Shown: in pieces, positions 1-64,000 of the stretch
Layout: every line of letters begins with the position of its first letter
Numbering within the stretch: position 1 is the stretch's first letter
Notes under the pieces: generated by a model
What the model was told of the DNA's origin: nothing
The model's input: the letters and a program-made list of their open reading frames with translations, nothing else
Database searches by the model: none
Origin: Pseudodesulfovibrio sp. S3
GTDB taxonomy: Bacteria > Desulfobacterota > Desulfovibrionia > Desulfovibrionales > Desulfovibrionaceae
DNA length: 64,000 nt
Assembly (NCBI RefSeq): GCF_004025585.1
Contig: NZ_QTZO01000001.1
Span: 124,001-188,000, forward strand
Reading direction: 5' to 3'
Position numbers and translations under genes: made by a program

Positions 1-1
1 G

Positions 2-3352
<3,351 letters not shown>

Positions 3353-3376
3353 ACCCTGACTGGTACAAGGTAATAG

Positions 3377-3406
3377 GCCCGGCCGATCCGAATTGGTCGG
3401 CCGGGC
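3377..3406 (+). promoter_or_regulatory. rpoB-rpoC intergenic hairpin
   Basis: A perfect 10-bp inverted repeat (GCCCGGCCGA at 3377-3386, TCGGCCGGGC at 3397-3406) encloses a 10-base loop. No T-run follows directly, so it is unlikely to be a simple terminator. RNA processing, pausing or mRNA stabilisation between rpoB and rpoC are possible roles; this is inference. Confidence 0.6.
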
Positions 3407-3437
3407 ATGAAATAACTTTTTACGATAGGGGATATCC

Positions 3438-7592
<4,155 letters not shown>

Positions 7593-7637
7593 GTCCGCCA
7601 AGATTATAACACGGCTGTCTTGTATATAACTGATTGG

Positions 7638-7672
7638 AAAAATTGGAGAGACCCGGTCTCTCCAATTTTTTT
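7638..7672 (+). terminator. Rho-independent terminator after rpoC
   Basis: A 12-bp perfect stem (AATTGGAGAGAC at 7641-7652 with GTCTCTCCAATT at 7656-7667) has a 3-base loop and is followed by a run of T. The flanking A-run and T-run extend the pairing. It separates the rpoBC transcript from the str group. Confidence 0.9.
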
Positions 7673-7717
7673 GGCCCAGGAAGCCGCAAAGTACGCGTTG
7701 AGTTCAGGCAAAATCCC

Positions 7718-7746
7718 TTGACAATGCCCGAGATAATGAAGTACTT
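7718..7746 (+). promoter_or_regulatory. Putative promoter for rpsL-rpsG-fusA
   Basis: A perfect -35 hexamer TTGACA lies at 7718-7723. The best-spaced -10 candidate is weak (GTACTT at 7741-7746, or TACTTG one base later, spacer 17 or 18). The position, after the rpoC terminator and about 60 bases before rpsL, supports a promoter here even though the -10 is poor. Confidence 0.5.
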
Positions 7747-7807
7747 GCGGTCCTCTTTGCGCAAGTTTTGCGCGTGGGTAATCTATTAACTAATGATTGG
7801 AGGATGA

Positions 7808-8179
7808 ATGCCCACCATTAACCAGTTGATCCGTAAAGGCCGCGTAGCTCAGCCCAAACGGAGAAAGACCCCGGCCCTGATGGAATGCCCTCAGCGCCGT
7901 GGTGTTTGCACCAGGGTGTACACCACGACCCCCAAGAAGCCGAACTCCGCGCTTCGTAAGGTTGCTCGTGTCCGCCTGACCAACGGCATGGAAGTCACTG
8001 CCTACATCGGCGGTGAAGGCCATAACCTGCAGGAACACTCCGTGGTTCTGATCCGTGGCGGTCGTGTAAAAGACCTTCCCGGTGTCCGTTACCACATCGT
8101 CCGCGGTACCCTCGATACCTCTGGTGTTGATGATCGTCGTCGCGGCCGTTCCAAGTACGGCACCAAGCGTCCTAAATAG
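7808..8179 (+). CDS. rpsL: 30S ribosomal protein S12
   Basis: This is S12 (123 residues), a decoding-centre protein of the small subunit. The family signature [18 protein letters not shown] is present, with the lysines of that loop and of [13 protein letters not shown] that are usual in streptomycin-sensitive strains. It starts after TTGGAGGATGA and opens the str group (rpsL, rpsG, fusA). The length is that of the standard family. Confidence 0.98.
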
Positions 8180-8276
8180 GTTATAGCTTTTTCGCAATGC
8201 CCGGGGTGGGATGACAAAGTAGGGCGGAGGCTGCCCGAAATAATATCCCCCCGGCCGAAAAACCAAGGAGAAAAAA

Positions 8277-8747
8277 ATGCCTCGTAAAGGTCCTGTCGTC
8301 AAACGGCAGATCCTGCCGGATCCAGTATACGGCAGCAAACTCATCACTCGCTTCATCAACCGCCTGATGCTGGACGGTAAGAAGAGTACCGCTGAAAGAA
8401 TTTTCTACCAGGCTATCGAAATCCTGGCCAACAAGACCAACGAAGATCCCTTGAGGGCCTTCGAGAGGTGTCTGGACAACATCCGTCCCGCCCTGGAAGT
8501 CAAGTCCCGCCGTGTCGGTGGTGCCACCTACCAGGTGCCCATGGAAGTCCGTCCCGACCGTCAGACCGCTCTGGCCATCCGCTGGCTGATCGCCTATTCG
8601 CGCGGTCGCGGTGAGAAGGGCATGGTTGCGCGTCTGTCCGGCGAACTCATGGATGCTTTTAATAACCGTGGCGGCGCCGTTAAGAAGCGCGAAGATACCC
8701 ACAAGATGGCCGAAGCCAACAAGGCTTTCGCTCACTACCGCTGGTAG
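8277..8747 (+). CDS. rpsG: 30S ribosomal protein S7
   Basis: This 156-residue protein is S7, the primary binder of the 3' domain of 16S rRNA. It begins [20 protein letters not shown] and contains the family block [22 protein letters not shown] near residues 75-95. The start follows AAGGAGAAAAAA. It sits 97 bases after rpsL and 15 bases before fusA, in the normal str order. Confidence 0.98.
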
Positions 8748-8762
8748 TCACGGAGTAATAAA

Positions 8763-10835
8763 GTGGCGAGAAAAGTACCTAGAGATAAACAGCGAAATAT
8801 TGGTATCATGGCCCACATTGATGCGGGCAAGACTACCACTACAGAGCGAATTCTGTTCTACACCGGTGTGTCCCACAAGATCGGTGAAGTCCATGACGGC
8901 GAAGCCACCATGGACTGGATGGTTCAGGAGCAGGAACGCGGCATCACGATTACGTCTGCTGCGACTACCTGCTTTTGGCGTGACTATCGTATCAACATCA
9001 TCGATACCCCGGGCCACGTGGACTTCACCATGGAAGTCGAGCGTGCCCTGCGCGTGCTTGACGGCGCAATCGCCGTCTTCGACTCCGTGGCAGGCGTTGA
9101 GCCCCAGTCCGAAACCGTGTGGCGTCAGGCCGATCGATACCGCGTGCCCCGCATGGCCTTTGTCAACAAGATGGACCGCATCGGTGCGGATTTCTTCCGT
9201 TGTGTTGAAATGATGAAGACCCGCCTGGGCGCAAAGGCTGTTCCTCTGCAGTTGCCCATTGGCGCCGAGGATGACTTCGAAGGCGTTGTCGACCTTATCG
9301 AGGGCAAGGCCTATATATTCGATAGCGTTGACCACGGGACCAGCTTCACCACCACCGATGTGCCCGCCAATCTGCAGGATCAGTATGAACTGATGCGTGC
9401 GGAGATGATCGAAGCCATTGCCGAGGAAGATGAAACGCTTCTTGAAAAGTTCATGAACGAGGAGGAACTGACTCCTGATGAACTGCGAGAGGGGGTGCGC
9501 AAGGCCACCAACAGCCTGACCATCTGCCCGGTGCTCTGCGGCACCGCTTTCCGCAACAAGGGCGTCCAGCAGCTGCTCGACGCTGTTGTGGATTACCTGC
9601 CCAGCCCGCTGGACGTTGTGGTCATGAAGGGTATCGATCCTGACACACAGGAAGAAATCGAATGCCCCTGCGATGACACCAAGCCCCTGGCCGCCCTGGC
9701 CTTCAAGCTCATGACCGACCCGTTCGTCGGTCACCTGACCTTCCTGCGCCTCTACTCGGGCAAGATAGAGTCCGGCGCCACCGTGATGAATGCGGCTACC
9801 GGCAAGAAAGAGCGCATCGGTCGACTTCTGAAAATGCACGCCAACAAGCGTGAAGAAATAAAAGAGGCGTACGCTGGCGATATCGTCGCTGCCGTCGGCC
9901 TCAAATACGTAGCCACCGGCGATACCATGACCGACCTCAAGCACGCTGTTGTGCTCGAGTCCCTGGACATCCCGGAACCGGTCATCGAAGTGGCTATCGA
10001 ACCCAAGACCAAGGCAGACCGTGACGCTCTGTCCGCTGCTCTTGTCAAGCTTGCCAAGGAAGATCCGTCTTTCCGCGTCAAGGGTGACGAAGAGACCGGA
10101 CAGACCCTTATCGCCGGAATGGGTGAGTTGCACCTCGAAATCATCGTTGACCGCCTCCTCCGGGAGTTCAACGTGAACGCCAACGTGGGCGCACCCCGCG
10201 TTGCGTATCGAGAGACCATTTCCGCTTCGAAAAAGGTTGATGTCAAACATGCGAAACAGTCTGGTGGCCGAGGCCAGTACGGCCATGTTGTCCTGGAAGT
10301 CGAACCTAATCCTGAGAAGGGTTACGAGTTCGCGGACGAAATCAAGGGCGGCGTGATTCCCAAGGAATACATTCCCGCTGTTGACAAAGGCATTCAGGAC
10401 GCCATGAAGAACGGCATCATCGCCGGATTCCCGGTGGTCGATGTGAAGGTCAAGCTCGTGTTCGGCTCCTACCATGAAGTCGACTCCAGCGAACAAGCCT
10501 TCTACATTGCCGGTTCTCTGGCTATCAAGGAAGCCTGTCGCGGCGCCAAGCCGGTCCTTCTCGAGCCGATCATGTCGGTGGAAGTCGTGACCCCCGAGGA
10601 TTACCTTGGTGATGTCATGGGCGATTTGAACGGCCGCCGCGGTCGTGTGGGCGAAATGGAAGCCCGCACCGGCGTCCAGGTCATCCGGTGCTTCGTTCCC
10701 CTGTCCGAGATGTTCGGATACGCCACGGATCTTCGTTCGAAGACTCAAGGTAGGGCGACGTTCACCATGCAGTTCGACCACTATGAAAGGTTGCCGAACA
10801 GCTTGGCCGAAGAAATGATGAACGGAAAAGATTAA
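8763..10835 (+). CDS. fusA: Elongation factor G
   Basis: EF-G (690 residues) is the GTPase that drives translocation on the ribosome and acts with RRF in recycling. The start is a GTG. The P-loop [12 protein letters not shown] covers residues 17-28, the G3 motif DTPGHVDF follows near 83, and the G4 motif NKMD lies in FVNKMDRIG near 137-143. The C-terminal domains IV and V are complete, with [12 protein letters not shown] near 620. The canonical partner tuf does not follow; instead there is a new promoter and then rpsJ. Confidence 0.97.
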
Positions 10836-10861
10836 CGTAGAGCCGAGGATTTTCCCTTTGC

Positions 10862-10890
10862 TTGACAGTGCGGCGGGACGGGTGTAGATA
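10862..10890 (+). promoter_or_regulatory. Putative promoter of the S10 operon
   Basis: A perfect TTGACA (10862-10867) is spaced 17 bases from TAGATA (10885-10890). It lies 27 bases after the fusA stop and about 75 bases before rpsJ, so the S10-spc-alpha block can be transcribed independently of the str group. Confidence 0.7.
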
Positions 10891-10966
10891 ACCCGACCGC
10901 TGCAACGTTCAGTGCCTTTTTCATTTGAGGCGCTAGTAAAGATAAATCCTTTGAGGAGAAAGCACT

Positions 10967-11287
10967 ATGGCTGCTTCGATGGCGAGCGATCGCATCAGAA
11001 TTAAATTGAGATCATACGATTACCGTATTCTGGACAAGGCTGTCAGCGAAATCGTTGACACTGCCCGGAATACCGGTGCGGCAATTGCCGGTCCTGTGCC
11101 GCTGCCCACCGACATACATCGTACCACTGTCCAGAAATCTGTTCACGTTGACAAGAAGTCTCGTGAGCAGTTCGAGATGCGTATTCACAAGCGTCTTTTG
11201 GATATTCTTGAACCCACTCAGCAGACGGTTGATGCCCTGGGCAAGCTTTCCTTGCCCGCCGGTGTGGACGTCGAGATCAAGCTCTAG
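10967..11287 (+). CDS. rpsJ: 30S ribosomal protein S10
   Basis: S10 (106 residues) is a small-subunit head protein that in many bacteria also takes part in antitermination as NusE. The core is [20 protein letters not shown], and the loop [29 protein letters not shown] is intact. The start at 10967 follows GAGGAG with 8 bases spacing; a second in-frame ATG at 10979 would give a 102-residue protein, closer to the usual length, but has no better ribosome site. Confidence 0.96.
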
Positions 11288-11297
11288 GAGTATAGTT

Positions 11298-11930
11298 ATG
11301 GCTAAGACTCTCGGATTGCTTGGCAAAAAGCTGGGCATGACACGCATATTCACGGATGATGGTACCATCTGTCCCGTGACCGTCATTGAAGCAGGACCCT
11401 GTGCGGTCATGCAGATCAAGACCATGGACAAGGAAGGCTACAACGCCCTGCAACTCGGTTACGACTCCGTCCCCGAACGCAAGGTGAACAAGCCGCTGAA
11501 AGGCCACATGGCCAAAGCTGGCGACGCTCTCTACCGTCACCTCAAGGAGTTTCCTCTTGAGTTGATCGAAGGGTATGAGCTGGGCCAGGAAATTACCGTC
11601 GACATCTTTGCCGCCGGTGAAAAGGTCAAAGTTACCGGTACCTCCAAGGGTAAGGGTTTCCAGGGTGTCATGAAGCGTCATAACTTCGCTGGCTCCCGCG
11701 CTTCCCATGGTGCCGAAAAGGTGCATCGTGTTCCCGGTTCCGTCGGTAACGCGACTTTCCCCGGCCGTGTTTGGAAGGGCAAGAAGATGCCCGGTCAAAT
11801 GGGTAACGCACGCGTGACCTTGAGCAACGTGGAAATCGTCGATGTCAGGCCCGAGGACAATGTCCTCCTGGTCAAGGGCCAAGTGCCCGGCCCCAACAAC
11901 GGCCTCGTGATGATCCGCAAGAACGGCTAA
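11298..11930 (+). CDS. rplC: 50S ribosomal protein L3
   Basis: L3 (210 residues) nucleates early 50S assembly and reaches the peptidyl transferase centre. The N-terminus [18 protein letters not shown] and the block [21 protein letters not shown] are diagnostic. The ATG follows TAGGAGTATAGTT, ten bases after the rpsJ stop. The same frame is open further upstream inside rpsJ, but homology and the ribosome site set the start here. Confidence 0.97.
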
Positions 11931-11942
11931 GAGGTATACGTC

Positions 11943-12563
11943 ATGGCAAAAATTCAAGTTGTAGATCAGAATAATGTGAAAGTGGGCGACTTTGAGCTGG
12001 CCCCTGAGGTTTTCGAGGTAGAAATCATGCCCGAAATCCTCAACCAGGTAGTCCGCGCTCAGCGCGCGTCTCATCGTCAGGGAACCCACGCCACCAAGAC
12101 CCGTTCCATGAAGTCCGGCGGTGGTCGCAAACCTTGGCGTCAGAAGGGCACCGGCCGTGCTCGTGCAGGTTCCAACCGTTCGCCCCTGTGGCGCGGTGGT
12201 GCCGTCACCTTCGGCCCGCAGCCTCGCGATTACGACATCAAGGTAAACAAGAAGGTTCGCAAGCTGGCTTTGAGAATGGCACTGTCTTCCCGCGTCTCCG
12301 AAGCGAAGATGACGGTTGTCAACACCATCGATCTCTCCGAGATCAAGACCAAAGCCTTTGCGCAAATCGCAGAAAAGCTCGGCATGACCAAGACCCTGAT
12401 TGTCGCCAAGAACGCTGACAAGAACCTGGAGCTTTCCGCACGGAATATGCCCCATATCAAGGTTATCGAAGCCGACAAGCTGAATGTTTACGACGTGCTG
12501 CTTTACCCCGAGCTGATCATGCTCGAGGCCGCCGCCCAAGACGTTCAAGAGAGGTTGAAGTAA
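11943..12563 (+). CDS. rplD: 50S ribosomal protein L4
   Basis: L4 (206 residues) lines the peptide exit tunnel; in E. coli it also represses its own operon. The extended loop block KPWRQKGTGRARAGSNRSP is near residues 61-82, followed by LWRGGAVTFGPQPRDY. The stop codon overlaps the start of rplW by one base (TAATG), implying translational coupling. No E. coli-like S10 leader was recognised upstream of rpsJ. Confidence 0.97.
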   Translation: MAKIQVVDQNNVKVGDFELAPEVFEVEIMPEILNQVVRAQRASHRQGTHATKTRSMKSGGGRKPWRQKGTGRARAGSNRSPLWRGGAVTFGPQPRDYDIKVNKKVRKLALRMALSSRVSEAKMTVVNTIDLSEIKTKAFAQIAEKLGMTKTLIVAKNADKNLELSARNMPHIKVIEADKLNVYDVLLYPELIMLEAAAQDVQERLK

Positions 12564-12856
12564 TGGATTACGCTAAAATTCTGCTCAAGCCTGTGGTCTC
12601 TGAAAAGGCCAACGAGGCTAAGGAGCAATCCAATCACGTCTCTTTTTACGTCCATCCCGATTCCAATAAGGTCGAGGTGAAGAAGGCCGTAGAAGCAGCC
12701 TTTGGCGTCAAAGTCGAGTCTGTGAATATCGTTCGCAAGAAAGCCATGCCGCGCATGAAGATGGGCCGTGCCACCGGTGGTCGTATCCCCGGTTACAAGA
12801 AGGCCTACGTCAAGCTTGCTGCCGGCGACAAAATCGAAATATTCGAAGGAGTGTAA
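12563..12856 (+). CDS. rplW: 50S ribosomal protein L23
   Basis: L23 (97 residues) sits at the tunnel exit and is the docking site for trigger factor and SRP. It begins MDYAKILLKPVVSEKANEAK, with VEVKKAVEAAFGVKVESVN and the RxGRATGG-type tail. Start and preceding stop share one base. Confidence 0.96.
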   Translation: MDYAKILLKPVVSEKANEAKEQSNHVSFYVHPDSNKVEVKKAVEAAFGVKVESVNIVRKKAMPRMKMGRATGGRIPGYKKAYVKLAAGDKIEIFEGV

Positions 12857-12859
12857 ACC

Positions 12860-13690
12860 ATGGCAACCCGTAAGCTGAAGCCTACTTCTCCGGGACGCCG
12901 GTTCCAGACGATCTCCGATTTTGCGGAGATCACCAGGACCACTCCCGAGAAATCCCTGACCAAGGGTCTGTCCAAGAAGGCCGGTCGCAATAACAATGGT
13001 CGTGTCACCATGCGCCGTCGTGGTGGCGGGTGCAAATCCCTGTACCGTCTTATCGATTTCAAGCGTAACAAGTTCGGTGTGCCTGCCAAGGTCGCCGAAA
13101 TCGAGTACGATCCGAACCGCAGCGCCCGCATCGCCTTGCTCCACTATGTGGACGGCGACAAGCGCTATATCCTGGCTCCTGTCGGCCTGAACCAGGGCGA
13201 TATGATCGTCGCTGGCGAAGGTGCCGACATCAAGCCCGGCAACGCCATGGCCCTGACCCAGGTTCCGACCGGTACCATCGTGCACAACATCGAACTGTAT
13301 CCCGGAAAGGGTGGTCAGTTCTGCCGTGCAGCCGGTACCTATGCACAGTTGATCGCCAAGGAAGGCAAATATGCGCTCTTGCGCATGCCCTCCGGTGAGG
13401 TCCGCAAGGTCCTGGCCGCCTGTTGCGCCACTGTCGGACAGGTTGGCAATATTCATCATGAGAACATCAAGATCGGTAAGGCCGGACGTAATCGTTGGCT
13501 TGGCCGTCGCCCGAAGGTTCGTGGTGTGGCAATGAACCCGATCGATCACCCGCTGGGTGGTGGTGAGGGTCGTAGTTCCGGCGGTCGCCATCCGGTGTCC
13601 CCGTGGGGTACCCCGGCCAAGGGTTACAAGACCCGGAACAAGAAGAAGGCTTCCTCGAAGCTCATCGTCAAACGCCGCGGCCAGAAGTAG
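12860..13690 (+). CDS. rplB: 50S ribosomal protein L2
   Basis: L2 (276 residues) is a core protein needed for subunit association and peptidyl transferase activity. The family signature around [19 protein letters not shown] near residues 217-236 contains the conserved histidine. The N-terminus [16 protein letters not shown] is standard. It follows rplW by three bases. Confidence 0.98.
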
Positions 13691-13701
13691 GAGTATAAAG
13701 A

Positions 13702-13971
13702 ATGCCTAGATCTCTTAAAAAGGGCCCGTTCCTTGACGGTCACCTGATCAAGAAAATTCAAGTGGCTGCTGAAAATCAGGATCGCCGCGTGATCAAGACC
13801 TGGTCCCGTCGTTCCACGATCGTCCCCGAGATGGTCGGTATGACTTTCGCTGTCCATAATGGCCGGAAATTCATCCCCGTGTTCGTGACCGAAAACATGG
13901 TCGGACACAAGCTGGGTGAATTTTCCCCGACCCGTACTTATTTCGGCCACGTTGCCGACAAAAAGAAGTAG
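13702..13971 (+). CDS. rpsS: 30S ribosomal protein S19
   Basis: S19 (89 residues) contacts the A-site finger and S13 in the small-subunit head. It begins [19 protein letters not shown] and has the conserved [22 protein letters not shown] block. The start follows AGGAGTATAAAG. Confidence 0.97.
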
Positions 13972-13983
13972 GGGGAGTACATC

Positions 13984-14316
13984 ATGGAAGCCAAAGCAGT
14001 AGCAAAGTTCATTCGTGTGTCTCCGCGCAAAACCCGCATTGTTGCCGATATAATCAAGGGCAAGAATGTGGAAGACGCGCTCAACATCCTTCGGTTCACT
14101 CCCAAGAAGTCTGCCGAGATTTTGAGAAAAGTGCTTTATTCCGCTGTTTCCAACGCGGAACAGATGCCCGGAGTCGATGTCGATTCCCTGATCGTTGATA
14201 CGGTCATGGTCAACGAAGGTCCTACCTGGAAGCGTATCCAGCCGCGTGCCATGGGCCGCGCTTATCGCATCAGGAAGCGTACCAGTCACATTACCATAGT
14301 AGTGAAGGAACAGTAG
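13984..14316 (+). CDS. rplV: 50S ribosomal protein L22
   Basis: L22 (110 residues) lines the exit tunnel next to L4. It begins [20 protein letters not shown] and carries the C-terminal hairpin block [20 protein letters not shown], where macrolide-resistance changes occur in other species. The start follows GGGGGAGTACATC. Confidence 0.97.
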
Positions 14317-14317
14317 T

Positions 14318-14959
14318 ATGGGACAGAAAGTACATCCTTACGGTTTTCGTCTGGGGTATAACAAGAATTGGTTGTCCCGCTGGTACAGCAAAAAGGATTA
14401 CCCTGCGTTCGTTCTTCAGGACGACCAGGTCCGCAAGTTCGTTAAGAAAAAACTGTTTCAAGCCGGCGTATCCCGTATCGAAATCGAACGGGCCGGCGGC
14501 AAGATTCGCCTGATCATCCACACCGCGCGTCCCGGTATTGTCATCGGTCGTAAGGGTGTAGAGATAGAAAAGTTGCGTGAAGAGTTGCGCAACAAGTTTC
14601 AAACTGAATTCACCATTGAGGTCAACGAGATCCGTCGACCGGAGGTTGAAGCTCAGCTCGTAGCTGAGAGTATTGCCCAGCAGCTCGAACGTCGAATTGC
14701 CTTCCGCCGTGCCATGAAGCGTACGGTGGGCCTTGCCAGGAAATTCGGTGCCGAGGGTATTAAAGTTGCGTGTGCAGGTCGCCTGGCTGGCGCCGAAATC
14801 GCACGCGGCGAGTGGTACCGTGATGGGCGTGTGCCTTTGCACACTCTCCGTGCCGACATCGACTACGGTTTTGCCGAGGCGGCCACCACCTACGGCGTGA
14901 TCGGAGTCAAGGTCTGGATCTTCAAGGGTGAGATTCTGGACAAAGAGGTACAACAGTAA
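14318..14959 (+). CDS. rpsC: 30S ribosomal protein S3
   Basis: S3 (213 residues) helps form the mRNA entry channel and has helicase activity. It begins [18 protein letters not shown], has a KH motif ([18 protein letters not shown] near 75-92) and the C-terminal block [14 protein letters not shown]. One base separates it from rplV, and its stop overlaps rplP (TAATG). Confidence 0.97.
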
Positions 14960-15372
14960 TGCTTGCTCCAAAAAGAGTAAAATTCAGAAAGCGGCAGAAA
15001 GGCCGCCTCAGAGGCAAGGCCCAACGGGGTAACATAGTGTCCTTCGGCGATATCGGCTTGAAGGCATTGGAGCACGGAAAGATCACAAACCAGCAGATTG
15101 AGTCCGCTCGTGTCGCCATCATGCGTCACATCAAGCGCGGCGGAAAGGTCTGGATTCGCATCTTCCCTGATTTCCCCGTCACCTCCAAGCCCGCGGAAGT
15201 CCGCATGGGTAAGGGTAAAGGTGCACCCGACGGCTGGGTTGCACCGGTGAAACCGGGTCGTATCATGTACGAAGTCAAGGGTGTTGACATCGAGCTTGCA
15301 AAGGAAGCCCTCAAGCGTGCCTCCTACAAGCTGCCGATCAAAACATCCATCGTTGTGAAGGAGGGTCTCTAA
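14959..15372 (+). CDS. rplP: 50S ribosomal protein L16
   Basis: L16 (137 residues) supports tRNA binding near the peptidyl transferase centre. It begins [19 protein letters not shown] and has [19 protein letters not shown] near residues 75-93. It is translationally coupled to rpsC by a one-base overlap. Confidence 0.97.
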
Positions 15373-15373
15373 G

Positions 15374-15565
15374 ATGACTTCCAAGGAACTTCGTGAACTG
15401 GATGACGCCAAGCTGACAGAGAAGCTGTCCGAGTCTCAGAAAGAGCTGTTCTCCATGCGTTTTAAGCATGCGACTGCTCAGCTCGAGAATACCACGGCCC
15501 TCTCCGGCGTCAAAAAGACCATCGCCCGTATCCTGACTATTCAGCGGGAACGACAGGGAGCGTAA
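15374..15565 (+). CDS. rpmC: 50S ribosomal protein L29
   Basis: L29 (63 residues) lies near the tunnel exit beside L23. It is a two-helix protein recognisable from ELRELDDAKLTEKLSESQKE and the C-terminal KKTIARILTIQRER. One base separates it from rplP. Confidence 0.93.
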   Translation: MTSKELRELDDAKLTEKLSESQKELFSMRFKHATAQLENTTALSGVKKTIARILTIQRERQGA

Positions 15566-15568
15566 GAA

Positions 15569-15835
15569 ATGGCTGAGTTTAAATACCAAGGCAACAAGCG
15601 CGTGCTCACCGGCCTGGTGATCTCCGACAAGGCTGACAAGACTATTGTCGTCCGCGTCGAGACCCTGGTGAAGCATCCGCTGCTGAAGAAGTACATCCGC
15701 CGCCGCAAGAAGTTCATGGCCCATGATCCGGCCAACGATTGCGGTGTTGGCGATAAGGTGCAGATTGTCGAATCGAGGCCCATTTCCCGGCGCAAGCGCT
15801 GGCATCTGGTTCAGATCCTCGAAAAGGCCGTTTAA
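15569..15835 (+). CDS. rpsQ: 30S ribosomal protein S17
   Basis: S17 (88 residues) is an early assembly protein with an OB fold. The blocks RVLTGLVISDKADKTIVVRV and KKFMAHDPANDCGVGDKVQI are diagnostic. It follows rpmC by three bases. Confidence 0.96.
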   Translation: MAEFKYQGNKRVLTGLVISDKADKTIVVRVETLVKHPLLKKYIRRRKKFMAHDPANDCGVGDKVQIVESRPISRRKRWHLVQILEKAV

Positions 15836-15850
15836 GGGTTAGGAGGAAAC

Positions 15851-16219
15851 ATGATACAAGTTGAATCCAGACTCGACGTGGCTGACAACTCCGGGGCCAA
15901 GCAGGTCCTGTGCATCAAGGTTCTTGGTGGTTCCAAGCGCCGTTATGCCAGCGTCGGAGATATTATCGTAGTGTCCATCAAAGAAGCCATGCCCCATTCC
16001 AAAGTGAAGAAGGGTTCGGTTATGAAGGCGGTTGTCGTTCGCACCAAGAAGGAACTCGGTCGTCCCGACGGTTCTTTCATCAAGTTCGACAACAATTCCG
16101 CCGTGCTGCTTAACAACAACATGGAGCCTGTCGGTACCCGTATCTTCGGTCCCGTCGCTCGTGAGTTGCGTGCTGCCGGTTTTATGAAGATCGTATCCCT
16201 CGCTCCCGAGGTCCTGTAA
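15851..16219 (+). CDS. rplN: 50S ribosomal protein L14
   Basis: L14 (122 residues) forms an inter-subunit bridge and is the target of the silencing factor RsfS. It begins [20 protein letters not shown] and ends [12 protein letters not shown]. The start follows AGGAGGAAAC, one of the stronger ribosome sites in this operon. Confidence 0.97.
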
Positions 16220-16226
16220 GGATTAG

Positions 16227-16550
16227 ATGATGAAGACTAAAATTCGCAAAGACGACAAGGTCATGGTCATCGCCGGGAAAGACAAGGGTAAGATCGGTAA
16301 GGTGTTGAAGATTCTCAAGAAGCAGGACAAAGTCCTGGTTGAGAAGGTGAACATGGTCCAGCGCCACACCAAAGCCAACCCCTACGCCCAGCAGCCCGGC
16401 GGTATTATCGAGAAGGAAGCCCCTATCCATGTATCCAATGTGGCCGTAGTATGCGATGCATGCACCAAGCCCACGCGGGTAGGGTACAAGAAGACTGAAG
16501 ACGGCAAGAAGGTGCGCTTCTGCAAGAAGTGCAACGAAACCTTCAAATAG
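16227..16550 (+). CDS. rplX: 50S ribosomal protein L24 with zinc-ribbon tail
   Basis: L24 (107 residues) initiates 50S assembly. The KOW region [20 protein letters not shown] is at residues 9-28. The C-terminal part keeps two CxxC pairs (CDAC near 76-79 and CKKC near 99-102), so this version probably binds zinc. Two adjacent ATG codons (16227 and 16230) are possible starts; the second would remove one methionine only. Confidence 0.96.
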
Positions 16551-16558
16551 GTATCAGT

Positions 16559-17098
16559 ATGACACGTCTCGAAAAAGAATATAATGAAAAGGTTGTCCCC
16601 GAACTCCAGAAGGAGTACGGCTATTCCTCGTCCATGGAGATTCCCAGACTGGTGAAGATCTCCCTGAACATCGGACTCGGTGAAGCTAGCCAGAATAGCA
16701 AGCTCATCGATGCCGCTGCCGCGGAATTGACCGCCATCGCCGGCCAGAAGGCCGTCGTCACCCTGGCAAAGAAGTCCATCGCCCAGTTCAAGCTGCGCGA
16801 AGGCATGCCTGTCGGTACCCGTGTTACCTTGCGCGGCGATGCAATGTGGGACTTTTATGACAAGCTCGTGAGTTTCGCTCTGCCCCGTGTCCGCGACTTT
16901 CGCGGAGTTCCCGATCGCGGTTTCGACGGTCGTGGCAACTTCACCATGGGCATCAAGGAACACACCATCTTCCCTGAGCTTGACATCGATAAGGTTGAGT
17001 TAGTGAAGGGCATGAACGTGACCGTATGCACCACTGCCAAGACCGACAAGGAAGGCAAGACCCTGCTTGATCTCCTTGGCATGCCCTTTAAAAAGTAG
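16559..17098 (+). CDS. rplE: 50S ribosomal protein L5
   Basis: L5 (179 residues) binds 5S rRNA and contacts P-site tRNA. The blocks [19 protein letters not shown] and [17 protein letters not shown] are diagnostic. The frame is open ten codons further upstream into rplX, but homology starts at [11 protein letters not shown], so 16559 is the start. It has only a weak ribosome site (AGGTATCAGT). Confidence 0.96.
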
Positions 17099-17109
17099 GA
17101 GGACGGAAA

Positions 17110-17295
17110 GTGGCCAAAACAAGCTTACGTGTTAAGGCACGCCGCACACCCAAGTTCAAGGTACGTGGTTACAATCGTTGTCCGATTTGTGGCCGTCCTC
17201 GGGCTTTTCTGAGGCACTACGGCATTTGTCGTATTTGCTTCCGTAACAAGGCTCTCGCCGGGGAACTTCCTGGCGTCCGCAAGGCGAGCTGGTAA
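17110..17295 (+). CDS. rpsN: 30S ribosomal protein S14, zinc-binding type
   Basis: This is the short S14 form (61 residues, type Z) with four cysteines in CPICGRPR and CRICFRNK. The start is a GTG after AGGAGGACGGAAA. The short form keeps the zinc site lost in the long E. coli-type S14. No zinc-independent paralog lies in the window. Confidence 0.95.
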
Positions 17296-17310
17296 TTAAG
17301 GAGAATTGAA

Positions 17311-17694
17311 ATGGCTGTTGTTGATCCTGTAGCCGACATGTTGACCCGCATTCGGAATGCGTATGGTGCTTATCACACAGATGTCGCCGTGCCTGTTTCC
17401 AAGATGAAATCTTCCATCGCGGGTATCCTGAAGGAAGAAGGTTATATCACCGACTACGCTGTCGAGGACAGGGACATCAGTATTACACTCAAGTACACTG
17501 ACGGAAAACCGATCGTTACTGGCCTGAAAAAGGTCAGCAAGCCCGGTCGCCGCGTGTATGTAGGTGCTTCTGATATCCCCCGAGTCCAGAACGGCATCGG
17601 TATTTGTATCGTGTCCACCTCCAAAGGGCTGCTCGAAGGCGCCAAGGCCAAAGAGGCCAACGTCGGCGGCGAGCTGCTCTGCGAAATCTGGTAA
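17311..17694 (+). CDS. rpsH: 30S ribosomal protein S8
   Basis: S8 (127 residues) binds the central domain of 16S rRNA; in E. coli it represses the spc operon. The N-terminus VVDPVADMLTRIRNAYGA and the C-terminus GGELLCEIW are diagnostic. The start follows AAGGAGAATTGAA. Confidence 0.97.
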   Translation: MAVVDPVADMLTRIRNAYGAYHTDVAVPVSKMKSSIAGILKEEGYITDYAVEDRDISITLKYTDGKPIVTGLKKVSKPGRRVYVGASDIPRVQNGIGICIVSTSKGLLEGAKAKEANVGGELLCEIW

Positions 17695-17706
17695 AGAGGT
17701 TCCGTT

Positions 17707-18240
17707 ATGTCTCGTATAGGAAAGAATCCCATCGATATCCCTTCGGGGGTTGAGGTGTCTGTCGGAGCCTCCGAAATCCAGGTCAAGGGCCCCAAGGGGA
17801 CCTTGAATACTCCGGTCGATCCGGCCGTCGAGTATAAGATTGAGGATGGCAAGGTGTATGTTTCCCGTGTTGATGACTCCCGCGAAGCACGCGGTCAGCA
17901 TGGCCTCCGTAGGTCTCTGCTCGCCAACTGCGTCGACGGCGTAACCAAGGGGTTTGCAAAGACCCTGGAAGTCATCGGTGTTGGATACAAGGTGTCCGTT
18001 CAGGGCCAGAAAGTTGTGCTCAACGTCGGGTTCTCCCACCCGGTAGAGTTCGATCTGCCCGCTGGCCTCGCGGCCAAGGCAGAAGGCTCCAAGCTGACTA
18101 TCGAAGGCATCGACAAACAGCTTGTCGGTGAAATTGCGGCTCAGATTCGCCGCGTACGTCCGCCGGAACCCTACAAGGGCAAAGGCATCAAGTACATTGA
18201 CGAATTGATCCGCCGCAAGGCTGGTAAGTCCGGTAAGTAG
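17707..18240 (+). CDS. rplF: 50S ribosomal protein L6
   Basis: L6 (177 residues) lies near the factor-binding site. It begins [17 protein letters not shown] and carries the signature [19 protein letters not shown] near residues 155-173. It is 12 bases after rpsH. Confidence 0.97.
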
Positions 18241-18251
18241 GGGTATATGTC

Positions 18252-18611
18252 ATGAGCAAAAGCAAGAATGAACAGAGGCTTCGTCGCAAGCCCCGCATCA
18301 GGAAAAAGATCTCCGGCACAGAAGCCAGGCCCCGCCTGGTGGTGTATCGTTCCAACCAGCATCTCTATGCACAGTTGGTCGATGATGTGAACGGAGTGAC
18401 TCTCGCTTCCGCCAGCACTCAGGTGCTGAATAAGGACGGCGAGACTCTGAAGGCAAACAAGGACTCTGCAACCAAGGTGGGCAAGGCTATTGCCGAAGTC
18501 GCCCTGGCCAAGAAGATCGAGACCTGCGTCTTCGATCGTAATGGATACATCTATCACGGCAAGGTCAAAGCCCTTGCCGACGGCGCCCGCGAAGGCGGGC
18601 TGAAATTCTAG
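18252..18611 (+). CDS. rplR: 50S ribosomal protein L18
   Basis: L18 (119 residues) binds 5S rRNA with L5 and L25. The blocks [20 protein letters not shown] and [20 protein letters not shown] are diagnostic. It sits between rplF and rpsE in the normal spc order. Confidence 0.97.
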
Positions 18612-18628
18612 TCAGCTAGGAAAGTAAA

Positions 18629-19120
18629 ATGGAACAAAATGAAAGTGGATTGATTGAAAAAATCGTCTACCTCAATCGCGTCGCCAAGGTTGTCAAAGGT
18701 GGCCGCCGTTTCAGCTTCAGCTGCCTGGTGGTCGTCGGTGACGGTGAAGGTGGAGTCGGATACGGGCTGGGCAAGGCCAATGAAGTGCCTGAAGCCATTC
18801 GCAAGGCGTCCGAGCGCGCCAAGAAGAACATGATCAATGTTCCTCTGCTGGATGGAACCCTTCCGTATGAGGTTCTGGGGCACTTCGGTGCAGGCCGCGT
18901 CATGCTCAAGCCTGCAAGCCGTGGTACCGGTATTATCGCCGGTGGTCCCGTTCGTGCGATCATGGAAGCCGTAGGCGTCCATGACATCCTGACCAAAGCT
19001 ATCGGCACCAATAATCCGCACAACGTGCTGCGTGCCACCATGGCTGGTCTGGAATCCCTGCGGAGTGCAGAACAAGTGTCCGCCCTGCGTGGCGTTCCGG
19101 TTTCCACTCCCAGAAAGTAA
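18629..19120 (+). CDS. rpsE: 30S ribosomal protein S5
   Basis: S5 (163 residues) is a fidelity protein at the mRNA entry site. The double-stranded RNA-binding segment [20 protein letters not shown] and the block [18 protein letters not shown] are intact. The start follows AGGAAAGTAAA. Confidence 0.97.
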
Positions 19121-19131
19121 AGGATATCGCC

Positions 19132-19305
19132 GTGATTAAAGTAAAACAGATAAAAAGCAAGATTGCGTGCAAGCCCGACCAGGTCAAGACCCTGGCAGCT
19201 CTGGGTCTGCACAAGATCAATCATGTTAAAGAGCACGATGACAATCCTGTCATCCGTGGCATGATCTATAAGGTCAGACACCTGGTGGAGGTTATCGAAT
19301 CATGA
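19132..19305 (+). CDS. rpmD: 50S ribosomal protein L30
   Basis: A 57-residue protein starts at a GTG 11 bases after rpsE: it reads [17 protein letters not shown], then [12 protein letters not shown], and ends [14 protein letters not shown]. This is the standard short bacterial L30, in its normal place between rpsE and rplO. AAAGGATATC upstream is a reasonable ribosome site. Its stop overlaps the rplO start (ATGA), so translation is probably coupled. Confidence 0.94.
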
Positions 19306-19748
19306 GACTTCATGAACTCTACGCCTTCCCGGAAGAATACAAGAATCGCAAGCGCATAGGCCGTGGCTCCGGCTCCGGCACCGGCAAGACCGCCGGTAAG
19401 GGTCATAAGGGGCAGAACGCCCGTGCCGGTGGCGGGGTCCGCCCCGGTTTCGAGGGTGGCCAGATGCCCCTTGCCCGTCGTCTGCCCAAGCGCGGTTTCA
19501 AGAACCTCTTCCGCGAAGAATACGAAGCCGTGAACGTGGGTCGTCTGATTGCCATGTTTGAAGGCAAGGACGAAATCACCCTGGCCGACATGTATGATCG
19601 TGGCGTTGTCAAGAAAGGCGCTGCGGTCAAGATCCTCGGTACTGGTGATGTCTTGAAGGCTGTGACCATCGAAGCGCATCGCTTCAGTGTGACCGCTGCT
19701 GACAAGATTGCTAAGGCCGGTGGTACCGCCAAGGCCCTTGAGGCTTAA
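19302..19748 (+). CDS. rplO: 50S ribosomal protein L15
   Basis: L15 (148 residues) is a late assembly protein. The Gly-rich N-terminal part [20 protein letters not shown] and [20 protein letters not shown] are diagnostic. It overlaps rpmD by four bases and precedes secY. Confidence 0.97.
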
Positions 19749-19778
19749 CTCTCTATAGTTCGGAAGGGTACTTAGACG

Positions 19779-21089
19779 ATGTCAGGAGTTGATAATATTG
19801 CCCGGTTGCCGGAGTTGCGTAACAAGCTGCTCTGGACGTTCGCACTGCTCGCTGTCTACCGGATGGGCATTCACATACCTATTCCCGGCGTCGATAGTGC
19901 TGCGCTTACTGAGTTTTTTGCTCAGGCGCAAAACACCCTCTTCGGCGTATTTGACATGTTCTCGGGCGGTGGACTCAGCAAAATGTCCATCTTCGCTCTG
20001 GGTATCATGCCGTACATATCGGCCTCGATCATCCTTCAGCTTCTGACTGTGGTCAGCCCTGAGCTGAAACGTCTTCAGAAAGAAGAAGGCGAGGCCGGAC
20101 GCAAGAAGATCACCCAGTACACCAGGTACGGGACAGTGCTCATTACCATCGTGCAGGGCTTTGCCATTGCCACGGGTCTTGAGTCCATGAGCAGCCCCAC
20201 GGGCGCGCCCATGGTGCTGTTCTCCGGCATAGGATTCAAGGTGATGACCATCTTGACCCTGACCGCCGGAACCGTCTTCCTGATGTGGCTGGGCGAACAA
20301 ATGACTGAAAAAGGGATCGGAAACGGTATCTCGCTCATCATCTACGCAGGTATCATCGCAGGCCTTCCCGCTGCCGTGATCAACACAGTGCAGCTGATGA
20401 CCGTGGGCGAGATCACCCTGTTCATCCTGCTCTTTCTCCTTATCGTGATGGTCGCCACCCTGGCGTTTATCGTGTTCATGGAGCGGGGGCAGCGTCGGAT
20501 TCCGATCCATTATGCCAAGCGTCAGCAGGGCCGACGCATGTTCGGCGGGCAGACCACACATCTGCCGCTCAAGATCAACACCGCCGGTGTTATTCCGCCG
20601 ATCTTTGCATCAAGCATCCTGATGTTCCCTGCAACGCTCGCTCAGTTCTCGAACAACGAGTATCTGCAGGACTTCTCGTCCATGATGAGTCCTGATACCA
20701 TTTTGTACAATATATTGTTCATAGGTATCATTATCTTCTTCTGCTATTTCTACACGGCGATCATGTTTGATCCCAAGGGAATTGCGGAGAATATTCAGAA
20801 GCAGGGCGGCTTCATCCCGGGCATCCGTCCGGGCAACAGCACCCGCGAATACATTGATAAGGTTCTGGCCCGCATCACCCTGTGGGGCGCCTTCTATGTG
20901 TCTGCGGTCTGTGTGCTGCCCATGATTCTGATCAGCAAGTTCAGCGTACCGTTTTACTTCGGCGGCACTTCGTTGCTGATCGTTGTCGGCGTTGCCATGG
21001 ACTTCATGGGACAGATCGAGTCCTACATGATCTCTCGTCAGTACGAGGGCTTGATGGGCAAAGGCAACAAGCTGAAAGGCAGGCGCTAG
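19779..21089 (+). CDS. secY: Protein translocase subunit SecY
   Basis: SecY (436 residues) is the channel subunit of the Sec translocon in the inner membrane. About ten hydrophobic segments are visible. The plug-region block FGVFDMFSGGGLSKMSIFALGIMPYISASI and the cytosolic loops MERGQRRIPIHYAKRQQGRR and FIPGIRPGNSTREYID are conserved. It follows rplO, as is usual, and is followed directly by map; adk, often found between them, is absent. Confidence 0.97.
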   Translation: MSGVDNIARLPELRNKLLWTFALLAVYRMGIHIPIPGVDSAALTEFFAQAQNTLFGVFDMFSGGGLSKMSIFALGIMPYISASIILQLLTVVSPELKRLQKEEGEAGRKKITQYTRYGTVLITIVQGFAIATGLESMSSPTGAPMVLFSGIGFKVMTILTLTAGTVFLMWLGEQMTEKGIGNGISLIIYAGIIAGLPAAVINTVQLMTVGEITLFILLFLLIVMVATLAFIVFMERGQRRIPIHYAKRQQGRRMFGGQTTHLPLKINTAGVIPPIFASSILMFPATLAQFSNNEYLQDFSSMMSPDTILYNILFIGIIIFFCYFYTAIMFDPKGIAENIQKQGGFIPGIRPGNSTREYIDKVLARITLWGAFYVSAVCVLPMILISKFSVPFYFGGTSLLIVVGVAMDFMGQIESYMISRQYEGLMGKGNKLKGRR

Positions 21090-21091
21090 TC

Positions 21092-21862
21092 TTGAAAAAG
21101 TTCAGGGGCGTCTTCCTTAAGAACGATAAAGAGATTGGCCTCATACGTGAGGCCAATCGTATTGTTTCTCGAATACTCGATGAGCTCGGAGCCAGCGTCA
21201 AACCAGGCGTATCGACCATGCTTTTCGAGGAGATCTGCCGGGCCCGGTGCGACGAGTACGATGTGCGTCCGGCATTTCTCGGGTATCAGGGATTTCCCTT
21301 TGCCCTGTGTTGTTCTGTGAATGAAGAGATTGTGCACGGCTTTCCCTCCAAGGAGCGCATTCTGGAAAAGGGCGATATCGTCAGTTTTGACATGGGTGTC
21401 GTGTATAACGGTTTTTATGGTGACTCCGCCCGCACCTTTGGTGTAGGAGAGGTTTCCGATGAAGCAAGAAAACTCATGGATGTGACCCGTGAGTCTCTGT
21501 ATAAGGGTATCGAACAGGCCAAACCCGGTAACAACCTGTATGACATCTCCGCGGCAATACAGTCATACGTTGAAGGGTTCGGCTTCGGTATAGTTCGTCG
21601 TTTTGTAGGGCACGGGATAGGTTCTCATCTTCATGAGAAACCGGAGATCCCAAACTTCGTCCCCAAGGGCATTCCCGGCATTCCTCTTAAAGCCGGCATG
21701 GTGCTTGCCATTGAGCCGATGGTCACGGTTGGGAGCTACGAAGTTGAAGTCCTGGAGGACAAATGGACAGCGGTGACAAAGGACAGGAAGCTGTCTGCTC
21801 ACTTTGAGCACACCATTGCCATTACCTCCGACGGACCGAGGATATTGAGTCTGTCTGAATAG
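21092..21862 (+). CDS. map: Methionine aminopeptidase, type I
   Basis: This enzyme (256 residues) removes the initiator methionine from nascent proteins. The metal-ligand segments are visible: DMGVVYNGFYGDSAR (two aspartates), GHGIGSHLHEKPEIPN, AIEPMVT and the final FEHTIAIT. The start is taken as a TTG at 21092, two bases after the secY stop, because the N-terminus MKKFRGVFLKNDKEIGLIREA then matches the family and no ATG or GTG fits better. The frame is open further upstream inside secY, but that part has no family resemblance. Confidence 0.93.
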   Translation: MKKFRGVFLKNDKEIGLIREANRIVSRILDELGASVKPGVSTMLFEEICRARCDEYDVRPAFLGYQGFPFALCCSVNEEIVHGFPSKERILEKGDIVSFDMGVVYNGFYGDSARTFGVGEVSDEARKLMDVTRESLYKGIEQAKPGNNLYDISAAIQSYVEGFGFGIVRRFVGHGIGSHLHEKPEIPNFVPKGIPGIPLKAGMVLAIEPMVTVGSYEVEVLEDKWTAVTKDRKLSAHFEHTIAITSDGPRILSLSE

Positions 21863-21889
21863 TGCGCCACGGAGATGGCATATTTGGAC

Positions 21890-21918
21890 TTGCTCTTTGT
21901 CGGGAAACGCTGTATTAA
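21890..21918 (+). promoter_or_regulatory. Possible internal promoter upstream of rpmJ
   Basis: TTGCTC (21890-21895) is spaced 17 bases from TATTAA (21913-21918). It lies in the 131-base map-rpmJ gap, where the alpha group often has its own start. A small hairpin (ACCCCC/GGGGGT, 21941-21957) follows. The -35 match is modest. Confidence 0.4.
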
Positions 21919-21993
21919 ACACAGCTTCGTTTAAAAGGCCACCCCCGAGTAGGGGGTCTGGGCATTATTGTTATTTAGAAATTGGAGATGGTC

Positions 21994-22107
21994 ATGAAAG
22001 TCAGACCTTCTGTTAAGAAAATGTGTTCCAAGTGCAAAGTAATCAGGCGCAACGGCGTCCTGCGGGTGATCTGTGAGAACCCCAGGCATAAGCAGCGTCA
22101 AGGATAG
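21994..22107 (+). CDS. rpmJ: 50S ribosomal protein L36
   Basis: A 37-residue protein reads [20 protein letters not shown] and ends [11 protein letters not shown]. The zinc ligands C11, C14, C27 and H32 are all present, so this is the zinc-binding (C+) form. It starts after TTGGAGATGGTC. infA, which often precedes it, is missing from the 131-base gap after map. Confidence 0.95.
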
Positions 22108-22119
22108 AGGGTAAAAACT

Positions 22120-22491
22120 ATGGCACGTATTGCTGGTGTTGATCTGCCGAAGAACAAGCGCATCGATGTTGCGCTGACCTACATTTACGGCATCGGCCGG
22201 ACCATGGCCCTGCAGATTCTCGAAACGACCAATGTGAATTGGACGACGAACAGCGACGATCTTACTGCCGATGAAGTCAGCCAGATTCGTCTCGAGATCG
22301 AAAACAATTACAAGGTTGAGGGTGACCTCCGTCGTGAGATCACCACCAACATCAAACGTCTGATGGACATCGGCTGCTACCGCGGCCTGCGTCATCGTCG
22401 CGGTCTGCCCGTTCGCGGTCAGAAATCCAAGACCAACGCCCGTACCCGCAAGGGTCCCCGCCGTTCGGTTATGGGTCGTAAGAAGAAATAA
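22120..22491 (+). CDS. rpsM: 30S ribosomal protein S13
   Basis: S13 (123 residues) forms head bridges to the 50S subunit. It begins [20 protein letters not shown] and carries the signature [20 protein letters not shown] near residues 88-108. It opens the alpha group after rpmJ. Confidence 0.97.
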
Positions 22492-22571
22492 GTTCGATAC
22501 GCGACTATCGCTGGCGCGCCTGTGAGCGCGTAGGCGTTTTATAAGACTTTTATTCAACGGAGATTAAGGCA

Positions 22572-22958
22572 ATGGCTAAACCCCGTCGCTCTGGGAAGAA
22601 GAAAGAGAAGAAAAACATTCCCGTCGGTATTGCTCATGTCAAGGCCACGTTCAATAATACGATCGTGACTTTCACGGATGTTAAGGGCAATGTCGTCAGT
22701 TGGGCTTCTGCAGGCGCTCACTTCAAGGGTTCCCGCAAGTCCACTCCTTTCGCGGCACAGATGGCTGCTGAGTCCGCTGCCAAGCGCGCTCAGGATTCCG
22801 GCATGCGTACCGTCGGCATTTACGTCAAGGGCCCCGGGTCCGGACGTGAGGCCGCCATGCGCGCCATCAACAATGTAGGCTTCAAGGTCACCTTCATCAG
22901 GGATATCACCCCGATTCCCCACAATGGTTGCCGTCCGCCTAAACGCCGCAGGGTCTAA
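22572..22958 (+). CDS. rpsK: 30S ribosomal protein S11
   Basis: S11 (128 residues) shapes the platform and the mRNA exit. The blocks [36 protein letters not shown] and [18 protein letters not shown] are diagnostic. An 80-base gap after rpsM holds no recognised site. Confidence 0.97.
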
Positions 22959-22973
22959 TTAAGGAGATTTATC

Positions 22974-23600
22974 GTGGCAAGATATACTCAAGCAAAATGC
23001 AAGCTGTGCCGCCGCGAGGGAGAAAAGCTCTTCCTCAAAGGTGATCGCTGCTACACTGATAAGTGCGCTTACGAAAAGCGTCCCTACCCCCCGGGACATT
23101 CCGGTCGGATGCGTCACAAGATGTCCGATTACGCCATCCAGCTGCGTGAAAAGCAGAAGGTCCGCCGCATGTACGGCGTGCTCGAAGGCCAGTTCCGCAT
23201 GTACTACCAGCGTGCCGACGGCATGAAGGGTGTCACCGGTCACAACCTGTTGATTCTTCTTGAACGCCGTCTTGATAACGTCATTTACCGTCTTGGCTTT
23301 GCCAACTCGCGCAACCAGGCTCGTCAGCTGGTGCTGCACGGTATTTTCAAGCTCAACGGTCGTCGTGTGAACATTCCGTCCATGCAGGTCAAGGCCGAGG
23401 ATGTCATCGAAGTTCGCGAAGAAGCCCGCAAGGTTCCTGTGATTAACGAAGCCCAGGAAGTCATCGCCCGCCGCGGTTGCCCTGAGTGGCTCGAGTCCGA
23501 CGGCGCCAACTTCAAGGGCACGGTCAAGGCCATGCCGAGCCGGGACGACATCCAGTTCCCGATCAACGAGCAGCTGATTGTCGAATTGTACTCCAAGTAA
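22974..23600 (+). CDS. rpsD: 30S ribosomal protein S4
   Basis: S4 (208 residues) is a primary 16S binder and, in E. coli, represses the alpha operon. The start is a GTG. The N-terminal zinc site is kept (C9, C12, C26, C31), and the S4 RNA-binding domain RRLDNVIYRLGFANSRNQAR lies near 95-115. Its position between rpsK and rpoA is canonical. Confidence 0.97.
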   Translation: MARYTQAKCKLCRREGEKLFLKGDRCYTDKCAYEKRPYPPGHSGRMRHKMSDYAIQLREKQKVRRMYGVLEGQFRMYYQRADGMKGVTGHNLLILLERRLDNVIYRLGFANSRNQARQLVLHGIFKLNGRRVNIPSMQVKAEDVIEVREEARKVPVINEAQEVIARRGCPEWLESDGANFKGTVKAMPSRDDIQFPINEQLIVELYSK

Positions 23601-23612
23601 ATAGGGGACTAC

Positions 23613-24653
23613 ATGCTTATTGAGAACGGCGACAAACTCATCAACACCCGCAACTGGAGCGAACTGGTCAAGCCCGAGTCCCTCGTGCGCGACTCCAAGT
23701 CCTCCAGAATGTACGGCAAGTTCATCTGCGAACCCTTGGAGCGCGGCTATGCCACCACCATCGGCAACGCCATGCGTCGGGTTCTTCTCTCCTCCATGCA
23801 GGGCTGTGCCATCGTGTCCGCCTCTGTTGAAGGAGTGCAGCATGAATTCACCACGCTGCCTGGTGTTCTTGAGGACATGACCGAAGTTGTGCTGAACCTG
23901 AAGCAGGTTCGCATGGCAATGACCACGGACGAGCCACAACGCTTGGTCCTCGAAGCCAACAAGAAGGGGCAGGTTACTGCGGGCATGATTCAGGAAAATC
24001 AGAATGTTACCATTCTGAACAAGGATCAACTCATTGCCACGCTGACTGAGAACCGCACTTTGAAGATGGAATTGGAAGTCCGTATGGGCAAGGGATACGT
24101 CCCGGCCGACATGCATGAGGGACTGACCGATGAAATCGGCTCCATGATCCTTGACGCCAGCTATTCCCCTGTCAAGAAGGTCGCATATTCCGTCGAACAG
24201 GCGCGTGTTGGCCAGATGACGAACTATGATAAACTCATTCTCGAGGTGTGGACCGATGGTTCTGTCACCCCTGAGGATGCCTGTGCATACAGCGCCAAAA
24301 TCCTGAAAGAACAGCTTTCGGTGTTCATCAACTTTGATGAGCTTTCTTCCCAGACCATGGAAGAAGAAGACGACTCCATCGATCTGAACCCGAATCTTTT
24401 CAAGTCCATTGATGAGCTCGAACTCTCTGTTCGCGCTACCAACTGCTTGAAGGCGGCCAATATCCAATTGGTGGGCGAACTTGTACAGCGGACCGAGCAG
24501 ACCATGCTCAAGACCAAGAATTTTGGTCGCAAGTCCCTGGACGAAATTCGTCGCGTTTTGGACAGCATGACTCTCAAGTTTGGTATGACTATCGAGGATT
24601 TTGACAAGAAATACCAGGAATGGTTGAAGAGGAAAGAGAAAAATGAGGCATAG
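23613..24653 (+). CDS. rpoA: RNA polymerase subunit alpha
   Basis: The alpha subunit (346 residues) dimerises to start polymerase assembly and contacts activators and UP elements through its C-terminal domain. The N-terminal domain shows [20 protein letters not shown]; the C-terminal domain shows [17 protein letters not shown] and the helix-hairpin-helix [14 protein letters not shown]. Its last 11 bases overlap the start of rplQ. Confidence 0.98.
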
Positions 24654-25197
24654 AAAGTCCGGCCGTAAATTGAATCGGTCCAATACTCACCGTGCCGCCA
24701 TGTTCAAGAACATGGCCCGCGCGCTCCTGACCTACGAACAGATTCGCACCACCGAGCCCAAAGCCAAGGAACTCCGTCGCATTGTCGACAAGCTGATTAC
24801 CCTGGCTCTGCGCAACGATCTGCATACACGCCGTCAGGCTTACAAGGTTCTTGGCAGCCACCAGATGGTACAGCGTCTTTTTGATGAAATTGGTCCCCGT
24901 TTCGAGGGCGGCCAGGGTGGCTACACCCGCATCATCAAGCTGGCACTGCCCCGTAAGGGTGACTGCGCTCCCATGGTCATCATAGAGTTGACCAAGAAGG
25001 CCTCCGAGGTCGTCGCACCTGAAGCTCCGGCTAAGGAAGAGTCCAAGAAGGACACTCCCAAGAAGGCCGAAGCCAAGAAGGATGACAAGAAGCCTGCCAA
25101 GAAGGCTCCTGCCAAGAAAGCCGTTGAGAAGGCTGACGAGGCAGAAAAGAAACCTGCCAAGAAGGCTGCTCCCAAGAGCGAAACCGACGCAGAATAA
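24643..25197 (+). CDS. rplQ: 50S ribosomal protein L17 with Lys/Ala-rich tail
   Basis: L17 occupies residues 1 to about 118 ([20 protein letters not shown], then [20 protein letters not shown]). A further tail of about 65 residues is rich in Lys, Ala, Glu and Pro with repeated [12 protein letters not shown] units. E. coli L17 is 127 residues, so most of this tail is an addition. It resembles the low-complexity tails of histone-H1-like proteins. The tail keeps the same frame and codon use, so it is probably real. The start overlaps rpoA by 11 bases and a terminator follows the stop. Confidence 0.95.
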
Positions 25198-25201
25198 ATT
25201 G

Positions 25202-25233
25202 AAAAGGGCAGGCCTTGAGCCTGCCCTTTTTTT
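25202..25233 (+). terminator. Terminator of the ribosomal protein superoperon
   Basis: A 12-bp perfect stem (25202-25213 with 25219-25230) contains GGGCAGGC and GCCTGCCC around the loop CTTGA and runs into a T-tract. Confidence 0.93.
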
Positions 25234-25274
25234 GGCTTTATCTATTGAAAAAATAAATCTAATGGATTGGTCTT

Positions 25275-26162
25275 ATGGACATCAGAAAGCTTGAAGCGTT
25301 TTGCAAGGTATTTGAACTGCAGAGTTTTTCCAAAGCAGGCGAAGCCATGTTCCTTTCGCAGCCCACTATCAGTTCTCATGTCGCCAATCTTGAAGATGAA
25401 TTGGGAGTGAGGCTCTTTGATCGATTGGGACGCAAGGTTCTGCCTACCCAAGCCGGAGAAGTCCTGTACAAGAGCATGGTCACTATATTCCGTAACCTTG
25501 AACAGGCCAAGGCATCCATTGAGATGCTCAGGGATCGGGTCGTGGGAGAGTTGCAGATAGGGTGCAGTACTATTCCCTCGCACAGCATTTTGCCCGCGCT
25601 TTTGGCTGATTTTTCCACGCGATATCCTGATGTGTCCTTTACGGTGCATACCGCTGACTCGGCTGAAGTGATAAAACGTGTTGCCTGTGGCGACTGGCCG
25701 GTGGGCATTGTCGGCAAGAAGCCGGAAGAAGATGAGTTGGTTTCCAAGCTGCTTGTCAAAGACAAGACCATCGTGGTGGCGGCGCCTGACGCGTCGTGGC
25801 TACCGGTCGGAGATGACCCCATTGAGTTGGATAAACTCATTCAACTGCCTTGGGTCATGCGAATAAAAGGTTCGGCAACGCGTCTGGTGTTGGAGAGAGA
25901 ACTCGCTCTGGCCGGGCATTCCTTGCAAAGCCTTAATATCCGCTGTCGAGTGGAAGGCACCTGCGAAAGTCTGGCCCATGCCGCCAACAAGGTTGGTGTC
26001 TGCTTTACCTCTCGGTTGGCCGCACAGCCTCTTTTGTCCAGCGGTGAGGTGAAACAGTTGAATGTTCCTGCTTTGGAAGGGGATCGCCAGTTCTATCTCA
26101 TTCATCACGGCGGACGGTACATGTTCCCGGCCCTCAAGGCCTTTATCGGGTTCCACCAGTAG
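25275..26162 (+). CDS. LysR-family transcriptional regulator
   Basis: This 295-residue protein has the LysR layout: an N-terminal winged helix-turn-helix (MDIRKLEAFCKVFELQSFSK, then QPTISSHVANLEDELGVRLF, residues 1-62) and a type 2 periplasmic-binding-protein-like effector domain (about 90-290). The effector domain starts ELQIGCSTIPSHSILPALL, typical of the CysB/CysL side of the family. It resembles LysR proteins that I recall being annotated as linked to selenium metabolism in Desulfovibrio; no selenium gene is visible nearby, so that is only a possibility. It is transcribed alone after the rplQ terminator and is convergent with mqnA. Confidence 0.88.
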   Translation: MDIRKLEAFCKVFELQSFSKAGEAMFLSQPTISSHVANLEDELGVRLFDRLGRKVLPTQAGEVLYKSMVTIFRNLEQAKASIEMLRDRVVGELQIGCSTIPSHSILPALLADFSTRYPDVSFTVHTADSAEVIKRVACGDWPVGIVGKKPEEDELVSKLLVKDKTIVVAAPDASWLPVGDDPIELDKLIQLPWVMRIKGSATRLVLERELALAGHSLQSLNIRCRVEGTCESLAHAANKVGVCFTSRLAAQPLLSSGEVKQLNVPALEGDRQFYLIHHGGRYMFPALKAFIGFHQ

Positions 26163-26171
26163 GCGTTCTGA

Positions 26172-26996
26172 TCAGGGGATGAATTCGAGTCTGGGCACTT
26201 GCTTGATGAGTCCGGACTCAAGGAGGTTTTCATAGAAAACCTTCAATCCCCTTTGTTCTTCTTCACCGAAATCATAGACCAATCCGTCGAAGTAGGAGCA
26301 CATCTCCTCATCGTTCAGGCAGCTTTCTTCCGCTGCCATGACACAGACTTCGCTCATGTGATCCACGCCCCATCGCTTGCCTTGCTGAAGTTGGCAAACT
26401 CCTTTTTCAAGTGCAGCCCGGTTCCTGATCCAGCTATTTCGCTGTACAAGCCAGACGCCGAAGATGAATGGCAGTCCGGTCAATTCCCGCCACGCTTCTC
26501 CCAGATCTATCCGGTGCGGATAATCGGGATGGTAGCGCAGGTTCAGCGCTTCGTCGCCGATGGCCAGGATGGCTTCGGGGCGTTCGCCGTTTTTCAGGGC
26601 AAGGGATGCGTTTCCTGTGGTGAAATCTGTTCGTATTTTCCAGTGCTTTGTCAGTAAAATTCGGAGCAGGGCCGCAGAGGTATGCGTCTGTGCGCTGACC
26701 AGGATGGTCGTGCCCGACAGTTTTTCCATGGGACGGCGGCACAGAAGGAGTACGCTTTGCACCGGCCCCCGACTGCCGATAGCTATGTCGGGAATGAGGT
26801 AATATTTTTCCGGGTGGCGAGCATATTCGATACTGGAAGCGGCAGACAGATCGAGCAGACCGTCATCCATGAGCCGGTTGAGTTCCGAGGGCGGACCGGA
26901 TGAAATTGCGAAATCGTTCTCTATGAGGCCTGTTTCCAGCGGATGATAAATGGGCAACACGTTGAGATACCCTATTTTCCCAAGGCGAAGGGGCAT
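26172..26996 (-). CDS. mqnA: Chorismate dehydratase
   Basis: MqnA converts chorismate to 3-(1-carboxyvinyloxy)benzoate, the first step of the futalosine route to menaquinone. The protein (274 residues) begins MPLRLGKIGYLNVLPIYHPL, with DLSAASSIEYARHPEKYYLI and the family block ILAIGDEALNL. The frame is open far upstream through mqnC on the same strand, but homology and context set the start at 26996, adjoining the mqnC stop. It is the last gene of the run TetR, mqnE, mqnC, mqnA. Confidence 0.93.
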   Translation of the reverse strand: MPLRLGKIGYLNVLPIYHPLETGLIENDFAISSGPPSELNRLMDDGLLDLSAASSIEYARHPEKYYLIPDIAIGSRGPVQSVLLLCRRPMEKLSGTTILVSAQTHTSAALLRILLTKHWKIRTDFTTGNASLALKNGERPEAILAIGDEALNLRYHPDYPHRIDLGEAWRELTGLPFIFGVWLVQRNSWIRNRAALEKGVCQLQQGKRWGVDHMSEVCVMAAEESCLNDEEMCSYFDGLVYDFGEEEQRGLKVFYENLLESGLIKQVPRLEFIP

Positions 26997-28066
26997 TATT
27001 CCGCCTCCATAAGCGTATAGTTCATGGTTCGTTGTCTGGGAGTGAAACCGGCGGTTTTGACCAGCCGATGGATATCCTCGCGTGACAGCCGGAAGGCTAC
27101 GCCAGCGGCCTTGACCACGTTTTCCTCGATCATGGTGGATCCGAAGTCGTTGCCGCCGAAATAGAGGGCCAACTGGGCGATTTCCGGTCCCATGGTCACC
27201 CAGGAGACCTGGATGTTGTCCACGTTGTCCAGTACCAGTCGCGATACGGCCAGGGTTCGCAGGTATTCCACGCTGGTCAGTTTGCGGCAATGGGGCAATT
27301 CGGTGTGGTCTGGCTGGAAGGTCCAGGGTATGAAGGCCGTGAATCCGCCGGTGCGGTCCTGGACGTCTCGAACGCGGAACAAGTGTTCCAGGCGTTGGGC
27401 CGGTGTCTCCACGTGTCCGAACATCATTGTCGCCGTGGTCCGCATGCCCTGGCGGTGCGCTTCTTCCATAACGCCCAGCCATTGGGCGGTGGGACATTTG
27501 TTGGGTGCCACCTCGGTGCGGACCGCGTCCACCAGGATTTCCGCTCCACCGCCGGGAATGGAATCCAGACCTGCGGCGCGCAACCGTTCCAAGACCTCGG
27601 AAACCGGGATACGTTCCTTTTCGCTCCAGAAAACAACTTCCGGCGGAGAAAAAGCGTGGATGTGGATCGGGTAATTGGTCTTGATGAATCGGAGCAGGTC
27701 TTCGTACCAGGTCAGGGGAAGGTCGGGGTGATGGCCGCCCTGCATGAGGATCTGGGTGCCGCCCAGCGAGAGGGTCTCTTGGATTTTCCGGCCGATCTCC
27801 TCGAAGCTGAGGACATAGCCTTCAGCCTGGCCGGGTTCCCGGTAGAACGCGCAAAATTTGCAGCAGCACACGCATATGTTGGAATAGTTGATGTTCCTGT
27901 CCACCACGTAGGTGACTACCGGCTCCGGGTGTTTTTGCAGGCGGACCTGGTGTGCGAGATGGCCGAGATCATGGAATTCAGCTTCGGCATAGACGGTCAT
28001 GGCTTCTTCAAAATCAATGCGCCCGCCATCCAGAATCTTTGAAAAAATTGTATCAAGCTTACTCAT
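26996..28066 (-). CDS. mqnC: Cyclic dehypoxanthinyl futalosine synthase
   Basis: MqnC is a radical SAM enzyme that cyclises dehypoxanthine futalosine. The 356-residue protein has the cluster motif C65-x3-C69-x2-C72 in a local run of five cysteines, followed by the MqnC/MqnE family blocks GGTQILMQGGHHPDLPLTWY and SIPGGGAEILVDAVR. The stop and the mqnA start are contiguous, which implies coupling. mqnC and mqnE are similar; the GGHHP motif favours MqnC here. Confidence 0.93.
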   Translation of the reverse strand: MSKLDTIFSKILDGGRIDFEEAMTVYAEAEFHDLGHLAHQVRLQKHPEPVVTYVVDRNINYSNICVCCCKFCAFYREPGQAEGYVLSFEEIGRKIQETLSLGGTQILMQGGHHPDLPLTWYEDLLRFIKTNYPIHIHAFSPPEVVFWSEKERIPVSEVLERLRAAGLDSIPGGGAEILVDAVRTEVAPNKCPTAQWLGVMEEAHRQGMRTTATMMFGHVETPAQRLEHLFRVRDVQDRTGGFTAFIPWTFQPDHTELPHCRKLTSVEYLRTLAVSRLVLDNVDNIQVSWVTMGPEIAQLALYFGGNDFGSTMIEENVVKAAGVAFRLSREDIHRLVKTAGFTPRQRTMNYTLMEAE

Positions 28067-28123
28067 GTGCTACTCGTCTGGTTCATTTCGTGATCGTCTG
28101 CCCATCCGCGATAATGCGGCCTG

Positions 28124-28159
28124 AAAAGTTCAGGAGAAGAAGGGGATGGGGGCTGCGGG
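28124..28159 (-). repeat. Short intergenic repeat, copy 1 of type B
   Basis: In the 98-base gap between mqnE and mqnC the + strand reads AAAAGTT, then GGGGATGGGGGC and CGGG. The same arrangement occurs at 52854-52890 after ahbD. In both cases it lies just past the stop codon of a - strand gene, suggesting a 3'-end element. This is a visual match over short blocks only. Confidence 0.45.
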
Positions 28160-28164
28160 ATTCT

Positions 28165-29259
28165 TTACATCTCGTTGAAAAAGCCGTCGCGTTCAATCGG
28201 GGTGCAACCGCAGCCGCGGATCATTTCCTTGAGATCGTTGCGGGTCATGCCCTGATCCGAGGTGGCCCCGGCCTCGTGACCGATCTTTTCCTCCACCACG
28301 GTGCCGTCGAAATCATCGGCGCCGAATTTGAGGGCGGCCTGAGCCAGCTTGACGCCGAGCATCACCCAATACGCCTTGATGTGCGGGATGTTGTCGAGCA
28401 TGAGGCGGCTTATGGCTATGGTTTGCAGCTTTTCCAGGCCCGTCAGCGGATTTTCGATGGCCAGCCGACTGTTTTCGGTCAGAAAGGGCAGGGGGATGAA
28501 ACAGGTGTATCCGTGCCCCCGATCCTGGGATTCGCGCAGCCGGATCAGGTGATCGACGCGGTCCCGGATGGATTCGATGTGGCCGAAGAGCATGGTGCAG
28601 TTGGTCTTCATGCCGAGAGCATGTGCCTCTTCGTGTACGGCCAGCCATTCATCGGCCGTGGATTTGCGCGGACATATCTGCTTTCGTATCTCGGGATTGA
28701 ATATTTCTGCGCCGCCACCGGGCAGCATGTCCAGGCCGGACTGGTTCAGCCGGGTCAGGACTTCCTTGGTGGGCACTCCCTCCAGGCGGGCGAAATGGGC
28801 GATTTCCACGGCGGTAAAGCATTTGAGCACCACTTCGGGCAGGCGTTTCTTGACGGCCTGCATGAGGTGTTCGAAATAGTCCAGGCCCAGCCGGGGGTGA
28901 CAGCCGCCCACGATGTGGATTTCCCGTGGGGTCAGGGAGGTCGAATCGATCTTGGCGATGACGTCGTCCGCTTCGAGCACGAAACCGCCGTCCTGACCGT
29001 CCTCGCGCTGGTAGGCGCAGAAGGTGCAGCCGTTGACGCAGATGTTGGTATAGTTGACGTGCTGGTTGATCACATAGAATGCCTTGTCGCCGTGAAGCCG
29101 GGCACGCATCCGATGGGCCAGCGCGCCCACCGCCAGCGGCTCGGGGCATTCAAAGAGTCGTACGCCGTCTTCGAAAGACAGCCGCTCGCCGGTTTCGACC
29201 TTGGCGCGGATGTCTGCCAGACCCATGTTGTCGAAATAGTCGCTTTTGAACAGATTCAT
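28165..29259 (-). CDS. mqnE: Aminodeoxyfutalosine synthase
   Basis: MqnE is a radical SAM enzyme that joins 3-(1-carboxyvinyloxy)benzoate and SAM to form aminofutalosine. The protein (364 residues) has C74-x3-C78-x2-C81, preceded by NQHVNYTNICVNG, and the blocks HIVGGCHPRLGLDYFEHLM and MLPGGGAEIFNPEIR. The HIVGGCHP motif distinguishes it from MqnC. It follows the TetR gene by ten bases on the same strand. Confidence 0.93.
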   Translation of the reverse strand: MNLFKSDYFDNMGLADIRAKVETGERLSFEDGVRLFECPEPLAVGALAHRMRARLHGDKAFYVINQHVNYTNICVNGCTFCAYQREDGQDGGFVLEADDVIAKIDSTSLTPREIHIVGGCHPRLGLDYFEHLMQAVKKRLPEVVLKCFTAVEIAHFARLEGVPTKEVLTRLNQSGLDMLPGGGAEIFNPEIRKQICPRKSTADEWLAVHEEAHALGMKTNCTMLFGHIESIRDRVDHLIRLRESQDRGHGYTCFIPLPFLTENSRLAIENPLTGLEKLQTIAISRLMLDNIPHIKAYWVMLGVKLAQAALKFGADDFDGTVVEEKIGHEAGATSDQGMTRNDLKEMIRGCGCTPIERDGFFNEM

Positions 29260-29269
29260 GGAAGATCTC

Positions 29270-29911
29270 CTAACAGGATGCTTCGGTCAGGCCGTGTCGA
29301 AGGAAATTCGTCAGGCCAAGGGCTTTTTCCGAGAGTGAAAGATGGGCGGGTTCCAGGCCCGGGTCCAGTGAGGGAACGGCGTGCCCCTGGAGAAACCGGT
29401 CCAGGATGGCATGCAGGTTGAAGACGGCCATATCAACATTCAGGCCTTCTGGCAGATGCCCTGCCTTGATGCCGTCTTCGACGAGTTGCCGGAGAAATCT
29501 GGCCAGCGCCCCTCGGATTTCGCCGAGGAAGCGTTCGCGTAAAGGGAAGTTTTCGTTGAACAGCATTTTCAGGTAGATGCGATAGATGTGCGGATGCGCG
29601 TCCACGAACTTGCAGCCGGCGATAAAGCTCTGTTCAATGCGTTCAAAAAAATCGTGCCCCGGCGTGTCGCGGATTTCCTTGAGAGGTTTCTTGAATTGGG
29701 CCACGGCGTGGCCGAAGATGTGCTCGAACAATCCCTGCTTGTTGCCGAAATACTTGAACAGCGATCCCTTGGCGATGCCGAGGCGGTCGACAATGCGGTT
29801 GACGCTCGCCTGGTGATACCCGTGGTCTGCAAATTCCCGTGTGGCCTCGGCCAGGACGCGTTGCTGTTTTTCCTCGGGCAGGTTTTCGAAGGTCTTGTTG
29901 TTGTGCGTCAT
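29270..29911 (-). CDS. TetR-family regulator of the mqn cluster (predicted)
   Basis: This protein (213 residues) has a TetR helix-turn-helix at about residues 10-55: ATREFADHGYHQASVNRIVD followed by GIAKGSLFKYFGNKQGLFEH. The C-terminal ligand domain is not recognised further. The frame extends 28 codons upstream, but those cover the operator-like palindrome and show no homology; MTHNNKTFENLPEEKQQ is the better start. It leads mqnE, mqnC and mqnA and diverges from mqnD, so control of menaquinone synthesis is a reasonable inference. Confidence 0.85.
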   Translation of the reverse strand: MTHNNKTFENLPEEKQQRVLAEATREFADHGYHQASVNRIVDRLGIAKGSLFKYFGNKQGLFEHIFGHAVAQFKKPLKEIRDTPGHDFFERIEQSFIAGCKFVDAHPHIYRIYLKMLFNENFPLRERFLGEIRGALARFLRQLVEDGIKAGHLPEGLNVDMAVFNLHAILDRFLQGHAVPSLDPGLEPAHLSLSEKALGLTNFLRHGLTEASC

Positions 29912-29946
29912 GGTACGGGCTTGCTCTTTGTAGCTGGTTCCGTTAG

Positions 29947-29966
29947 TGGTGACCAGGTGGTCACCA
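29947..29966. promoter_or_regulatory. Operator-like palindrome in the mqnD-TetR gap
   Basis: A perfect 8-bp inverted repeat TGGTGACC / GGTCACCA is separated by AGGT. It lies 36 bases before the TetR start and 66 bases before mqnD. The size and symmetry suit a TetR dimer, so it is the likely site of autoregulation and control of both divergent units. Confidence 0.7.
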
Positions 29967-30031
29967 TGTTTATAGCCGCTTTGTCTTCCTGTCAAGCTGG
30001 TGCTGAAAGATAAATATTATAGAGAGATATA

Positions 30032-30859
30032 ATGTCAGATACGCTCACCCTCGGTTATTCTCCCTGTCCCAACGACACCTTCATATTTCATGCTCTGGCT
30101 TCTGGCCTGGTGGACTGGCCCGGAGGGCTGTCCGTCACCCTGGCCGATGTGGAGGAACTCAATGCCATGGCCGGTTCCGGCGCTCTGGACGTGGTCAAGG
30201 TGTCCGTGGCCGCCGCTGCGGGCATTCTGGACGACTATGTGCTTTTGCGGGCGGGCGGGGCCATGGGCTACGGCGTAGGGCCGATCCTGGTGGCTGGGGA
30301 GCAGCGCTCCCTGGAATCCCTGGATGGCGGAAAAGTGGCTATCCCCGGTCGCAGGACCACGGCAAACCTGTTGTTTGGAATGTGCTGTCGCGAGGCCGGA
30401 ATCACTGTGGACACGGTGGAAATGGTCTTTGACCAGGTCATGCCCGCTGTTGAAGCCGGTGCGGCAGGAGCGGGCGTGGTCATCCATGAAGGGCGGTTTA
30501 CCTTTGGGGAAAGCGGGTTGGTCCGAATCCTGGATCTCGGGGCGTGGTGGGAGGCGTATACCGGTTTGCCGCTTCCGCTGGGTGCCATTGCGGTCAAACG
30601 TTCTCTGGGCGAGGACGTTGCCAGGAGCATGAACAAGGCCATCCGTCAAAGTTTGCTGGCGGCCCGCGCCAATCCCGGTCTTGGGCGGGAGTATGTCCGA
30701 AAACATGCCCAGGAGATGGATGAAGCGGTTATTCGCAGGCACATCGAGACGTTCGTCACCGACTACAGCCTGGATGTGGGAGATGCTGGGGTCGAAGCCG
30801 TGATGGGGCTTTTGTCCGAGGCAGGGTGTACCCGCAAAGACATCTTTATTACTCTTTAG
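30032..30859 (+). CDS. mqnD: 1,4-dihydroxy-6-naphthoate synthase
   Basis: MqnD forms 1,4-dihydroxy-6-naphthoate from cyclic dehypoxanthine futalosine. The protein (275 residues) begins with the family signature LGYSPCPNDTFIFHAL, and has DVVKVSVAAAAGILDDYVLL and VAIPGRRTTANLL. It is divergent from the TetR-mqnE-C-A operon. The stop codon overlaps that of the convergent EamA gene. mqnB, the futalosine hydrolase step, is not in the window. Confidence 0.94.
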   Translation: MSDTLTLGYSPCPNDTFIFHALASGLVDWPGGLSVTLADVEELNAMAGSGALDVVKVSVAAAAGILDDYVLLRAGGAMGYGVGPILVAGEQRSLESLDGGKVAIPGRRTTANLLFGMCCREAGITVDTVEMVFDQVMPAVEAGAAGAGVVIHEGRFTFGESGLVRILDLGAWWEAYTGLPLPLGAIAVKRSLGEDVARSMNKAIRQSLLAARANPGLGREYVRKHAQEMDEAVIRRHIETFVTDYSLDVGDAGVEAVMGLLSEAGCTRKDIFITL

Positions 30860-31758
30860 GCGGGTTGTCTTTTCCTGGGCGCTCTGTCTTGGCTGATGAA
30901 TACCCCGGCGATCACCAGGGCGGAGGCGGCGTACTGCATCCAGTTGAGCCTCTCGCCAAGTATGACCATCCCCATGATCAGGGTGATCACCGGGATGAGG
31001 TTGATGAAGGAAGAGGCCTGTCCGGCGGAGATCTTGGACATGCCGTAGTTGTACATGCCGTATGCGAAGATGGTCACGAAGATGCCCAGATAGAATATGG
31101 TGGCCAGACCGGCCAGATCGATCGTGGTCGGCAGCGTGGTGGATGGCAGGAAGAGCAGCGGGAAGTAGAACACGGCTCCTATGAACGCCTGGATCATGGT
31201 CAGAAACCACGGATTATAGCGCGGTGAGAGCTTCTTGAAGGCGATCATGTAGCCGCAGGCACAGATCATGGCCAGAAATTCGAGGAAGTTGCCGAGCACG
31301 GGGTTGGAGGCGGTTTCCGTGGATTCAGCTACGGCGGACAGTACGACCGCCCCCACGATGGCCAGTCCGAAACCGGCGACCGTGCGCTTGGTCAGTGGCT
31401 CATTCAGGGTCAGGCGGGCGGCCACCGCCACCATGAGCGGCAGCAGGGCGCAGATCATGCCGGCTTGGGATGCGTCAGTGTAAGAGAGGGAGAGGGCCTC
31501 GAAAATGAAGTAGAAGCCCGGTTCGCAGATGCCCATGAAGGCGAGCAGCTTCCAGTCGCCGGGCCGGTAGTCGATGTGTCTCAGGGTCTTGAAGACGAGC
31601 ATGAAGCCGAGGCTGGCCACGAACATGCGTCCGAAGATGACCACCATGGGGTCGAATTTCTGAAAGGCGAATTTGAGCGCTATGAACGAGCTGGACCAGA
31701 GCAGGACAGCAGCCCAAAGCGCCAGTAATGCCTTTGTTTTTCCTTCAACCAATGCCAT
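30856..31758 (-). CDS. EamA-family (DMT) membrane transporter
   Basis: This 300-residue integral membrane protein has about ten hydrophobic segments in two EamA repeats, beginning LWAAVLLWSSSFIALKFAFQ and ending YAASALVIAGVFISQDRAP. DMT-family proteins export metabolites or amino acids; the substrate here cannot be told. The frame extends 21 codons upstream but MALVEGKTKALL, preceded by AAAGGAAACCCGC, is the better start. The stop overlaps mqnD tail to tail by three bases. Confidence 0.88.
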   Translation of the reverse strand: MALVEGKTKALLALWAAVLLWSSSFIALKFAFQKFDPMVVIFGRMFVASLGFMLVFKTLRHIDYRPGDWKLLAFMGICEPGFYFIFEALSLSYTDASQAGMICALLPLMVAVAARLTLNEPLTKRTVAGFGLAIVGAVVLSAVAESTETASNPVLGNFLEFLAMICACGYMIAFKKLSPRYNPWFLTMIQAFIGAVFYFPLLFLPSTTLPTTIDLAGLATIFYLGIFVTIFAYGMYNYGMSKISAGQASSFINLIPVITLIMGMVILGERLNWMQYAASALVIAGVFISQDRAPRKRQPA

Positions 31759-31871
31759 GCGGGTTTCCTTTGTAAACGTCTTGGCCTGTCTAACACCGTT
31801 CAGTCTGCATGGGAACTGCATATGGCATCATATAATTGGATGAAGTTGATTTGCCGTGCCGGTGCCGCATA

Positions 31872-31909
31872 CGTAAAGAGGGTTCCGCTTTTGCGGAACC
31901 CTCTTTACG
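31872..31909 (-). terminator. Long perfect hairpin after the 31931-32200 gene
   Basis: A 17-bp perfect stem (CGTAAAGAGGGTTCCGC, 31872-31888, with its complement 31893-31909) encloses TTTT. It begins 22 bases past the stop of the - strand gene at 31931. There is no separate T-run outside the stem, but an A/T-rich stem base makes termination likely. Confidence 0.7.
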
Positions 31910-31930
31910 GTGTTCTATGAAATATCCCTT

Positions 31931-32200
31931 CTAGTGGGGACAGACGGCAAGGATGTTGACGGGTTTGAAACCGTTGCCCGGGTCTTCTGCGTAGCGGCAG
32001 CCCAGATGGGAATCATCCCGTTTGTTTATGATGTCCTGTTCCGAACCGAGATAGTGCGGGCAGTTGTTGTTGTTGCAGACCAGAATGACGCCCCAGCAGG
32101 TCTCGGGGGGCGTGAGCCACGCATCCATGACCTGGTTGCAATGAGGGCAGTTTCTGTCCGGCAGTTCCGTGACAATTCCGGCGTATTCATGAATAACCAT
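31931..32200 (-). CDS. Small cysteine-rich protein of unknown function
   Basis: This 89-residue protein starts after GGAGATACA. It has CPHC near residues 18-21, a C-x4-C pair near 42-47 (CNNNNC) and two further cysteines (LGC, AVC) towards the C-terminus, a layout that suggests a zinc-ribbon or an Ogr/Delta-like finger. I do not recognise a specific family. It stands alone between the EamA gene and darP, with its own terminator-like hairpin. Confidence 0.7.
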   Translation of the reverse strand: MVIHEYAGIVTELPDRNCPHCNQVMDAWLTPPETCWGVILVCNNNNCPHYLGSEQDIINKRDDSHLGCRYAEDPGNGFKPVNILAVCPH

Positions 32201-32291
32201 TGTATCTCCTTGGGGCCAGCGGCAGGCCGTCGTTTATATATGGTGGTCCTGAAGATAATTCCCTTGTCGCCCACGTCAAGGGGCTGGGCGA

Positions 32292-32825
32292 TTATTTTTC
32301 CGGAATGGGAGGCAGGTAGCGGAGCAGTTTGAAAAGGGCGCGGGCGCTCTTGGAGGGCTTGTTGCCGGCTTTTTCCCGCCGAGCATTCAGGGTGAGCTGT
32401 CTTATGCGCTGGCCTTCCTCCGGGTTGGCTTCGAACAATTCCTGCAACAGATCGTCATCGCCGTTAACCAGCCTGTCACGAATGATTTCGAGACGGTGGA
32501 ATTCGGCGGTCTTGAGGGAATGCCCCTGTTGGGCGGCCTCCACAATTTCCCGGACATGACTGGTGTCGAAGGTGCGCATGAGCTTGCCCACGTATTGCAT
32601 GTGCCGCCGAGCAGCCTCGTGTTTGGTGATCTTTTTTATGAGCAGCAGAGCCTTTTCCACTTCAGGGGGCAGGTTCGCATCTTTGACGACGGCATCGCCC
32701 AGATTCGCCAGATCGGTTCCGAGCTTTTGCAGTTCATGCATATCGCGTTTGAGTTGGGAGCGGCTGGGGCGCTCGTCCACCTCGTCGAATTCAGCCGGAT
32801 GGTATGTACTGTTCTTCTTGACCAT
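32292..32825 (-). CDS. darP: DarP (YjgA, DUF615) ribosome-associated protein
   Basis: The 177-residue protein matches the DarP/YjgA family: SRSQLKRDMHELQKLGTDLA near residues 22-41, HEAARRHMQYVGKLMR near 69-84 and a C-terminal LRQL/LTLNARREKA block. DarP binds late 50S precursors and helps assembly in E. coli. It overlaps the preceding lipoprotein gene by one base (TAATG), so it is translationally coupled to the lipid transport operon, an association whose meaning is unclear. Confidence 0.88.
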   Translation of the reverse strand: MVKKNSTYHPAEFDEVDERPSRSQLKRDMHELQKLGTDLANLGDAVVKDANLPPEVEKALLLIKKITKHEAARRHMQYVGKLMRTFDTSHVREIVEAAQQGHSLKTAEFHRLEIIRDRLVNGDDDLLQELFEANPEEGQRIRQLTLNARREKAGNKPSKSARALFKLLRYLPPIPEK

Positions 32826-33442
32826 TATTTCCTGAGTGGCGCTGTGGCCAGATCGTTTTCGAGTTCTGTGAAGATGGCCTGGACGCCTTGGGTCATGGCC
32901 TGGACCAGGGATTGGGGGTCAGGTTCGGCAATGGGGATGCGTTTTGAATAGGTGTTGGAGAAGACGATGACGTTTTCAGCAGTGGATTCATCCACCGCGA
33001 AGAACTGCATTTCCACCACGGCTGTCGGGGCAGGGCCGGAGTAGTCGCCGTACAGGGCGTTGACCACCCCCTCCAGGGTCAGGTCAGGCACGATCATGCT
33101 GCCCGGTTCGATAATGTGCGAGAAGAGACCGGAATCGCGAAGCCAGGTGCGCAGTTCCGTGGTCAGCATGTTGCCGGGGGTGACAAAGAACATGTTGTAG
33201 AAGTCTGAATCGATGCGCCCCTCAGGCCCTCGGTAGACCAGCTCGCGAGTGTTGTAGATGTCGGAGATGGAGAGTCGGCGGACCTTGAGCACGAAGTCCT
33301 CGGGAACGGTGTTTTTTTCGGCCGTGCGCACGGGGGTAATCTGGAAATATCGTTTATCCAGAGGTTTTCCGCCCAACTTGACGCAGGCAGCAGTGCTCAA
33401 TGCCACGGTCAGGATTGCTATGAGGATGTGTTGTCGTTTCAT
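32825..33442 (-). CDS. ABC-type transport auxiliary lipoprotein (PqiC/YmbA-like)
   Basis: This 205-residue protein has a lipoprotein signal (ILIAILTVALSTAAC, lipidation at C20) and the fold blocks of the ABC-type transport auxiliary family (RRLSISDIYNTRELVYR, then LTTELRTWLRDSGLFSHII). Members work with MCE proteins in lipid traffic between the membranes, anchored in the outer membrane. Its place after an MCE gene supports this role. Confidence 0.85.
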   Translation of the reverse strand: MKRQHILIAILTVALSTAACVKLGGKPLDKRYFQITPVRTAEKNTVPEDFVLKVRRLSISDIYNTRELVYRGPEGRIDSDFYNMFFVTPGNMLTTELRTWLRDSGLFSHIIEPGSMIVPDLTLEGVVNALYGDYSGPAPTAVVEMQFFAVDESTAENVIVFSNTYSKRIPIAEPDPQSLVQAMTQGVQAIFTELENDLATAPLRK

Positions 33443-33456
33443 GGTGGATGACCCCG

Positions 33457-34608
33457 CTACCTGGTTTCGGGACTGGGTTTGGTCGGCGGAGTGCCGAAAA
33501 GCATGCCGGATGGATACCGTTTGGCATCGCCCGTGAGTTCCTTGACATTCTGCATGACTTCGCGGGTATCCTCGATAATGGAGTGGATGTTCGCCTCTTC
33601 GGATGCCACAACGCCGTTCAGGCGGTTGGCCAGGTTGTGGACTTTGGCCACGGCGGCGGTCAGGTCAGCAGATGCTTTGGATATGTTTTCCAGGGTGGGG
33701 GCGATTTCCCCCAGGGCCTTGTCCATGCGCGGATCTGCCAGAGTCCTGCCGAGGACTTCCGAGGCCTGCTTGAAGCTGGTCATGGCCTCTTTGGTCTCTC
33801 GTATTGCAGCGATGATGTCGCTTTCCGATTCCGTGGCGATGCGGTTGACGGTCGCTATGGCTGAGGCTGTTTCCGGGATGATCCGTTCCGTTGCCGGGTC
33901 GGCAAGGAGTTGGTTGGTTCTTGCCAGGAGCGTGCGGGTCTCCCCAAGTATGCCGATCAGGCGGTCTCCTGCTTCGCGGCCACCTTCGGTCTTCATGAAG
34001 CCGTTGATGGTGTTAACGATGTCCTTCACATCGGAGATGATGGATTCGAGGTCTTCCTGTTTCAGGCCGCTCAGGGTCTTGCTGATGGTGGTGATGGCTG
34101 CCTCCACACGGCTCAAGGTGGAGGGCACTGATGGGATATAGGCTGATTTCGGTTTCCAATCTATGGGCAGCGGCGGGTTGGTATTCGGGTCTTCGTATAC
34201 GGTATTCAGAAAGAGTTGGCCCGTGAGTCCCAGCGAAGTGGGGCGCATACGCAGGCCTCGTTTTACTTCGTTCTCAACGTGAGCGCCAAAAGTCTTTTCC
34301 GCGATGTTCTCGAAAAGGTTCGGGGTGATTTCGCATCTGACATAAACATAGCGGGCTTCGTCGCTTTTGGCCTGGTGGTATATGTTGGACACGAAGTTGA
34401 TTTCCGCCACCCGGCCCACTGCAACGCCGCGCAGCTTGACCGGAGATCCCACGGCCAAGCCGTTGACGGATTCGTCAAAGTAGGTTTCCAGAGGATAGGT
34501 GGTTTCGAAAAATCGCCCTGCACCGAGGATGACGATGACCGCCAGGAGCATGGAAGTACCCAGGATAATGAAGGCGCCTAATTTGAAATAATCATTTTTT
34601 CTTATCAT
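33457..34608 (-). CDS. mlaD: MCE/MlaD-family lipid-binding protein
   Basis: The protein (383 residues) has one N-terminal membrane anchor (about 8-30: LGAFIILGTSMLLAVIVILG), then an MCE domain (about 38-130) with the family motif VNGLAVGSPVKLRGVAVGRV. A long helical part (about 160-370), rich in Thr, Ala, Glu and Leu, follows; such helices form a periplasmic tube or needle in longer MCE proteins. E. coli MlaD is only about 183 residues, so this is nearer to the extended type. Confidence 0.9.
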   Translation of the reverse strand: MIRKNDYFKLGAFIILGTSMLLAVIVILGAGRFFETTYPLETYFDESVNGLAVGSPVKLRGVAVGRVAEINFVSNIYHQAKSDEARYVYVRCEITPNLFENIAEKTFGAHVENEVKRGLRMRPTSLGLTGQLFLNTVYEDPNTNPPLPIDWKPKSAYIPSVPSTLSRVEAAITTISKTLSGLKQEDLESIISDVKDIVNTINGFMKTEGGREAGDRLIGILGETRTLLARTNQLLADPATERIIPETASAIATVNRIATESESDIIAAIRETKEAMTSFKQASEVLGRTLADPRMDKALGEIAPTLENISKASADLTAAVAKVHNLANRLNGVVASEEANIHSIIEDTREVMQNVKELTGDAKRYPSGMLFGTPPTKPSPETR

Positions 34609-34617
34609 TCAAAATCC

Positions 34618-35415
34618 TTACGTTGTCGGCTGTCCGTCCTGGTCAAAGCCCGGCTTCCCGATGTTCGGCTGGCGGAGGAAGAATCGCCTGACAAACAGGT
34701 TGTCCGAAGTATCCCTGAGTTCAAGGGGGTCGCCTTCGGCTACGATGGATTTGACTTCCTTGTCGAGCATGATAACCCGATCCGCTATTTTGTAAATGCT
34801 TTCCAATTCATGGGTGACGATGACAAACGTGATGCCCAGATTCTTGGCCAGGTCGAGAATCAGTTCATCGAGTGCTGCGCTGGATATGGGGTCCAGACCT
34901 GCACCCGGTTCGTCCAGGAAGAGAATGTCGGGATCCAGGGCCATGGCTCGGGCGATGGCTGCCCGCTTCTTCATGCCCCCGGAAAGGGCCGAAGGCATCT
35001 TGTAGGCGGCGTTTTCCAGATCCACCATGGCCAATTTGGATTTGGCTATGATGGACATGGCTTCTTTGGGCAGGTTGGTGAACTCTTCCAGCGGCAGCAT
35101 GACGTTTTGCAGCAGGGACATGGACCCGAACAGGGCACCCATCTGATACATGACTCCGAATTGCCTGATGATATCGTTCCGCTGTCTGCCATCGGCCATG
35201 GTCAGGTCTTCCGTGCCGAAGAAGACCTGTCCCGCCATGGGTTGTATCAGGCCGATCATGTTCTTGAGCAGGGTGGATTTTCCGCAGCCGGAACCGCCAA
35301 GGATGATGAAGACCTCACCCCTGTGGACGTCGAAGCTGACGTCCTCCACCACCACGGTGTCGTCGTAGCCGCAGGTGAGGTTTCTCACGCTTATGATGGG
35401 GGTGGTGTTTGTCAT
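34618..35415 (-). CDS. mlaF: ABC transporter ATPase of the Mla system
   Basis: This 265-residue ATPase powers lipid transport with the MlaE-like permease. Walker A is GGSGCGKST (40-48), the signature is LSGGM (144-148), Walker B is DILFLDEP (163-170) and the switch histidine is H202. The segment MYQMGALFGSMSLLQNVMLP is characteristic of MlaF-type ATPases. It sits between the permease and MCE genes. Confidence 0.93.
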   Translation of the reverse strand: MTNTTPIISVRNLTCGYDDTVVVEDVSFDVHRGEVFIILGGSGCGKSTLLKNMIGLIQPMAGQVFFGTEDLTMADGRQRNDIIRQFGVMYQMGALFGSMSLLQNVMLPLEEFTNLPKEAMSIIAKSKLAMVDLENAAYKMPSALSGGMKKRAAIARAMALDPDILFLDEPGAGLDPISSAALDELILDLAKNLGITFVIVTHELESIYKIADRVIMLDKEVKSIVAEGDPLELRDTSDNLFVRRFFLRQPNIGKPGFDQDGQPTT

Positions 35416-35427
35416 GCCTCTTTGCCT

Positions 35428-36546
35428 TTATATCCCTATATAATAGAAAGCCATGGCAAATAAGCCATCGGCAAAGGCGATGAGGATGATGCCCGAAACA
35501 ACGGCGCTGGTGGTGGACAGGCCGACTGCGCTGGCTCCTGATCGGGTCTGCATCCCGCGAAGGCAGCCGACTCCGGCCACCAGGAAGCTGAAGACCAGTG
35601 CCTTGGCCATGCCGCCCCAGAAATCAGTCAGGGTGAGGTAGGAGAAAACGCGCGAAGTGAAGGTGACCAGCGGATATCCCAGGGAGAGCATGACCACGGC
35701 TCCGCCGACCAGGCTGGCCAGATTGAAGAACATGGTCATCAGCGGAATGACCATCATGGTGGCCAGGAGTTTCGGCACTACCAGAAAACGCATGGGGGAC
35801 AGCCCCATGGTGGTCAGGGCGTCCAGTTCCTCGTTGATCTTCATGGTGCCGATTTCGGCGGCAAAGGCGGAACCGGACCGCGCGGCCAGGAGAATTGAAG
35901 TCACAAGGGGGCCCATTTCGCGGAACATGACCAGACCGAGCATGTTGGGTACGAAAATTTCGCCGCCGAACCGCTGCAGGCTGATGGCGGATTGAAAGGA
36001 CATGATCAATCCCATGAGAAATCCGATCAGGGCGATGATGAACAGGGACTCGACTCCCACGTTGATGCAGGAGAGCACAACGTCCTTCCAGCGCACCTGA
36101 CCCGGATGTAGCAGCGCCTGACCCAGCAGGAGTGTGGATTCGCCCACAAAGGCGACCATGGCACGAATGCCCAGCCACAGTTCGTTGGTCATTTCGCCCA
36201 AGGCCGTTGCCAATCCTCGCCGCTCTTTGGAGGTCTGCCACTCAGGCAGATCGATATTCCATGTCAGGCCGACAAGTTGACTGTCTTTTTCGCGCAGGTT
36301 GGCCAGGGTCATGGCCGAGTTCTTTTGCGCGGCCATTTTTCTGAGCTTGACGAGCAGGGCCACTCCGGAACCGTCCATGTAGGTGACGCCGCTACAATCG
36401 GCCGTAAGGGCAGTGAACGGGGCTGCACTGACGCCTTTGACCGCAGCGGACCATATGGCGGCCGTGCCTGCTGCGTCCAGGCGGCCGGAAAGGGCCACGT
36501 GCAGGCTGTTGCCCTGGGGCGAAATGGATATTTGTGCGTCTGTCAT
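35428..36546 (-). CDS. mlaE: MlaE-type permease with fused STAS (MlaB-like) domain
   Basis: Residues 1 to about 95 form a STAS domain (ISPQGNSLHVALSGRLDAAG, then DCSGVTYMDGSGVALLVKL), equivalent to the separate protein MlaB in E. coli. The rest is an MlaE permease with about five membrane segments (VESLFIIALIGFLMGLIMSF, then FREMGPLVTSILLAARSGSA). The frame continues nine codons upstream to a TTG; the ATG at 36546 is preferred, although neither has a strong ribosome site. It is the first gene of the - strand run ending with darP. Confidence 0.9.
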   Translation of the reverse strand: MTDAQISISPQGNSLHVALSGRLDAAGTAAIWSAAVKGVSAAPFTALTADCSGVTYMDGSGVALLVKLRKMAAQKNSAMTLANLREKDSQLVGLTWNIDLPEWQTSKERRGLATALGEMTNELWLGIRAMVAFVGESTLLLGQALLHPGQVRWKDVVLSCINVGVESLFIIALIGFLMGLIMSFQSAISLQRFGGEIFVPNMLGLVMFREMGPLVTSILLAARSGSAFAAEIGTMKINEELDALTTMGLSPMRFLVVPKLLATMMVIPLMTMFFNLASLVGGAVVMLSLGYPLVTFTSRVFSYLTLTDFWGGMAKALVFSFLVAGVGCLRGMQTRSGASAVGLSTTSAVVSGIILIAFADGLFAMAFYYIGI

Positions 36547-36624
36547 TTGACCGGTCTGTTTGTGGCCCTTCAATAGGAGTTTTATCAGGCTTTGTGTGGC
36601 TCTTGGCCAAAACTCGTCGAATTG

Positions 36625-36637
36625 TCAGATTATCTGA
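36625..36637. promoter_or_regulatory. Small palindrome between mlaE and lrp
   Basis: TCAGAT-T-ATCTGA is a perfect 6-bp inverted repeat around one base. It lies 79 bases before mlaE and 95 bases before the Lrp-family gene. Lrp-type sites are often short, A/T-centred palindromes of this size, so it may be an Lrp operator; a chance match is possible. Confidence 0.35.
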
Positions 36638-36694
36638 GGATTTGAGAAATGAAAAGGAGCTTGTGCGGGTTTCTCACATTGATGCCGGCGGTGG

Positions 36695-36723
36695 TTGACA
36701 GAATTGAAAAAGAATATTATTTC
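36695..36723 (+). promoter_or_regulatory. Putative promoter very close to the lrp start
   Basis: A perfect TTGACA (36695-36700) is spaced 17 bases from TATTTC (36718-36723); TATTAT at 36715-36720 is a better hexamer but gives a 14-base spacer. Transcription would begin around 36730, almost on the ATG at 36732, leaving no room for a ribosome site. Confidence 0.5.
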
Positions 36724-36731
36724 TTTATTCC

Positions 36732-37205
36732 ATGAATAACAGAAAGATTGACAAGTTGGACTTGGAAATCCTGAAGATACTTCAGGAAGACGGCAAGGTT
36801 TCCAATGCAGAAGTGGCCCGAAAAGTCGGCAAGGCTCCTTCGGCGGTGCTGGAACGCGTGCGCAAGCTGAAGAAGACCGACATCATCAAAGGCTATGAGT
36901 GTATTGTCAACCATAAAGCTTTGGGCAGGGGGCTGACCGCCTTCACATCCATTCGGGTGGAGGAAGGCGTTGGGGCCACCGAAGTCGGACAGAAGTTGGC
37001 TGAATTCCCGGAAGTTCTTGAAGTGCATTACACGGCAGGGCGGGATTCCTATCTTGTGAAGGTCCGAGTTGAAGACACGGAAGCCCTGCAGGCGACTCTG
37101 GCAAGATTTGGGACCATCGGGCCGGTCCGGGATACCAATTCCACCATAGTGTTGACCACGGTGAAGGAATCACGGGTCATACCTCTACCCCACGAAAACG
37201 AATAG
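36732..37205 (+). CDS. Lrp/AsnC-family regulator of putA (predicted)
   Basis: The protein (157 residues) has an N-terminal helix-turn-helix (KLDLEILKILQEDGKVSNAE, then VARKVGKAPSAVLERVRKLK) and a C-terminal RAM ligand domain (about 65-140: GRGLTAFTSIRVEEGVGATE). It is 17 bases upstream of putA on the same strand, and Lrp-family activators of proline catabolism (such as PutR) are known, so proline-responsive control is the likely job. The ATG has no visible ribosome site. Confidence 0.9.
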   Translation: MNNRKIDKLDLEILKILQEDGKVSNAEVARKVGKAPSAVLERVRKLKKTDIIKGYECIVNHKALGRGLTAFTSIRVEEGVGATEVGQKLAEFPEVLEVHYTAGRDSYLVKVRVEDTEALQATLARFGTIGPVRDTNSTIVLTTVKESRVIPLPHENE

Positions 37206-37222
37206 AATTAAAGGAGTCACAG

Positions 37223-40200
37223 ATGTCCACAAACACGACCTCCCTGGACCCGAGCATCATAACTCGGGGCAGGGAGTTTTTTACGTCCATTTCCGGCGAA
37301 TCTCCTTCGGTTTTCAATAAAGGCTGGTGGACTGGGAAAGTCATGGATTGGGCCATGAAAAACGATGATTTCAAGGTCCAAATGTTCAGATTCGTTGATG
37401 TTCTTCCGTACCTTAATACATCGGAATCACTTTCCCGCCATATCGAAGAATATTTCGCAACAGAGGATTCCAACATCCCGGATGTCCTGAAATGGGGAGC
37501 CACCAAGACCAAAATAGGCGGCGGACTGGTGGCCAAGGTTCTGAACAGGACCATCCGTTCCAACATCGAATCCATGGCCCGTCAGTTCATTATCGGCCAA
37601 GAGGCCAAAGAAGCTGTCAAGGGAATCAAGAAGTTACGTAAGGAAGGGTTCTCTTTCGTTCTCGACCTTCTGGGTGAAGCCACGGTGTCCGAGGTGGAAT
37701 CGGCCGCCTACCGGGATGGCTATCTTGAGGTCTTGGACGCCATACAGAACGAAATGGGCAAGTGGAAGCCGCTCGATGATGGGGCCAACGAACTGGACTG
37801 GGGCCATGCGCCCAAGGTCAATGTGGCGGTCAAGCCGTCCGCATTCTATTCCCAGTCCAAGCCCGTTGACCTGGACGGTACGGCCACAGGCATGCTGGCC
37901 AGCATCGAACCCATATATAAGAAGGTTATGGAGATGGGCGGGTTCATGTGCATCGACATGGAGTCACTCAAGTACAAGGAAGCCACTGTCGAGTTGTACA
38001 AACGACTGCGCACGAAATATCCCGACTATCCTCATTTGGGCATCGTGTTCCAGGCCTATCTGCGCAGCGTGGATGACGATGTTCACGATTTCATCTCCTG
38101 GGCCCGGGAGAAGAGCCTTCCGGTGTCAATCCGTCTGGTCAAGGGGGCGTACTGGGACTACGAGACCGTCATTGCCAAGCAGAACGATTGGTCCGTGCCG
38201 GTCTGGACGCACAAACCCGAATCCGACATGGCCTATGAGCGGGTTTCCAGGTACATCCTCGAAAATTCGGATATCTGCCATTTCGCCTGCGCCTCGCATA
38301 ACATCCGCACCATCGCTGCGGTCATGGAAACGGCTGCGGCCCTGAACGTGCCTGAGGAGCGGTATGAGTTCCAGGTGCTTTACGGCATGGCCGAACCCGT
38401 GCGCAAGGGGCTCAAGAACGTGGCCAAGCGCGTCCGGCTCTACTGCCCCTATGGCGACCTGCTGCCCGGCATGGCCTATCTTGTCCGCCGCTTGCTTGAG
38501 AATACGGCCAACGAGTCCTTCCTCAAGCAAACCTTTGCCGATGAGGCGGATATGGATCGCCTTTTGGAGAACCCCGAGATCACTCTCAGGCGGCAGTTGG
38601 AAGGCAAGTGTGTGCCTGAAGAGGCAAAGACGGACGGGCTGCCCCGTTTTTCCAACTTCCCGGCCGTTGATTTCACCATCGAGGCCGAACGCCAGGCTTT
38701 TCCCGCATCCATCGCCAAGGTCCGTGCTGCCATGGGCGGACAGATTCCTTTGTTCATCAACGGCCGGGATGTCGTCACCGGCGACACTTTGGATTCCTAC
38801 AATCCGGCCGACCCGTCAGAGATTGTCGGTTCCGTGTGTCAGGCGGGTGTGGGTGAGGTGGACCGGGCCATAGAGGCGGCGTCGGAAGCCTATCTCTCCT
38901 GGCGCGACGTTGCACCTCGGGAGCGTGCCGAGGCCCTGCTCAAGGCGTCCCAATATCTTAAAGACAACATATACGATTTGTCCGCGCTCCAGGTGTTGGA
39001 AGTGGGCAAGCAGTGGGACCAGGCCCACGCCGACGTGGCCGAGGCCATTGATTTCCTGGAATACTATGCCCGCGAGATGATCCGGCTGGGTGCTCCCCGC
39101 CGCATGGGCCGTGCTCCCGGCGAGATGAGTCAGCTCTTCTACCAGGGCAAGGGCGTGGCCGCGGTCATCGCCCCGTGGAACTTCCCCCTGGCCATTTCCG
39201 TGGGCATGGTTTCCGCCGCCATTGTTTCCGGCTGCCCTGTGGTTTACAAGCCCGCGGGCATTTCCTCCTGCGTTGGACGCGGGATGGTGGACATGTGGAA
39301 GGCCGCTGGGCTGCCTGACGGCGTGTTTAACTACTGTCCGGGCCGGGGGGCGGTCATGGGTGATCATCTCGTGGATCACCCGGATGTCTCGGTCATTGCG
39401 TTCACCGGCTCCATGGAAGTGGGCCTGCGCATTCAGGAACGTGCCGCCAAGGTGCAGCCGGGTCAGATGCAGTGCAAGCAGGTCATTGCCGAGATGGGAG
39501 GCAAGAACGCCACCATTATCGATGACGATGCCGATCTCGACGAAGCCGTACTCGGCGTGTTGTATGCCGCTTTCGGTTTCCAGGGACAGAAGTGCTCGGC
39601 CTGTTCGCGGGTCATCGTTCTCGATTCCATTTACGACCGTTTTGTCGATAGACTGACCGAGGCTGCCAAGTCGGTCAAGCTCGGACCTTCCGAGAACCCG
39701 GCCAACTACATGGGGCCGGTGGTGGACAGGGCGGCCCAGGAAAACGTCATGCGCTACGTCAAGATTGCCGAGGAAGAGGGCAACCTGCTGGTCAAGCGCG
39801 AGGTGTCCGACGATCTCAAGGCCACGGGCGGCTGCTTCGTGCCTTTGACCATTGTGGACGGCATCACCAAAGAGCACCGTATCGCTCAGGAAGAAGTGTT
39901 CGGTCCGGTGCTCGTTGTCATGCGTGCCAGTGATATGGATGAGGCACTCGATATCGCCAACTCCACCAAGTTCGCCCTGACCGGGGCCATTTATTCCCGC
40001 AGCCCGCATCATCTTGAACGGGCCTACAAGGAATTCCGGGTGGGTAACCTCTACCTGAACAAGCCTTCTGTGGGTGCCTTGGTCGAACGACATGCCTTCG
40101 GCGGTTTCAAGATGTCCGGTGTGGGTTCCAAGGCCGGTGGCCCGGATTACCTGCTCCAGTTCCTTGACCCCCGGTTGGTCTGTGAAAACACCATTCGCCG

Positions 40201-40243
40201 TGGTTTTGCCCCCATTGAGGAGGATGACGACTGGTTGAGCTAG
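37223..40243 (+). CDS. putA: Bifunctional proline dehydrogenase / glutamate semialdehyde dehydrogenase
   Basis: PutA oxidises proline to glutamate in two steps, with FAD in the first domain and NAD in the second. The 1006-residue protein lacks the N-terminal ribbon-helix-helix DNA-binding domain of E. coli PutA. The proline dehydrogenase barrel covers about 110-470 ([35 protein letters not shown]). The aldehyde dehydrogenase covers about 510-990, with [15 protein letters not shown] (general-base glutamate) and the catalytic cysteine C791 in [12 protein letters not shown]. The start follows AAAGGAGTCACAG. It is probably cotranscribed with the Lrp-family gene and ends at a strong terminator. 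Confidence 0.95.
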
Positions 40244-40266
40244 GTTTTGACATGTTCCACTTCAGC

Positions 40267-40302
40267 GCCCTGTCCGGTCTCGACCGGACAGGGCTTTTTT
40301 TT
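40267..40302 (+). terminator. Rho-independent terminator after putA
   Basis: A 13-bp perfect inverted repeat (GCCCTGTCCGGTC at 40267-40279 with its complement 40282-40294) is followed by eight T. It lies 23 bases after the putA stop. Confidence 0.95.
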
Positions 40303-40369
40303 CATTTTTTCTTTCTCAACCGTGGTCAGCTGACTGCATTTTTTCAATAATTATATATTGATCGATGAA

Positions 40370-40393
40370 AAAACTGAGTATACACTCAGTTTT
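40370..40393. promoter_or_regulatory. TetR operator 1 upstream of the -35
   Basis: AAAACTGAGT-ATAC-ACTCAGTTTT is a perfect 10-bp inverted repeat. A second, nearly identical copy lies 68 bases downstream. The pattern ACTGAGT-N4-ACTCAGT is typical of TetR-family operators. Confidence 0.85.
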
Positions 40394-40403
40394 ACGGTTT
40401 ATT

Positions 40404-40433
40404 TTGACATTAAAGCCTATTAGCAATTATAAG
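40404..40433 (+). promoter_or_regulatory. Promoter of the TetR-SulP-signalling unit
   Basis: TTGACA (40404-40409) is spaced 18 bases from TATAAG (40428-40433), a strong sigma-70-type match. It lies between the two operator palindromes, so bound repressor would block it. Confidence 0.85.
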
Positions 40434-40437
40434 CAAG

Positions 40438-40461
40438 AAAACTGAGTGAGTACTCGGTTTT
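40438..40461. promoter_or_regulatory. TetR operator 2 over the transcription start
   Basis: AAAACTGAGT-GAGT-ACTCGGTTTT differs from a perfect palindrome by one base and matches operator 1 in both half-sites. It begins four bases after the -10 hexamer, covering the likely +1. Confidence 0.85.
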
Positions 40462-40482
40462 CGGAAATGAAGGATTGTCAGC

Positions 40483-41067
40483 ATGAAGAAGAAGGATTCC
40501 ATACTCAAGGTTGCCTCGTTTATGTTTGCGCATAAGGGGTTTGCGGAGACATCCGGGCAGGAATTGGCCCGGCTCACCGGGGCGGCCGAGGGGACGATTT
40601 TCTATCACTTCAAGAGCAAGGAAGGGCTCCTGCTGGCGATACTGGAAAAGACCAGGGACGATATAGTGGACCAGTTCGAACGGTTCTTCGAGAACAGGCC
40701 GTTCAATTCAGGTCTTGAGATGGCGGAGGAGGTCATCTCATTCTATCTCTACCTGGCCGGCTTGATGGAAGACAAGTTCCTGCTCCTGCAAAGGCACTTT
40801 CTCTACAAGTTCTCCGAATCGAATCCGGAGTTCAGAGATAACCTGGAGGACATCTACAACTGCCTCGTGGATAATTTCGAGAAGGCGGTTGTGGCAGGGC
40901 AGAAAGACGGTTCCATTGATGCGAACATTCATCCCCGGAAATCGGCGCTCATCCTGTTTACCATGGCAGATGGTTTGGTTCGGTTCAAAAACTACAATCT
41001 GTACGATGCTGGTGCACTGTTCAACGATTTGATGCAGATGTGCCGCAAAATGTTGCAGGCTCCATGA
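40483..41067 (+). CDS. TetR-family regulator
   Basis: The protein (194 residues) has a TetR DNA-binding domain at about 1-52 (ILKVASFMFAHKGFAETSGQ, then GAAEGTIFYHFKSKEGLLLA). The C-terminal domain is helical and not recognised further. It is the first gene after a promoter flanked by two matching palindromes, so autorepression is very likely. It is 13 bases upstream of the SulP gene, and probably controls that gene and perhaps the signalling genes beyond. Confidence 0.92.
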   Translation: MKKKDSILKVASFMFAHKGFAETSGQELARLTGAAEGTIFYHFKSKEGLLLAILEKTRDDIVDQFERFFENRPFNSGLEMAEEVISFYLYLAGLMEDKFLLLQRHFLYKFSESNPEFRDNLEDIYNCLVDNFEKAVVAGQKDGSIDANIHPRKSALILFTMADGLVRFKNYNLYDAGALFNDLMQMCRKMLQAP

Positions 41068-41080
41068 AGGAAGAGGTTGG

Positions 41081-43207
41081 ATGCTTTCAAAAATATTCCC
41101 TTTCATTGACTGGTTCAAGGGGTACAATGGGGCGGCACTTCGTGCTGACGCCATTTCGGGGCTGACCGTTGCCCTTGTGCTCATCCCGCAATCAATGGCG
41201 TACGCACAGTTGGCCGGAATGCCCGCTTACTACGGTCTGTATGCGTCGTTTCTTCCCCCTCTCGTAGCCGCGCTGTTCGGCTCCAGCCGTCAGTTGGCCA
41301 CCGGTCCGGTGGCAGTGGTGTCGCTCATGACCGCTGCCTCCCTGGAGCCTCTGGCCACCGCCGGCAGTGAAGGGTACATCGCGTATGCCATCCTGCTTGC
41401 GCTCATGGTGGGAATGTTCCAGTTCCTGCTCGGCGTGCTCAAGCTCGGCCTGGTTGTCAATTTCCTGTCCCATCCGGTGGTCAACGGCTTCACCAACGCG
41501 GCCGCCATCATCATTGCTTCGTCCCAGTTCTCCAAGATGTTCGGCGTGTACGTGGACAGCGCGGAGCATCATTATGAGACCATCATGCGTGTGGTCGAGA
41601 GTGCGATGCACTATACCCACTGGCCTTCGCTGGGCATGGGGGTACTCGCCTTCGGCATCATGATCGTGCTCAAACGTATCAATCCCCGGATTCCCAACGT
41701 GTTGGTGGCCGTGGTCGTGACCACTTCGCTGTCATGGGGCTTTGGCTTCAACCACGACGCCAAGGTCGTGTTGGATGCCATCCATTCTCCGGTCGTGCAT
41801 GAGACCATTGCCGCTTTCAACAGCACCATCACGGGTATTGACGAAATGGGCATTGAACGTGCCGCCCTCGGCAAGCAGATGGAAGAGGTCAAGTCCGCCA
41901 AGGACGCCGTGGGTGTACTCGACGTGCAGCACGACCTCAGCGTCGTCAACGTCAAGATTGCCCGGCTCAAATTGCAGGCCCATGACCTGCGCTCGCAACT
42001 CCGTGACATCCTGTTCGAGGGAGTGGAACAGTCCGACGGCAATCTGGCATTTTATGAATCGGGCATGGTCCCGGCAGGCATGAGCACCGATGGCCGGACC
42101 TGGCGCTTGAAGGTCGGGAATGCACGGATCGACACCTCTGCCTTGAAGATGATGGGCGGCGGGGCCGTGGTGGGAACGGTGCCTTCAGGCATCCCTGCCA
42201 TTTCCGCTCCTCCCCTTGATTTCAAGGTAATGCTCCATCTGCTCCCGTTCGCCGCGATCATCTCCTTGCTTGGTTTCATGGAGGCCATTTCCATTGCCAA
42301 GGCCATGGCAGCCAAGACCGGGCAGCGCCTCGATCCCAACCAGGAACTCATTGGTCAGGGTTTGGCCAACATGCTCGGCGCCTGCGGCAAGAGCTATCCT
42401 GCATCCGGTTCGTTTTCCCGTTCGGCGGTCAACCTCCAGGCGGGTGCCGTCACCGGCCTGTCCAGCGTTTTCACTTCGCTCATGGTGGTCATCGTCCTGA
42501 TGTTCTTCACGCCGCTGCTCTACCATTTGCCCCAGGCCGTACTCGCCGCCGTCATCATGATGGCCGTCATAGGTCTGATCAACGCTTCCGGTTTCATCCA
42601 TGCCTGGAAGGCCCAGTGGTATGACGGTGCCATTTCCATACTTTCCTTTATCTGCACGTTGGCCTTTGCGCCGCATCTGGACAAGGGTATCATGGTTGGT
42701 GTGGCGCTTTCCCTGGCCGTGTTCCTGTACAAGTCAATGCGTCCCCGTATCGCCAATCTGTCCAGAACCGCCGACCAGTCCCTGCGCGATGCAACGGCCT
42801 TCGGAATGAAAGAGTGCCAGCATGTGGCTCTGGTTCGTTTTGACGGACCGTTGTTCTTTGCCAATGCGAGCTTCCTGGAAGACAAGATCACCGAGCGGAT
42901 GATGGGTAACGACAAGCTCCGGCACATCATTCTTGTGGCCAGCGGTATCAACGACATGGATGCTTCGGGCGAGGAAGCCCTGTCCCTGATCGTGGACCGG
43001 GTTCGTTCCAGCGGGCTTGACATATCCCTGTGTGGCGTGAATGAGTCGGTCATGGCTGTGCTCGAACGCACCCACCTGCTGGAGAAGATCGGTCGGGATC
43101 ACATCTACCCGACAATGGAGGCCGCCATTTGTGCCACTCATGAGAGCGCACACAAGGACGGCGAGGAAGATAATTGTCCTCTTACCACTGTTTGCCGCCT
43201 CGCTTAG
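41081..43207 (+). CDS. SulP-family anion transporter with large insertion and STAS domain
   Basis: This 708-residue protein is a SulP (SLC26-type) carrier for sulfate, bicarbonate or another anion. The N-terminal membrane domain starts with the signature DAISGLTVALVLIPQSMAYA (23-42) and resumes at about 380 with HLLPFAAIISLLGFMEAISI. Residues about 228-370 form an insertion not usual in the family, with a likely coiled coil at 255-312. The C-terminal STAS domain covers about 575-690, with DMDASG at 625-630. The substrate is not known; in a sulfate reducer sulfate is one candidate, but bicarbonate or organic anions are equally possible. It is 21 bases upstream of the receiver fusion gene. Confidence 0.92.
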   Translation: MLSKIFPFIDWFKGYNGAALRADAISGLTVALVLIPQSMAYAQLAGMPAYYGLYASFLPPLVAALFGSSRQLATGPVAVVSLMTAASLEPLATAGSEGYIAYAILLALMVGMFQFLLGVLKLGLVVNFLSHPVVNGFTNAAAIIIASSQFSKMFGVYVDSAEHHYETIMRVVESAMHYTHWPSLGMGVLAFGIMIVLKRINPRIPNVLVAVVVTTSLSWGFGFNHDAKVVLDAIHSPVVHETIAAFNSTITGIDEMGIERAALGKQMEEVKSAKDAVGVLDVQHDLSVVNVKIARLKLQAHDLRSQLRDILFEGVEQSDGNLAFYESGMVPAGMSTDGRTWRLKVGNARIDTSALKMMGGGAVVGTVPSGIPAISAPPLDFKVMLHLLPFAAIISLLGFMEAISIAKAMAAKTGQRLDPNQELIGQGLANMLGACGKSYPASGSFSRSAVNLQAGAVTGLSSVFTSLMVVIVLMFFTPLLYHLPQAVLAAVIMMAVIGLINASGFIHAWKAQWYDGAISILSFICTLAFAPHLDKGIMVGVALSLAVFLYKSMRPRIANLSRTADQSLRDATAFGMKECQHVALVRFDGPLFFANASFLEDKITERMMGNDKLRHIILVASGINDMDASGEEALSLIVDRVRSSGLDISLCGVNESVMAVLERTHLLEKIGRDHIYPTMEAAICATHESAHKDGEEDNCPLTTVCRLA

Positions 43208-43227
43208 GGCGTAGATAGGGAGTAATC

Positions 43228-44445
43228 ATGTCTGTAATCACCATATTCAACGGCCTGTTTTCCGAAGCAGGAGTAGTCGTCAAGCGCGTCCTGGATTCCA
43301 CGGGGTACCGGCTGGTCACTGATCAGGAAATCGTGGCCGATGCCGCGGCACTCTCAGGCCTTGCCGAATCGAAAATTGCTCGTGCCTTCCAGGCCAAGAC
43401 CTCTGTTTTCAACACGTTCAGCCATGACAAGGAAAGGGCCATTGCCTGGCTGCGTCTGGCCATGGCCCGGAAGCTTGTTGATCAGGATAAGCTGCTGTTT
43501 TCCGGTTTTGCTTCGCAGCTGCCTTCTCCTGATATCGATCACATCCTCAAGGTCTGCCTCATCTCCAGCATGAAAGAGCGTCTGGCCGTGGCGGAAAAGA
43601 CCGAAGGCTATGCCGAAAAGCATGCCCTCAAGATCATCCACAAGGATGACGAGGATCGTTCCGTCTGGGTTGCCGCCCTGAAGGGGGAAAAGGACCCCTG
43701 GGCCAGGAAGCTCTATGACCTCATTGTCCCCGTGGGCAGCTCAGGTGTGGAGAAGAGCGCCGACCTTATCATCGAGCAGCTCGCCAACACCGCCGTGCAG
43801 GTGACCGATGCATCCCGTGCCAAGGTTCAGGACTTTCTCCTGGCCGCCAGGGTCGGGACGGTTCTGGCCGGTGAGGGGCACAATGTGGTGGTCTCCGCCA
43901 AAAAGGGCACTGTCACCTTGACCATCAACAAGCACGTGCTCCTGCTGGAAAAGCTGGAGAAGGATCTGGCCGATATCGTGGCCGGTATCGATGGCGTCCT
44001 TGAGGTGAAGACCGGCGTGGGCAAAGGATTCCACCAAAATGACATCTACCGCAAAATGGACTTCGACATCCCGTCCAAGGTCTTGCTGGTGGATGACGAG
44101 CGTGAATTCGTCCAGACCCTGTCAGAGCGTTTGATGATGCGTGACATGGGTTCCGCCGTGGTCTACGATGGAGAGTCCGCTCTGAATCTGGTGCGGGATG
44201 ACGAACCTGAAGTGATGATCCTCGACCTCAAGATGCCCGGTATCGACGGTATCGAGGTTCTGCGCAGGGTCAAGAGCGAGCATCCGAATATCGAGGTTAT
44301 CATTCTGACCGGTCACGGTTCGGAAGAAGATCGCAAGGTGTGTATGGATCTCGGCGCATTTGCCTACCTGCACAAGCCTGTGGATATCGACGTCCTGAGC
44401 AAGGCGCTCAAGGATGCCAACGAAAAAATCCGCTCCAACTCGTAA
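43228..44445 (+). CDS. Cytidylate-kinase-like / BON-like / receiver fusion protein
   Basis: The 405-residue protein has three parts. Residues 1 to about 190 resemble the cytidylate kinase-like family (Cytidylate_kin2): SVITIFNGLFSEAGVVVKRV at the P-loop position, WLRLAMARKLVDQDKLLFSG, and the closing RSVWVAAL / YDLIVPVGSSGVEKSADLII. The P-loop has no GK[ST], so kinase activity is doubtful. Residues about 195-265 resemble a BON domain (VVVSAKKGTVTLTINKHVLL, then IDGVLEVKTGVG). Residues 283-400 are a receiver with phosphoacceptor D333 and the conserved K383. No output domain follows. The domain calls for the first two parts rest on motif layout only. Confidence 0.8.
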   Translation: MSVITIFNGLFSEAGVVVKRVLDSTGYRLVTDQEIVADAAALSGLAESKIARAFQAKTSVFNTFSHDKERAIAWLRLAMARKLVDQDKLLFSGFASQLPSPDIDHILKVCLISSMKERLAVAEKTEGYAEKHALKIIHKDDEDRSVWVAALKGEKDPWARKLYDLIVPVGSSGVEKSADLIIEQLANTAVQVTDASRAKVQDFLLAARVGTVLAGEGHNVVVSAKKGTVTLTINKHVLLLEKLEKDLADIVAGIDGVLEVKTGVGKGFHQNDIYRKMDFDIPSKVLLVDDEREFVQTLSERLMMRDMGSAVVYDGESALNLVRDDEPEVMILDLKMPGIDGIEVLRRVKSEHPNIEVIILTGHGSEEDRKVCMDLGAFAYLHKPVDIDVLSKALKDANEKIRSNS

Positions 44446-44466
44446 GTACGGAAGCCGGGTGACGTC

Positions 44467-46194
44467 ATGTCGTTAATGGAAAAGATCAGGCCGCAGTTTT
44501 GGGACACCGAATCCAACGGCGCTACAGGCAAAGACCTGTTCAACTATCATCGCATCTGGCGTCTCGCCATAGCCCTGCTGGCTGTGGTGGCATTGATTCC
44601 GCTGACGGTGATGGCTTTCATCGATTACAACGTCACCCGGCATTCCCTTGAGTCGGAAAATCTTCTGCGCACGGCTCGTACCACGTCCAACACGCGCCGA
44701 TCGGTTGCGTACTATTTGGAAGAGCGGACCAAGGCACTGGAATTTCTGGCTGAGCACGAGGGCATCGAGGGCTTGCATGATTCCGATAATCTCACCAATA
44801 TCCTGGCTTCCCTGAAAACCAGTTTCGGGGGATTTGTGGACATCGGGATTATCAATGACCATGGGCAGCAGATCGCCTATATCGGACCTTACGACCTTCT
44901 GGGGCGCGACTACAGCGAGCAGGAGTGGTTTCGGGATTCCCTGGAGCACGGTACGTATATCAGCAGCGTTTTTCTCGGTTTCCGGGACGAGCCGCATCTG
45001 ATCGTTGCCCGAAAGGTTCTTGACGCGCGGACAGGTCAGGATTTCGTGCTCAGGGCAACGCTGGATACCGGGCAGTTCAATTCCATGCTCACTTCAATAG
45101 ATCTGCCGGGCGGTGGCGATGCCTTCATGGTGGATCGAAACGGTATCATCCAGACCCCGTCAAAACAGCACGGTACGCTGTTGACCAAGGTGGACCTGGC
45201 TATCCCGTCTTATTCGGAAAAAACCAGCGTCCAGCAGGTGCCGGGCAATGGCGGTACTGATTATACCGTTGGATACGCCTATATAAAGGACACTCCGTAT
45301 ATCGTCCTCGTGGTCAAGGATACAGAGGAATTGATGAAGCCTCTGCAAACAATCAGGATGGAGTTGCTGTGGATCATGCTGGTCAGCATCGCACTTATCC
45401 TGGTTGTGATTGTCGGGGTGGCCACATACATGGTCAACAAGATTTATATCGCCGACCAGACCAGGGCGCGGACCCTGCATCGGATGGAGCACACCAACCG
45501 CATGGCCTCCATCGGGCGATTGGCGGCTGGTGTGGCTCATGAGATCAACAACCCGCTGGCCATTATCAATGAAAAGGCCGGGCTCATAAATGATCTGTTT
45601 GTCTACAAGCAGGAGTACGCCCACGACGAGCGGCTGCTGGCAAACATCCGGTCCATCATCAATTCGGTTTCCCGTTGCGGCAAGATCACCAAGCGGCTTC
45701 TGAGTTTTGCCCGTCATATCGACGTAGAAATGGATTCCATCGAATTCAAGGAGTTGGCGAACGAGGTCGTGGATTTTTTGCGCAAGGAAGCGGAGTATCG
45801 CAGCATTGCCATCACTATGGATATTCCGGAGAATCTGCCCGCGTTCGTCTCTGATCGGGGCAAGTTGCAACAGATATTTCTCAACTTGGTCAACAATGCG
45901 TTTCAGGCCATGAGTGACGGTGGACATCTCTACATCTCCGCTCGTGAAGTCACCGACGGCAAGCTGGTTTTTGCTGTGCAGGATGACGGGTGCGGCATAC
46001 CGGAAGCGGATATCAAGCGTATATTCGATCCGTTCTTTTCCACCAAGAAAAAGAGTGGTGGTACAGGCCTCGGCCTTTCCATCACCTATGGGCTGGTCGA
46101 AGAGCTGGGCGGTACCATGGCCGTTGAGAGCGAAGTAGGCAAAGGAACGGTTTTTACCATCACAATGCCCCTGAAGGGTTCTAAAGAGGCTTGA
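44467..46194 (+). CDS. Membrane sensor histidine kinase with extracytoplasmic Cache-like domain
   Basis: The 575-residue kinase has two membrane segments (about 32-52 and 299-322) enclosing a periplasmic region of about 245 residues that resembles a double Cache sensor (VDIGIINDHGQQIAYIGPYD, DYSEQEWFRDSLEHGTYIS). The HisKA motif has H358 in GVAHEINNPLAIINEKAG; N box (FLNLVNNAFQAM), G1 (DDGCGIP) and G2 (GTGLGLS) are all present. Cache domains bind small organic ligands such as carboxylates. The stop is six bases before the ATG of the next receiver gene, which supports partnership. Confidence 0.93.
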   Translation: MSLMEKIRPQFWDTESNGATGKDLFNYHRIWRLAIALLAVVALIPLTVMAFIDYNVTRHSLESENLLRTARTTSNTRRSVAYYLEERTKALEFLAEHEGIEGLHDSDNLTNILASLKTSFGGFVDIGIINDHGQQIAYIGPYDLLGRDYSEQEWFRDSLEHGTYISSVFLGFRDEPHLIVARKVLDARTGQDFVLRATLDTGQFNSMLTSIDLPGGGDAFMVDRNGIIQTPSKQHGTLLTKVDLAIPSYSEKTSVQQVPGNGGTDYTVGYAYIKDTPYIVLVVKDTEELMKPLQTIRMELLWIMLVSIALILVVIVGVATYMVNKIYIADQTRARTLHRMEHTNRMASIGRLAAGVAHEINNPLAIINEKAGLINDLFVYKQEYAHDERLLANIRSIINSVSRCGKITKRLLSFARHIDVEMDSIEFKELANEVVDFLRKEAEYRSIAITMDIPENLPAFVSDRGKLQQIFLNLVNNAFQAMSDGGHLYISAREVTDGKLVFAVQDDGCGIPEADIKRIFDPFFSTKKKSGGTGLGLSITYGLVEELGGTMAVESEVGKGTVFTITMPLKGSKEA

Positions 46195-46199
46195 GCGAT

Positions 46200-46550
46200 A
46201 TGAAAGTACTTCTGGTTGACGACGAAGTGGAACTGGTTTCCGCAATGGCGGAACGCCTCGAATTTCGCGGGGTGGATGCGGATTGGACGGACAACGGCGA
46301 GGCGGCCCTGGAAATGGCTTCCCGGACCGACTACGCCGTTGCGGTGCTCGACATGAAAATGCCTCGATTGAGTGGATTGGATCTCATGGAGCGCCTTTCT
46401 TCCCAACACCCGGACATGAAGTTCATATTCCTTTCCGGTCATGGTTCCGAGGCGGATTTCAAGGCCGGTTGTGCGGCCGGATGCAATTACCTGATAAAAC
46501 CCATTCAGATTGATGACCTCATTGCCAGGATCAACCAGGTCGCAGGTTGA
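46200..46550 (+). CDS. Single-domain response regulator
   Basis: A 116-residue receiver with the acidic pair D7/D8, phosphoacceptor D51 and conserved K100, and no output domain. A TTG three codons upstream would overlap the kinase stop; the ATG at 46200, preceded by AGAGGCTTGAGC, is preferred. It may pass phosphoryl groups within the phosphorelay or act by protein contact. Confidence 0.92.
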   Translation: MKVLLVDDEVELVSAMAERLEFRGVDADWTDNGEAALEMASRTDYAVAVLDMKMPRLSGLDLMERLSSQHPDMKFIFLSGHGSEADFKAGCAAGCNYLIKPIQIDDLIARINQVAG

Positions 46551-46566
46551 TCGGGAGGAAGAATTA

Positions 46567-47217
46567 ATGACCCAAACAACATCGAACTCCCGCGAAGGGT
46601 TACAGTTTTTCGGGCGCATCAGCGCGTCCGTGTCCCATGAGATAAAGAACGTCTTTGCCGTTATCAATGAATCGGCGGGACTGATCGAGGATTTCACGCT
46701 CATGGCAGATCGGGGCATGCCCATCCAGCCCGATCGGCTGAAAAGCGCGGCCAATTCCATTCAGGGCCAGGTTCGGCGGGGTGATACCATCATCAAGAAC
46801 ATGAATGCCTTTGCGCATTCGACCGATGAGGCTGTCCGCGAATTGGATCTTGTGGAAGCCCTCGATCTGACAGTGGCCCTGACCACACGTATTGCCGACA
46901 TGAAACAGATCAGGTTGACCTCGGGGGATTGCCAAGCAGTTTCCCTGGTCACCAACCCCTTTGATCTGACACGGCTGCTGCACTCCTCCATAGTGGCAGC
47001 CCTGGATTGCATGCAGGCGGGCGACACCCTGGTCATCGGCCTGAAATCCGTGTCCGGCGGCGCATCGTTCTCCCTTTCCGCTCCAGGAAAGGATGCTCCG
47101 CTGAAGAATGACGAATCGTTTTCACCCCTTGCGCAGGCCATGAACGCCAGCGTGACCGTGGATGAGGACACTGGAACCAGCGAGTTGCGCGTTTTGGCGG
47201 CAACCGGGTCCAAGTAA
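46567..47217 (+). CDS. Histidine-kinase-like protein lacking ATPase motifs
   Basis: The protein (216 residues) begins with a HisKA-like segment, with H24 in ISASVSHEIKNVFAVINESA. The matching kinase at 44467 has GVAHEINNPLAIINEKAG, so the two are clearly similar in this region. After about residue 90 a short domain follows (TNPFDLTRLLHSSIVAALDC, LVIGLKSVSGGASFSLSA) that resembles an HATPase in outline but has no N box and no G1 or G2 box. It may be a histidine phosphotransfer or dimerisation partner. The start follows GGGAGGAAGAATTA. Confidence 0.8.
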   Translation: MTQTTSNSREGLQFFGRISASVSHEIKNVFAVINESAGLIEDFTLMADRGMPIQPDRLKSAANSIQGQVRRGDTIIKNMNAFAHSTDEAVRELDLVEALDLTVALTTRIADMKQIRLTSGDCQAVSLVTNPFDLTRLLHSSIVAALDCMQAGDTLVIGLKSVSGGASFSLSAPGKDAPLKNDESFSPLAQAMNASVTVDEDTGTSELRVLAATGSK

Positions 47218-47248
47218 CATCACATTCATACCGAATTGGAGAAAGACA

Positions 47249-47677
47249 ATGGCAGAAAAAGTACTGCTTATCGATGATGAAAAGGAATTCCTGGAAGCCC
47301 TGTCCGAAAGGATGACAATCCGTGGAATGGACGTGAGCACTGCGGAAACCGCGACTAACGCCGTCAGCGCATTGAGCGCCGGTGATTACGACGCCATCGT
47401 GCTCGACCTGCAGATGCCCGACATGAACGGCATCGACATGCTCAAGCTCATCAAGAAGAGCCACCCGGATATGCAGGTCATTCTGCTCACCGGCCAGGCT
47501 ACTCTCGAGGCGGGCATTCAGGCCATGAAGCTTGGCGCCATGGACTTCATGGAAAAACCTGCCGACATAGAAGCCTTGACCGACAAGATCAAGAAAGCGC
47601 AGGCCAAGAAAATGGTCATCGTGGAAAAGAAGACCGAAAAGAAGGTCAACGACATCCTCAAGACCAAGGGATGGTAG
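47249..47677 (+). CDS. Single-domain response regulator with charged tail
   Basis: A 142-residue receiver with phosphoacceptor D53 and K103. After the receiver there is a Lys/Glu-rich tail of about 25 residues (KKAQAKKMVIVEKKTEKKVN) and no output domain. The start follows TTGGAGAAAGACA. It is the last gene of the run from 40483 and is followed by a terminator. Confidence 0.92.
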   Translation: MAEKVLLIDDEKEFLEALSERMTIRGMDVSTAETATNAVSALSAGDYDAIVLDLQMPDMNGIDMLKLIKKSHPDMQVILLTGQATLEAGIQAMKLGAMDFMEKPADIEALTDKIKKAQAKKMVIVEKKTEKKVNDILKTKGW

Positions 47678-47696
47678 GCCGTCCACAGTTCAGACG

Positions 47697-47734
47697 AAAA
47701 AGGCTGACGGGTTCATTCCCGTCAGCCTTTTTTT
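47697..47734 (+). terminator. Terminator of the SulP-signalling run
   Basis: A stem of ten GC-rich pairs (GGCTGACGGG, 47702-47711, with CCCGTCAGCC, 47718-47727), extended by A and T runs, has a 6-base loop and ends in seven T. Confidence 0.93.
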
Positions 47735-47753
47735 GGCGATGTCTGGAGCAGGC

Positions 47754-48245
47754 CTACAGGTGGAGGGTCATGGCGTGCCACGGTACTCCGCCGTGGCTGG
47801 AGGCGGACAGGCCCTCGTCGAGGAAACCATGGCGGGCGTAGTAGGGGATGAGATCATGCTTGCACAGCAGCTTGACCGTGGACTTGCCCATTTCACGGGC
47901 CTGTTCGATGAAATTTGACATGAGCTTGTCGGCAATGCCGCGCCGCTGGAAGTCTGGATGCACGGACAGGGAGAATATGACGATGTGGCAGCCATCGGGA
48001 TCATGCCCGATGAGTTGCTTGAATTCCTCGTCGGTGATGTCGTCCTTGTTCGTGGAGCCGGAGTTGATCTGACCGACCACACGGCCTTCCCATTCGGCCA
48101 CGAAAAACCCTTCGGGGAAGTGCTCGATGCGGTTGCGTAAGCTTGTGGTCCAGGCCGCCTCGGCAGGGGGAAAACAATTGGCTTCTATGGTATGGCAGGC
48201 GGTCAAGTCGTCGGGGTCGACGTTGCGGATGTTCAGCGCTTTCAT
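47754..48245 (-). CDS. GNAT-family N-acetyltransferase
   Basis: The 163-residue protein has the GNAT acetyl-CoA fold: VAEWEGRVVGQINSG (motif D/A strand), SVHPDFQRRGIADKLMSNFI (motif A with the Q-R-x-G-x-A loop) and YYARHGFLDEG (motif B). It resembles AANAT-type small-molecule acetyltransferases; the substrate is unknown. It starts two bases after the uup stop, so the two are one unit. Confidence 0.9.
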   Translation of the reverse strand: MKALNIRNVDPDDLTACHTIEANCFPPAEAAWTTSLRNRIEHFPEGFFVAEWEGRVVGQINSGSTNKDDITDEEFKQLIGHDPDGCHIVIFSLSVHPDFQRRGIADKLMSNFIEQAREMGKSTVKLLCKHDLIPYYARHGFLDEGLSASSHGGVPWHAMTLHL

Positions 48246-48247
48246 GG

Positions 48248-50176
48248 TCAGTCCAGTTCTACGCCTTCAAGGGCGGTTTCGAGTTGTTCCCAGCTCTCAT
48301 AGGCGATTTCCAATTCAGACTCAAGGGTTTCCATGCGCCTTTGGTCGTCATTCATTACCTCGCCGGAATTCTTGAAATAATCCGGTGCAGACATTTTGGC
48401 TTGCAGGGCTTCAAGTTCTGTTTCCAGTCGTTCGATCAGGGCGGGCATGGTCGCAAGTGCCTCCCGCTTTTTTTCCAGTTCGAATTTTTCCTTGTAGCTC
48501 AACTTGCGCCTGGCAGGACTTTCCGGTTTGGAAGCGATTTTTTGTTTGCATGTCTTGACGGGGCCGGCCGTTTTATCCGGACGTTGGCGAACCCAGTCGT
48601 CATAGCCGCCCACGTATTCAGCGACCACGCCGTCATCTTCAAAGGCGATGGAGGAGGTGACCACGTTGTTGAGAAAGTCTCGGTCATGGCTGACCAGCAG
48701 CAGGGTGCCGGGATAGTCCATGAGCAACTCTTCAAGCAGGTCGAGGGTCTCGGCGTCGAGGTCGTTGGTCGGTTCGTCCATGACCAGGACGTTGGCCGGG
48801 CGAGTGAAGAGCCGGGCCAGGAGCAGTCGGTTGCGCTCGCCGCCCGAGAGTACGCTGACGGGCACCCTGGAACGGTCCGGGGTGAAAAGAAAATCCTTGA
48901 GGTGGGACATGACATGGCGCTGGTGGCCGTTGATGGTCACGAAATCATTGCCGTCGGCAACGTTGTACCGGGCGGATTCGGTTTCGTCGAGCTGCTCTCG
49001 GAGCTGGTCGAAATAGCTGACCTGGAGGTTGACGCCGCGTCGGACGGACCCTGACTGTGGTTTGATATCTCCCAGCAGTATCTTTAGCAGGGTAGTCTTG
49101 CCCGCGCCGTTGGGGCCTATGAGGCCGATCTTGTCACCGCGCATGATGGCCGTCGAGAAATTCGTGATCAGCGGGGTATCGCTGTATCCGAAACAGATAT
49201 CGGTGGCTTCCACCACGAGTTTTCCCGTGCGCTCGGCCTCCTGGATAACCATCCTGACGGAGCCGGTCCGGTCGCGACGGGCATTTCGCTCCTCGCGCAT
49301 CTTGCGAAGATCCCGCACCCGGCCCATGTTTCGCGTGCGCCGGGCCTTGATGCCCTGCCGTATCCAGGTTTCCTCTTCGGCCAGCTTGCGGTCGAAATTG
49401 TGGTTTTGCTTGGCTTCGGCGCTCAGGACCGCGTCCTTGCGTTCCAGGTAGGTGTCGTAATTGCAATCCCAGCTGAAGAGTTTGCCCCGGTCCAATTCCA
49501 CGATGCGCGTGGCCAACCTGCGCAGGAAGGCCCGGTCATGGGTGACGAAAAGCACGGCCGCATTCTGCCGAAGCAGAAAATCCTCCAGCCAGGAAATGGA
49601 GTCGATGTCCAGGTGGTTGGTGGGCTCGTCCAGTATGAGCAGGTCAGGCCCGGAAACCAGGGCCCGGGCAAGCAGGGCGCGGCGCTTGGTGCCGCCTGAC
49701 AGGGACGCGAACAGTTCGTCTCCGTCGAGTTTGAGGTGCGAGAGCACGGTCTCGATCGTTTGGTGATGCGGCCAGCCTCCGGCCTCTTCCAAGGCGTGTT
49801 GGGCATGTTCCATCTGGCTGACCAGGGTGTCGTCCGGCTCCAGGGATTCGGCCAGGGCATGGGCTGCGGCGTGATATGCGGACAGGTGCCTGCCCACGGC
49901 TCCAAGCCCCTGGGCGGCGATGTCATAGATCGTGCCTGCGAGATCCTGCGGCACCTCCTGGGGAAGCATGGCCACGCGTGAGCCGCGGGCGTAATCCACG
50001 GAACCGGAATCCGGCTGGGTGATGCCTTCGATGATGGAGAGCAGGGTGGATTTGCCCTCGCCGTTGCGCCCCAGCAGGCAGACACGCTCGCCCGGTTCGA
50101 TCTGCATGGATATGCCGTCCAGAAGGACCGTGCCGGTGAAGTTGATGGAGATATCGCGTAAGCTGACTACTGCCAT
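48248..50176 (-). CDS. uup: ABC-F family ATPase, Uup type
   Basis: The 642-residue protein has two ABC ATPase domains and no membrane segments. The first Walker A is GRNGEGKST (36-44), the second is GPNGAGKTT, and both have LSGG signatures (SLSGGTKRR, VLSGGERNR). A C-terminal coiled coil of about 80 residues (KKREALATMPALIERLETEL and after) is typical of Uup, which is linked to transposon precise excision, branched DNA binding and ribosome assembly in E. coli. MAVVSLRDISINF is chosen as the start; the frame extends ten codons upstream. GNAT follows directly. Confidence 0.9.
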   Translation of the reverse strand: MAVVSLRDISINFTGTVLLDGISMQIEPGERVCLLGRNGEGKSTLLSIIEGITQPDSGSVDYARGSRVAMLPQEVPQDLAGTIYDIAAQGLGAVGRHLSAYHAAAHALAESLEPDDTLVSQMEHAQHALEEAGGWPHHQTIETVLSHLKLDGDELFASLSGGTKRRALLARALVSGPDLLILDEPTNHLDIDSISWLEDFLLRQNAAVLFVTHDRAFLRRLATRIVELDRGKLFSWDCNYDTYLERKDAVLSAEAKQNHNFDRKLAEEETWIRQGIKARRTRNMGRVRDLRKMREERNARRDRTGSVRMVIQEAERTGKLVVEATDICFGYSDTPLITNFSTAIMRGDKIGLIGPNGAGKTTLLKILLGDIKPQSGSVRRGVNLQVSYFDQLREQLDETESARYNVADGNDFVTINGHQRHVMSHLKDFLFTPDRSRVPVSVLSGGERNRLLLARLFTRPANVLVMDEPTNDLDAETLDLLEELLMDYPGTLLLVSHDRDFLNNVVTSSIAFEDDGVVAEYVGGYDDWVRQRPDKTAGPVKTCKQKIASKPESPARRKLSYKEKFELEKKREALATMPALIERLETELEALQAKMSAPDYFKNSGEVMNDDQRRMETLESELEIAYESWEQLETALEGVELD

Positions 50177-50193
50177 GTATGCTCTCAATAAGA

Positions 50194-50219
50194 ACGGGGA
50201 CTGCATCTACAGTCCCCGT
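50194..50219 (-). terminator. Hairpin between rpe and uup
   Basis: A perfect 10-bp inverted repeat (ACGGGGACTG, CAGTCCCCGT) has a 6-base loop. On the - strand it is followed by TTCTTATT, a weak T-tract. It may end the rpe transcript before uup. Confidence 0.6.
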
Positions 50220-50241
50220 GGATTGTTTGATGAAAGGGGTG

Positions 50242-50892
50242 CTACTTGCAAGCGTCCTGAAAGGCCCGGAGTCGTTCTCCGTAGGGCGGGAACTTGAAAA
50301 AGGCGGAACCTGACACGAGCACGTCCACGCCTGCATCCGTCAGGGTCCGGGCGTTCTCCAGGGTCACGCCGCCGTCGATCTGGATCAGGGTCTCGGCCCC
50401 GGCGCTTTCGATCATGGCCTTGAGTTCCTTGACCTTGTCCAGGCAGAACGGGATGAATTTCTGGCCTCCGAAACCGGGGTTCACGGACATGATCAGGACC
50501 ATGTGCAGCTGCGGGATGAGATACTTGATGGATTCCAGCGGGGTGTGCGGGTTGAGGGCCACTGCGGGTTTGGCCCCTGCTTCGACGATCTGGGCGCAGA
50601 CCCGCTCCAGATGCGTGCATGCCTCGGCGTGAACACAGATGAGGTCCGCTCCGGCATCGGCGAAATCCTCGATGTACCGTCCCGGATCGTTGATCATCAG
50701 GTGGCAGTCGAAGAAGAGGTTCGACTTCGTGCGCATGGCTTTGATGATGGGCGGGCCAAAGGTGATGTTGGGAACGAACATTCCGTCCATGACATCGAGG
50801 TGGACCCATTCAAGGCCTGCTGCTTCCAGGGCTTTCAGCTCGGTTTCCATGTTGGCGAAATCCGATGAGAGCATGGAGGGGGAAAGGATCAT
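50242..50892 (-). CDS. rpe: Ribulose-phosphate 3-epimerase
   Basis: Rpe interconverts ribulose 5-phosphate and xylulose 5-phosphate in the pentose phosphate pathway. The 216-residue barrel has S9, the metal ligands H31, D33 and H64 (HLDVMDGMFVPN, FDCHLM), the loop MSVNPGFGGQKFIP and IQIDGGV. The frame continues upstream 21 codons but MILSPSMLSSDFAN is the family start. Confidence 0.95.
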   Translation of the reverse strand: MILSPSMLSSDFANMETELKALEAAGLEWVHLDVMDGMFVPNITFGPPIIKAMRTKSNLFFDCHLMINDPGRYIEDFADAGADLICVHAEACTHLERVCAQIVEAGAKPAVALNPHTPLESIKYLIPQLHMVLIMSVNPGFGGQKFIPFCLDKVKELKAMIESAGAETLIQIDGGVTLENARTLTDAGVDVLVSGSAFFKFPPYGERLRAFQDACK

Positions 50893-51031
50893 TGAATCAC
50901 TCCGCTTGGTTGGTTTGGTTAGGAGTGGTGTACCCGGTAGCGGGGGCGACCGCAAGTGTTTCGGGTGCTCTTGATCGGGGGCATGCTTCTTGAGTGTTTT
51001 TGTTTTATGAAAAATGTGCTATTTTACGTCG

Positions 51032-51835
51032 ATGGAAAAATATGGGGTAAAAATTAAACAAAAACTATTCGTATTCCTGTGCGTTGTTTTGCTGGGCTTT
51101 CCTTTCCCGGTCCAGGCACACGGAATACATTTTTACGCCGGGAATTTGCCTCCATTCATCATCCTCAGGCCTGATGGTCCGCCCACCGGATTTGCCGTGG
51201 ATTTGTTGCGGGATGTTTTGCAGGCGGCGGGAGAATCATTTTATCCCGACAACATCGAGGTGACCAACTGGGCCCGGGCCGTCACTGAAGTCGAGACCTT
51301 GCCGGGTAAGGCGCTTCTTTGCCTCGCCTTGTTTCCGGAAAGACGTGATAAATTCAAGTGGGTTGGTCCCATTGACGTGATGGCTATGGGAGTGTTCGCG
51401 CCGAAAATGAGGGGCATTTCCATTGTCGATGGTGCGGAGTTGAAGAAATACAGGATCGGTATGGTTCGCAACACAGCCCCTGTAAAAATTCTGCTCGGCA
51501 AGTATCCTGGGATCGACAAAAGCATGGTCCTGCTCAGCAGTATTGTCACCCAGCTCAGGATGTTGGAGGAGGGAAGAGTGGACCTTGTTGTCCAGGCCCC
51601 GTTGGCGATCAGACAGTTGATGCGGGAGCAGGGGATGGCCTCGGACGAGTATCCGATGGTGTATGCTTTTGAGTCGATGAGTCTGTATTTCGGTTTTAAT
51701 AAGGCGACCGATGACGACTATATCGCCCGGTTGCAGGCGGGGTTGGACCGGCTGAAAGTCCGGGACGCTAATGGAACCAGTCGGTACGAACGGCTCAGGG
51801 CGCTGTATTTTCCTTCCCGGGATTCTGAAAATTGA
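51032..51835 (+). CDS. Periplasmic solute-binding-like protein
   Basis: This protein (about 267 residues) has a signal peptide (KLFVFLCVVLLGFPFPVQA) and resembles family 3 solute-binding proteins: IHFYAGNLPPFIILRPDGPP, GFAVDLLRDVLQAAG, and ALFPERRDKFKWVGPI. Such proteins in Desulfovibrio are often orphan binding proteins without transporter genes, and none lies next to it here. Starts at 51014 and 51032 are both possible; neither has a clear ribosome site, and the second gives the tidier signal peptide. The ligand is unknown. Confidence 0.8.
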   Translation: MEKYGVKIKQKLFVFLCVVLLGFPFPVQAHGIHFYAGNLPPFIILRPDGPPTGFAVDLLRDVLQAAGESFYPDNIEVTNWARAVTEVETLPGKALLCLALFPERRDKFKWVGPIDVMAMGVFAPKMRGISIVDGAELKKYRIGMVRNTAPVKILLGKYPGIDKSMVLLSSIVTQLRMLEEGRVDLVVQAPLAIRQLMREQGMASDEYPMVYAFESMSLYFGFNKATDDDYIARLQAGLDRLKVRDANGTSRYERLRALYFPSRDSEN

Positions 51836-51884
51836 GGTCTGACTATCCAACCCTATGAGCGAATCCGTTGCCGATGACAGCGTG

Positions 51885-52211
51885 TCAGGGCTGGTCGGTG
51901 ACCAGTCGTTCTGCCATATAACCGAGCAGGCCGCCGAGGATCAGGGAGAAGACCAGGACCTGGAGAATGCCGCCGGGGTTGGTGGAGTGGACCAGGATGC
52001 CTATGGGCAGGGCGGTCAGCCCGGAGATGAGCATTCCCGAAGCCCAGTTGCTGAGGGGGATGCGAGCGTAGGCAATGATGATGCTCAGTCCCAGCCAGTG
52101 GACCAGGACGGCCACGATGGACTGCCAGTCCAGGCTCTGGAAGGCCATGGGGATGACGTCCAGAATGCCTGCGGCCAATCCGAGCAGAAGGATTTTGAAA
52201 ATCTGGTGCAT
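51885..52211 (-). CDS. Small integral membrane protein of unknown function
   Basis: The 108-residue protein has about three or four hydrophobic segments: MHQIFKILLLGLAAGILDVI, IVAVLVHWLGLSIIIAYARI, ASGMLISGLTALPIGIL and LQVLVFSLILGGLLGYMAER. I do not recognise a family. It lies 16 bases after the siroheme decarboxylase subunit gene on the same strand, so it may be cotranscribed with the heme genes. Confidence 0.75.
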   Translation of the reverse strand: MHQIFKILLLGLAAGILDVIPMAFQSLDWQSIVAVLVHWLGLSIIIAYARIPLSNWASGMLISGLTALPIGILVHSTNPGGILQVLVFSLILGGLLGYMAERLVTDQP

Positions 52212-52227
52212 GATCGCCTCCGGTCGC

Positions 52228-52677
52228 CTATTTATCCATCTTGAAATCGACCTTGATCTTGAACAGCTTGTCCGCCGGAAGGTTCAGCACCTTGATGCCT
52301 GTGGATTTGGTGACGGAAGCGAGAATGGCTTCCACAGTGTCCATGTCCGGGGCGATGAGCGCGAACCAGACGTTGAATTCGTTTTCGCGCAGATAGTTGT
52401 GCGTGACGCCGTCAAATTTGTTCACTTCTGCCACGAACTTGTCAAGCTTGTCCTCTGGTACGGAAGCCGCGCACAAGGTGGACTGCCAGCCCAGTGTGCT
52501 GGAGTTGAAGTTGGCTCCCATGCGCCTGATCAGGCCGGACCGCTTCATGTCGCGCACGCGTTCCAGCACTTCGGCCTCGCTCAAGCCCACCTGCTTGCCG
52601 ACCTCTTCATAGGGACGGGAGGCCAGCGGGAAGTGCGATTGGATGATGTCGAGGATCTGCTTGTCGTATGAGTCCAT
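52228..52677 (-). CDS. ahbA: Siroheme decarboxylase subunit (AhbA/AhbB type)
   Basis: This 149-residue protein is built like an Lrp/AsnC regulator (helix-turn-helix-like YDKQILDIIQSHFPLASRPY and VGLSEAEVLERVRDMKRSGL, then a RAM-like domain) but belongs with the AhbA/AhbB proteins that decarboxylate siroheme to 12,18-didecarboxysiroheme. The neighbours ahbC, hemB and ahbD support this. Active AhbAB is a heterodimer; only one subunit gene is here, and its assignment as A rather than B is uncertain. The frame is open 39 codons upstream, but MDSYDKQ with GGAGG seven bases ahead is the start. Confidence 0.8.
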   Translation of the reverse strand: MDSYDKQILDIIQSHFPLASRPYEEVGKQVGLSEAEVLERVRDMKRSGLIRRMGANFNSSTLGWQSTLCAASVPEDKLDKFVAEVNKFDGVTHNYLRENEFNVWFALIAPDMDTVEAILASVTKSTGIKVLNLPADKLFKIKVDFKMDK

Positions 52678-52683
52678 TGGAGT

Positions 52684-52755
52684 GCCTCCGGTGGCCAGAG
52701 GGGAAACTTTTGAAACCGTTCTCCCTCTGGACTCCTTTTCAAAACTTTTTTGTCG
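52684..52755 (+). repeat. Intergenic repeat type A, copy 1 (+ orientation)
   Basis: The element begins GCCTCCGGTGGCC, has an imperfect hairpin (CCAGAGGGGAAAC with TTCTCCCTCTGG) and ends with TTTTC, AAAAC and a T-run. The same 13-base head occurs at 55198-55210 in the opposite orientation. On the - strand its first bases supply the GGAGG ribosome site of the siroheme decarboxylase gene. Confidence 0.6.
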
Positions 52756-52853
52756 CGCCTTTAATGAAGGTTCACGAGCGCGATGTTTTTTCAATCATCG
52801 ATCGTTAGTCACGTTCATCTCACCCATTTCCCCATTCACCGCGAAGCGACCCA

Positions 52854-52890
52854 AAAAGTTGGGAAAAGCTGGGGATGGGGGCCGGAGGGG
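52854..52890 (-). repeat. Short intergenic repeat, copy 2 of type B
   Basis: The + strand shows AAAAGTT, then GGGGATGGGGGC and GGAGGGG, as at 28124-28159. It directly abuts the stop of ahbD on the - strand. Confidence 0.45.
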
Positions 52891-54042
52891 CTACTTCTTC
52901 GCCTTTTTTTTCGGCGTGTACGAGCACAATGGCTCTTCTTTCAGATAGTGGCCATTCATGGTCTGGGCGCGGGCTCTACAGCCGCCGCAGACCTTTTCGT
53001 ATTCGCAGTACCCGCACTTGCCGTCATATACTTCGGGGTTGCGCAGGTTGAGGAATTGTGGGGATTTTTTCCAGATATCCGGGAACGGAATGTCGCGGAC
53101 GTTGCCACAGTCGAGTTCCAGATAGCCGCAGGGCTGGACCTGGCCCCGGTGGGAGATGAAACAGAATCCGACGCCGCCCAGGCAGCCGCGGCTGACCGCG
53201 TCCAGGCCGAAATTGGCGAAGTCCACGGGCGTGCCGTCTTCCTTGGCGCGTTGGCGGAGGATGCGGTGATAATGCGGGGCACAGGTGGCCTTGAGCTGCA
53301 TGTCCGTGGTCTTGCGGAAATCGTAGAACCAGTTGAGCACATCTTCGTATTCCTGGGCCGTGATGACCTCGGTGCCCAGCTCCACTGCGCGGCCCGTGGG
53401 CACGAGCAGGAAGATGTGCCAGGCGGAAGCACCGATGTTCTCGCACAGGTTGAAGATGTCCTTGAACAGGTGGAGGTTGTTCTTGGTGACCGTGGTGTTG
53501 ATCTGGAATTCGATGCCCACATCCTTCAGGTACTGGATGCCGCGCATGGAGGCGTCGAACGCGCCGACCTCGCCCCGGAACTCGTCGTGTTGGACTGATT
53601 CGGGCGCGTCGATGGAGATGGAACACCGCTCGATGCCCGCATCCTTCATCATCTGTGCGGTCTCGGGCGTGATCAATGTGCCGTTGGGGGCCATGACGCA
53701 GCGCAGTCCTTTGGCCTTTGCATAGGCGATCAACTCGTACACGTCGTGCCGCATCATGGGCTCGCCGCCGGTGAAAATGATGATCGGGCTGCCCACGTTC
53801 GGGAAGGTGTCGATGAGCGCCTTTGCCTCATCCGTGGAAAGTTCGCCCTCGTAGGGTTCGGGGTGCGCCTCGGCCCGGCAGTGCTTGCAGGCCAGGTTGC
53901 AGGACCGGGTCACTTCCCATGCGATGAGTCGGCAGATGGGAGTGACACCGTCGTCGAGAAACTTCTTGGGTGCGTTTTCCGCACCGGGATGGCCCTTGCC
54001 GTGGGGGTGTCCGCCGGGATGGCCTTTGGGATGTCCATTCAT
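52891..54042 (-). CDS. ahbD: Heme synthase, radical SAM (AhbD)
   Basis: AhbD turns iron-coproporphyrin III into heme b by oxidative decarboxylation of two propionates. The protein (383 residues) has the radical SAM motif C48-x3-C52-x2-C55 (SCNLACKHC) and a C-terminal auxiliary-cluster region with C343, C346, C352, C355 and C373. The first 20 residues are rich in His, Gly and Pro (five His in the first 18), which could bind metal. One base separates its start from the hemB stop. Confidence 0.9.
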   Translation of the reverse strand: MNGHPKGHPGGHPHGKGHPGAENAPKKFLDDGVTPICRLIAWEVTRSCNLACKHCRAEAHPEPYEGELSTDEAKALIDTFPNVGSPIIIFTGGEPMMRHDVYELIAYAKAKGLRCVMAPNGTLITPETAQMMKDAGIERCSISIDAPESVQHDEFRGEVGAFDASMRGIQYLKDVGIEFQINTTVTKNNLHLFKDIFNLCENIGASAWHIFLLVPTGRAVELGTEVITAQEYEDVLNWFYDFRKTTDMQLKATCAPHYHRILRQRAKEDGTPVDFANFGLDAVSRGCLGGVGFCFISHRGQVQPCGYLELDCGNVRDIPFPDIWKKSPQFLNLRNPEVYDGKCGYCEYEKVCGGCRARAQTMNGHYLKEEPLCSYTPKKKAKK

Positions 54043-54043
54043 G

Positions 54044-55024
54044 TTATTTCAATACCTTGAGTACGTCTTCGGTGAAGTATGTAAGAATGAGATCAGCCCC
54101 GGCGCGCTTGAAGGCGACCAGAGATTCCATGACAATATTCTGTTCATCGATCCAGCCGTTGTGGGCGGCGGCCTTGATCATCGAATATTCGCCGCTGACC
54201 TGGTAGACGGCCACGGGTGTGTCGAAATTGTCGCGCACCTGCCGGACGAGGTCGAGGTAGGGCATGCCCGGCTTGACCATGAGGATGTCCGCGCCTTCCT
54301 CCAGGTCGGCCACGGCTTCGCGCATGGCTTCGCGCCCGTTGGGCGGGTCCATCTGATAGGTTTTGCGGTCGCCGAACTGCGGTGCGGATTCGGCTGCCTC
54401 GCGGAAGGGCCCGTAGAAGGCGGACGCGAACTTGATCGCATAGGACATGATCGGGGTGTTGATGAACCCGGCGTTGTCCAATGCAGCACGGATGGCGGCC
54501 ACGCGGCCGTCCATCATGTCGGACGGGGCGACCATGTCGGCACCGGCCTTGGCCTGGGCCACGGCGGCCTTTGCCAGGAGATTCAGGGTGGGGTCATTCT
54601 GCACGTAGTCATTCTTGACGACTCCGCAGTGGCCGTGTGAGGTGTATTCGCACAGACAGGTGTCAGCGATGACGACGAGGTTCGGCCATTTGTCCTTGAG
54701 CAGCCGGATGGCTTTCTGAACAATGCCCGTTTCGGCATAGGCACCGGAGCCGCGTTCGTCCTTTTCGGCGGGAATGCCGAACAGAATGCACGCCTTGAGG
54801 CCGTCGTCCATGGCTTCGGCTACCTTGATTTCCAATTGCTTGAGCGAGAGTTGATACTGGCCGGGCATGGAGGAGATTTCCTTCTTGAAGGAATCATCGT
54901 CCGTTTCGACCACGAAATAGGGCATGATCAGATCATTGGCGGTGACCGTGTTTTCTCGAACCAGTTCACGCATGGACAGGGATGATCTGAGACGACGGCC
55001 ACGATAGAAATCAGCAGGGATCAT
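54044..55024 (-). CDS. hemB: Delta-aminolevulinic acid dehydratase (porphobilinogen synthase)
   Basis: HemB condenses two aminolevulinate molecules into porphobilinogen, the first common pyrrole. The protein (326 residues) has the zinc-type cysteines C123, C125 and C133 in [13 protein letters not shown] and the two Schiff-base lysines K198 ([13 protein letters not shown]) and K251 ([10 protein letters not shown]). It lies between ahbC and ahbD, so tetrapyrrole entry and the last heme steps are transcribed together. Confidence 0.96.
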
Positions 55025-55137
55025 ATTTACTCCAAGAAAGAAATTTCAAATCGAATTTGAATACTTCTATACGCTTTTTCAAAGGTCCCGCAAACAAGTG
55101 CAAAAAACCGTTGCCGCACGACTTCGAGCGAAGCGAG

Positions 55138-55211
55138 CGGCAAAAAGGTTCTGGAAAGGGGGTCCGGGGGAAAGCCTCTTGAAAGAGGTTTTCCCCCGGC
55201 CACCGGAGGCA
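55138..55211 (-). repeat. Intergenic repeat type A, copy 2 (- orientation)
   Basis: Read on the - strand it begins GCCTCCGGTGGCC (55210-55198), then forms a near-perfect 15-bp hairpin (55164-55178 with 55185-55199, one G-T pair, loop of six) and ends CCAGAACCTTTTTG. It lies just after the ahbC stop and before hemB. The hairpin and T-run could act as a terminator or 3'-end stabiliser on the ahbC side. Confidence 0.65.
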
Positions 55212-55217
55212 TTCTTC

Positions 55218-56411
55218 TTACAGCTTCTCGCCGGTGATTTCTTCGTCGGTGAGGTAGCAGGCCGGGTCCTGAGCCCATATATCGTCGTAGTAGGCTTCTG
55301 CACGGGCGCGGAAGTTGCCGCCGCAGATGTTCAGAAACCGGCATTTGGCGCAGCGGCCGCCCACATGCGGACGCTTGTCCTTGAACTTATGGAGCAATTC
55401 GATGTTCGGGTCGGTCCAGATTTCGGAGAACGGGCGTTCCAGCACGTTGCCGAAGGTGTGGTGGCGCATGAACTGGTCCGCGTGGACCTGGCCGTCCCAG
55501 GAGATACAGCCGATGCCGCGTCCGGTGGAGTTGCCCTCGTTCATCTTGAGCAGTTCGAGTACTTCTTTGGCGCGTTCCGGGTCTTCCTTGAGCAGGCGGT
55601 AGTAGACATGGGGACCGTCGGCGTGGTTGTCCACGGTCAGGACTTCCTTGGGAAGTCCCTTGTCGAACAGGGCCCGGGTGCGGTCCATGATCAGATCCAC
55701 GACATCGCGGGTTTCCTGATGATTCAGGTCTTCCTTGATCATTTCGGAACCACGTCCGGAGTAAACCAGGTGGTAGAAACAGATGCGGGGTACTTCCAGG
55801 TCTTCGATGAGATCGAAGAGATGGGGCACCTCCACGGCGTTGCGCTTGTTGATGGTGAAGCGCAGGCCGACCTTGAGCCCTTCGGCCTGACAGTTTTCCA
55901 CGCCCTTGAGGGCCTGTTTGTACGAGCCCTTCACGCCGCGGAACTTGTCGTGGATCTCTTCGTTGCCGTCGATGGAAATACCGACGTAGGAGAGGCCGAC
56001 TTCTTTCAGCTCCCTTGCCTTGGATTTGGTGATGAGCGTGCCGTTGGTGGAAATGACCGCACGCATACCCTTATTGGTGGCGTGTTTGGCCAGATCGACC
56101 AGATCTTCACGGACCAGGGGTTCACCGCCGGAAAAGAGCATGACCGGTGCGCCGAACTGGGCGAGATCGTCGATCATCTCCTTGGCCTTCTCATTGGAGA
56201 TGGGGTCCTTGTGGTCGCTCGGGTCAACGGCGTGGGCGTAGCAGTGGACACATTTCAGGTTGCACCGTTGGGTCATGTTCCATACCACTACGGGCTTCTT
56301 GTCCTTGGAGAATTGGAGCAGGTGGGACGGCAGTTGTCCGGATTCACGATTATAACGCAGGGCGTCGGAAGCTTCCACAGCGCCGCAGTACAGTTTGGAA
56401 ATGCCTATCAT
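55218..56411 (-). CDS. ahbC: 12,18-didecarboxysiroheme deacetylase, radical SAM (AhbC)
   Basis: AhbC removes the acetate side chains of didecarboxysiroheme to give iron-coproporphyrin III. The protein (397 residues) begins MIGISKLYCGAVEASDALRY, has C50-x3-C54-x2-C57 (RCNLKCVHC) and a C-terminal set C354, C357, C363 and C385 for an extra iron-sulfur cluster. It resembles NirJ of heme d1 synthesis; the hemB-ahbD neighbourhood and absence of nir genes favour AhbC. The frame extends 17 codons upstream, over the direct repeats. Confidence 0.9.
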   Translation of the reverse strand: MIGISKLYCGAVEASDALRYNRESGQLPSHLLQFSKDKKPVVVWNMTQRCNLKCVHCYAHAVDPSDHKDPISNEKAKEMIDDLAQFGAPVMLFSGGEPLVREDLVDLAKHATNKGMRAVISTNGTLITKSKARELKEVGLSYVGISIDGNEEIHDKFRGVKGSYKQALKGVENCQAEGLKVGLRFTINKRNAVEVPHLFDLIEDLEVPRICFYHLVYSGRGSEMIKEDLNHQETRDVVDLIMDRTRALFDKGLPKEVLTVDNHADGPHVYYRLLKEDPERAKEVLELLKMNEGNSTGRGIGCISWDGQVHADQFMRHHTFGNVLERPFSEIWTDPNIELLHKFKDKRPHVGGRCAKCRFLNICGGNFRARAEAYYDDIWAQDPACYLTDEEITGEKL

Positions 56412-56419
56412 TAATATAC

Positions 56420-56446
56420 CTCTCAGGTGAAATGAAGCTCTCAGGT
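56420..56446. promoter_or_regulatory. Direct repeats upstream of ahbC
   Basis: CTCTCAGGT occurs at 56420-56428 and 56438-56446, 18 bases apart, starting nine bases before the ahbC start. In the transcript the first copy would overlap the ribosome-binding region (GAGAGGTATATTA). They may be a regulator site for heme genes; the factor is unknown. Confidence 0.4.
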
Positions 56447-56475
56447 AGCATACAAAGAGCACAGTGTAAAAGACG

Positions 56476-56499
56476 AAAAAAGGAGCCTGGAAAGGCCCC
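56476..56499 (-). terminator. Rho-independent terminator upstream of ahbC
   Basis: On the - strand GGGGCCT-TTCC-AGGCTCC forms a 7-bp stem with one G-T pair, followed by six T. It ends the OmpA-like gene transcript, or could attenuate ahbC if the promoter at 56520-56547 is used. Confidence 0.75.
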
Positions 56500-56519
56500 T
56501 TGTTGCGCTCCCGTTGGGG

Positions 56520-56547
56520 AAGATAAGAATTGTTGTCAAAAAGTCAA
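56520..56547 (-). promoter_or_regulatory. Possible promoter between the OmpA-like gene and ahbC
   Basis: On the - strand TTGACT (56547-56542) is spaced 16 bases from TATCTT (56525-56520). It lies upstream of the terminator hairpin, so a transcript from it would pass through that hairpin before ahbC. Confidence 0.4.
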
Positions 56548-56563
56548 GAAATCATTGCAGGTC

Positions 56564-57655
56564 TTAGTTTGCCAGCCTGATCTCAACCCGGCGGTTTCGC
56601 TGCATGTCCTGCGGCGTGGACCCATTGCTCACGGGCCGGGAGTTGCCGTAGCCCACGGCTTCTATCATGGCCGGATCGATGCTCCATTTTTGGACCAGAT
56701 AGGTTTTGACCGACTCGGCCCGTTTCTTGGAAAGGCCGAGGTTGTACTGCGCGTCACCGGTGGAGTCGGTGTGTCCGCCGATGATGATGCTCTTGCCCTT
56801 GAGCCCGACGGAGTTCATGGATTCGCCCAGGGCGTCCAGTATGGGATAGGACTCCGCCTTGATGGTGGCCTTGTCAAAGTCGAAGAGAATGTTCAGGTCC
56901 ACTCCCTTGACCAGGGGCCGAACCGCTTCTCCCTCCACGGCGGGGGGAGGTTCCGGTGCAAGGTCTTGTCCTTCGGTGGGTGCAAGGGTGCTTTTCACCG
57001 CTTCCGGTGTCATGGCGTAGTTGAACTTGGCGTTAGGGTCGGGCAGCCAACCCTTGAGCGGGATGGCCATGTCCTTGGCAATGTCGTGGATAATCTTGTT
57101 GAACCCGCCTTGGGGCAAGCGGGTTTCATGGGTGAAATAGAAGTAGTCGTCAGGTTCCCTGCTCTCAATGCGGCCGGACTGCATCATGGTCCAGACAAGG
57201 GTGCCGCTGTCCGCGGCATAGATATCCATCTGGATGGTGATGGCCGTGTCGTCCAGGGTATGCCCGGCATAGAAATAAGGGATTTTTCCCAGGATGAGCA
57301 GATCGGCTCCGCGCCTGCGGGCTGTTCCCAGGGCGTTGGAAAGCCCCTGGTATCGGACACCGGGTTGCAGTTCCATGGTCGTGAAGAGCTGCTCCTCAGT
57401 CCAGGCGTTGAAGAAAATCTGCGCAAAGGACTGGGATAGGGAGGCGTAGTCGCTGCTCTCCTGCTGGATGACGAAGGGATGGAAATAGGCGGTCAGGGGA
57501 CGATACTGTTTGCCTTTGGGGTACACCGACACCTGAAGTGGCGATTTCCTGACAGGCGCATCCGAGTATACCTTTGTCTGGTTGTTCAGTGAGAGATCCA
57601 CATGAGAACATGCGGATATTGTCAGTAAGAGCGCGAAGAATAATACTTTTTTCAT
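56564..57655 (-). CDS. OmpA-family lipoprotein
   Basis: This protein (363 residues) has a lipoprotein signal ending LLLTISAC, an N-terminal part of about 220 residues that resembles curli-assembly or TolB-like lipoproteins in outline (ADLLILGKIPYFYAGHTLDD), and a C-terminal OmpA peptidoglycan-binding domain with IIGGHTDSTGDAQYNLGLSK and RRVEIRL. It probably tethers the outer membrane to the cell wall. ATG 57655 is chosen over a GTG three codons upstream because of the signal peptide and GGTGAA ahead. Confidence 0.88.
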   Translation of the reverse strand: MKKVLFFALLLTISACSHVDLSLNNQTKVYSDAPVRKSPLQVSVYPKGKQYRPLTAYFHPFVIQQESSDYASLSQSFAQIFFNAWTEEQLFTTMELQPGVRYQGLSNALGTARRRGADLLILGKIPYFYAGHTLDDTAITIQMDIYAADSGTLVWTMMQSGRIESREPDDYFYFTHETRLPQGGFNKIIHDIAKDMAIPLKGWLPDPNAKFNYAMTPEAVKSTLAPTEGQDLAPEPPPAVEGEAVRPLVKGVDLNILFDFDKATIKAESYPILDALGESMNSVGLKGKSIIIGGHTDSTGDAQYNLGLSKKRAESVKTYLVQKWSIDPAMIEAVGYGNSRPVSNGSTPQDMQRNRRVEIRLAN

Positions 57656-57759
57656 GACGTTCACCGGCTAATGGTTGCACCCCTCCAGGCATTGCCCGCC
57701 AAGTCCATGACGGGGCCGGGAGTATTTACGGGGTAAAAGCAATTAGTATGCCGGAGAAA

Positions 57760-58098
57760 TCACTGAAGGGTATGGGTGGGAGATGGAGCGGATTCGATGG
57801 ATTCCAAAAGCTGTTCGCGAGACTCCTTGAGCCCTTGCCTGAGCAACAGCTTCTTGCCGGTGGAGAGTCTGCGGAACTCCGGCCTGTCGGCCAGTTCGGA
57901 CAGCCTCTCCATCTCCACCATGACGTTGCGGATCAATTTGTGGATGTCTTTTTCCCTGGGGTTGAGTTGAGAAGCGAGCAGAGCCAGGTCGCGGATTTCC
58001 TCGGCCATCTTCTTGAAATTCCGGGGGTCTGTCTGTCTGGCCAGCTTGCGTTGCGCCCGGAACGCTTCGATTTTATCCTTGAACCAACGGAATAACAT
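57760..58098 (-). CDS. Small helical protein of unknown function
   Basis: This 112-residue protein is highly charged and almost entirely helical (MLFRWFKDKIEAFRAQRKLA, EIRDLALLASQLNPREKDIH, FRRLSTGKKLLLRQGLKESR). There is no signal peptide or membrane segment. I do not recognise a family. It starts nine bases after the Yip1-like gene on the same strand, so it is probably cotranscribed with it. Confidence 0.7.
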   Translation of the reverse strand: MLFRWFKDKIEAFRAQRKLARQTDPRNFKKMAEEIRDLALLASQLNPREKDIHKLIRNVMVEMERLSELADRPEFRRLSTGKKLLLRQGLKESREQLLESIESAPSPTHTLQ

Positions 58099-58107
58099 GG
58101 ATGTTTT

Positions 58108-59208
58108 CTACATTGTCGGTAGTTGGGGCGAGAACATGGAGGCCGTGGCGGCCACCATGAGCAGGACGGTCAGCAGAACCACGCCTGCGGTCTTCAGATA
58201 GGATGATCCGTGAATGTACTTGAGTCCTATGGCGCACAGGATGAGGAACCAGACCACGCCGACTCCAAGTCCTCCGATGACGAGTTCCACCAGGGGCATG
58301 GGCAGGATGCCGATGATGATGGGGGTATAGGAGTAAGCCACGACCCTGAAAGTACCCTCAAAGCCCTTGCTGGCCGATTGCAGGGGCAGCAGCAGGAGAT
58401 GGAACAGGCCTGCAAAGAAGAACATTTCAAAGGCCACGGCAGCGGGCCGCAAAAGGAGCATGAAAATGTCGTCGGCAGAGGTTGCGGCAGTGGCCACCAG
58501 GTCCGGGTTGGTGATGTCGATGCCGGGCGAGATGCCCGCAGCAGTCCAGGCGTATTGACCCAGGGATTGGAGCATGGCTACCAGGATGGCGAAGGTCAGC
58601 GGCTTGGACAATCCGTTGCCCACGGGCATGACCGAGAAGAAAAGGCGGGGTGAGAGCAACACCAGCTTCATGGTCATGAACAGGCCGTTGAAGAAACCGT
58701 AGCGATCCAGCTGTTCAAAGGGCGGCGGCACCTGCATGGGGATTTCGGAAGCTTCCTCCTCCTCGAAGGTTCCGGCCTGCATGGGGTCGGGGAAATCCGA
58801 GTTGAATTCACCTGTCCAGCCTTCGATCGGAGCCTGCTCTTCTTCATACGAAGGAGTGTGCTCGTTTCTTTGCGGTTCAGATGGGGAGGAGTGTCCGTTC
58901 TGTGGGGGCGTCATTGTATGAAGCCGCTGCCAGAGTGCGTCTCCGGAATCTTCGCCGGGGTCGGTCAGGTCGGGAAAGGTCTGCTTGGGTTCTTTTCGAA
59001 CAACAGGGGGCGCCGGTTTGGGCTCGGCCGTGACTTTGGGAGCCGGAGCCGGGTCAGCCGGTTCTTCGATGAGGAATTCCTGCTCCGGCAGGTCCCGGAA
59101 TTTGAATTTGGTCTGGCATTTCGGGCAGGTCGCCACCTGCGAACGGGCGGGAATCTTGTTCTCGTCCACTTCACGGGCGAATTTGCACTCAGGACATAGT
59201 ATCTGCAT
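58108..59208 (-). CDS. Zinc-ribbon and Yip1-like membrane protein
   Basis: The protein (366 residues) starts with an MJ0042-type zinc ribbon (CPECKF and CPKCQTKFKF, residues about 5-38), continues with an acidic, proline-rich linker (about 45-170) and ends with about five membrane segments of Yip1 type (FFNGLFMTMKLVLLSPRLFF, VVAYSYTPIIIGILPMPLVE). ATG 59208 is chosen because AAGGA lies six bases ahead of it; an ATG two codons upstream overlaps that site. The function is unknown. Confidence 0.82.
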   Translation of the reverse strand: MQILCPECKFAREVDENKIPARSQVATCPKCQTKFKFRDLPEQEFLIEEPADPAPAPKVTAEPKPAPPVVRKEPKQTFPDLTDPGEDSGDALWQRLHTMTPPQNGHSSPSEPQRNEHTPSYEEEQAPIEGWTGEFNSDFPDPMQAGTFEEEEASEIPMQVPPPFEQLDRYGFFNGLFMTMKLVLLSPRLFFSVMPVGNGLSKPLTFAILVAMLQSLGQYAWTAAGISPGIDITNPDLVATAATSADDIFMLLLRPAAVAFEMFFFAGLFHLLLLPLQSASKGFEGTFRVVAYSYTPIIIGILPMPLVELVIGGLGVGVVWFLILCAIGLKYIHGSSYLKTAGVVLLTVLLMVAATASMFSPQLPTM

Positions 59209-59299
59209 TGTCATTCCTTGAAAGACATGTGTGTTAATCGATGAACGGTCGTATCCATTTTGTACGGTAGAATCAAGCTGTCTGTAAACACCTGCACAT

Positions 59300-60508
59300 T
59301 TATGCCGGGTTTTCTTCCAGCAGGAGCATTTGCAGGGAGCCCATGAGGAAAGACGCTTCAGGCATCAGGGTGCGTTCGATATTGGGATAATCGGCGCTGA
59401 GAACGTGGCTGACGGCGTCGCTCCCGGCGGCATCGAAACGTTTGAGTTTGGCGGCCAGGGTTTCCGGGCTTTTGCGCAGCCTGCTGTAGTGCAGGATAGG
59501 TGCGTCCAGGATCAGGGCCGTACGCCCTTCGATGCCGGTCAGCCGTTCATGGACCGGCCGGGTGAAGCGAACGGATTCCCGGTTGCGGAAAAGCCGGAGT
59601 TGGAGGTCGGGCCACAAACCGTACCCCACCTTGCACCGGGACTCGTCGGGATAGAAGGTCATGCGCGGGAAGTAGCATGCTTCAAGCCGTTTCACGAGCA
59701 TACAGGCGGTGAGCAGTCCCCAGATGTCCTCGCTGAACATCTCGTCGCCGTCCAGATAGAGCACCCATTGGCCGGAACATTCATCAAGCATCCTGTTGCG
59801 CTGGGAAGCGAAGTCCTCCAGGGGGTGTGCAAAGTTGAGGACCGGGACGGCACAGGTATATTCCTGGTCAGGCACGGTCTCGGAGTCCCAGACCACCACG
59901 ACCTCTTTTACCCAGTCCGGAAACTGGGCGAAGAATTGGTCGAGGTTTGGTTCGTCCGGGCTGAGGATGACGCCTACGGAAAGGTCCGGGGCCTGAACGC
60001 CCACGTGGCTCAGGTAAGAGCTGTTGATGGCCTGGTGTGGTTTGGCGTTCACGAAAAGCCGTTGCAGCGCCTGGTATTGTTTTCGCTTGTGCTCGGGGAT
60101 CGACGGGTTGAGCACCATGGTGGTCATCTCCTGGCTGACCCCGGTTATAGAGAGCAGGTAGAGTTGTGCCCACAGGGAGGAGTCGGTGATGATGGCGGCC
60201 CTTGATGACGCGTCGTTCCAGGAGGGATGTTTTGCCCGAAAGTTTCTTGCGTCAGCCGGTTCGGTTTCACACACCAGGAGGCGGGCCGATTCCGGTAATC
60301 CCGCTTTAAGGGCCAAGGCGTGATCGCCATTGCCCAAACCGAACAGGACCAGGGTTTGCGTATGGCTTTTTTCCATGATGCGCAGGGTTCGGTCCGTGAA
60401 GGCGGCTATGTCATCCGTGCTTTCGGGAGGGGGTGGGGAAACCGTGCTGTCTTTGAAGTCGAAATCGAGGACGGCAGCGGTGTACTCCCGGATCAATCGG
60501 GTATTCAT
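59300..60508 (-). CDS. Glycosyltransferase family 2-like protein with N-terminal extension
   Basis: This 402-residue protein has a C-terminal GT2-like half (about 175-380): LSVGVILSPDEPNLDQFFAQ, then FASQRNRMLDECSGQWVLYL and the metal-site DGDE. The N-terminal 170 residues (LVLFGLGNGDHALALKAGLP) look like a nucleotide-binding fold, as in proteins that modify flagellin or carry motility-associated domains. It overlaps the upstream GT4 gene by four bases (ATGA). The sugar and acceptor are unknown; its position after fliD and fliS makes flagellin glycosylation a reasonable idea. Confidence 0.82.
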   Translation of the reverse strand: MNTRLIREYTAAVLDFDFKDSTVSPPPPESTDDIAAFTDRTLRIMEKSHTQTLVLFGLGNGDHALALKAGLPESARLLVCETEPADARNFRAKHPSWNDASSRAAIITDSSLWAQLYLLSITGVSQEMTTMVLNPSIPEHKRKQYQALQRLFVNAKPHQAINSSYLSHVGVQAPDLSVGVILSPDEPNLDQFFAQFPDWVKEVVVVWDSETVPDQEYTCAVPVLNFAHPLEDFASQRNRMLDECSGQWVLYLDGDEMFSEDIWGLLTACMLVKRLEACYFPRMTFYPDESRCKVGYGLWPDLQLRLFRNRESVRFTRPVHERLTGIEGRTALILDAPILHYSRLRKSPETLAAKLKRFDAAGSDAVSHVLSADYPNIERTLMPEASFLMGSLQMLLLEENPA

Positions 60509-61578
60509 GTGGCGATTCCTTTGCGGTCGAGAAGTTCCTGGTATACGGCTTCGAGTTGACGGGCGACGGTCTGGGCCCGGTAGAGTCTGCGGGCCTTTTC
60601 CTGTCCGGCCAGTCCCATTCGGCGGGCCTCTTTCGGATGGGAAAAAAGATATTTCAGAGCTTGGCCGTATTCTTCGGCGGTCTTTGCCACCAGCCCTGTG
60701 GCGTCATGGTCCACCAGTTCCAACTGGGCGTTGTCCCGGAGCCCCTCGCAGGGGTGGGTTATCACAGGTAACCCGCAGGCCATGGCCTCGGCAATGACCA
60801 GTCCGAAGGATTCTCCCGTGTCGTTGGCATGTGCCAGGACAGAGACGTTGTCCAGAAAGGTGGCGATTTCCCGGTCTGTTTCTACCGGATCGTGAAAAAT
60901 AACGTTAGCGGAAAGATTGTTGTTTCGGACATAATCCAGAGCTTCGGGAATGGCTCCGATGATGTGGTATTTGAAATCCGGGATGTCGCGGACGACTCCG
61001 GGAAGGAAATCCAGGGCCATGCGGGACCATTTGCCCGTGTCCGCTCGCGAGATGCGCCCTGCCACAGGGCGGCTAAAGTCCCGTTCGGAGCACGCTGCCG
61101 CCATGAAAAAATCCGTGTCCACAGGATTGTAGAGGACCGAATGGCGGGCAGGGTGTGGAGTGATGCCTGTAGTCTTGGCGAATCGTTCCATACAGAAATG
61201 GGAGACGAAAAGCGTGTGATCGATGATCGAGGCCGCATGGCTGGGGTCATGCCTGCCGAACACGTTGGTCTCCACAACGATGGGCACTCCGGTCCGCTTC
61301 AGGGGGATGAGCATGTCCGGATCTGGCCATCCGGCCCGGTGCAGATGCACGATGTGCGGTCGGAATTGTTCGAGGGCAAGTTGGAGGTACGGTTCAATAA
61401 AGGTGGAAATGCCCAGTGCCCGGATATGTCGTGCGCGAATGCCGTCCTTGGGGCTGTAGACTGCGGGGGTGAATCGGGTTCGGTCGAGATTGGCGACGAA
61501 GAGTTGCATCACCTTTTCCGTGCCGCCGAGGCTGAGTGCATTGGTCACGTGAAGTACGCGGACAGGGGAATCGACCAT
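60505..61578 (-). CDS. Glycosyltransferase family 4
   Basis: The 357-residue protein has the GT-B layout of family 4: VLHVTNALSLGGTEKVMQLF at the N-terminus, HIVHLHRAGWPDPD in the first fold, and DTGESFGLVIAEAMACGLPV (the E-x7-E nucleotide-sugar motif) in the second. It is 84 bases past fliS and separated from it by a terminator. Its end overlaps the GT2-like gene. Confidence 0.92.
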   Translation of the reverse strand: MVDSPVRVLHVTNALSLGGTEKVMQLFVANLDRTRFTPAVYSPKDGIRARHIRALGISTFIEPYLQLALEQFRPHIVHLHRAGWPDPDMLIPLKRTGVPIVVETNVFGRHDPSHAASIIDHTLFVSHFCMERFAKTTGITPHPARHSVLYNPVDTDFFMAAACSERDFSRPVAGRISRADTGKWSRMALDFLPGVVRDIPDFKYHIIGAIPEALDYVRNNNLSANVIFHDPVETDREIATFLDNVSVLAHANDTGESFGLVIAEAMACGLPVITHPCEGLRDNAQLELVDHDATGLVAKTAEEYGQALKYLFSHPKEARRMGLAGQEKARRLYRAQTVARQLEAVYQELLDRKGIAT

Positions 61579-61634
61579 GAGCGAAAGGTGACATAAGCCG
61601 GAGTCGTTGTAAATGACCGGAGCAGAGCATTGGA

Positions 61635-61660
61635 AAGAAAACCGGCCCCTTCGGGCCGGT
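61635..61660 (-). terminator. Rho-independent terminator after fliS
   Basis: On the - strand ACCGGCCC-GAAG-GGGCCGGT forms an 8-bp perfect stem with a stable tetraloop, followed by TTTCTTT. It begins three bases after the fliS stop. Confidence 0.9.
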
Positions 61661-61662
61661 CA

Positions 61663-62271
61663 TCACCTGTTGGCGTTGGTATACGCGTTGGCGGCCCGGA
61701 ACTTGGCGGCGTTGGCCGCAGACTTGGGCTGGATCGGCGGGTTTTGGACTGTCGGCGGGACCTGCCGGGGATCGGGCTTGTCTGCCTGATTGGGGCCTCC
61801 GCTTGTCGGAACATTGGCCTTGTATTGTGTCTGTAGGGGGATTGGGGCCGGCACGGTCGGGGGAGTAACGCTTTTCGGACTGGCGGCAGGTGCTGCCTTG
61901 CCGTCGTGCGTGGGCACGACCTGGGCGTAGGCGGAACGCAGTCCATCCAGAATCCTGATGACGTCGTCGATCATCTTGTTGTCCAGTCTGATGTTCGCCT
62001 TGACCAGTTGGGTAGTGCAGAACAGGTACAATTGGCCGAGTCTGGGAGTAATGTCGCCGCCCTTTTCCTTGTTCAGGCTTTCGGACAACTCATGGATGAT
62101 CGCCATTGCCTTGGATATATAAATACCTTTTTTGGCGAAATCCTTGTTGTCGATTTCGACCTTGGCTTGCTTGAGGAATTTGATTGCAGCCTCATAGAGC
62201 ATGAGGAGGAGTTCCCCCTGAGTTGTGGTTTCAACCTGGGTCGCAAGGTATGCCTTTGCTGGATTGGCCAT
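61663..62271 (-). CDS. fliS: Flagellar export chaperone FliS with long C-terminal tail
   Basis: FliS binds flagellin in the cytoplasm and hands it to the export gate. Residues 1 to about 118 match FliS (KAYLATQVETTTQGELLLML, YEAAIKFLKQAKVEIDN, LYLFCTTQLVKANIRLDNKM). A tail of about 80 residues rich in Pro, Ala, Thr and Gln follows, not found in typical FliS of about 125-135 residues. ATG 62271 has GGAG seven bases ahead. It follows fliD by ten bases. Confidence 0.92.
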   Translation of the reverse strand: MANPAKAYLATQVETTTQGELLLMLYEAAIKFLKQAKVEIDNKDFAKKGIYISKAMAIIHELSESLNKEKGGDITPRLGQLYLFCTTQLVKANIRLDNKMIDDVIRILDGLRSAYAQVVPTHDGKAAPAASPKSVTPPTVPAPIPLQTQYKANVPTSGGPNQADKPDPRQVPPTVQNPPIQPKSAANAAKFRAANAYTNANR

Positions 62272-62281
62272 CAATCTCTCC

Positions 62282-63973
62282 TTAAGTTGAAAGCTGCGCT
62301 AACGCTGATTCGAGTTGTCCCTGCTTGAGTTGGTACTGGCCAAGCAGTGTATCCAGGCGAGAGTATTTCAGTCGTAGGTTTGTTTCCAATTTGCTGATTC
62401 GCTTTTCTTCGTATGCGATCTTGTCATCAATGGAGTCCATGATCTCTTTGTAATTGTTTTGCAAGACCGCTAAGGGACCGCCTTCATAGGTAAATTCATT
62501 GAAAGGCTTGGTCAATTCCTTTAATTCCTGGATCATCTCGCCGGTTTTACCGACCTTGACCGCAATTTCTCCCGTATAGGTTCCGGCGGCAGTGGTGTTC
62601 AGCTCCAGGGCCATACCGGTTGCGTCACCGGTCAGCCCGGTAATTGACCAGCCGGAGACCTTGGCGTCCTCTCCGTTGATGGTGGCGCTGATGAGTTTGG
62701 TGCCGTCGCTGACCACTTCGACATCGTAGATTCCACCCTTGGTGGTTCCGTCGATGAGAGAGTTGAATTTGAAATCGGGTGATTTGCTTTCGCCGGAGGC
62801 TTCGGCCGCAAAAAGTTTGGCCACGCCCAAAGGGTCGTCGTCCAGGGCTTCTTCGAGCTTCTCGTAATCGAGGATCAGCAGTCCGTATGTTTCAGACCCC
62901 TGTTCGGCATCGGTCATGATACCCAATTGTGACAAGGCGGAATACCTGTCTCCGCTCAAGGTGTCATCGTCCCAGACCGAGAAGCCGAGGCCTAATTCGG
63001 CCGTGATGTTTTTCAGGTTCTGGGACACCATGTCGACACCATAGTTGCCGGTCAGGATGGAACCTTCTCCCTCGTCGTCAACTTTGGTCAGGGCGATGAT
63101 CCTGGCGCGGATTTCATTGATCGAGGAGACGAATTTCGTGACGTTGTCCTCGATGCCCTGGGTGTCTGTGGTCACGGTCAGGCTTATCAAGGAACCAGGG
63201 TCGGCTTCCTTCAGGTTGAGCGTGATGCCCGAGATGACATCGTCCACTTTGTTGGAGTTACGTTCTATCCATCCTGCATTCGAAGCCGGGAAACCATCAA
63301 CGCGGATCTGTGAATTCTGGGCATCCTGGGTTTGGGTGAAGTCGCCTGCGCCGAAGATGAGGGAACCGGCATTGGAGATGACCAGTTGATGGTCGGCGCC
63401 CAGATCCTTGCCCGAGAGCTGAAGATGGTAGGAGGTGCCGTCAAAGACCGTCGATGCCTGGATGCGGTTGCGGGAATCCGTATGATTGTTGATGATATTG
63501 ACGAATCCCTCCAGGGTGGTCCCTGCTGAGATGTCGTTGATGGTATAGCTTTTGCCGCCATAGGAAAATGTAAAAGAGGTGGTGGACGAAGTGATGGATG
63601 ACGTCAGGGAACTTGCACCGGATGTGGTGATCAGGATGTCGTTGGTGGCCAGCTGATTGATCTCGACCGTATGGGTTGATTCGAGCGCATCGGCATTGCC
63701 GGTGGCAGTGAGCAAGTCGGTTTTGGAACTGGAAACGGCCTTGGTCATGAATTCGTTGAGTGTGTTGAATCCTTCCAGCGTGGTCTTGAGGCCGAGCATG
63801 GCCGTGTTGAGGGCCTTGAACTGTTCGTTCTTGGTCTCCCAGGTGGCCTTCCAGTTTTCCAGCCGCGTGACACGGGTCTGCTCTACCTTGACGAGACCTT
63901 CGATAAGCGTATTGAAGTCGGTCCCGTTGCCCAGGCCGGTAAAATTGATTGCACCCGATGTATACTCTGCCAT
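62282..63973 (-). CDS. fliD: Flagellar hook-associated protein 2 (filament cap)
   Basis: FliD caps the growing flagellar filament and guides flagellin folding. The 563-residue protein has the N-terminal domain (NFTGLGNGTDFNTLIEGLVK, VTRLENWKATWETKNEQFKA), a middle with the FliD IN motif region (STHTVEINQLATNDILITTS), and a C-terminal coiled-coil part (KEIMDSIDDKIAYEEKRISK). The start follows GATTAAGGATGGAGTC. The flagellin gene is probably upstream, outside the window. Confidence 0.95.
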   Translation of the reverse strand: MAEYTSGAINFTGLGNGTDFNTLIEGLVKVEQTRVTRLENWKATWETKNEQFKALNTAMLGLKTTLEGFNTLNEFMTKAVSSSKTDLLTATGNADALESTHTVEINQLATNDILITTSGASSLTSSITSSTTSFTFSYGGKSYTINDISAGTTLEGFVNIINNHTDSRNRIQASTVFDGTSYHLQLSGKDLGADHQLVISNAGSLIFGAGDFTQTQDAQNSQIRVDGFPASNAGWIERNSNKVDDVISGITLNLKEADPGSLISLTVTTDTQGIEDNVTKFVSSINEIRARIIALTKVDDEGEGSILTGNYGVDMVSQNLKNITAELGLGFSVWDDDTLSGDRYSALSQLGIMTDAEQGSETYGLLILDYEKLEEALDDDPLGVAKLFAAEASGESKSPDFKFNSLIDGTTKGGIYDVEVVSDGTKLISATINGEDAKVSGWSITGLTGDATGMALELNTTAAGTYTGEIAVKVGKTGEMIQELKELTKPFNEFTYEGGPLAVLQNNYKEIMDSIDDKIAYEEKRISKLETNLRLKYSRLDTLLGQYQLKQGQLESALAQLST

Positions 63974-64000
63974 GACTCCATCCTTAATCGGAAGATTTTT

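Follow-up and report, generated by a model that had tools for sequence, protein, structure and literature searches.

Seven consecutive genes within the window (the whole 64,000-nt stretch of Pseudodesulfovibrio sp. S3 DNA analyzed here) encode a TetR-family regulator, a SulP transporter, a degenerate cytidylate-kinase-like protein fused to a receiver (CKR), a membrane histidine kinase (HK), two stand-alone receivers (RecA and RecB), and a kinase-like protein that has lost its ATP-binding motifs (HKL). These genes almost certainly form a real conserved unit. Our results suggest that the block is a conserved module in sulfate-breathing bacteria, and that its signaling chain, which seems to lack DNA-binding proteins once the TetR repressor is set aside, may act on the transporter protein itself. 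We estimate a probability of about 0.55 that control of the SulP carrier at the protein level by a relay explains the block as a whole.

Organization of the locus

The block was delineated by ORF and Pfam analysis (Table 1). Its seven genes, all on the plus strand, are separated by gaps of 13, 20, 21, 5, 16, and 31 nt. The original prediction had counted six genes, one too few, but it correctly described a run in one direction from an operator-flanked promoter to a terminator: all seven genes share one strand, and the promoter, two inverted repeats, and a hairpin are present. The promoter was read by eye, as the rule of the automated scan demands T at position 6 of the −10 element; the block-end terminator was obtained by RNA folding and does not figure in the automated terminator/promoter list. 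The two-operator pattern lies upstream of tetR in 19 of the 28 genus loci examined, and in those 19 the motif TTGAC[AT] is kept between the operators, the −10 element only loosely, and the remaining spacer sequence is variable. We infer that all seven genes are carried on one transcript. The upstream neighbor is a putA-like gene (37223-40243) with its own terminator (40267-40294).

Table 1. Features of the seven-gene block, in window coordinates
Feature	Position	Strand	Evidence
Putative TetR operator 1, ACTGAGT-N4-ACTCAGT	40373..40390	.	perfect 18-bp inverted repeat; conserved upstream of tetR in genus loci
Promoter-like TTGACA-N18-TATAAG, between both operators	40404..40433	+	sequence
Putative TetR operator 2, ACTGAGT-N4-ACTCGGT, 68 bp from operator 1	40441..40458	.	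18-bp inverted repeat
tetR, TetR-family regulator, 194 aa	40483..41067	+	PF00440, E 1e-12
sulP, SulP/SLC26 anion transporter with STAS, 708 aa	41081..43207	+	Pfam: Sulfate_transp core (PF00916) and STAS (PF01740), both present
CKR, degenerate cytidylate-kinase-like domain, middle segment, and C-terminal receiver, 405 aa	43228..44445	+	PF13189, PF00072
HK, membrane histidine kinase, dCache_1 + HisKA + HATPase_c, 575 aa	44467..46194	+	Pfam
RecA, stand-alone receiver, 116 aa	46200..46550	+	Pfam
HKL, DHp-type phosphotransferase candidate, His24 kept, ATP-binding motifs lost, 216 aa	46567..47217	+	
RecB, stand-alone receiver with C-terminal tail, 142 aa	47249..47677	+	Pfam
Intrinsic terminator, hairpin and T-run, closes the block	about 47697..47734	+	RNA fold −27.8 kcal/mol, z −6.1

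Against the PDB, TetR matched MbdR and a fatty acid metabolism regulator over most of its length (~41 bits). No Rfam match was found within 36000-50000. A plasmid origin was considered and rejected: blastn gave matches in 26 plasmid records, none reaching 80% of the query. The five plasmid matches listed span 3-5% of the query, and four of these are annotated sulP.

Conservation of the block

We analyzed 36 genomes of the genus, our own included, and obtained strong CKR matches (E below 1e-150) in 32. In two of the genomes without a strong match (G008 and G029, ~82% complete), the 3' portion of the block is visible where a contig ends (L081, L082), and no part of the block was found in the other two (G003, G016). 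By tblastn, 30 of 31 genus loci contain the full set of seven genes, on the same strand and spaced as expected, and the set is complete in every one of the 28 loci with room on both sides. Only 7 of 29 genus loci have a putA label on the upstream side, indicating that the flanks vary while the block remains constant.

For the phylum, we scanned named genomes with an alignment of the CKR N-terminus and took the best 80 of 220 loci. They come from Desulfovibrionaceae, Desulfobacteraceae, Desulfosarcina, Desulfonema, Desulfobulbaceae, and Syntrophobacteraceae, and also include unplaced Deltaproteobacteria, Proteobacteria, or Thermodesulfobacteriota. Within this best-80 set, CKR was called in 78 loci. 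sulP lies immediately 5' of it in 74 of these and HK immediately 3' of it in 69; of the nine loci without HK in that place, six are cut off by the end of the contig. An unbroken seven-gene row by ORF labels was seen in 30 of the 80 loci, many of whose contigs are cut. Among the Desulfobacterota loci of the set with room, 27 of 37 have the complete block, on a single strand and with the expected spacing, 25 of 37 when a strict order of best hits is demanded. Seven of the 80 contigs also occur in the genus set, four of them with room, and removal of these four leaves a complete block in 23 of 33. Beside the 37 loci with room, RecB was not found in nine, HKL in four, and TetR in three, so the gene set is not invariant; at L140 and L141, HKL and RecB lie upstream on the opposite strand. 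With these genus and phylum counts, the prediction of one conserved unit passed its synteny check across the phylum.

Association with dissimilatory sulfate reduction

We examined a panel of 297 Desulfobacterota genomes. A strong CKR match was one with an E of 3e-38 or lower, a threshold set after the list had been inspected; presence of a receiver was not part of the criterion. Strong CKR matches occurred in 35 genomes, full-length SulPs of at least 61% identity in 30, and both together in 30 (Fisher 3e-36, the genomes not being independent). In 26 of these 30, the two genes are adjacent on one contig; in three they are on different contigs (G231, G170, G334), and in one they are apart (G141). 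The SulP count leaves out proteins of 56% identity or less, as well as a 250-residue SulP fragment of 71% identity in G155, which has no strong CKR. dsrA exceeded its cut-off in 34 of the 35 CKR genomes (the exception being G098), versus 144 of 297 overall (hypergeometric 4e-11, again with genomes that are not independent), and our own genome carries dsrA. This dsrA association, the one line of evidence in favor, supports sulfate as the candidate substrate of SulP.

Kinase, HKL, and receivers

The kinase boxes N, G1, and G2 were found by motif search in HK of all 61 cassettes (55 without six second copies of the same contigs). In HKL, by contrast, they were found in 0, 1, and 0 of 61, respectively. 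HisKA was matched by 42 of 47 HKL members, an ATPase model by none of the 47, and His24 is invariant across 47 alignment rows. The HKL model (pLDDT 92) consists of a helical hairpin and a kinase-type catalytic fold. The original prediction of a kinase-like protein lacking the ATPase core thus held with respect to the ATP motifs, which are gone, but the kinase-like fold itself is kept, and HKL is best read as a phosphotransferase. We consider it probable that this fold without ATP motifs acts as the phosphotransferase of a relay. Among the families matched by the 47 HKLs at E 0.01, there was no Pfam phosphotransferase model, the ChpT family included; PF10090 is the model that we take to be the ChpT histidine phosphotransferase. 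Neither ChpT nor Spo0B chains were among the fold-search matches listed for HKL.

We compared helix alpha-1 of HKL with the kinases at all listed HisKA places of the genome, no motif being extracted from 4 of 30 loci and 4 of 20 regions. It is closest to the HK of the cassette, with 9 of 17 residues identical versus at most 7 for the other motif-yielding kinases. This likeness may reflect duplication only.

Three receivers are encoded in the block, rather than the four that had been proposed for phosphotransfer profiling. They had been described as three receivers without output domains, but CKR is not receiver-only, having an N-terminal PF13189 domain. The receivers of RecA, RecB, and CKR share an alpha-1 surface (9 to 10 of 18 residues identical), a pattern that some receivers outside the block match equally well, and loci L273-L275 of the same genome combine a kinase with receivers and no SulP. 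Multi-receiver kinases are therefore not special to sulfate carriers. Mutual information over the 61 cassettes (effective number 33) assigned no receiver partners.

No DNA-binding Pfam domain was found in any of the proteins scanned, namely 55 RecA, 39 RecB, and 40 CKR, in agreement with the earlier statement that the receivers have none. The RecA and RecB sets were picked by length (114-143 and about 139-150 aa, respectively), such that longer receivers could be hidden, and the RecB set takes in a Desulfosarcina relative (L178). We also scanned 10 of the 19 same-strand receivers outside the length filter, mostly the longer proteins; apart from weak matches below cut-off, the only domains in them were receivers. 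Because the receivers scanned show no DNA-binding domain, it is at the protein level that the output most likely takes place; control of the SulP carrier, one of the outputs suggested from the outset, is supported as plausible.

The SulP carrier contains a soluble insert

A soluble insert of ~130 residues (about aa 226-357) splits the SulP core. It was present in 61 of 61 cassette SulPs readable on both sides when no length filter was applied, and in 60 of 60 filtered to over 650 aa; it is absent from the second SulP of the genome and from the SulP beside a CK-like gene (L200). The insert has no strongly hydrophobic 19-residue stretch (maximum 0.98 on the Kyte-Doolittle scale), and going by SLC26 topology it is presumably a periplasmic segment that connects membrane helices 7 and 8. 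The STAS domain contains the motif DASGEE (aa 627-632), every position of which is conserved in 90% or more of cassette SulPs.

CKR and its relatives adjoin carriers of three families

PF13189 and a receiver were both detected by Pfam in all 40 CKRs scanned, out of 73 complete ones. Motif search found the P-loop motifs missing from CKR in 61 of 61 cassettes; a related R-x-S-Y motif is kept within the first 50 residues of 19 of 24 CK-like proteins that have no receiver. The CKR model had a pLDDT of 88.5, and the matches listed by fold searches all fall on the receiver (residues about 280-405), so the kinase-like domain is assigned from Pfam and from a profile match, which has 3hdt and 3fdi as distant PDB relatives.

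CKR homologues directly adjoin SLC13-type carriers at L069, L071, L072, and L073, and cluster with a TauE-type carrier at L068-L070. Pfam confirmed CitMHS/Na_sulph_symp carriers with TrkA_C at L071, L070, and L196, TauE at L069 and L202, and SulP at L200; the other carriers near CKR or CK-like genes were judged by likeness. We then picked 20 CK-like hits from the panel matches, 19 without a receiver and one CKR. A carrier directly adjoins nine of them (SLC13 in seven, SulP in one, TauE in one), and lies three genes away in two others (one TauE, one SLC13). At the remaining 9 of 20 loci, no carrier was labeled nearby, as judged from labels rather than a Pfam scan of the neighbors.

A model for control of sulfate uptake

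Two earlier studies raise the question of how sulfate uptake is switched to save energy and avoid over-accumulation (parts of PMC5840216 and PMC11887813), and the block offers a compact, conserved, and testable answer for sulfate reducers. We propose that dissimilatory sulfate reducers use it as a self-contained module for sulfate uptake. Its single promoter would be repressed by TetR via the two operators, whose anatomy is visible in the DNA. In the presumed order of the relay, the Cache kinase would sense a periplasmic signal and phosphorylate RecA, RecA would hand its phosphoryl group to His24 of HKL, which would work like ChpT or Spo0B as a kinase that has lost its ATPase, and HKL would deliver it to the receivers of CKR and RecB. 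CKR, encoded directly 3' of SulP, may bind the cytoplasmic side of the transporter, with STAS as the likely site, and would open or close SulP according to receiver phosphorylation and to a small ligand, perhaps a nucleotide, in its dead kinase domain. The SulP insert, probably periplasmic, may let the kinase read the transporter. Beyond the anatomy, we infer each of these steps, phosphotransfer and SulP control included; for an output on SulP through CKR, we rate the odds as slightly better than even. The model suggests a phosphorelay that ends at a transporter protein and not at a promoter, and a degenerate kinase-receiver adaptor common to unrelated carriers. In its broadest form, which we advance tentatively and hold to be less likely than not, the phosphorelay gates the carrier directly, and the dead CK-like receiver serves SulP, SLC13, and TauE/SafE carriers of sulfate reducers as a portable adaptor, which would integrate the phosphorylation of its receiver and a signal from a nucleotide or APS and so match sulfate uptake to the energy state.

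Conventional transcriptional control is the scheme that the consulted portions of PMC11887813 set out: external sulfate is sensed by the Cache kinase, promoters are the target of the phosphorylated regulators, and TetR forms a second layer. That paper describes a cluster, a TetR with a palindrome to match, Cache kinases that have residues in common, and regulators of the 'WalR type'. The operator-like repeats confirmed here fit this scheme, and HKL might feed an unlinked DNA-binding regulator, but with no DNA-binding Pfam domain in any receiver of the block's three types, or in the 10 further ones, we regard it as decidedly unlikely. It is also unlikely that SulP is the sensor and not the target, its flux being read via the insert or STAS to tune the kinase while RecB and CKR have other targets, such as energy metabolism or sulfate activation. 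The insert, present in every readable cassette SulP and absent from two others, agrees with such a role, as does the interaction of the E. coli SulP member DauA with the DctA/DcuS sensor complex (PMC5703999, in part). However, the block contains no candidate target other than SulP, and relatives of CKR adjoin carriers of three families.

The persistence of these relatives beside the three carrier families, and the large extra domain conserved in 40 of 40 CKRs, likewise argue against the view that CKR and RecB only shape the kinase response, as phosphate sinks or branch points, while the real output regulator is encoded elsewhere. Single-domain receivers do play such roles in other systems, and the alpha-1 surface common to RecA, RecB, and CKR would suit them, but it also occurs in some receivers outside the block; we consider this explanation very unlikely. 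A chance neighborhood without common function, for which nothing was found in favor, is ruled out for practical purposes by a gene order kept phylum-wide while the flanks change.

Relation to known systems

In Desulfobacteraceae, sulP has been reported to cluster with two-component genes and with a TetR that has a palindromic operator (PMC11887813, Sci Adv 2025); the same study reports DASS clusters containing two-component and CBS genes. In the portions consulted, it assigns sulfate sensing to the kinases, which would work with WalR-type regulators, and suggests a further layer of control whose signals may be APS, ATP, or sulfide. According to a figure legend, activated regulators interact with promoters, and putative protein-protein interactions are mentioned there as well. 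SulP, TetR with its palindromic operator, a Cache kinase, response regulators, and occurrence in many sulfate reducers are common to that cluster and the present block, whereas WalR-type regulators, which we take as DNA-binding, differ from the receivers here, which have no DNA-binding domain. The main text of that paper contains none of the words phosphorelay, cytidylate, and receiver, and the parts consulted mention neither the degenerate kinase-receiver nor the three-carrier pattern. Since that paper describes the cluster and not a phosphorelay, the sulP/tetR/two-component cluster is already known, and the reading as a phosphorelay with protein-level output is new as far as the literature searched; the claim that no named system has this composition no longer quite holds. 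Our literature search listed nothing nearer that joins cytidylate kinase-like proteins, sulfate carriers, response regulators, and phosphorelays.

The proposed relay resembles CckA-ChpT-CtrA/CpdR (PMC9981736, in part) and Spo0B in combining a kinase, a receiver, and a pseudo-kinase phosphotransferase (DHp plus dead catalytic domain), and in branching to more than one receiver. Unlike in those systems, the intermediate receiver is a separate protein, the system is carrier-linked, and no DNA-binding end point was found; unlike the ChpT family proper, HKL does not match the Pfam phosphotransferase model.

Among sulfate-carrier families discussed for sulfate reducers, PMC5840216 (consulted in part) includes SulP, DASS (SLC13-like), and TSUP (TauE-like). 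Its SulP group Ci, placed in the sulfate clade, likewise owes its length of about 710 aa to an insertion that model SulPs do not have; the Ci insertion is about 90 aa with an extra membrane helix, versus ~130 aa here, the two being compared by description. CKR is by Pfam a member of the cytidylate kinase-like family PF13189, but one that has lost the P-loop motifs and is fused to a receiver.

Clusters resembling the SulP block

The logic of the SulP block recurs elsewhere in its own genome with a different carrier family, at the TauE/SafE locus L274 (table), where a second kinase and a sigma-54-type activator, assigned by likeness, are next in the row. A variant of the cassette is the arrangement in L196, L194, L201 and L205, in which an SLC13 carrier is followed by two tandem cytidylate-kinase-like (CK-like) genes and then by a receiver and a kinase.

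Features in the window and in the same genome (G000)
Feature	Position	Content
TetR gene	window 40483-41067	
SulP gene	window 41081-43207	
L274	G000:C1:349000-363000	histidine kinase (HK) with three stand-alone receivers; TauE/SafE-type carrier plus partner gene
L273	G000:C5:234000-246000	HK and receiver cluster; pyruvate-phosphate-dikinase-like (PPDK-like) protein where carrier would stand
L275	G000:C13:1-11000	HK and receiver cluster; PPDK-like protein instead of carrier

The relative of the L273/L275 PPDK-like protein in L069 has PPDK_N and PEP-utiliser domains. Clusters combining sulfate-type carriers with CK-like genes, or with versions bearing a receiver (CKR), repeatedly include PPDK-like proteins (L068, L069, L184, L185, L204).

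Regulator and carrier of the block

Over most of its length the TetR protein matched, at about 41 bits, both MbdR and PDB 3whb, a regulator of fatty acid metabolism; this is at most a hint of an acyl-CoA-type ligand. In the STAS domain of SulP, a DASGEE motif (aa 627-632) is conserved, which resembles the phosphoserine loop of SpoIIAA-type proteins.
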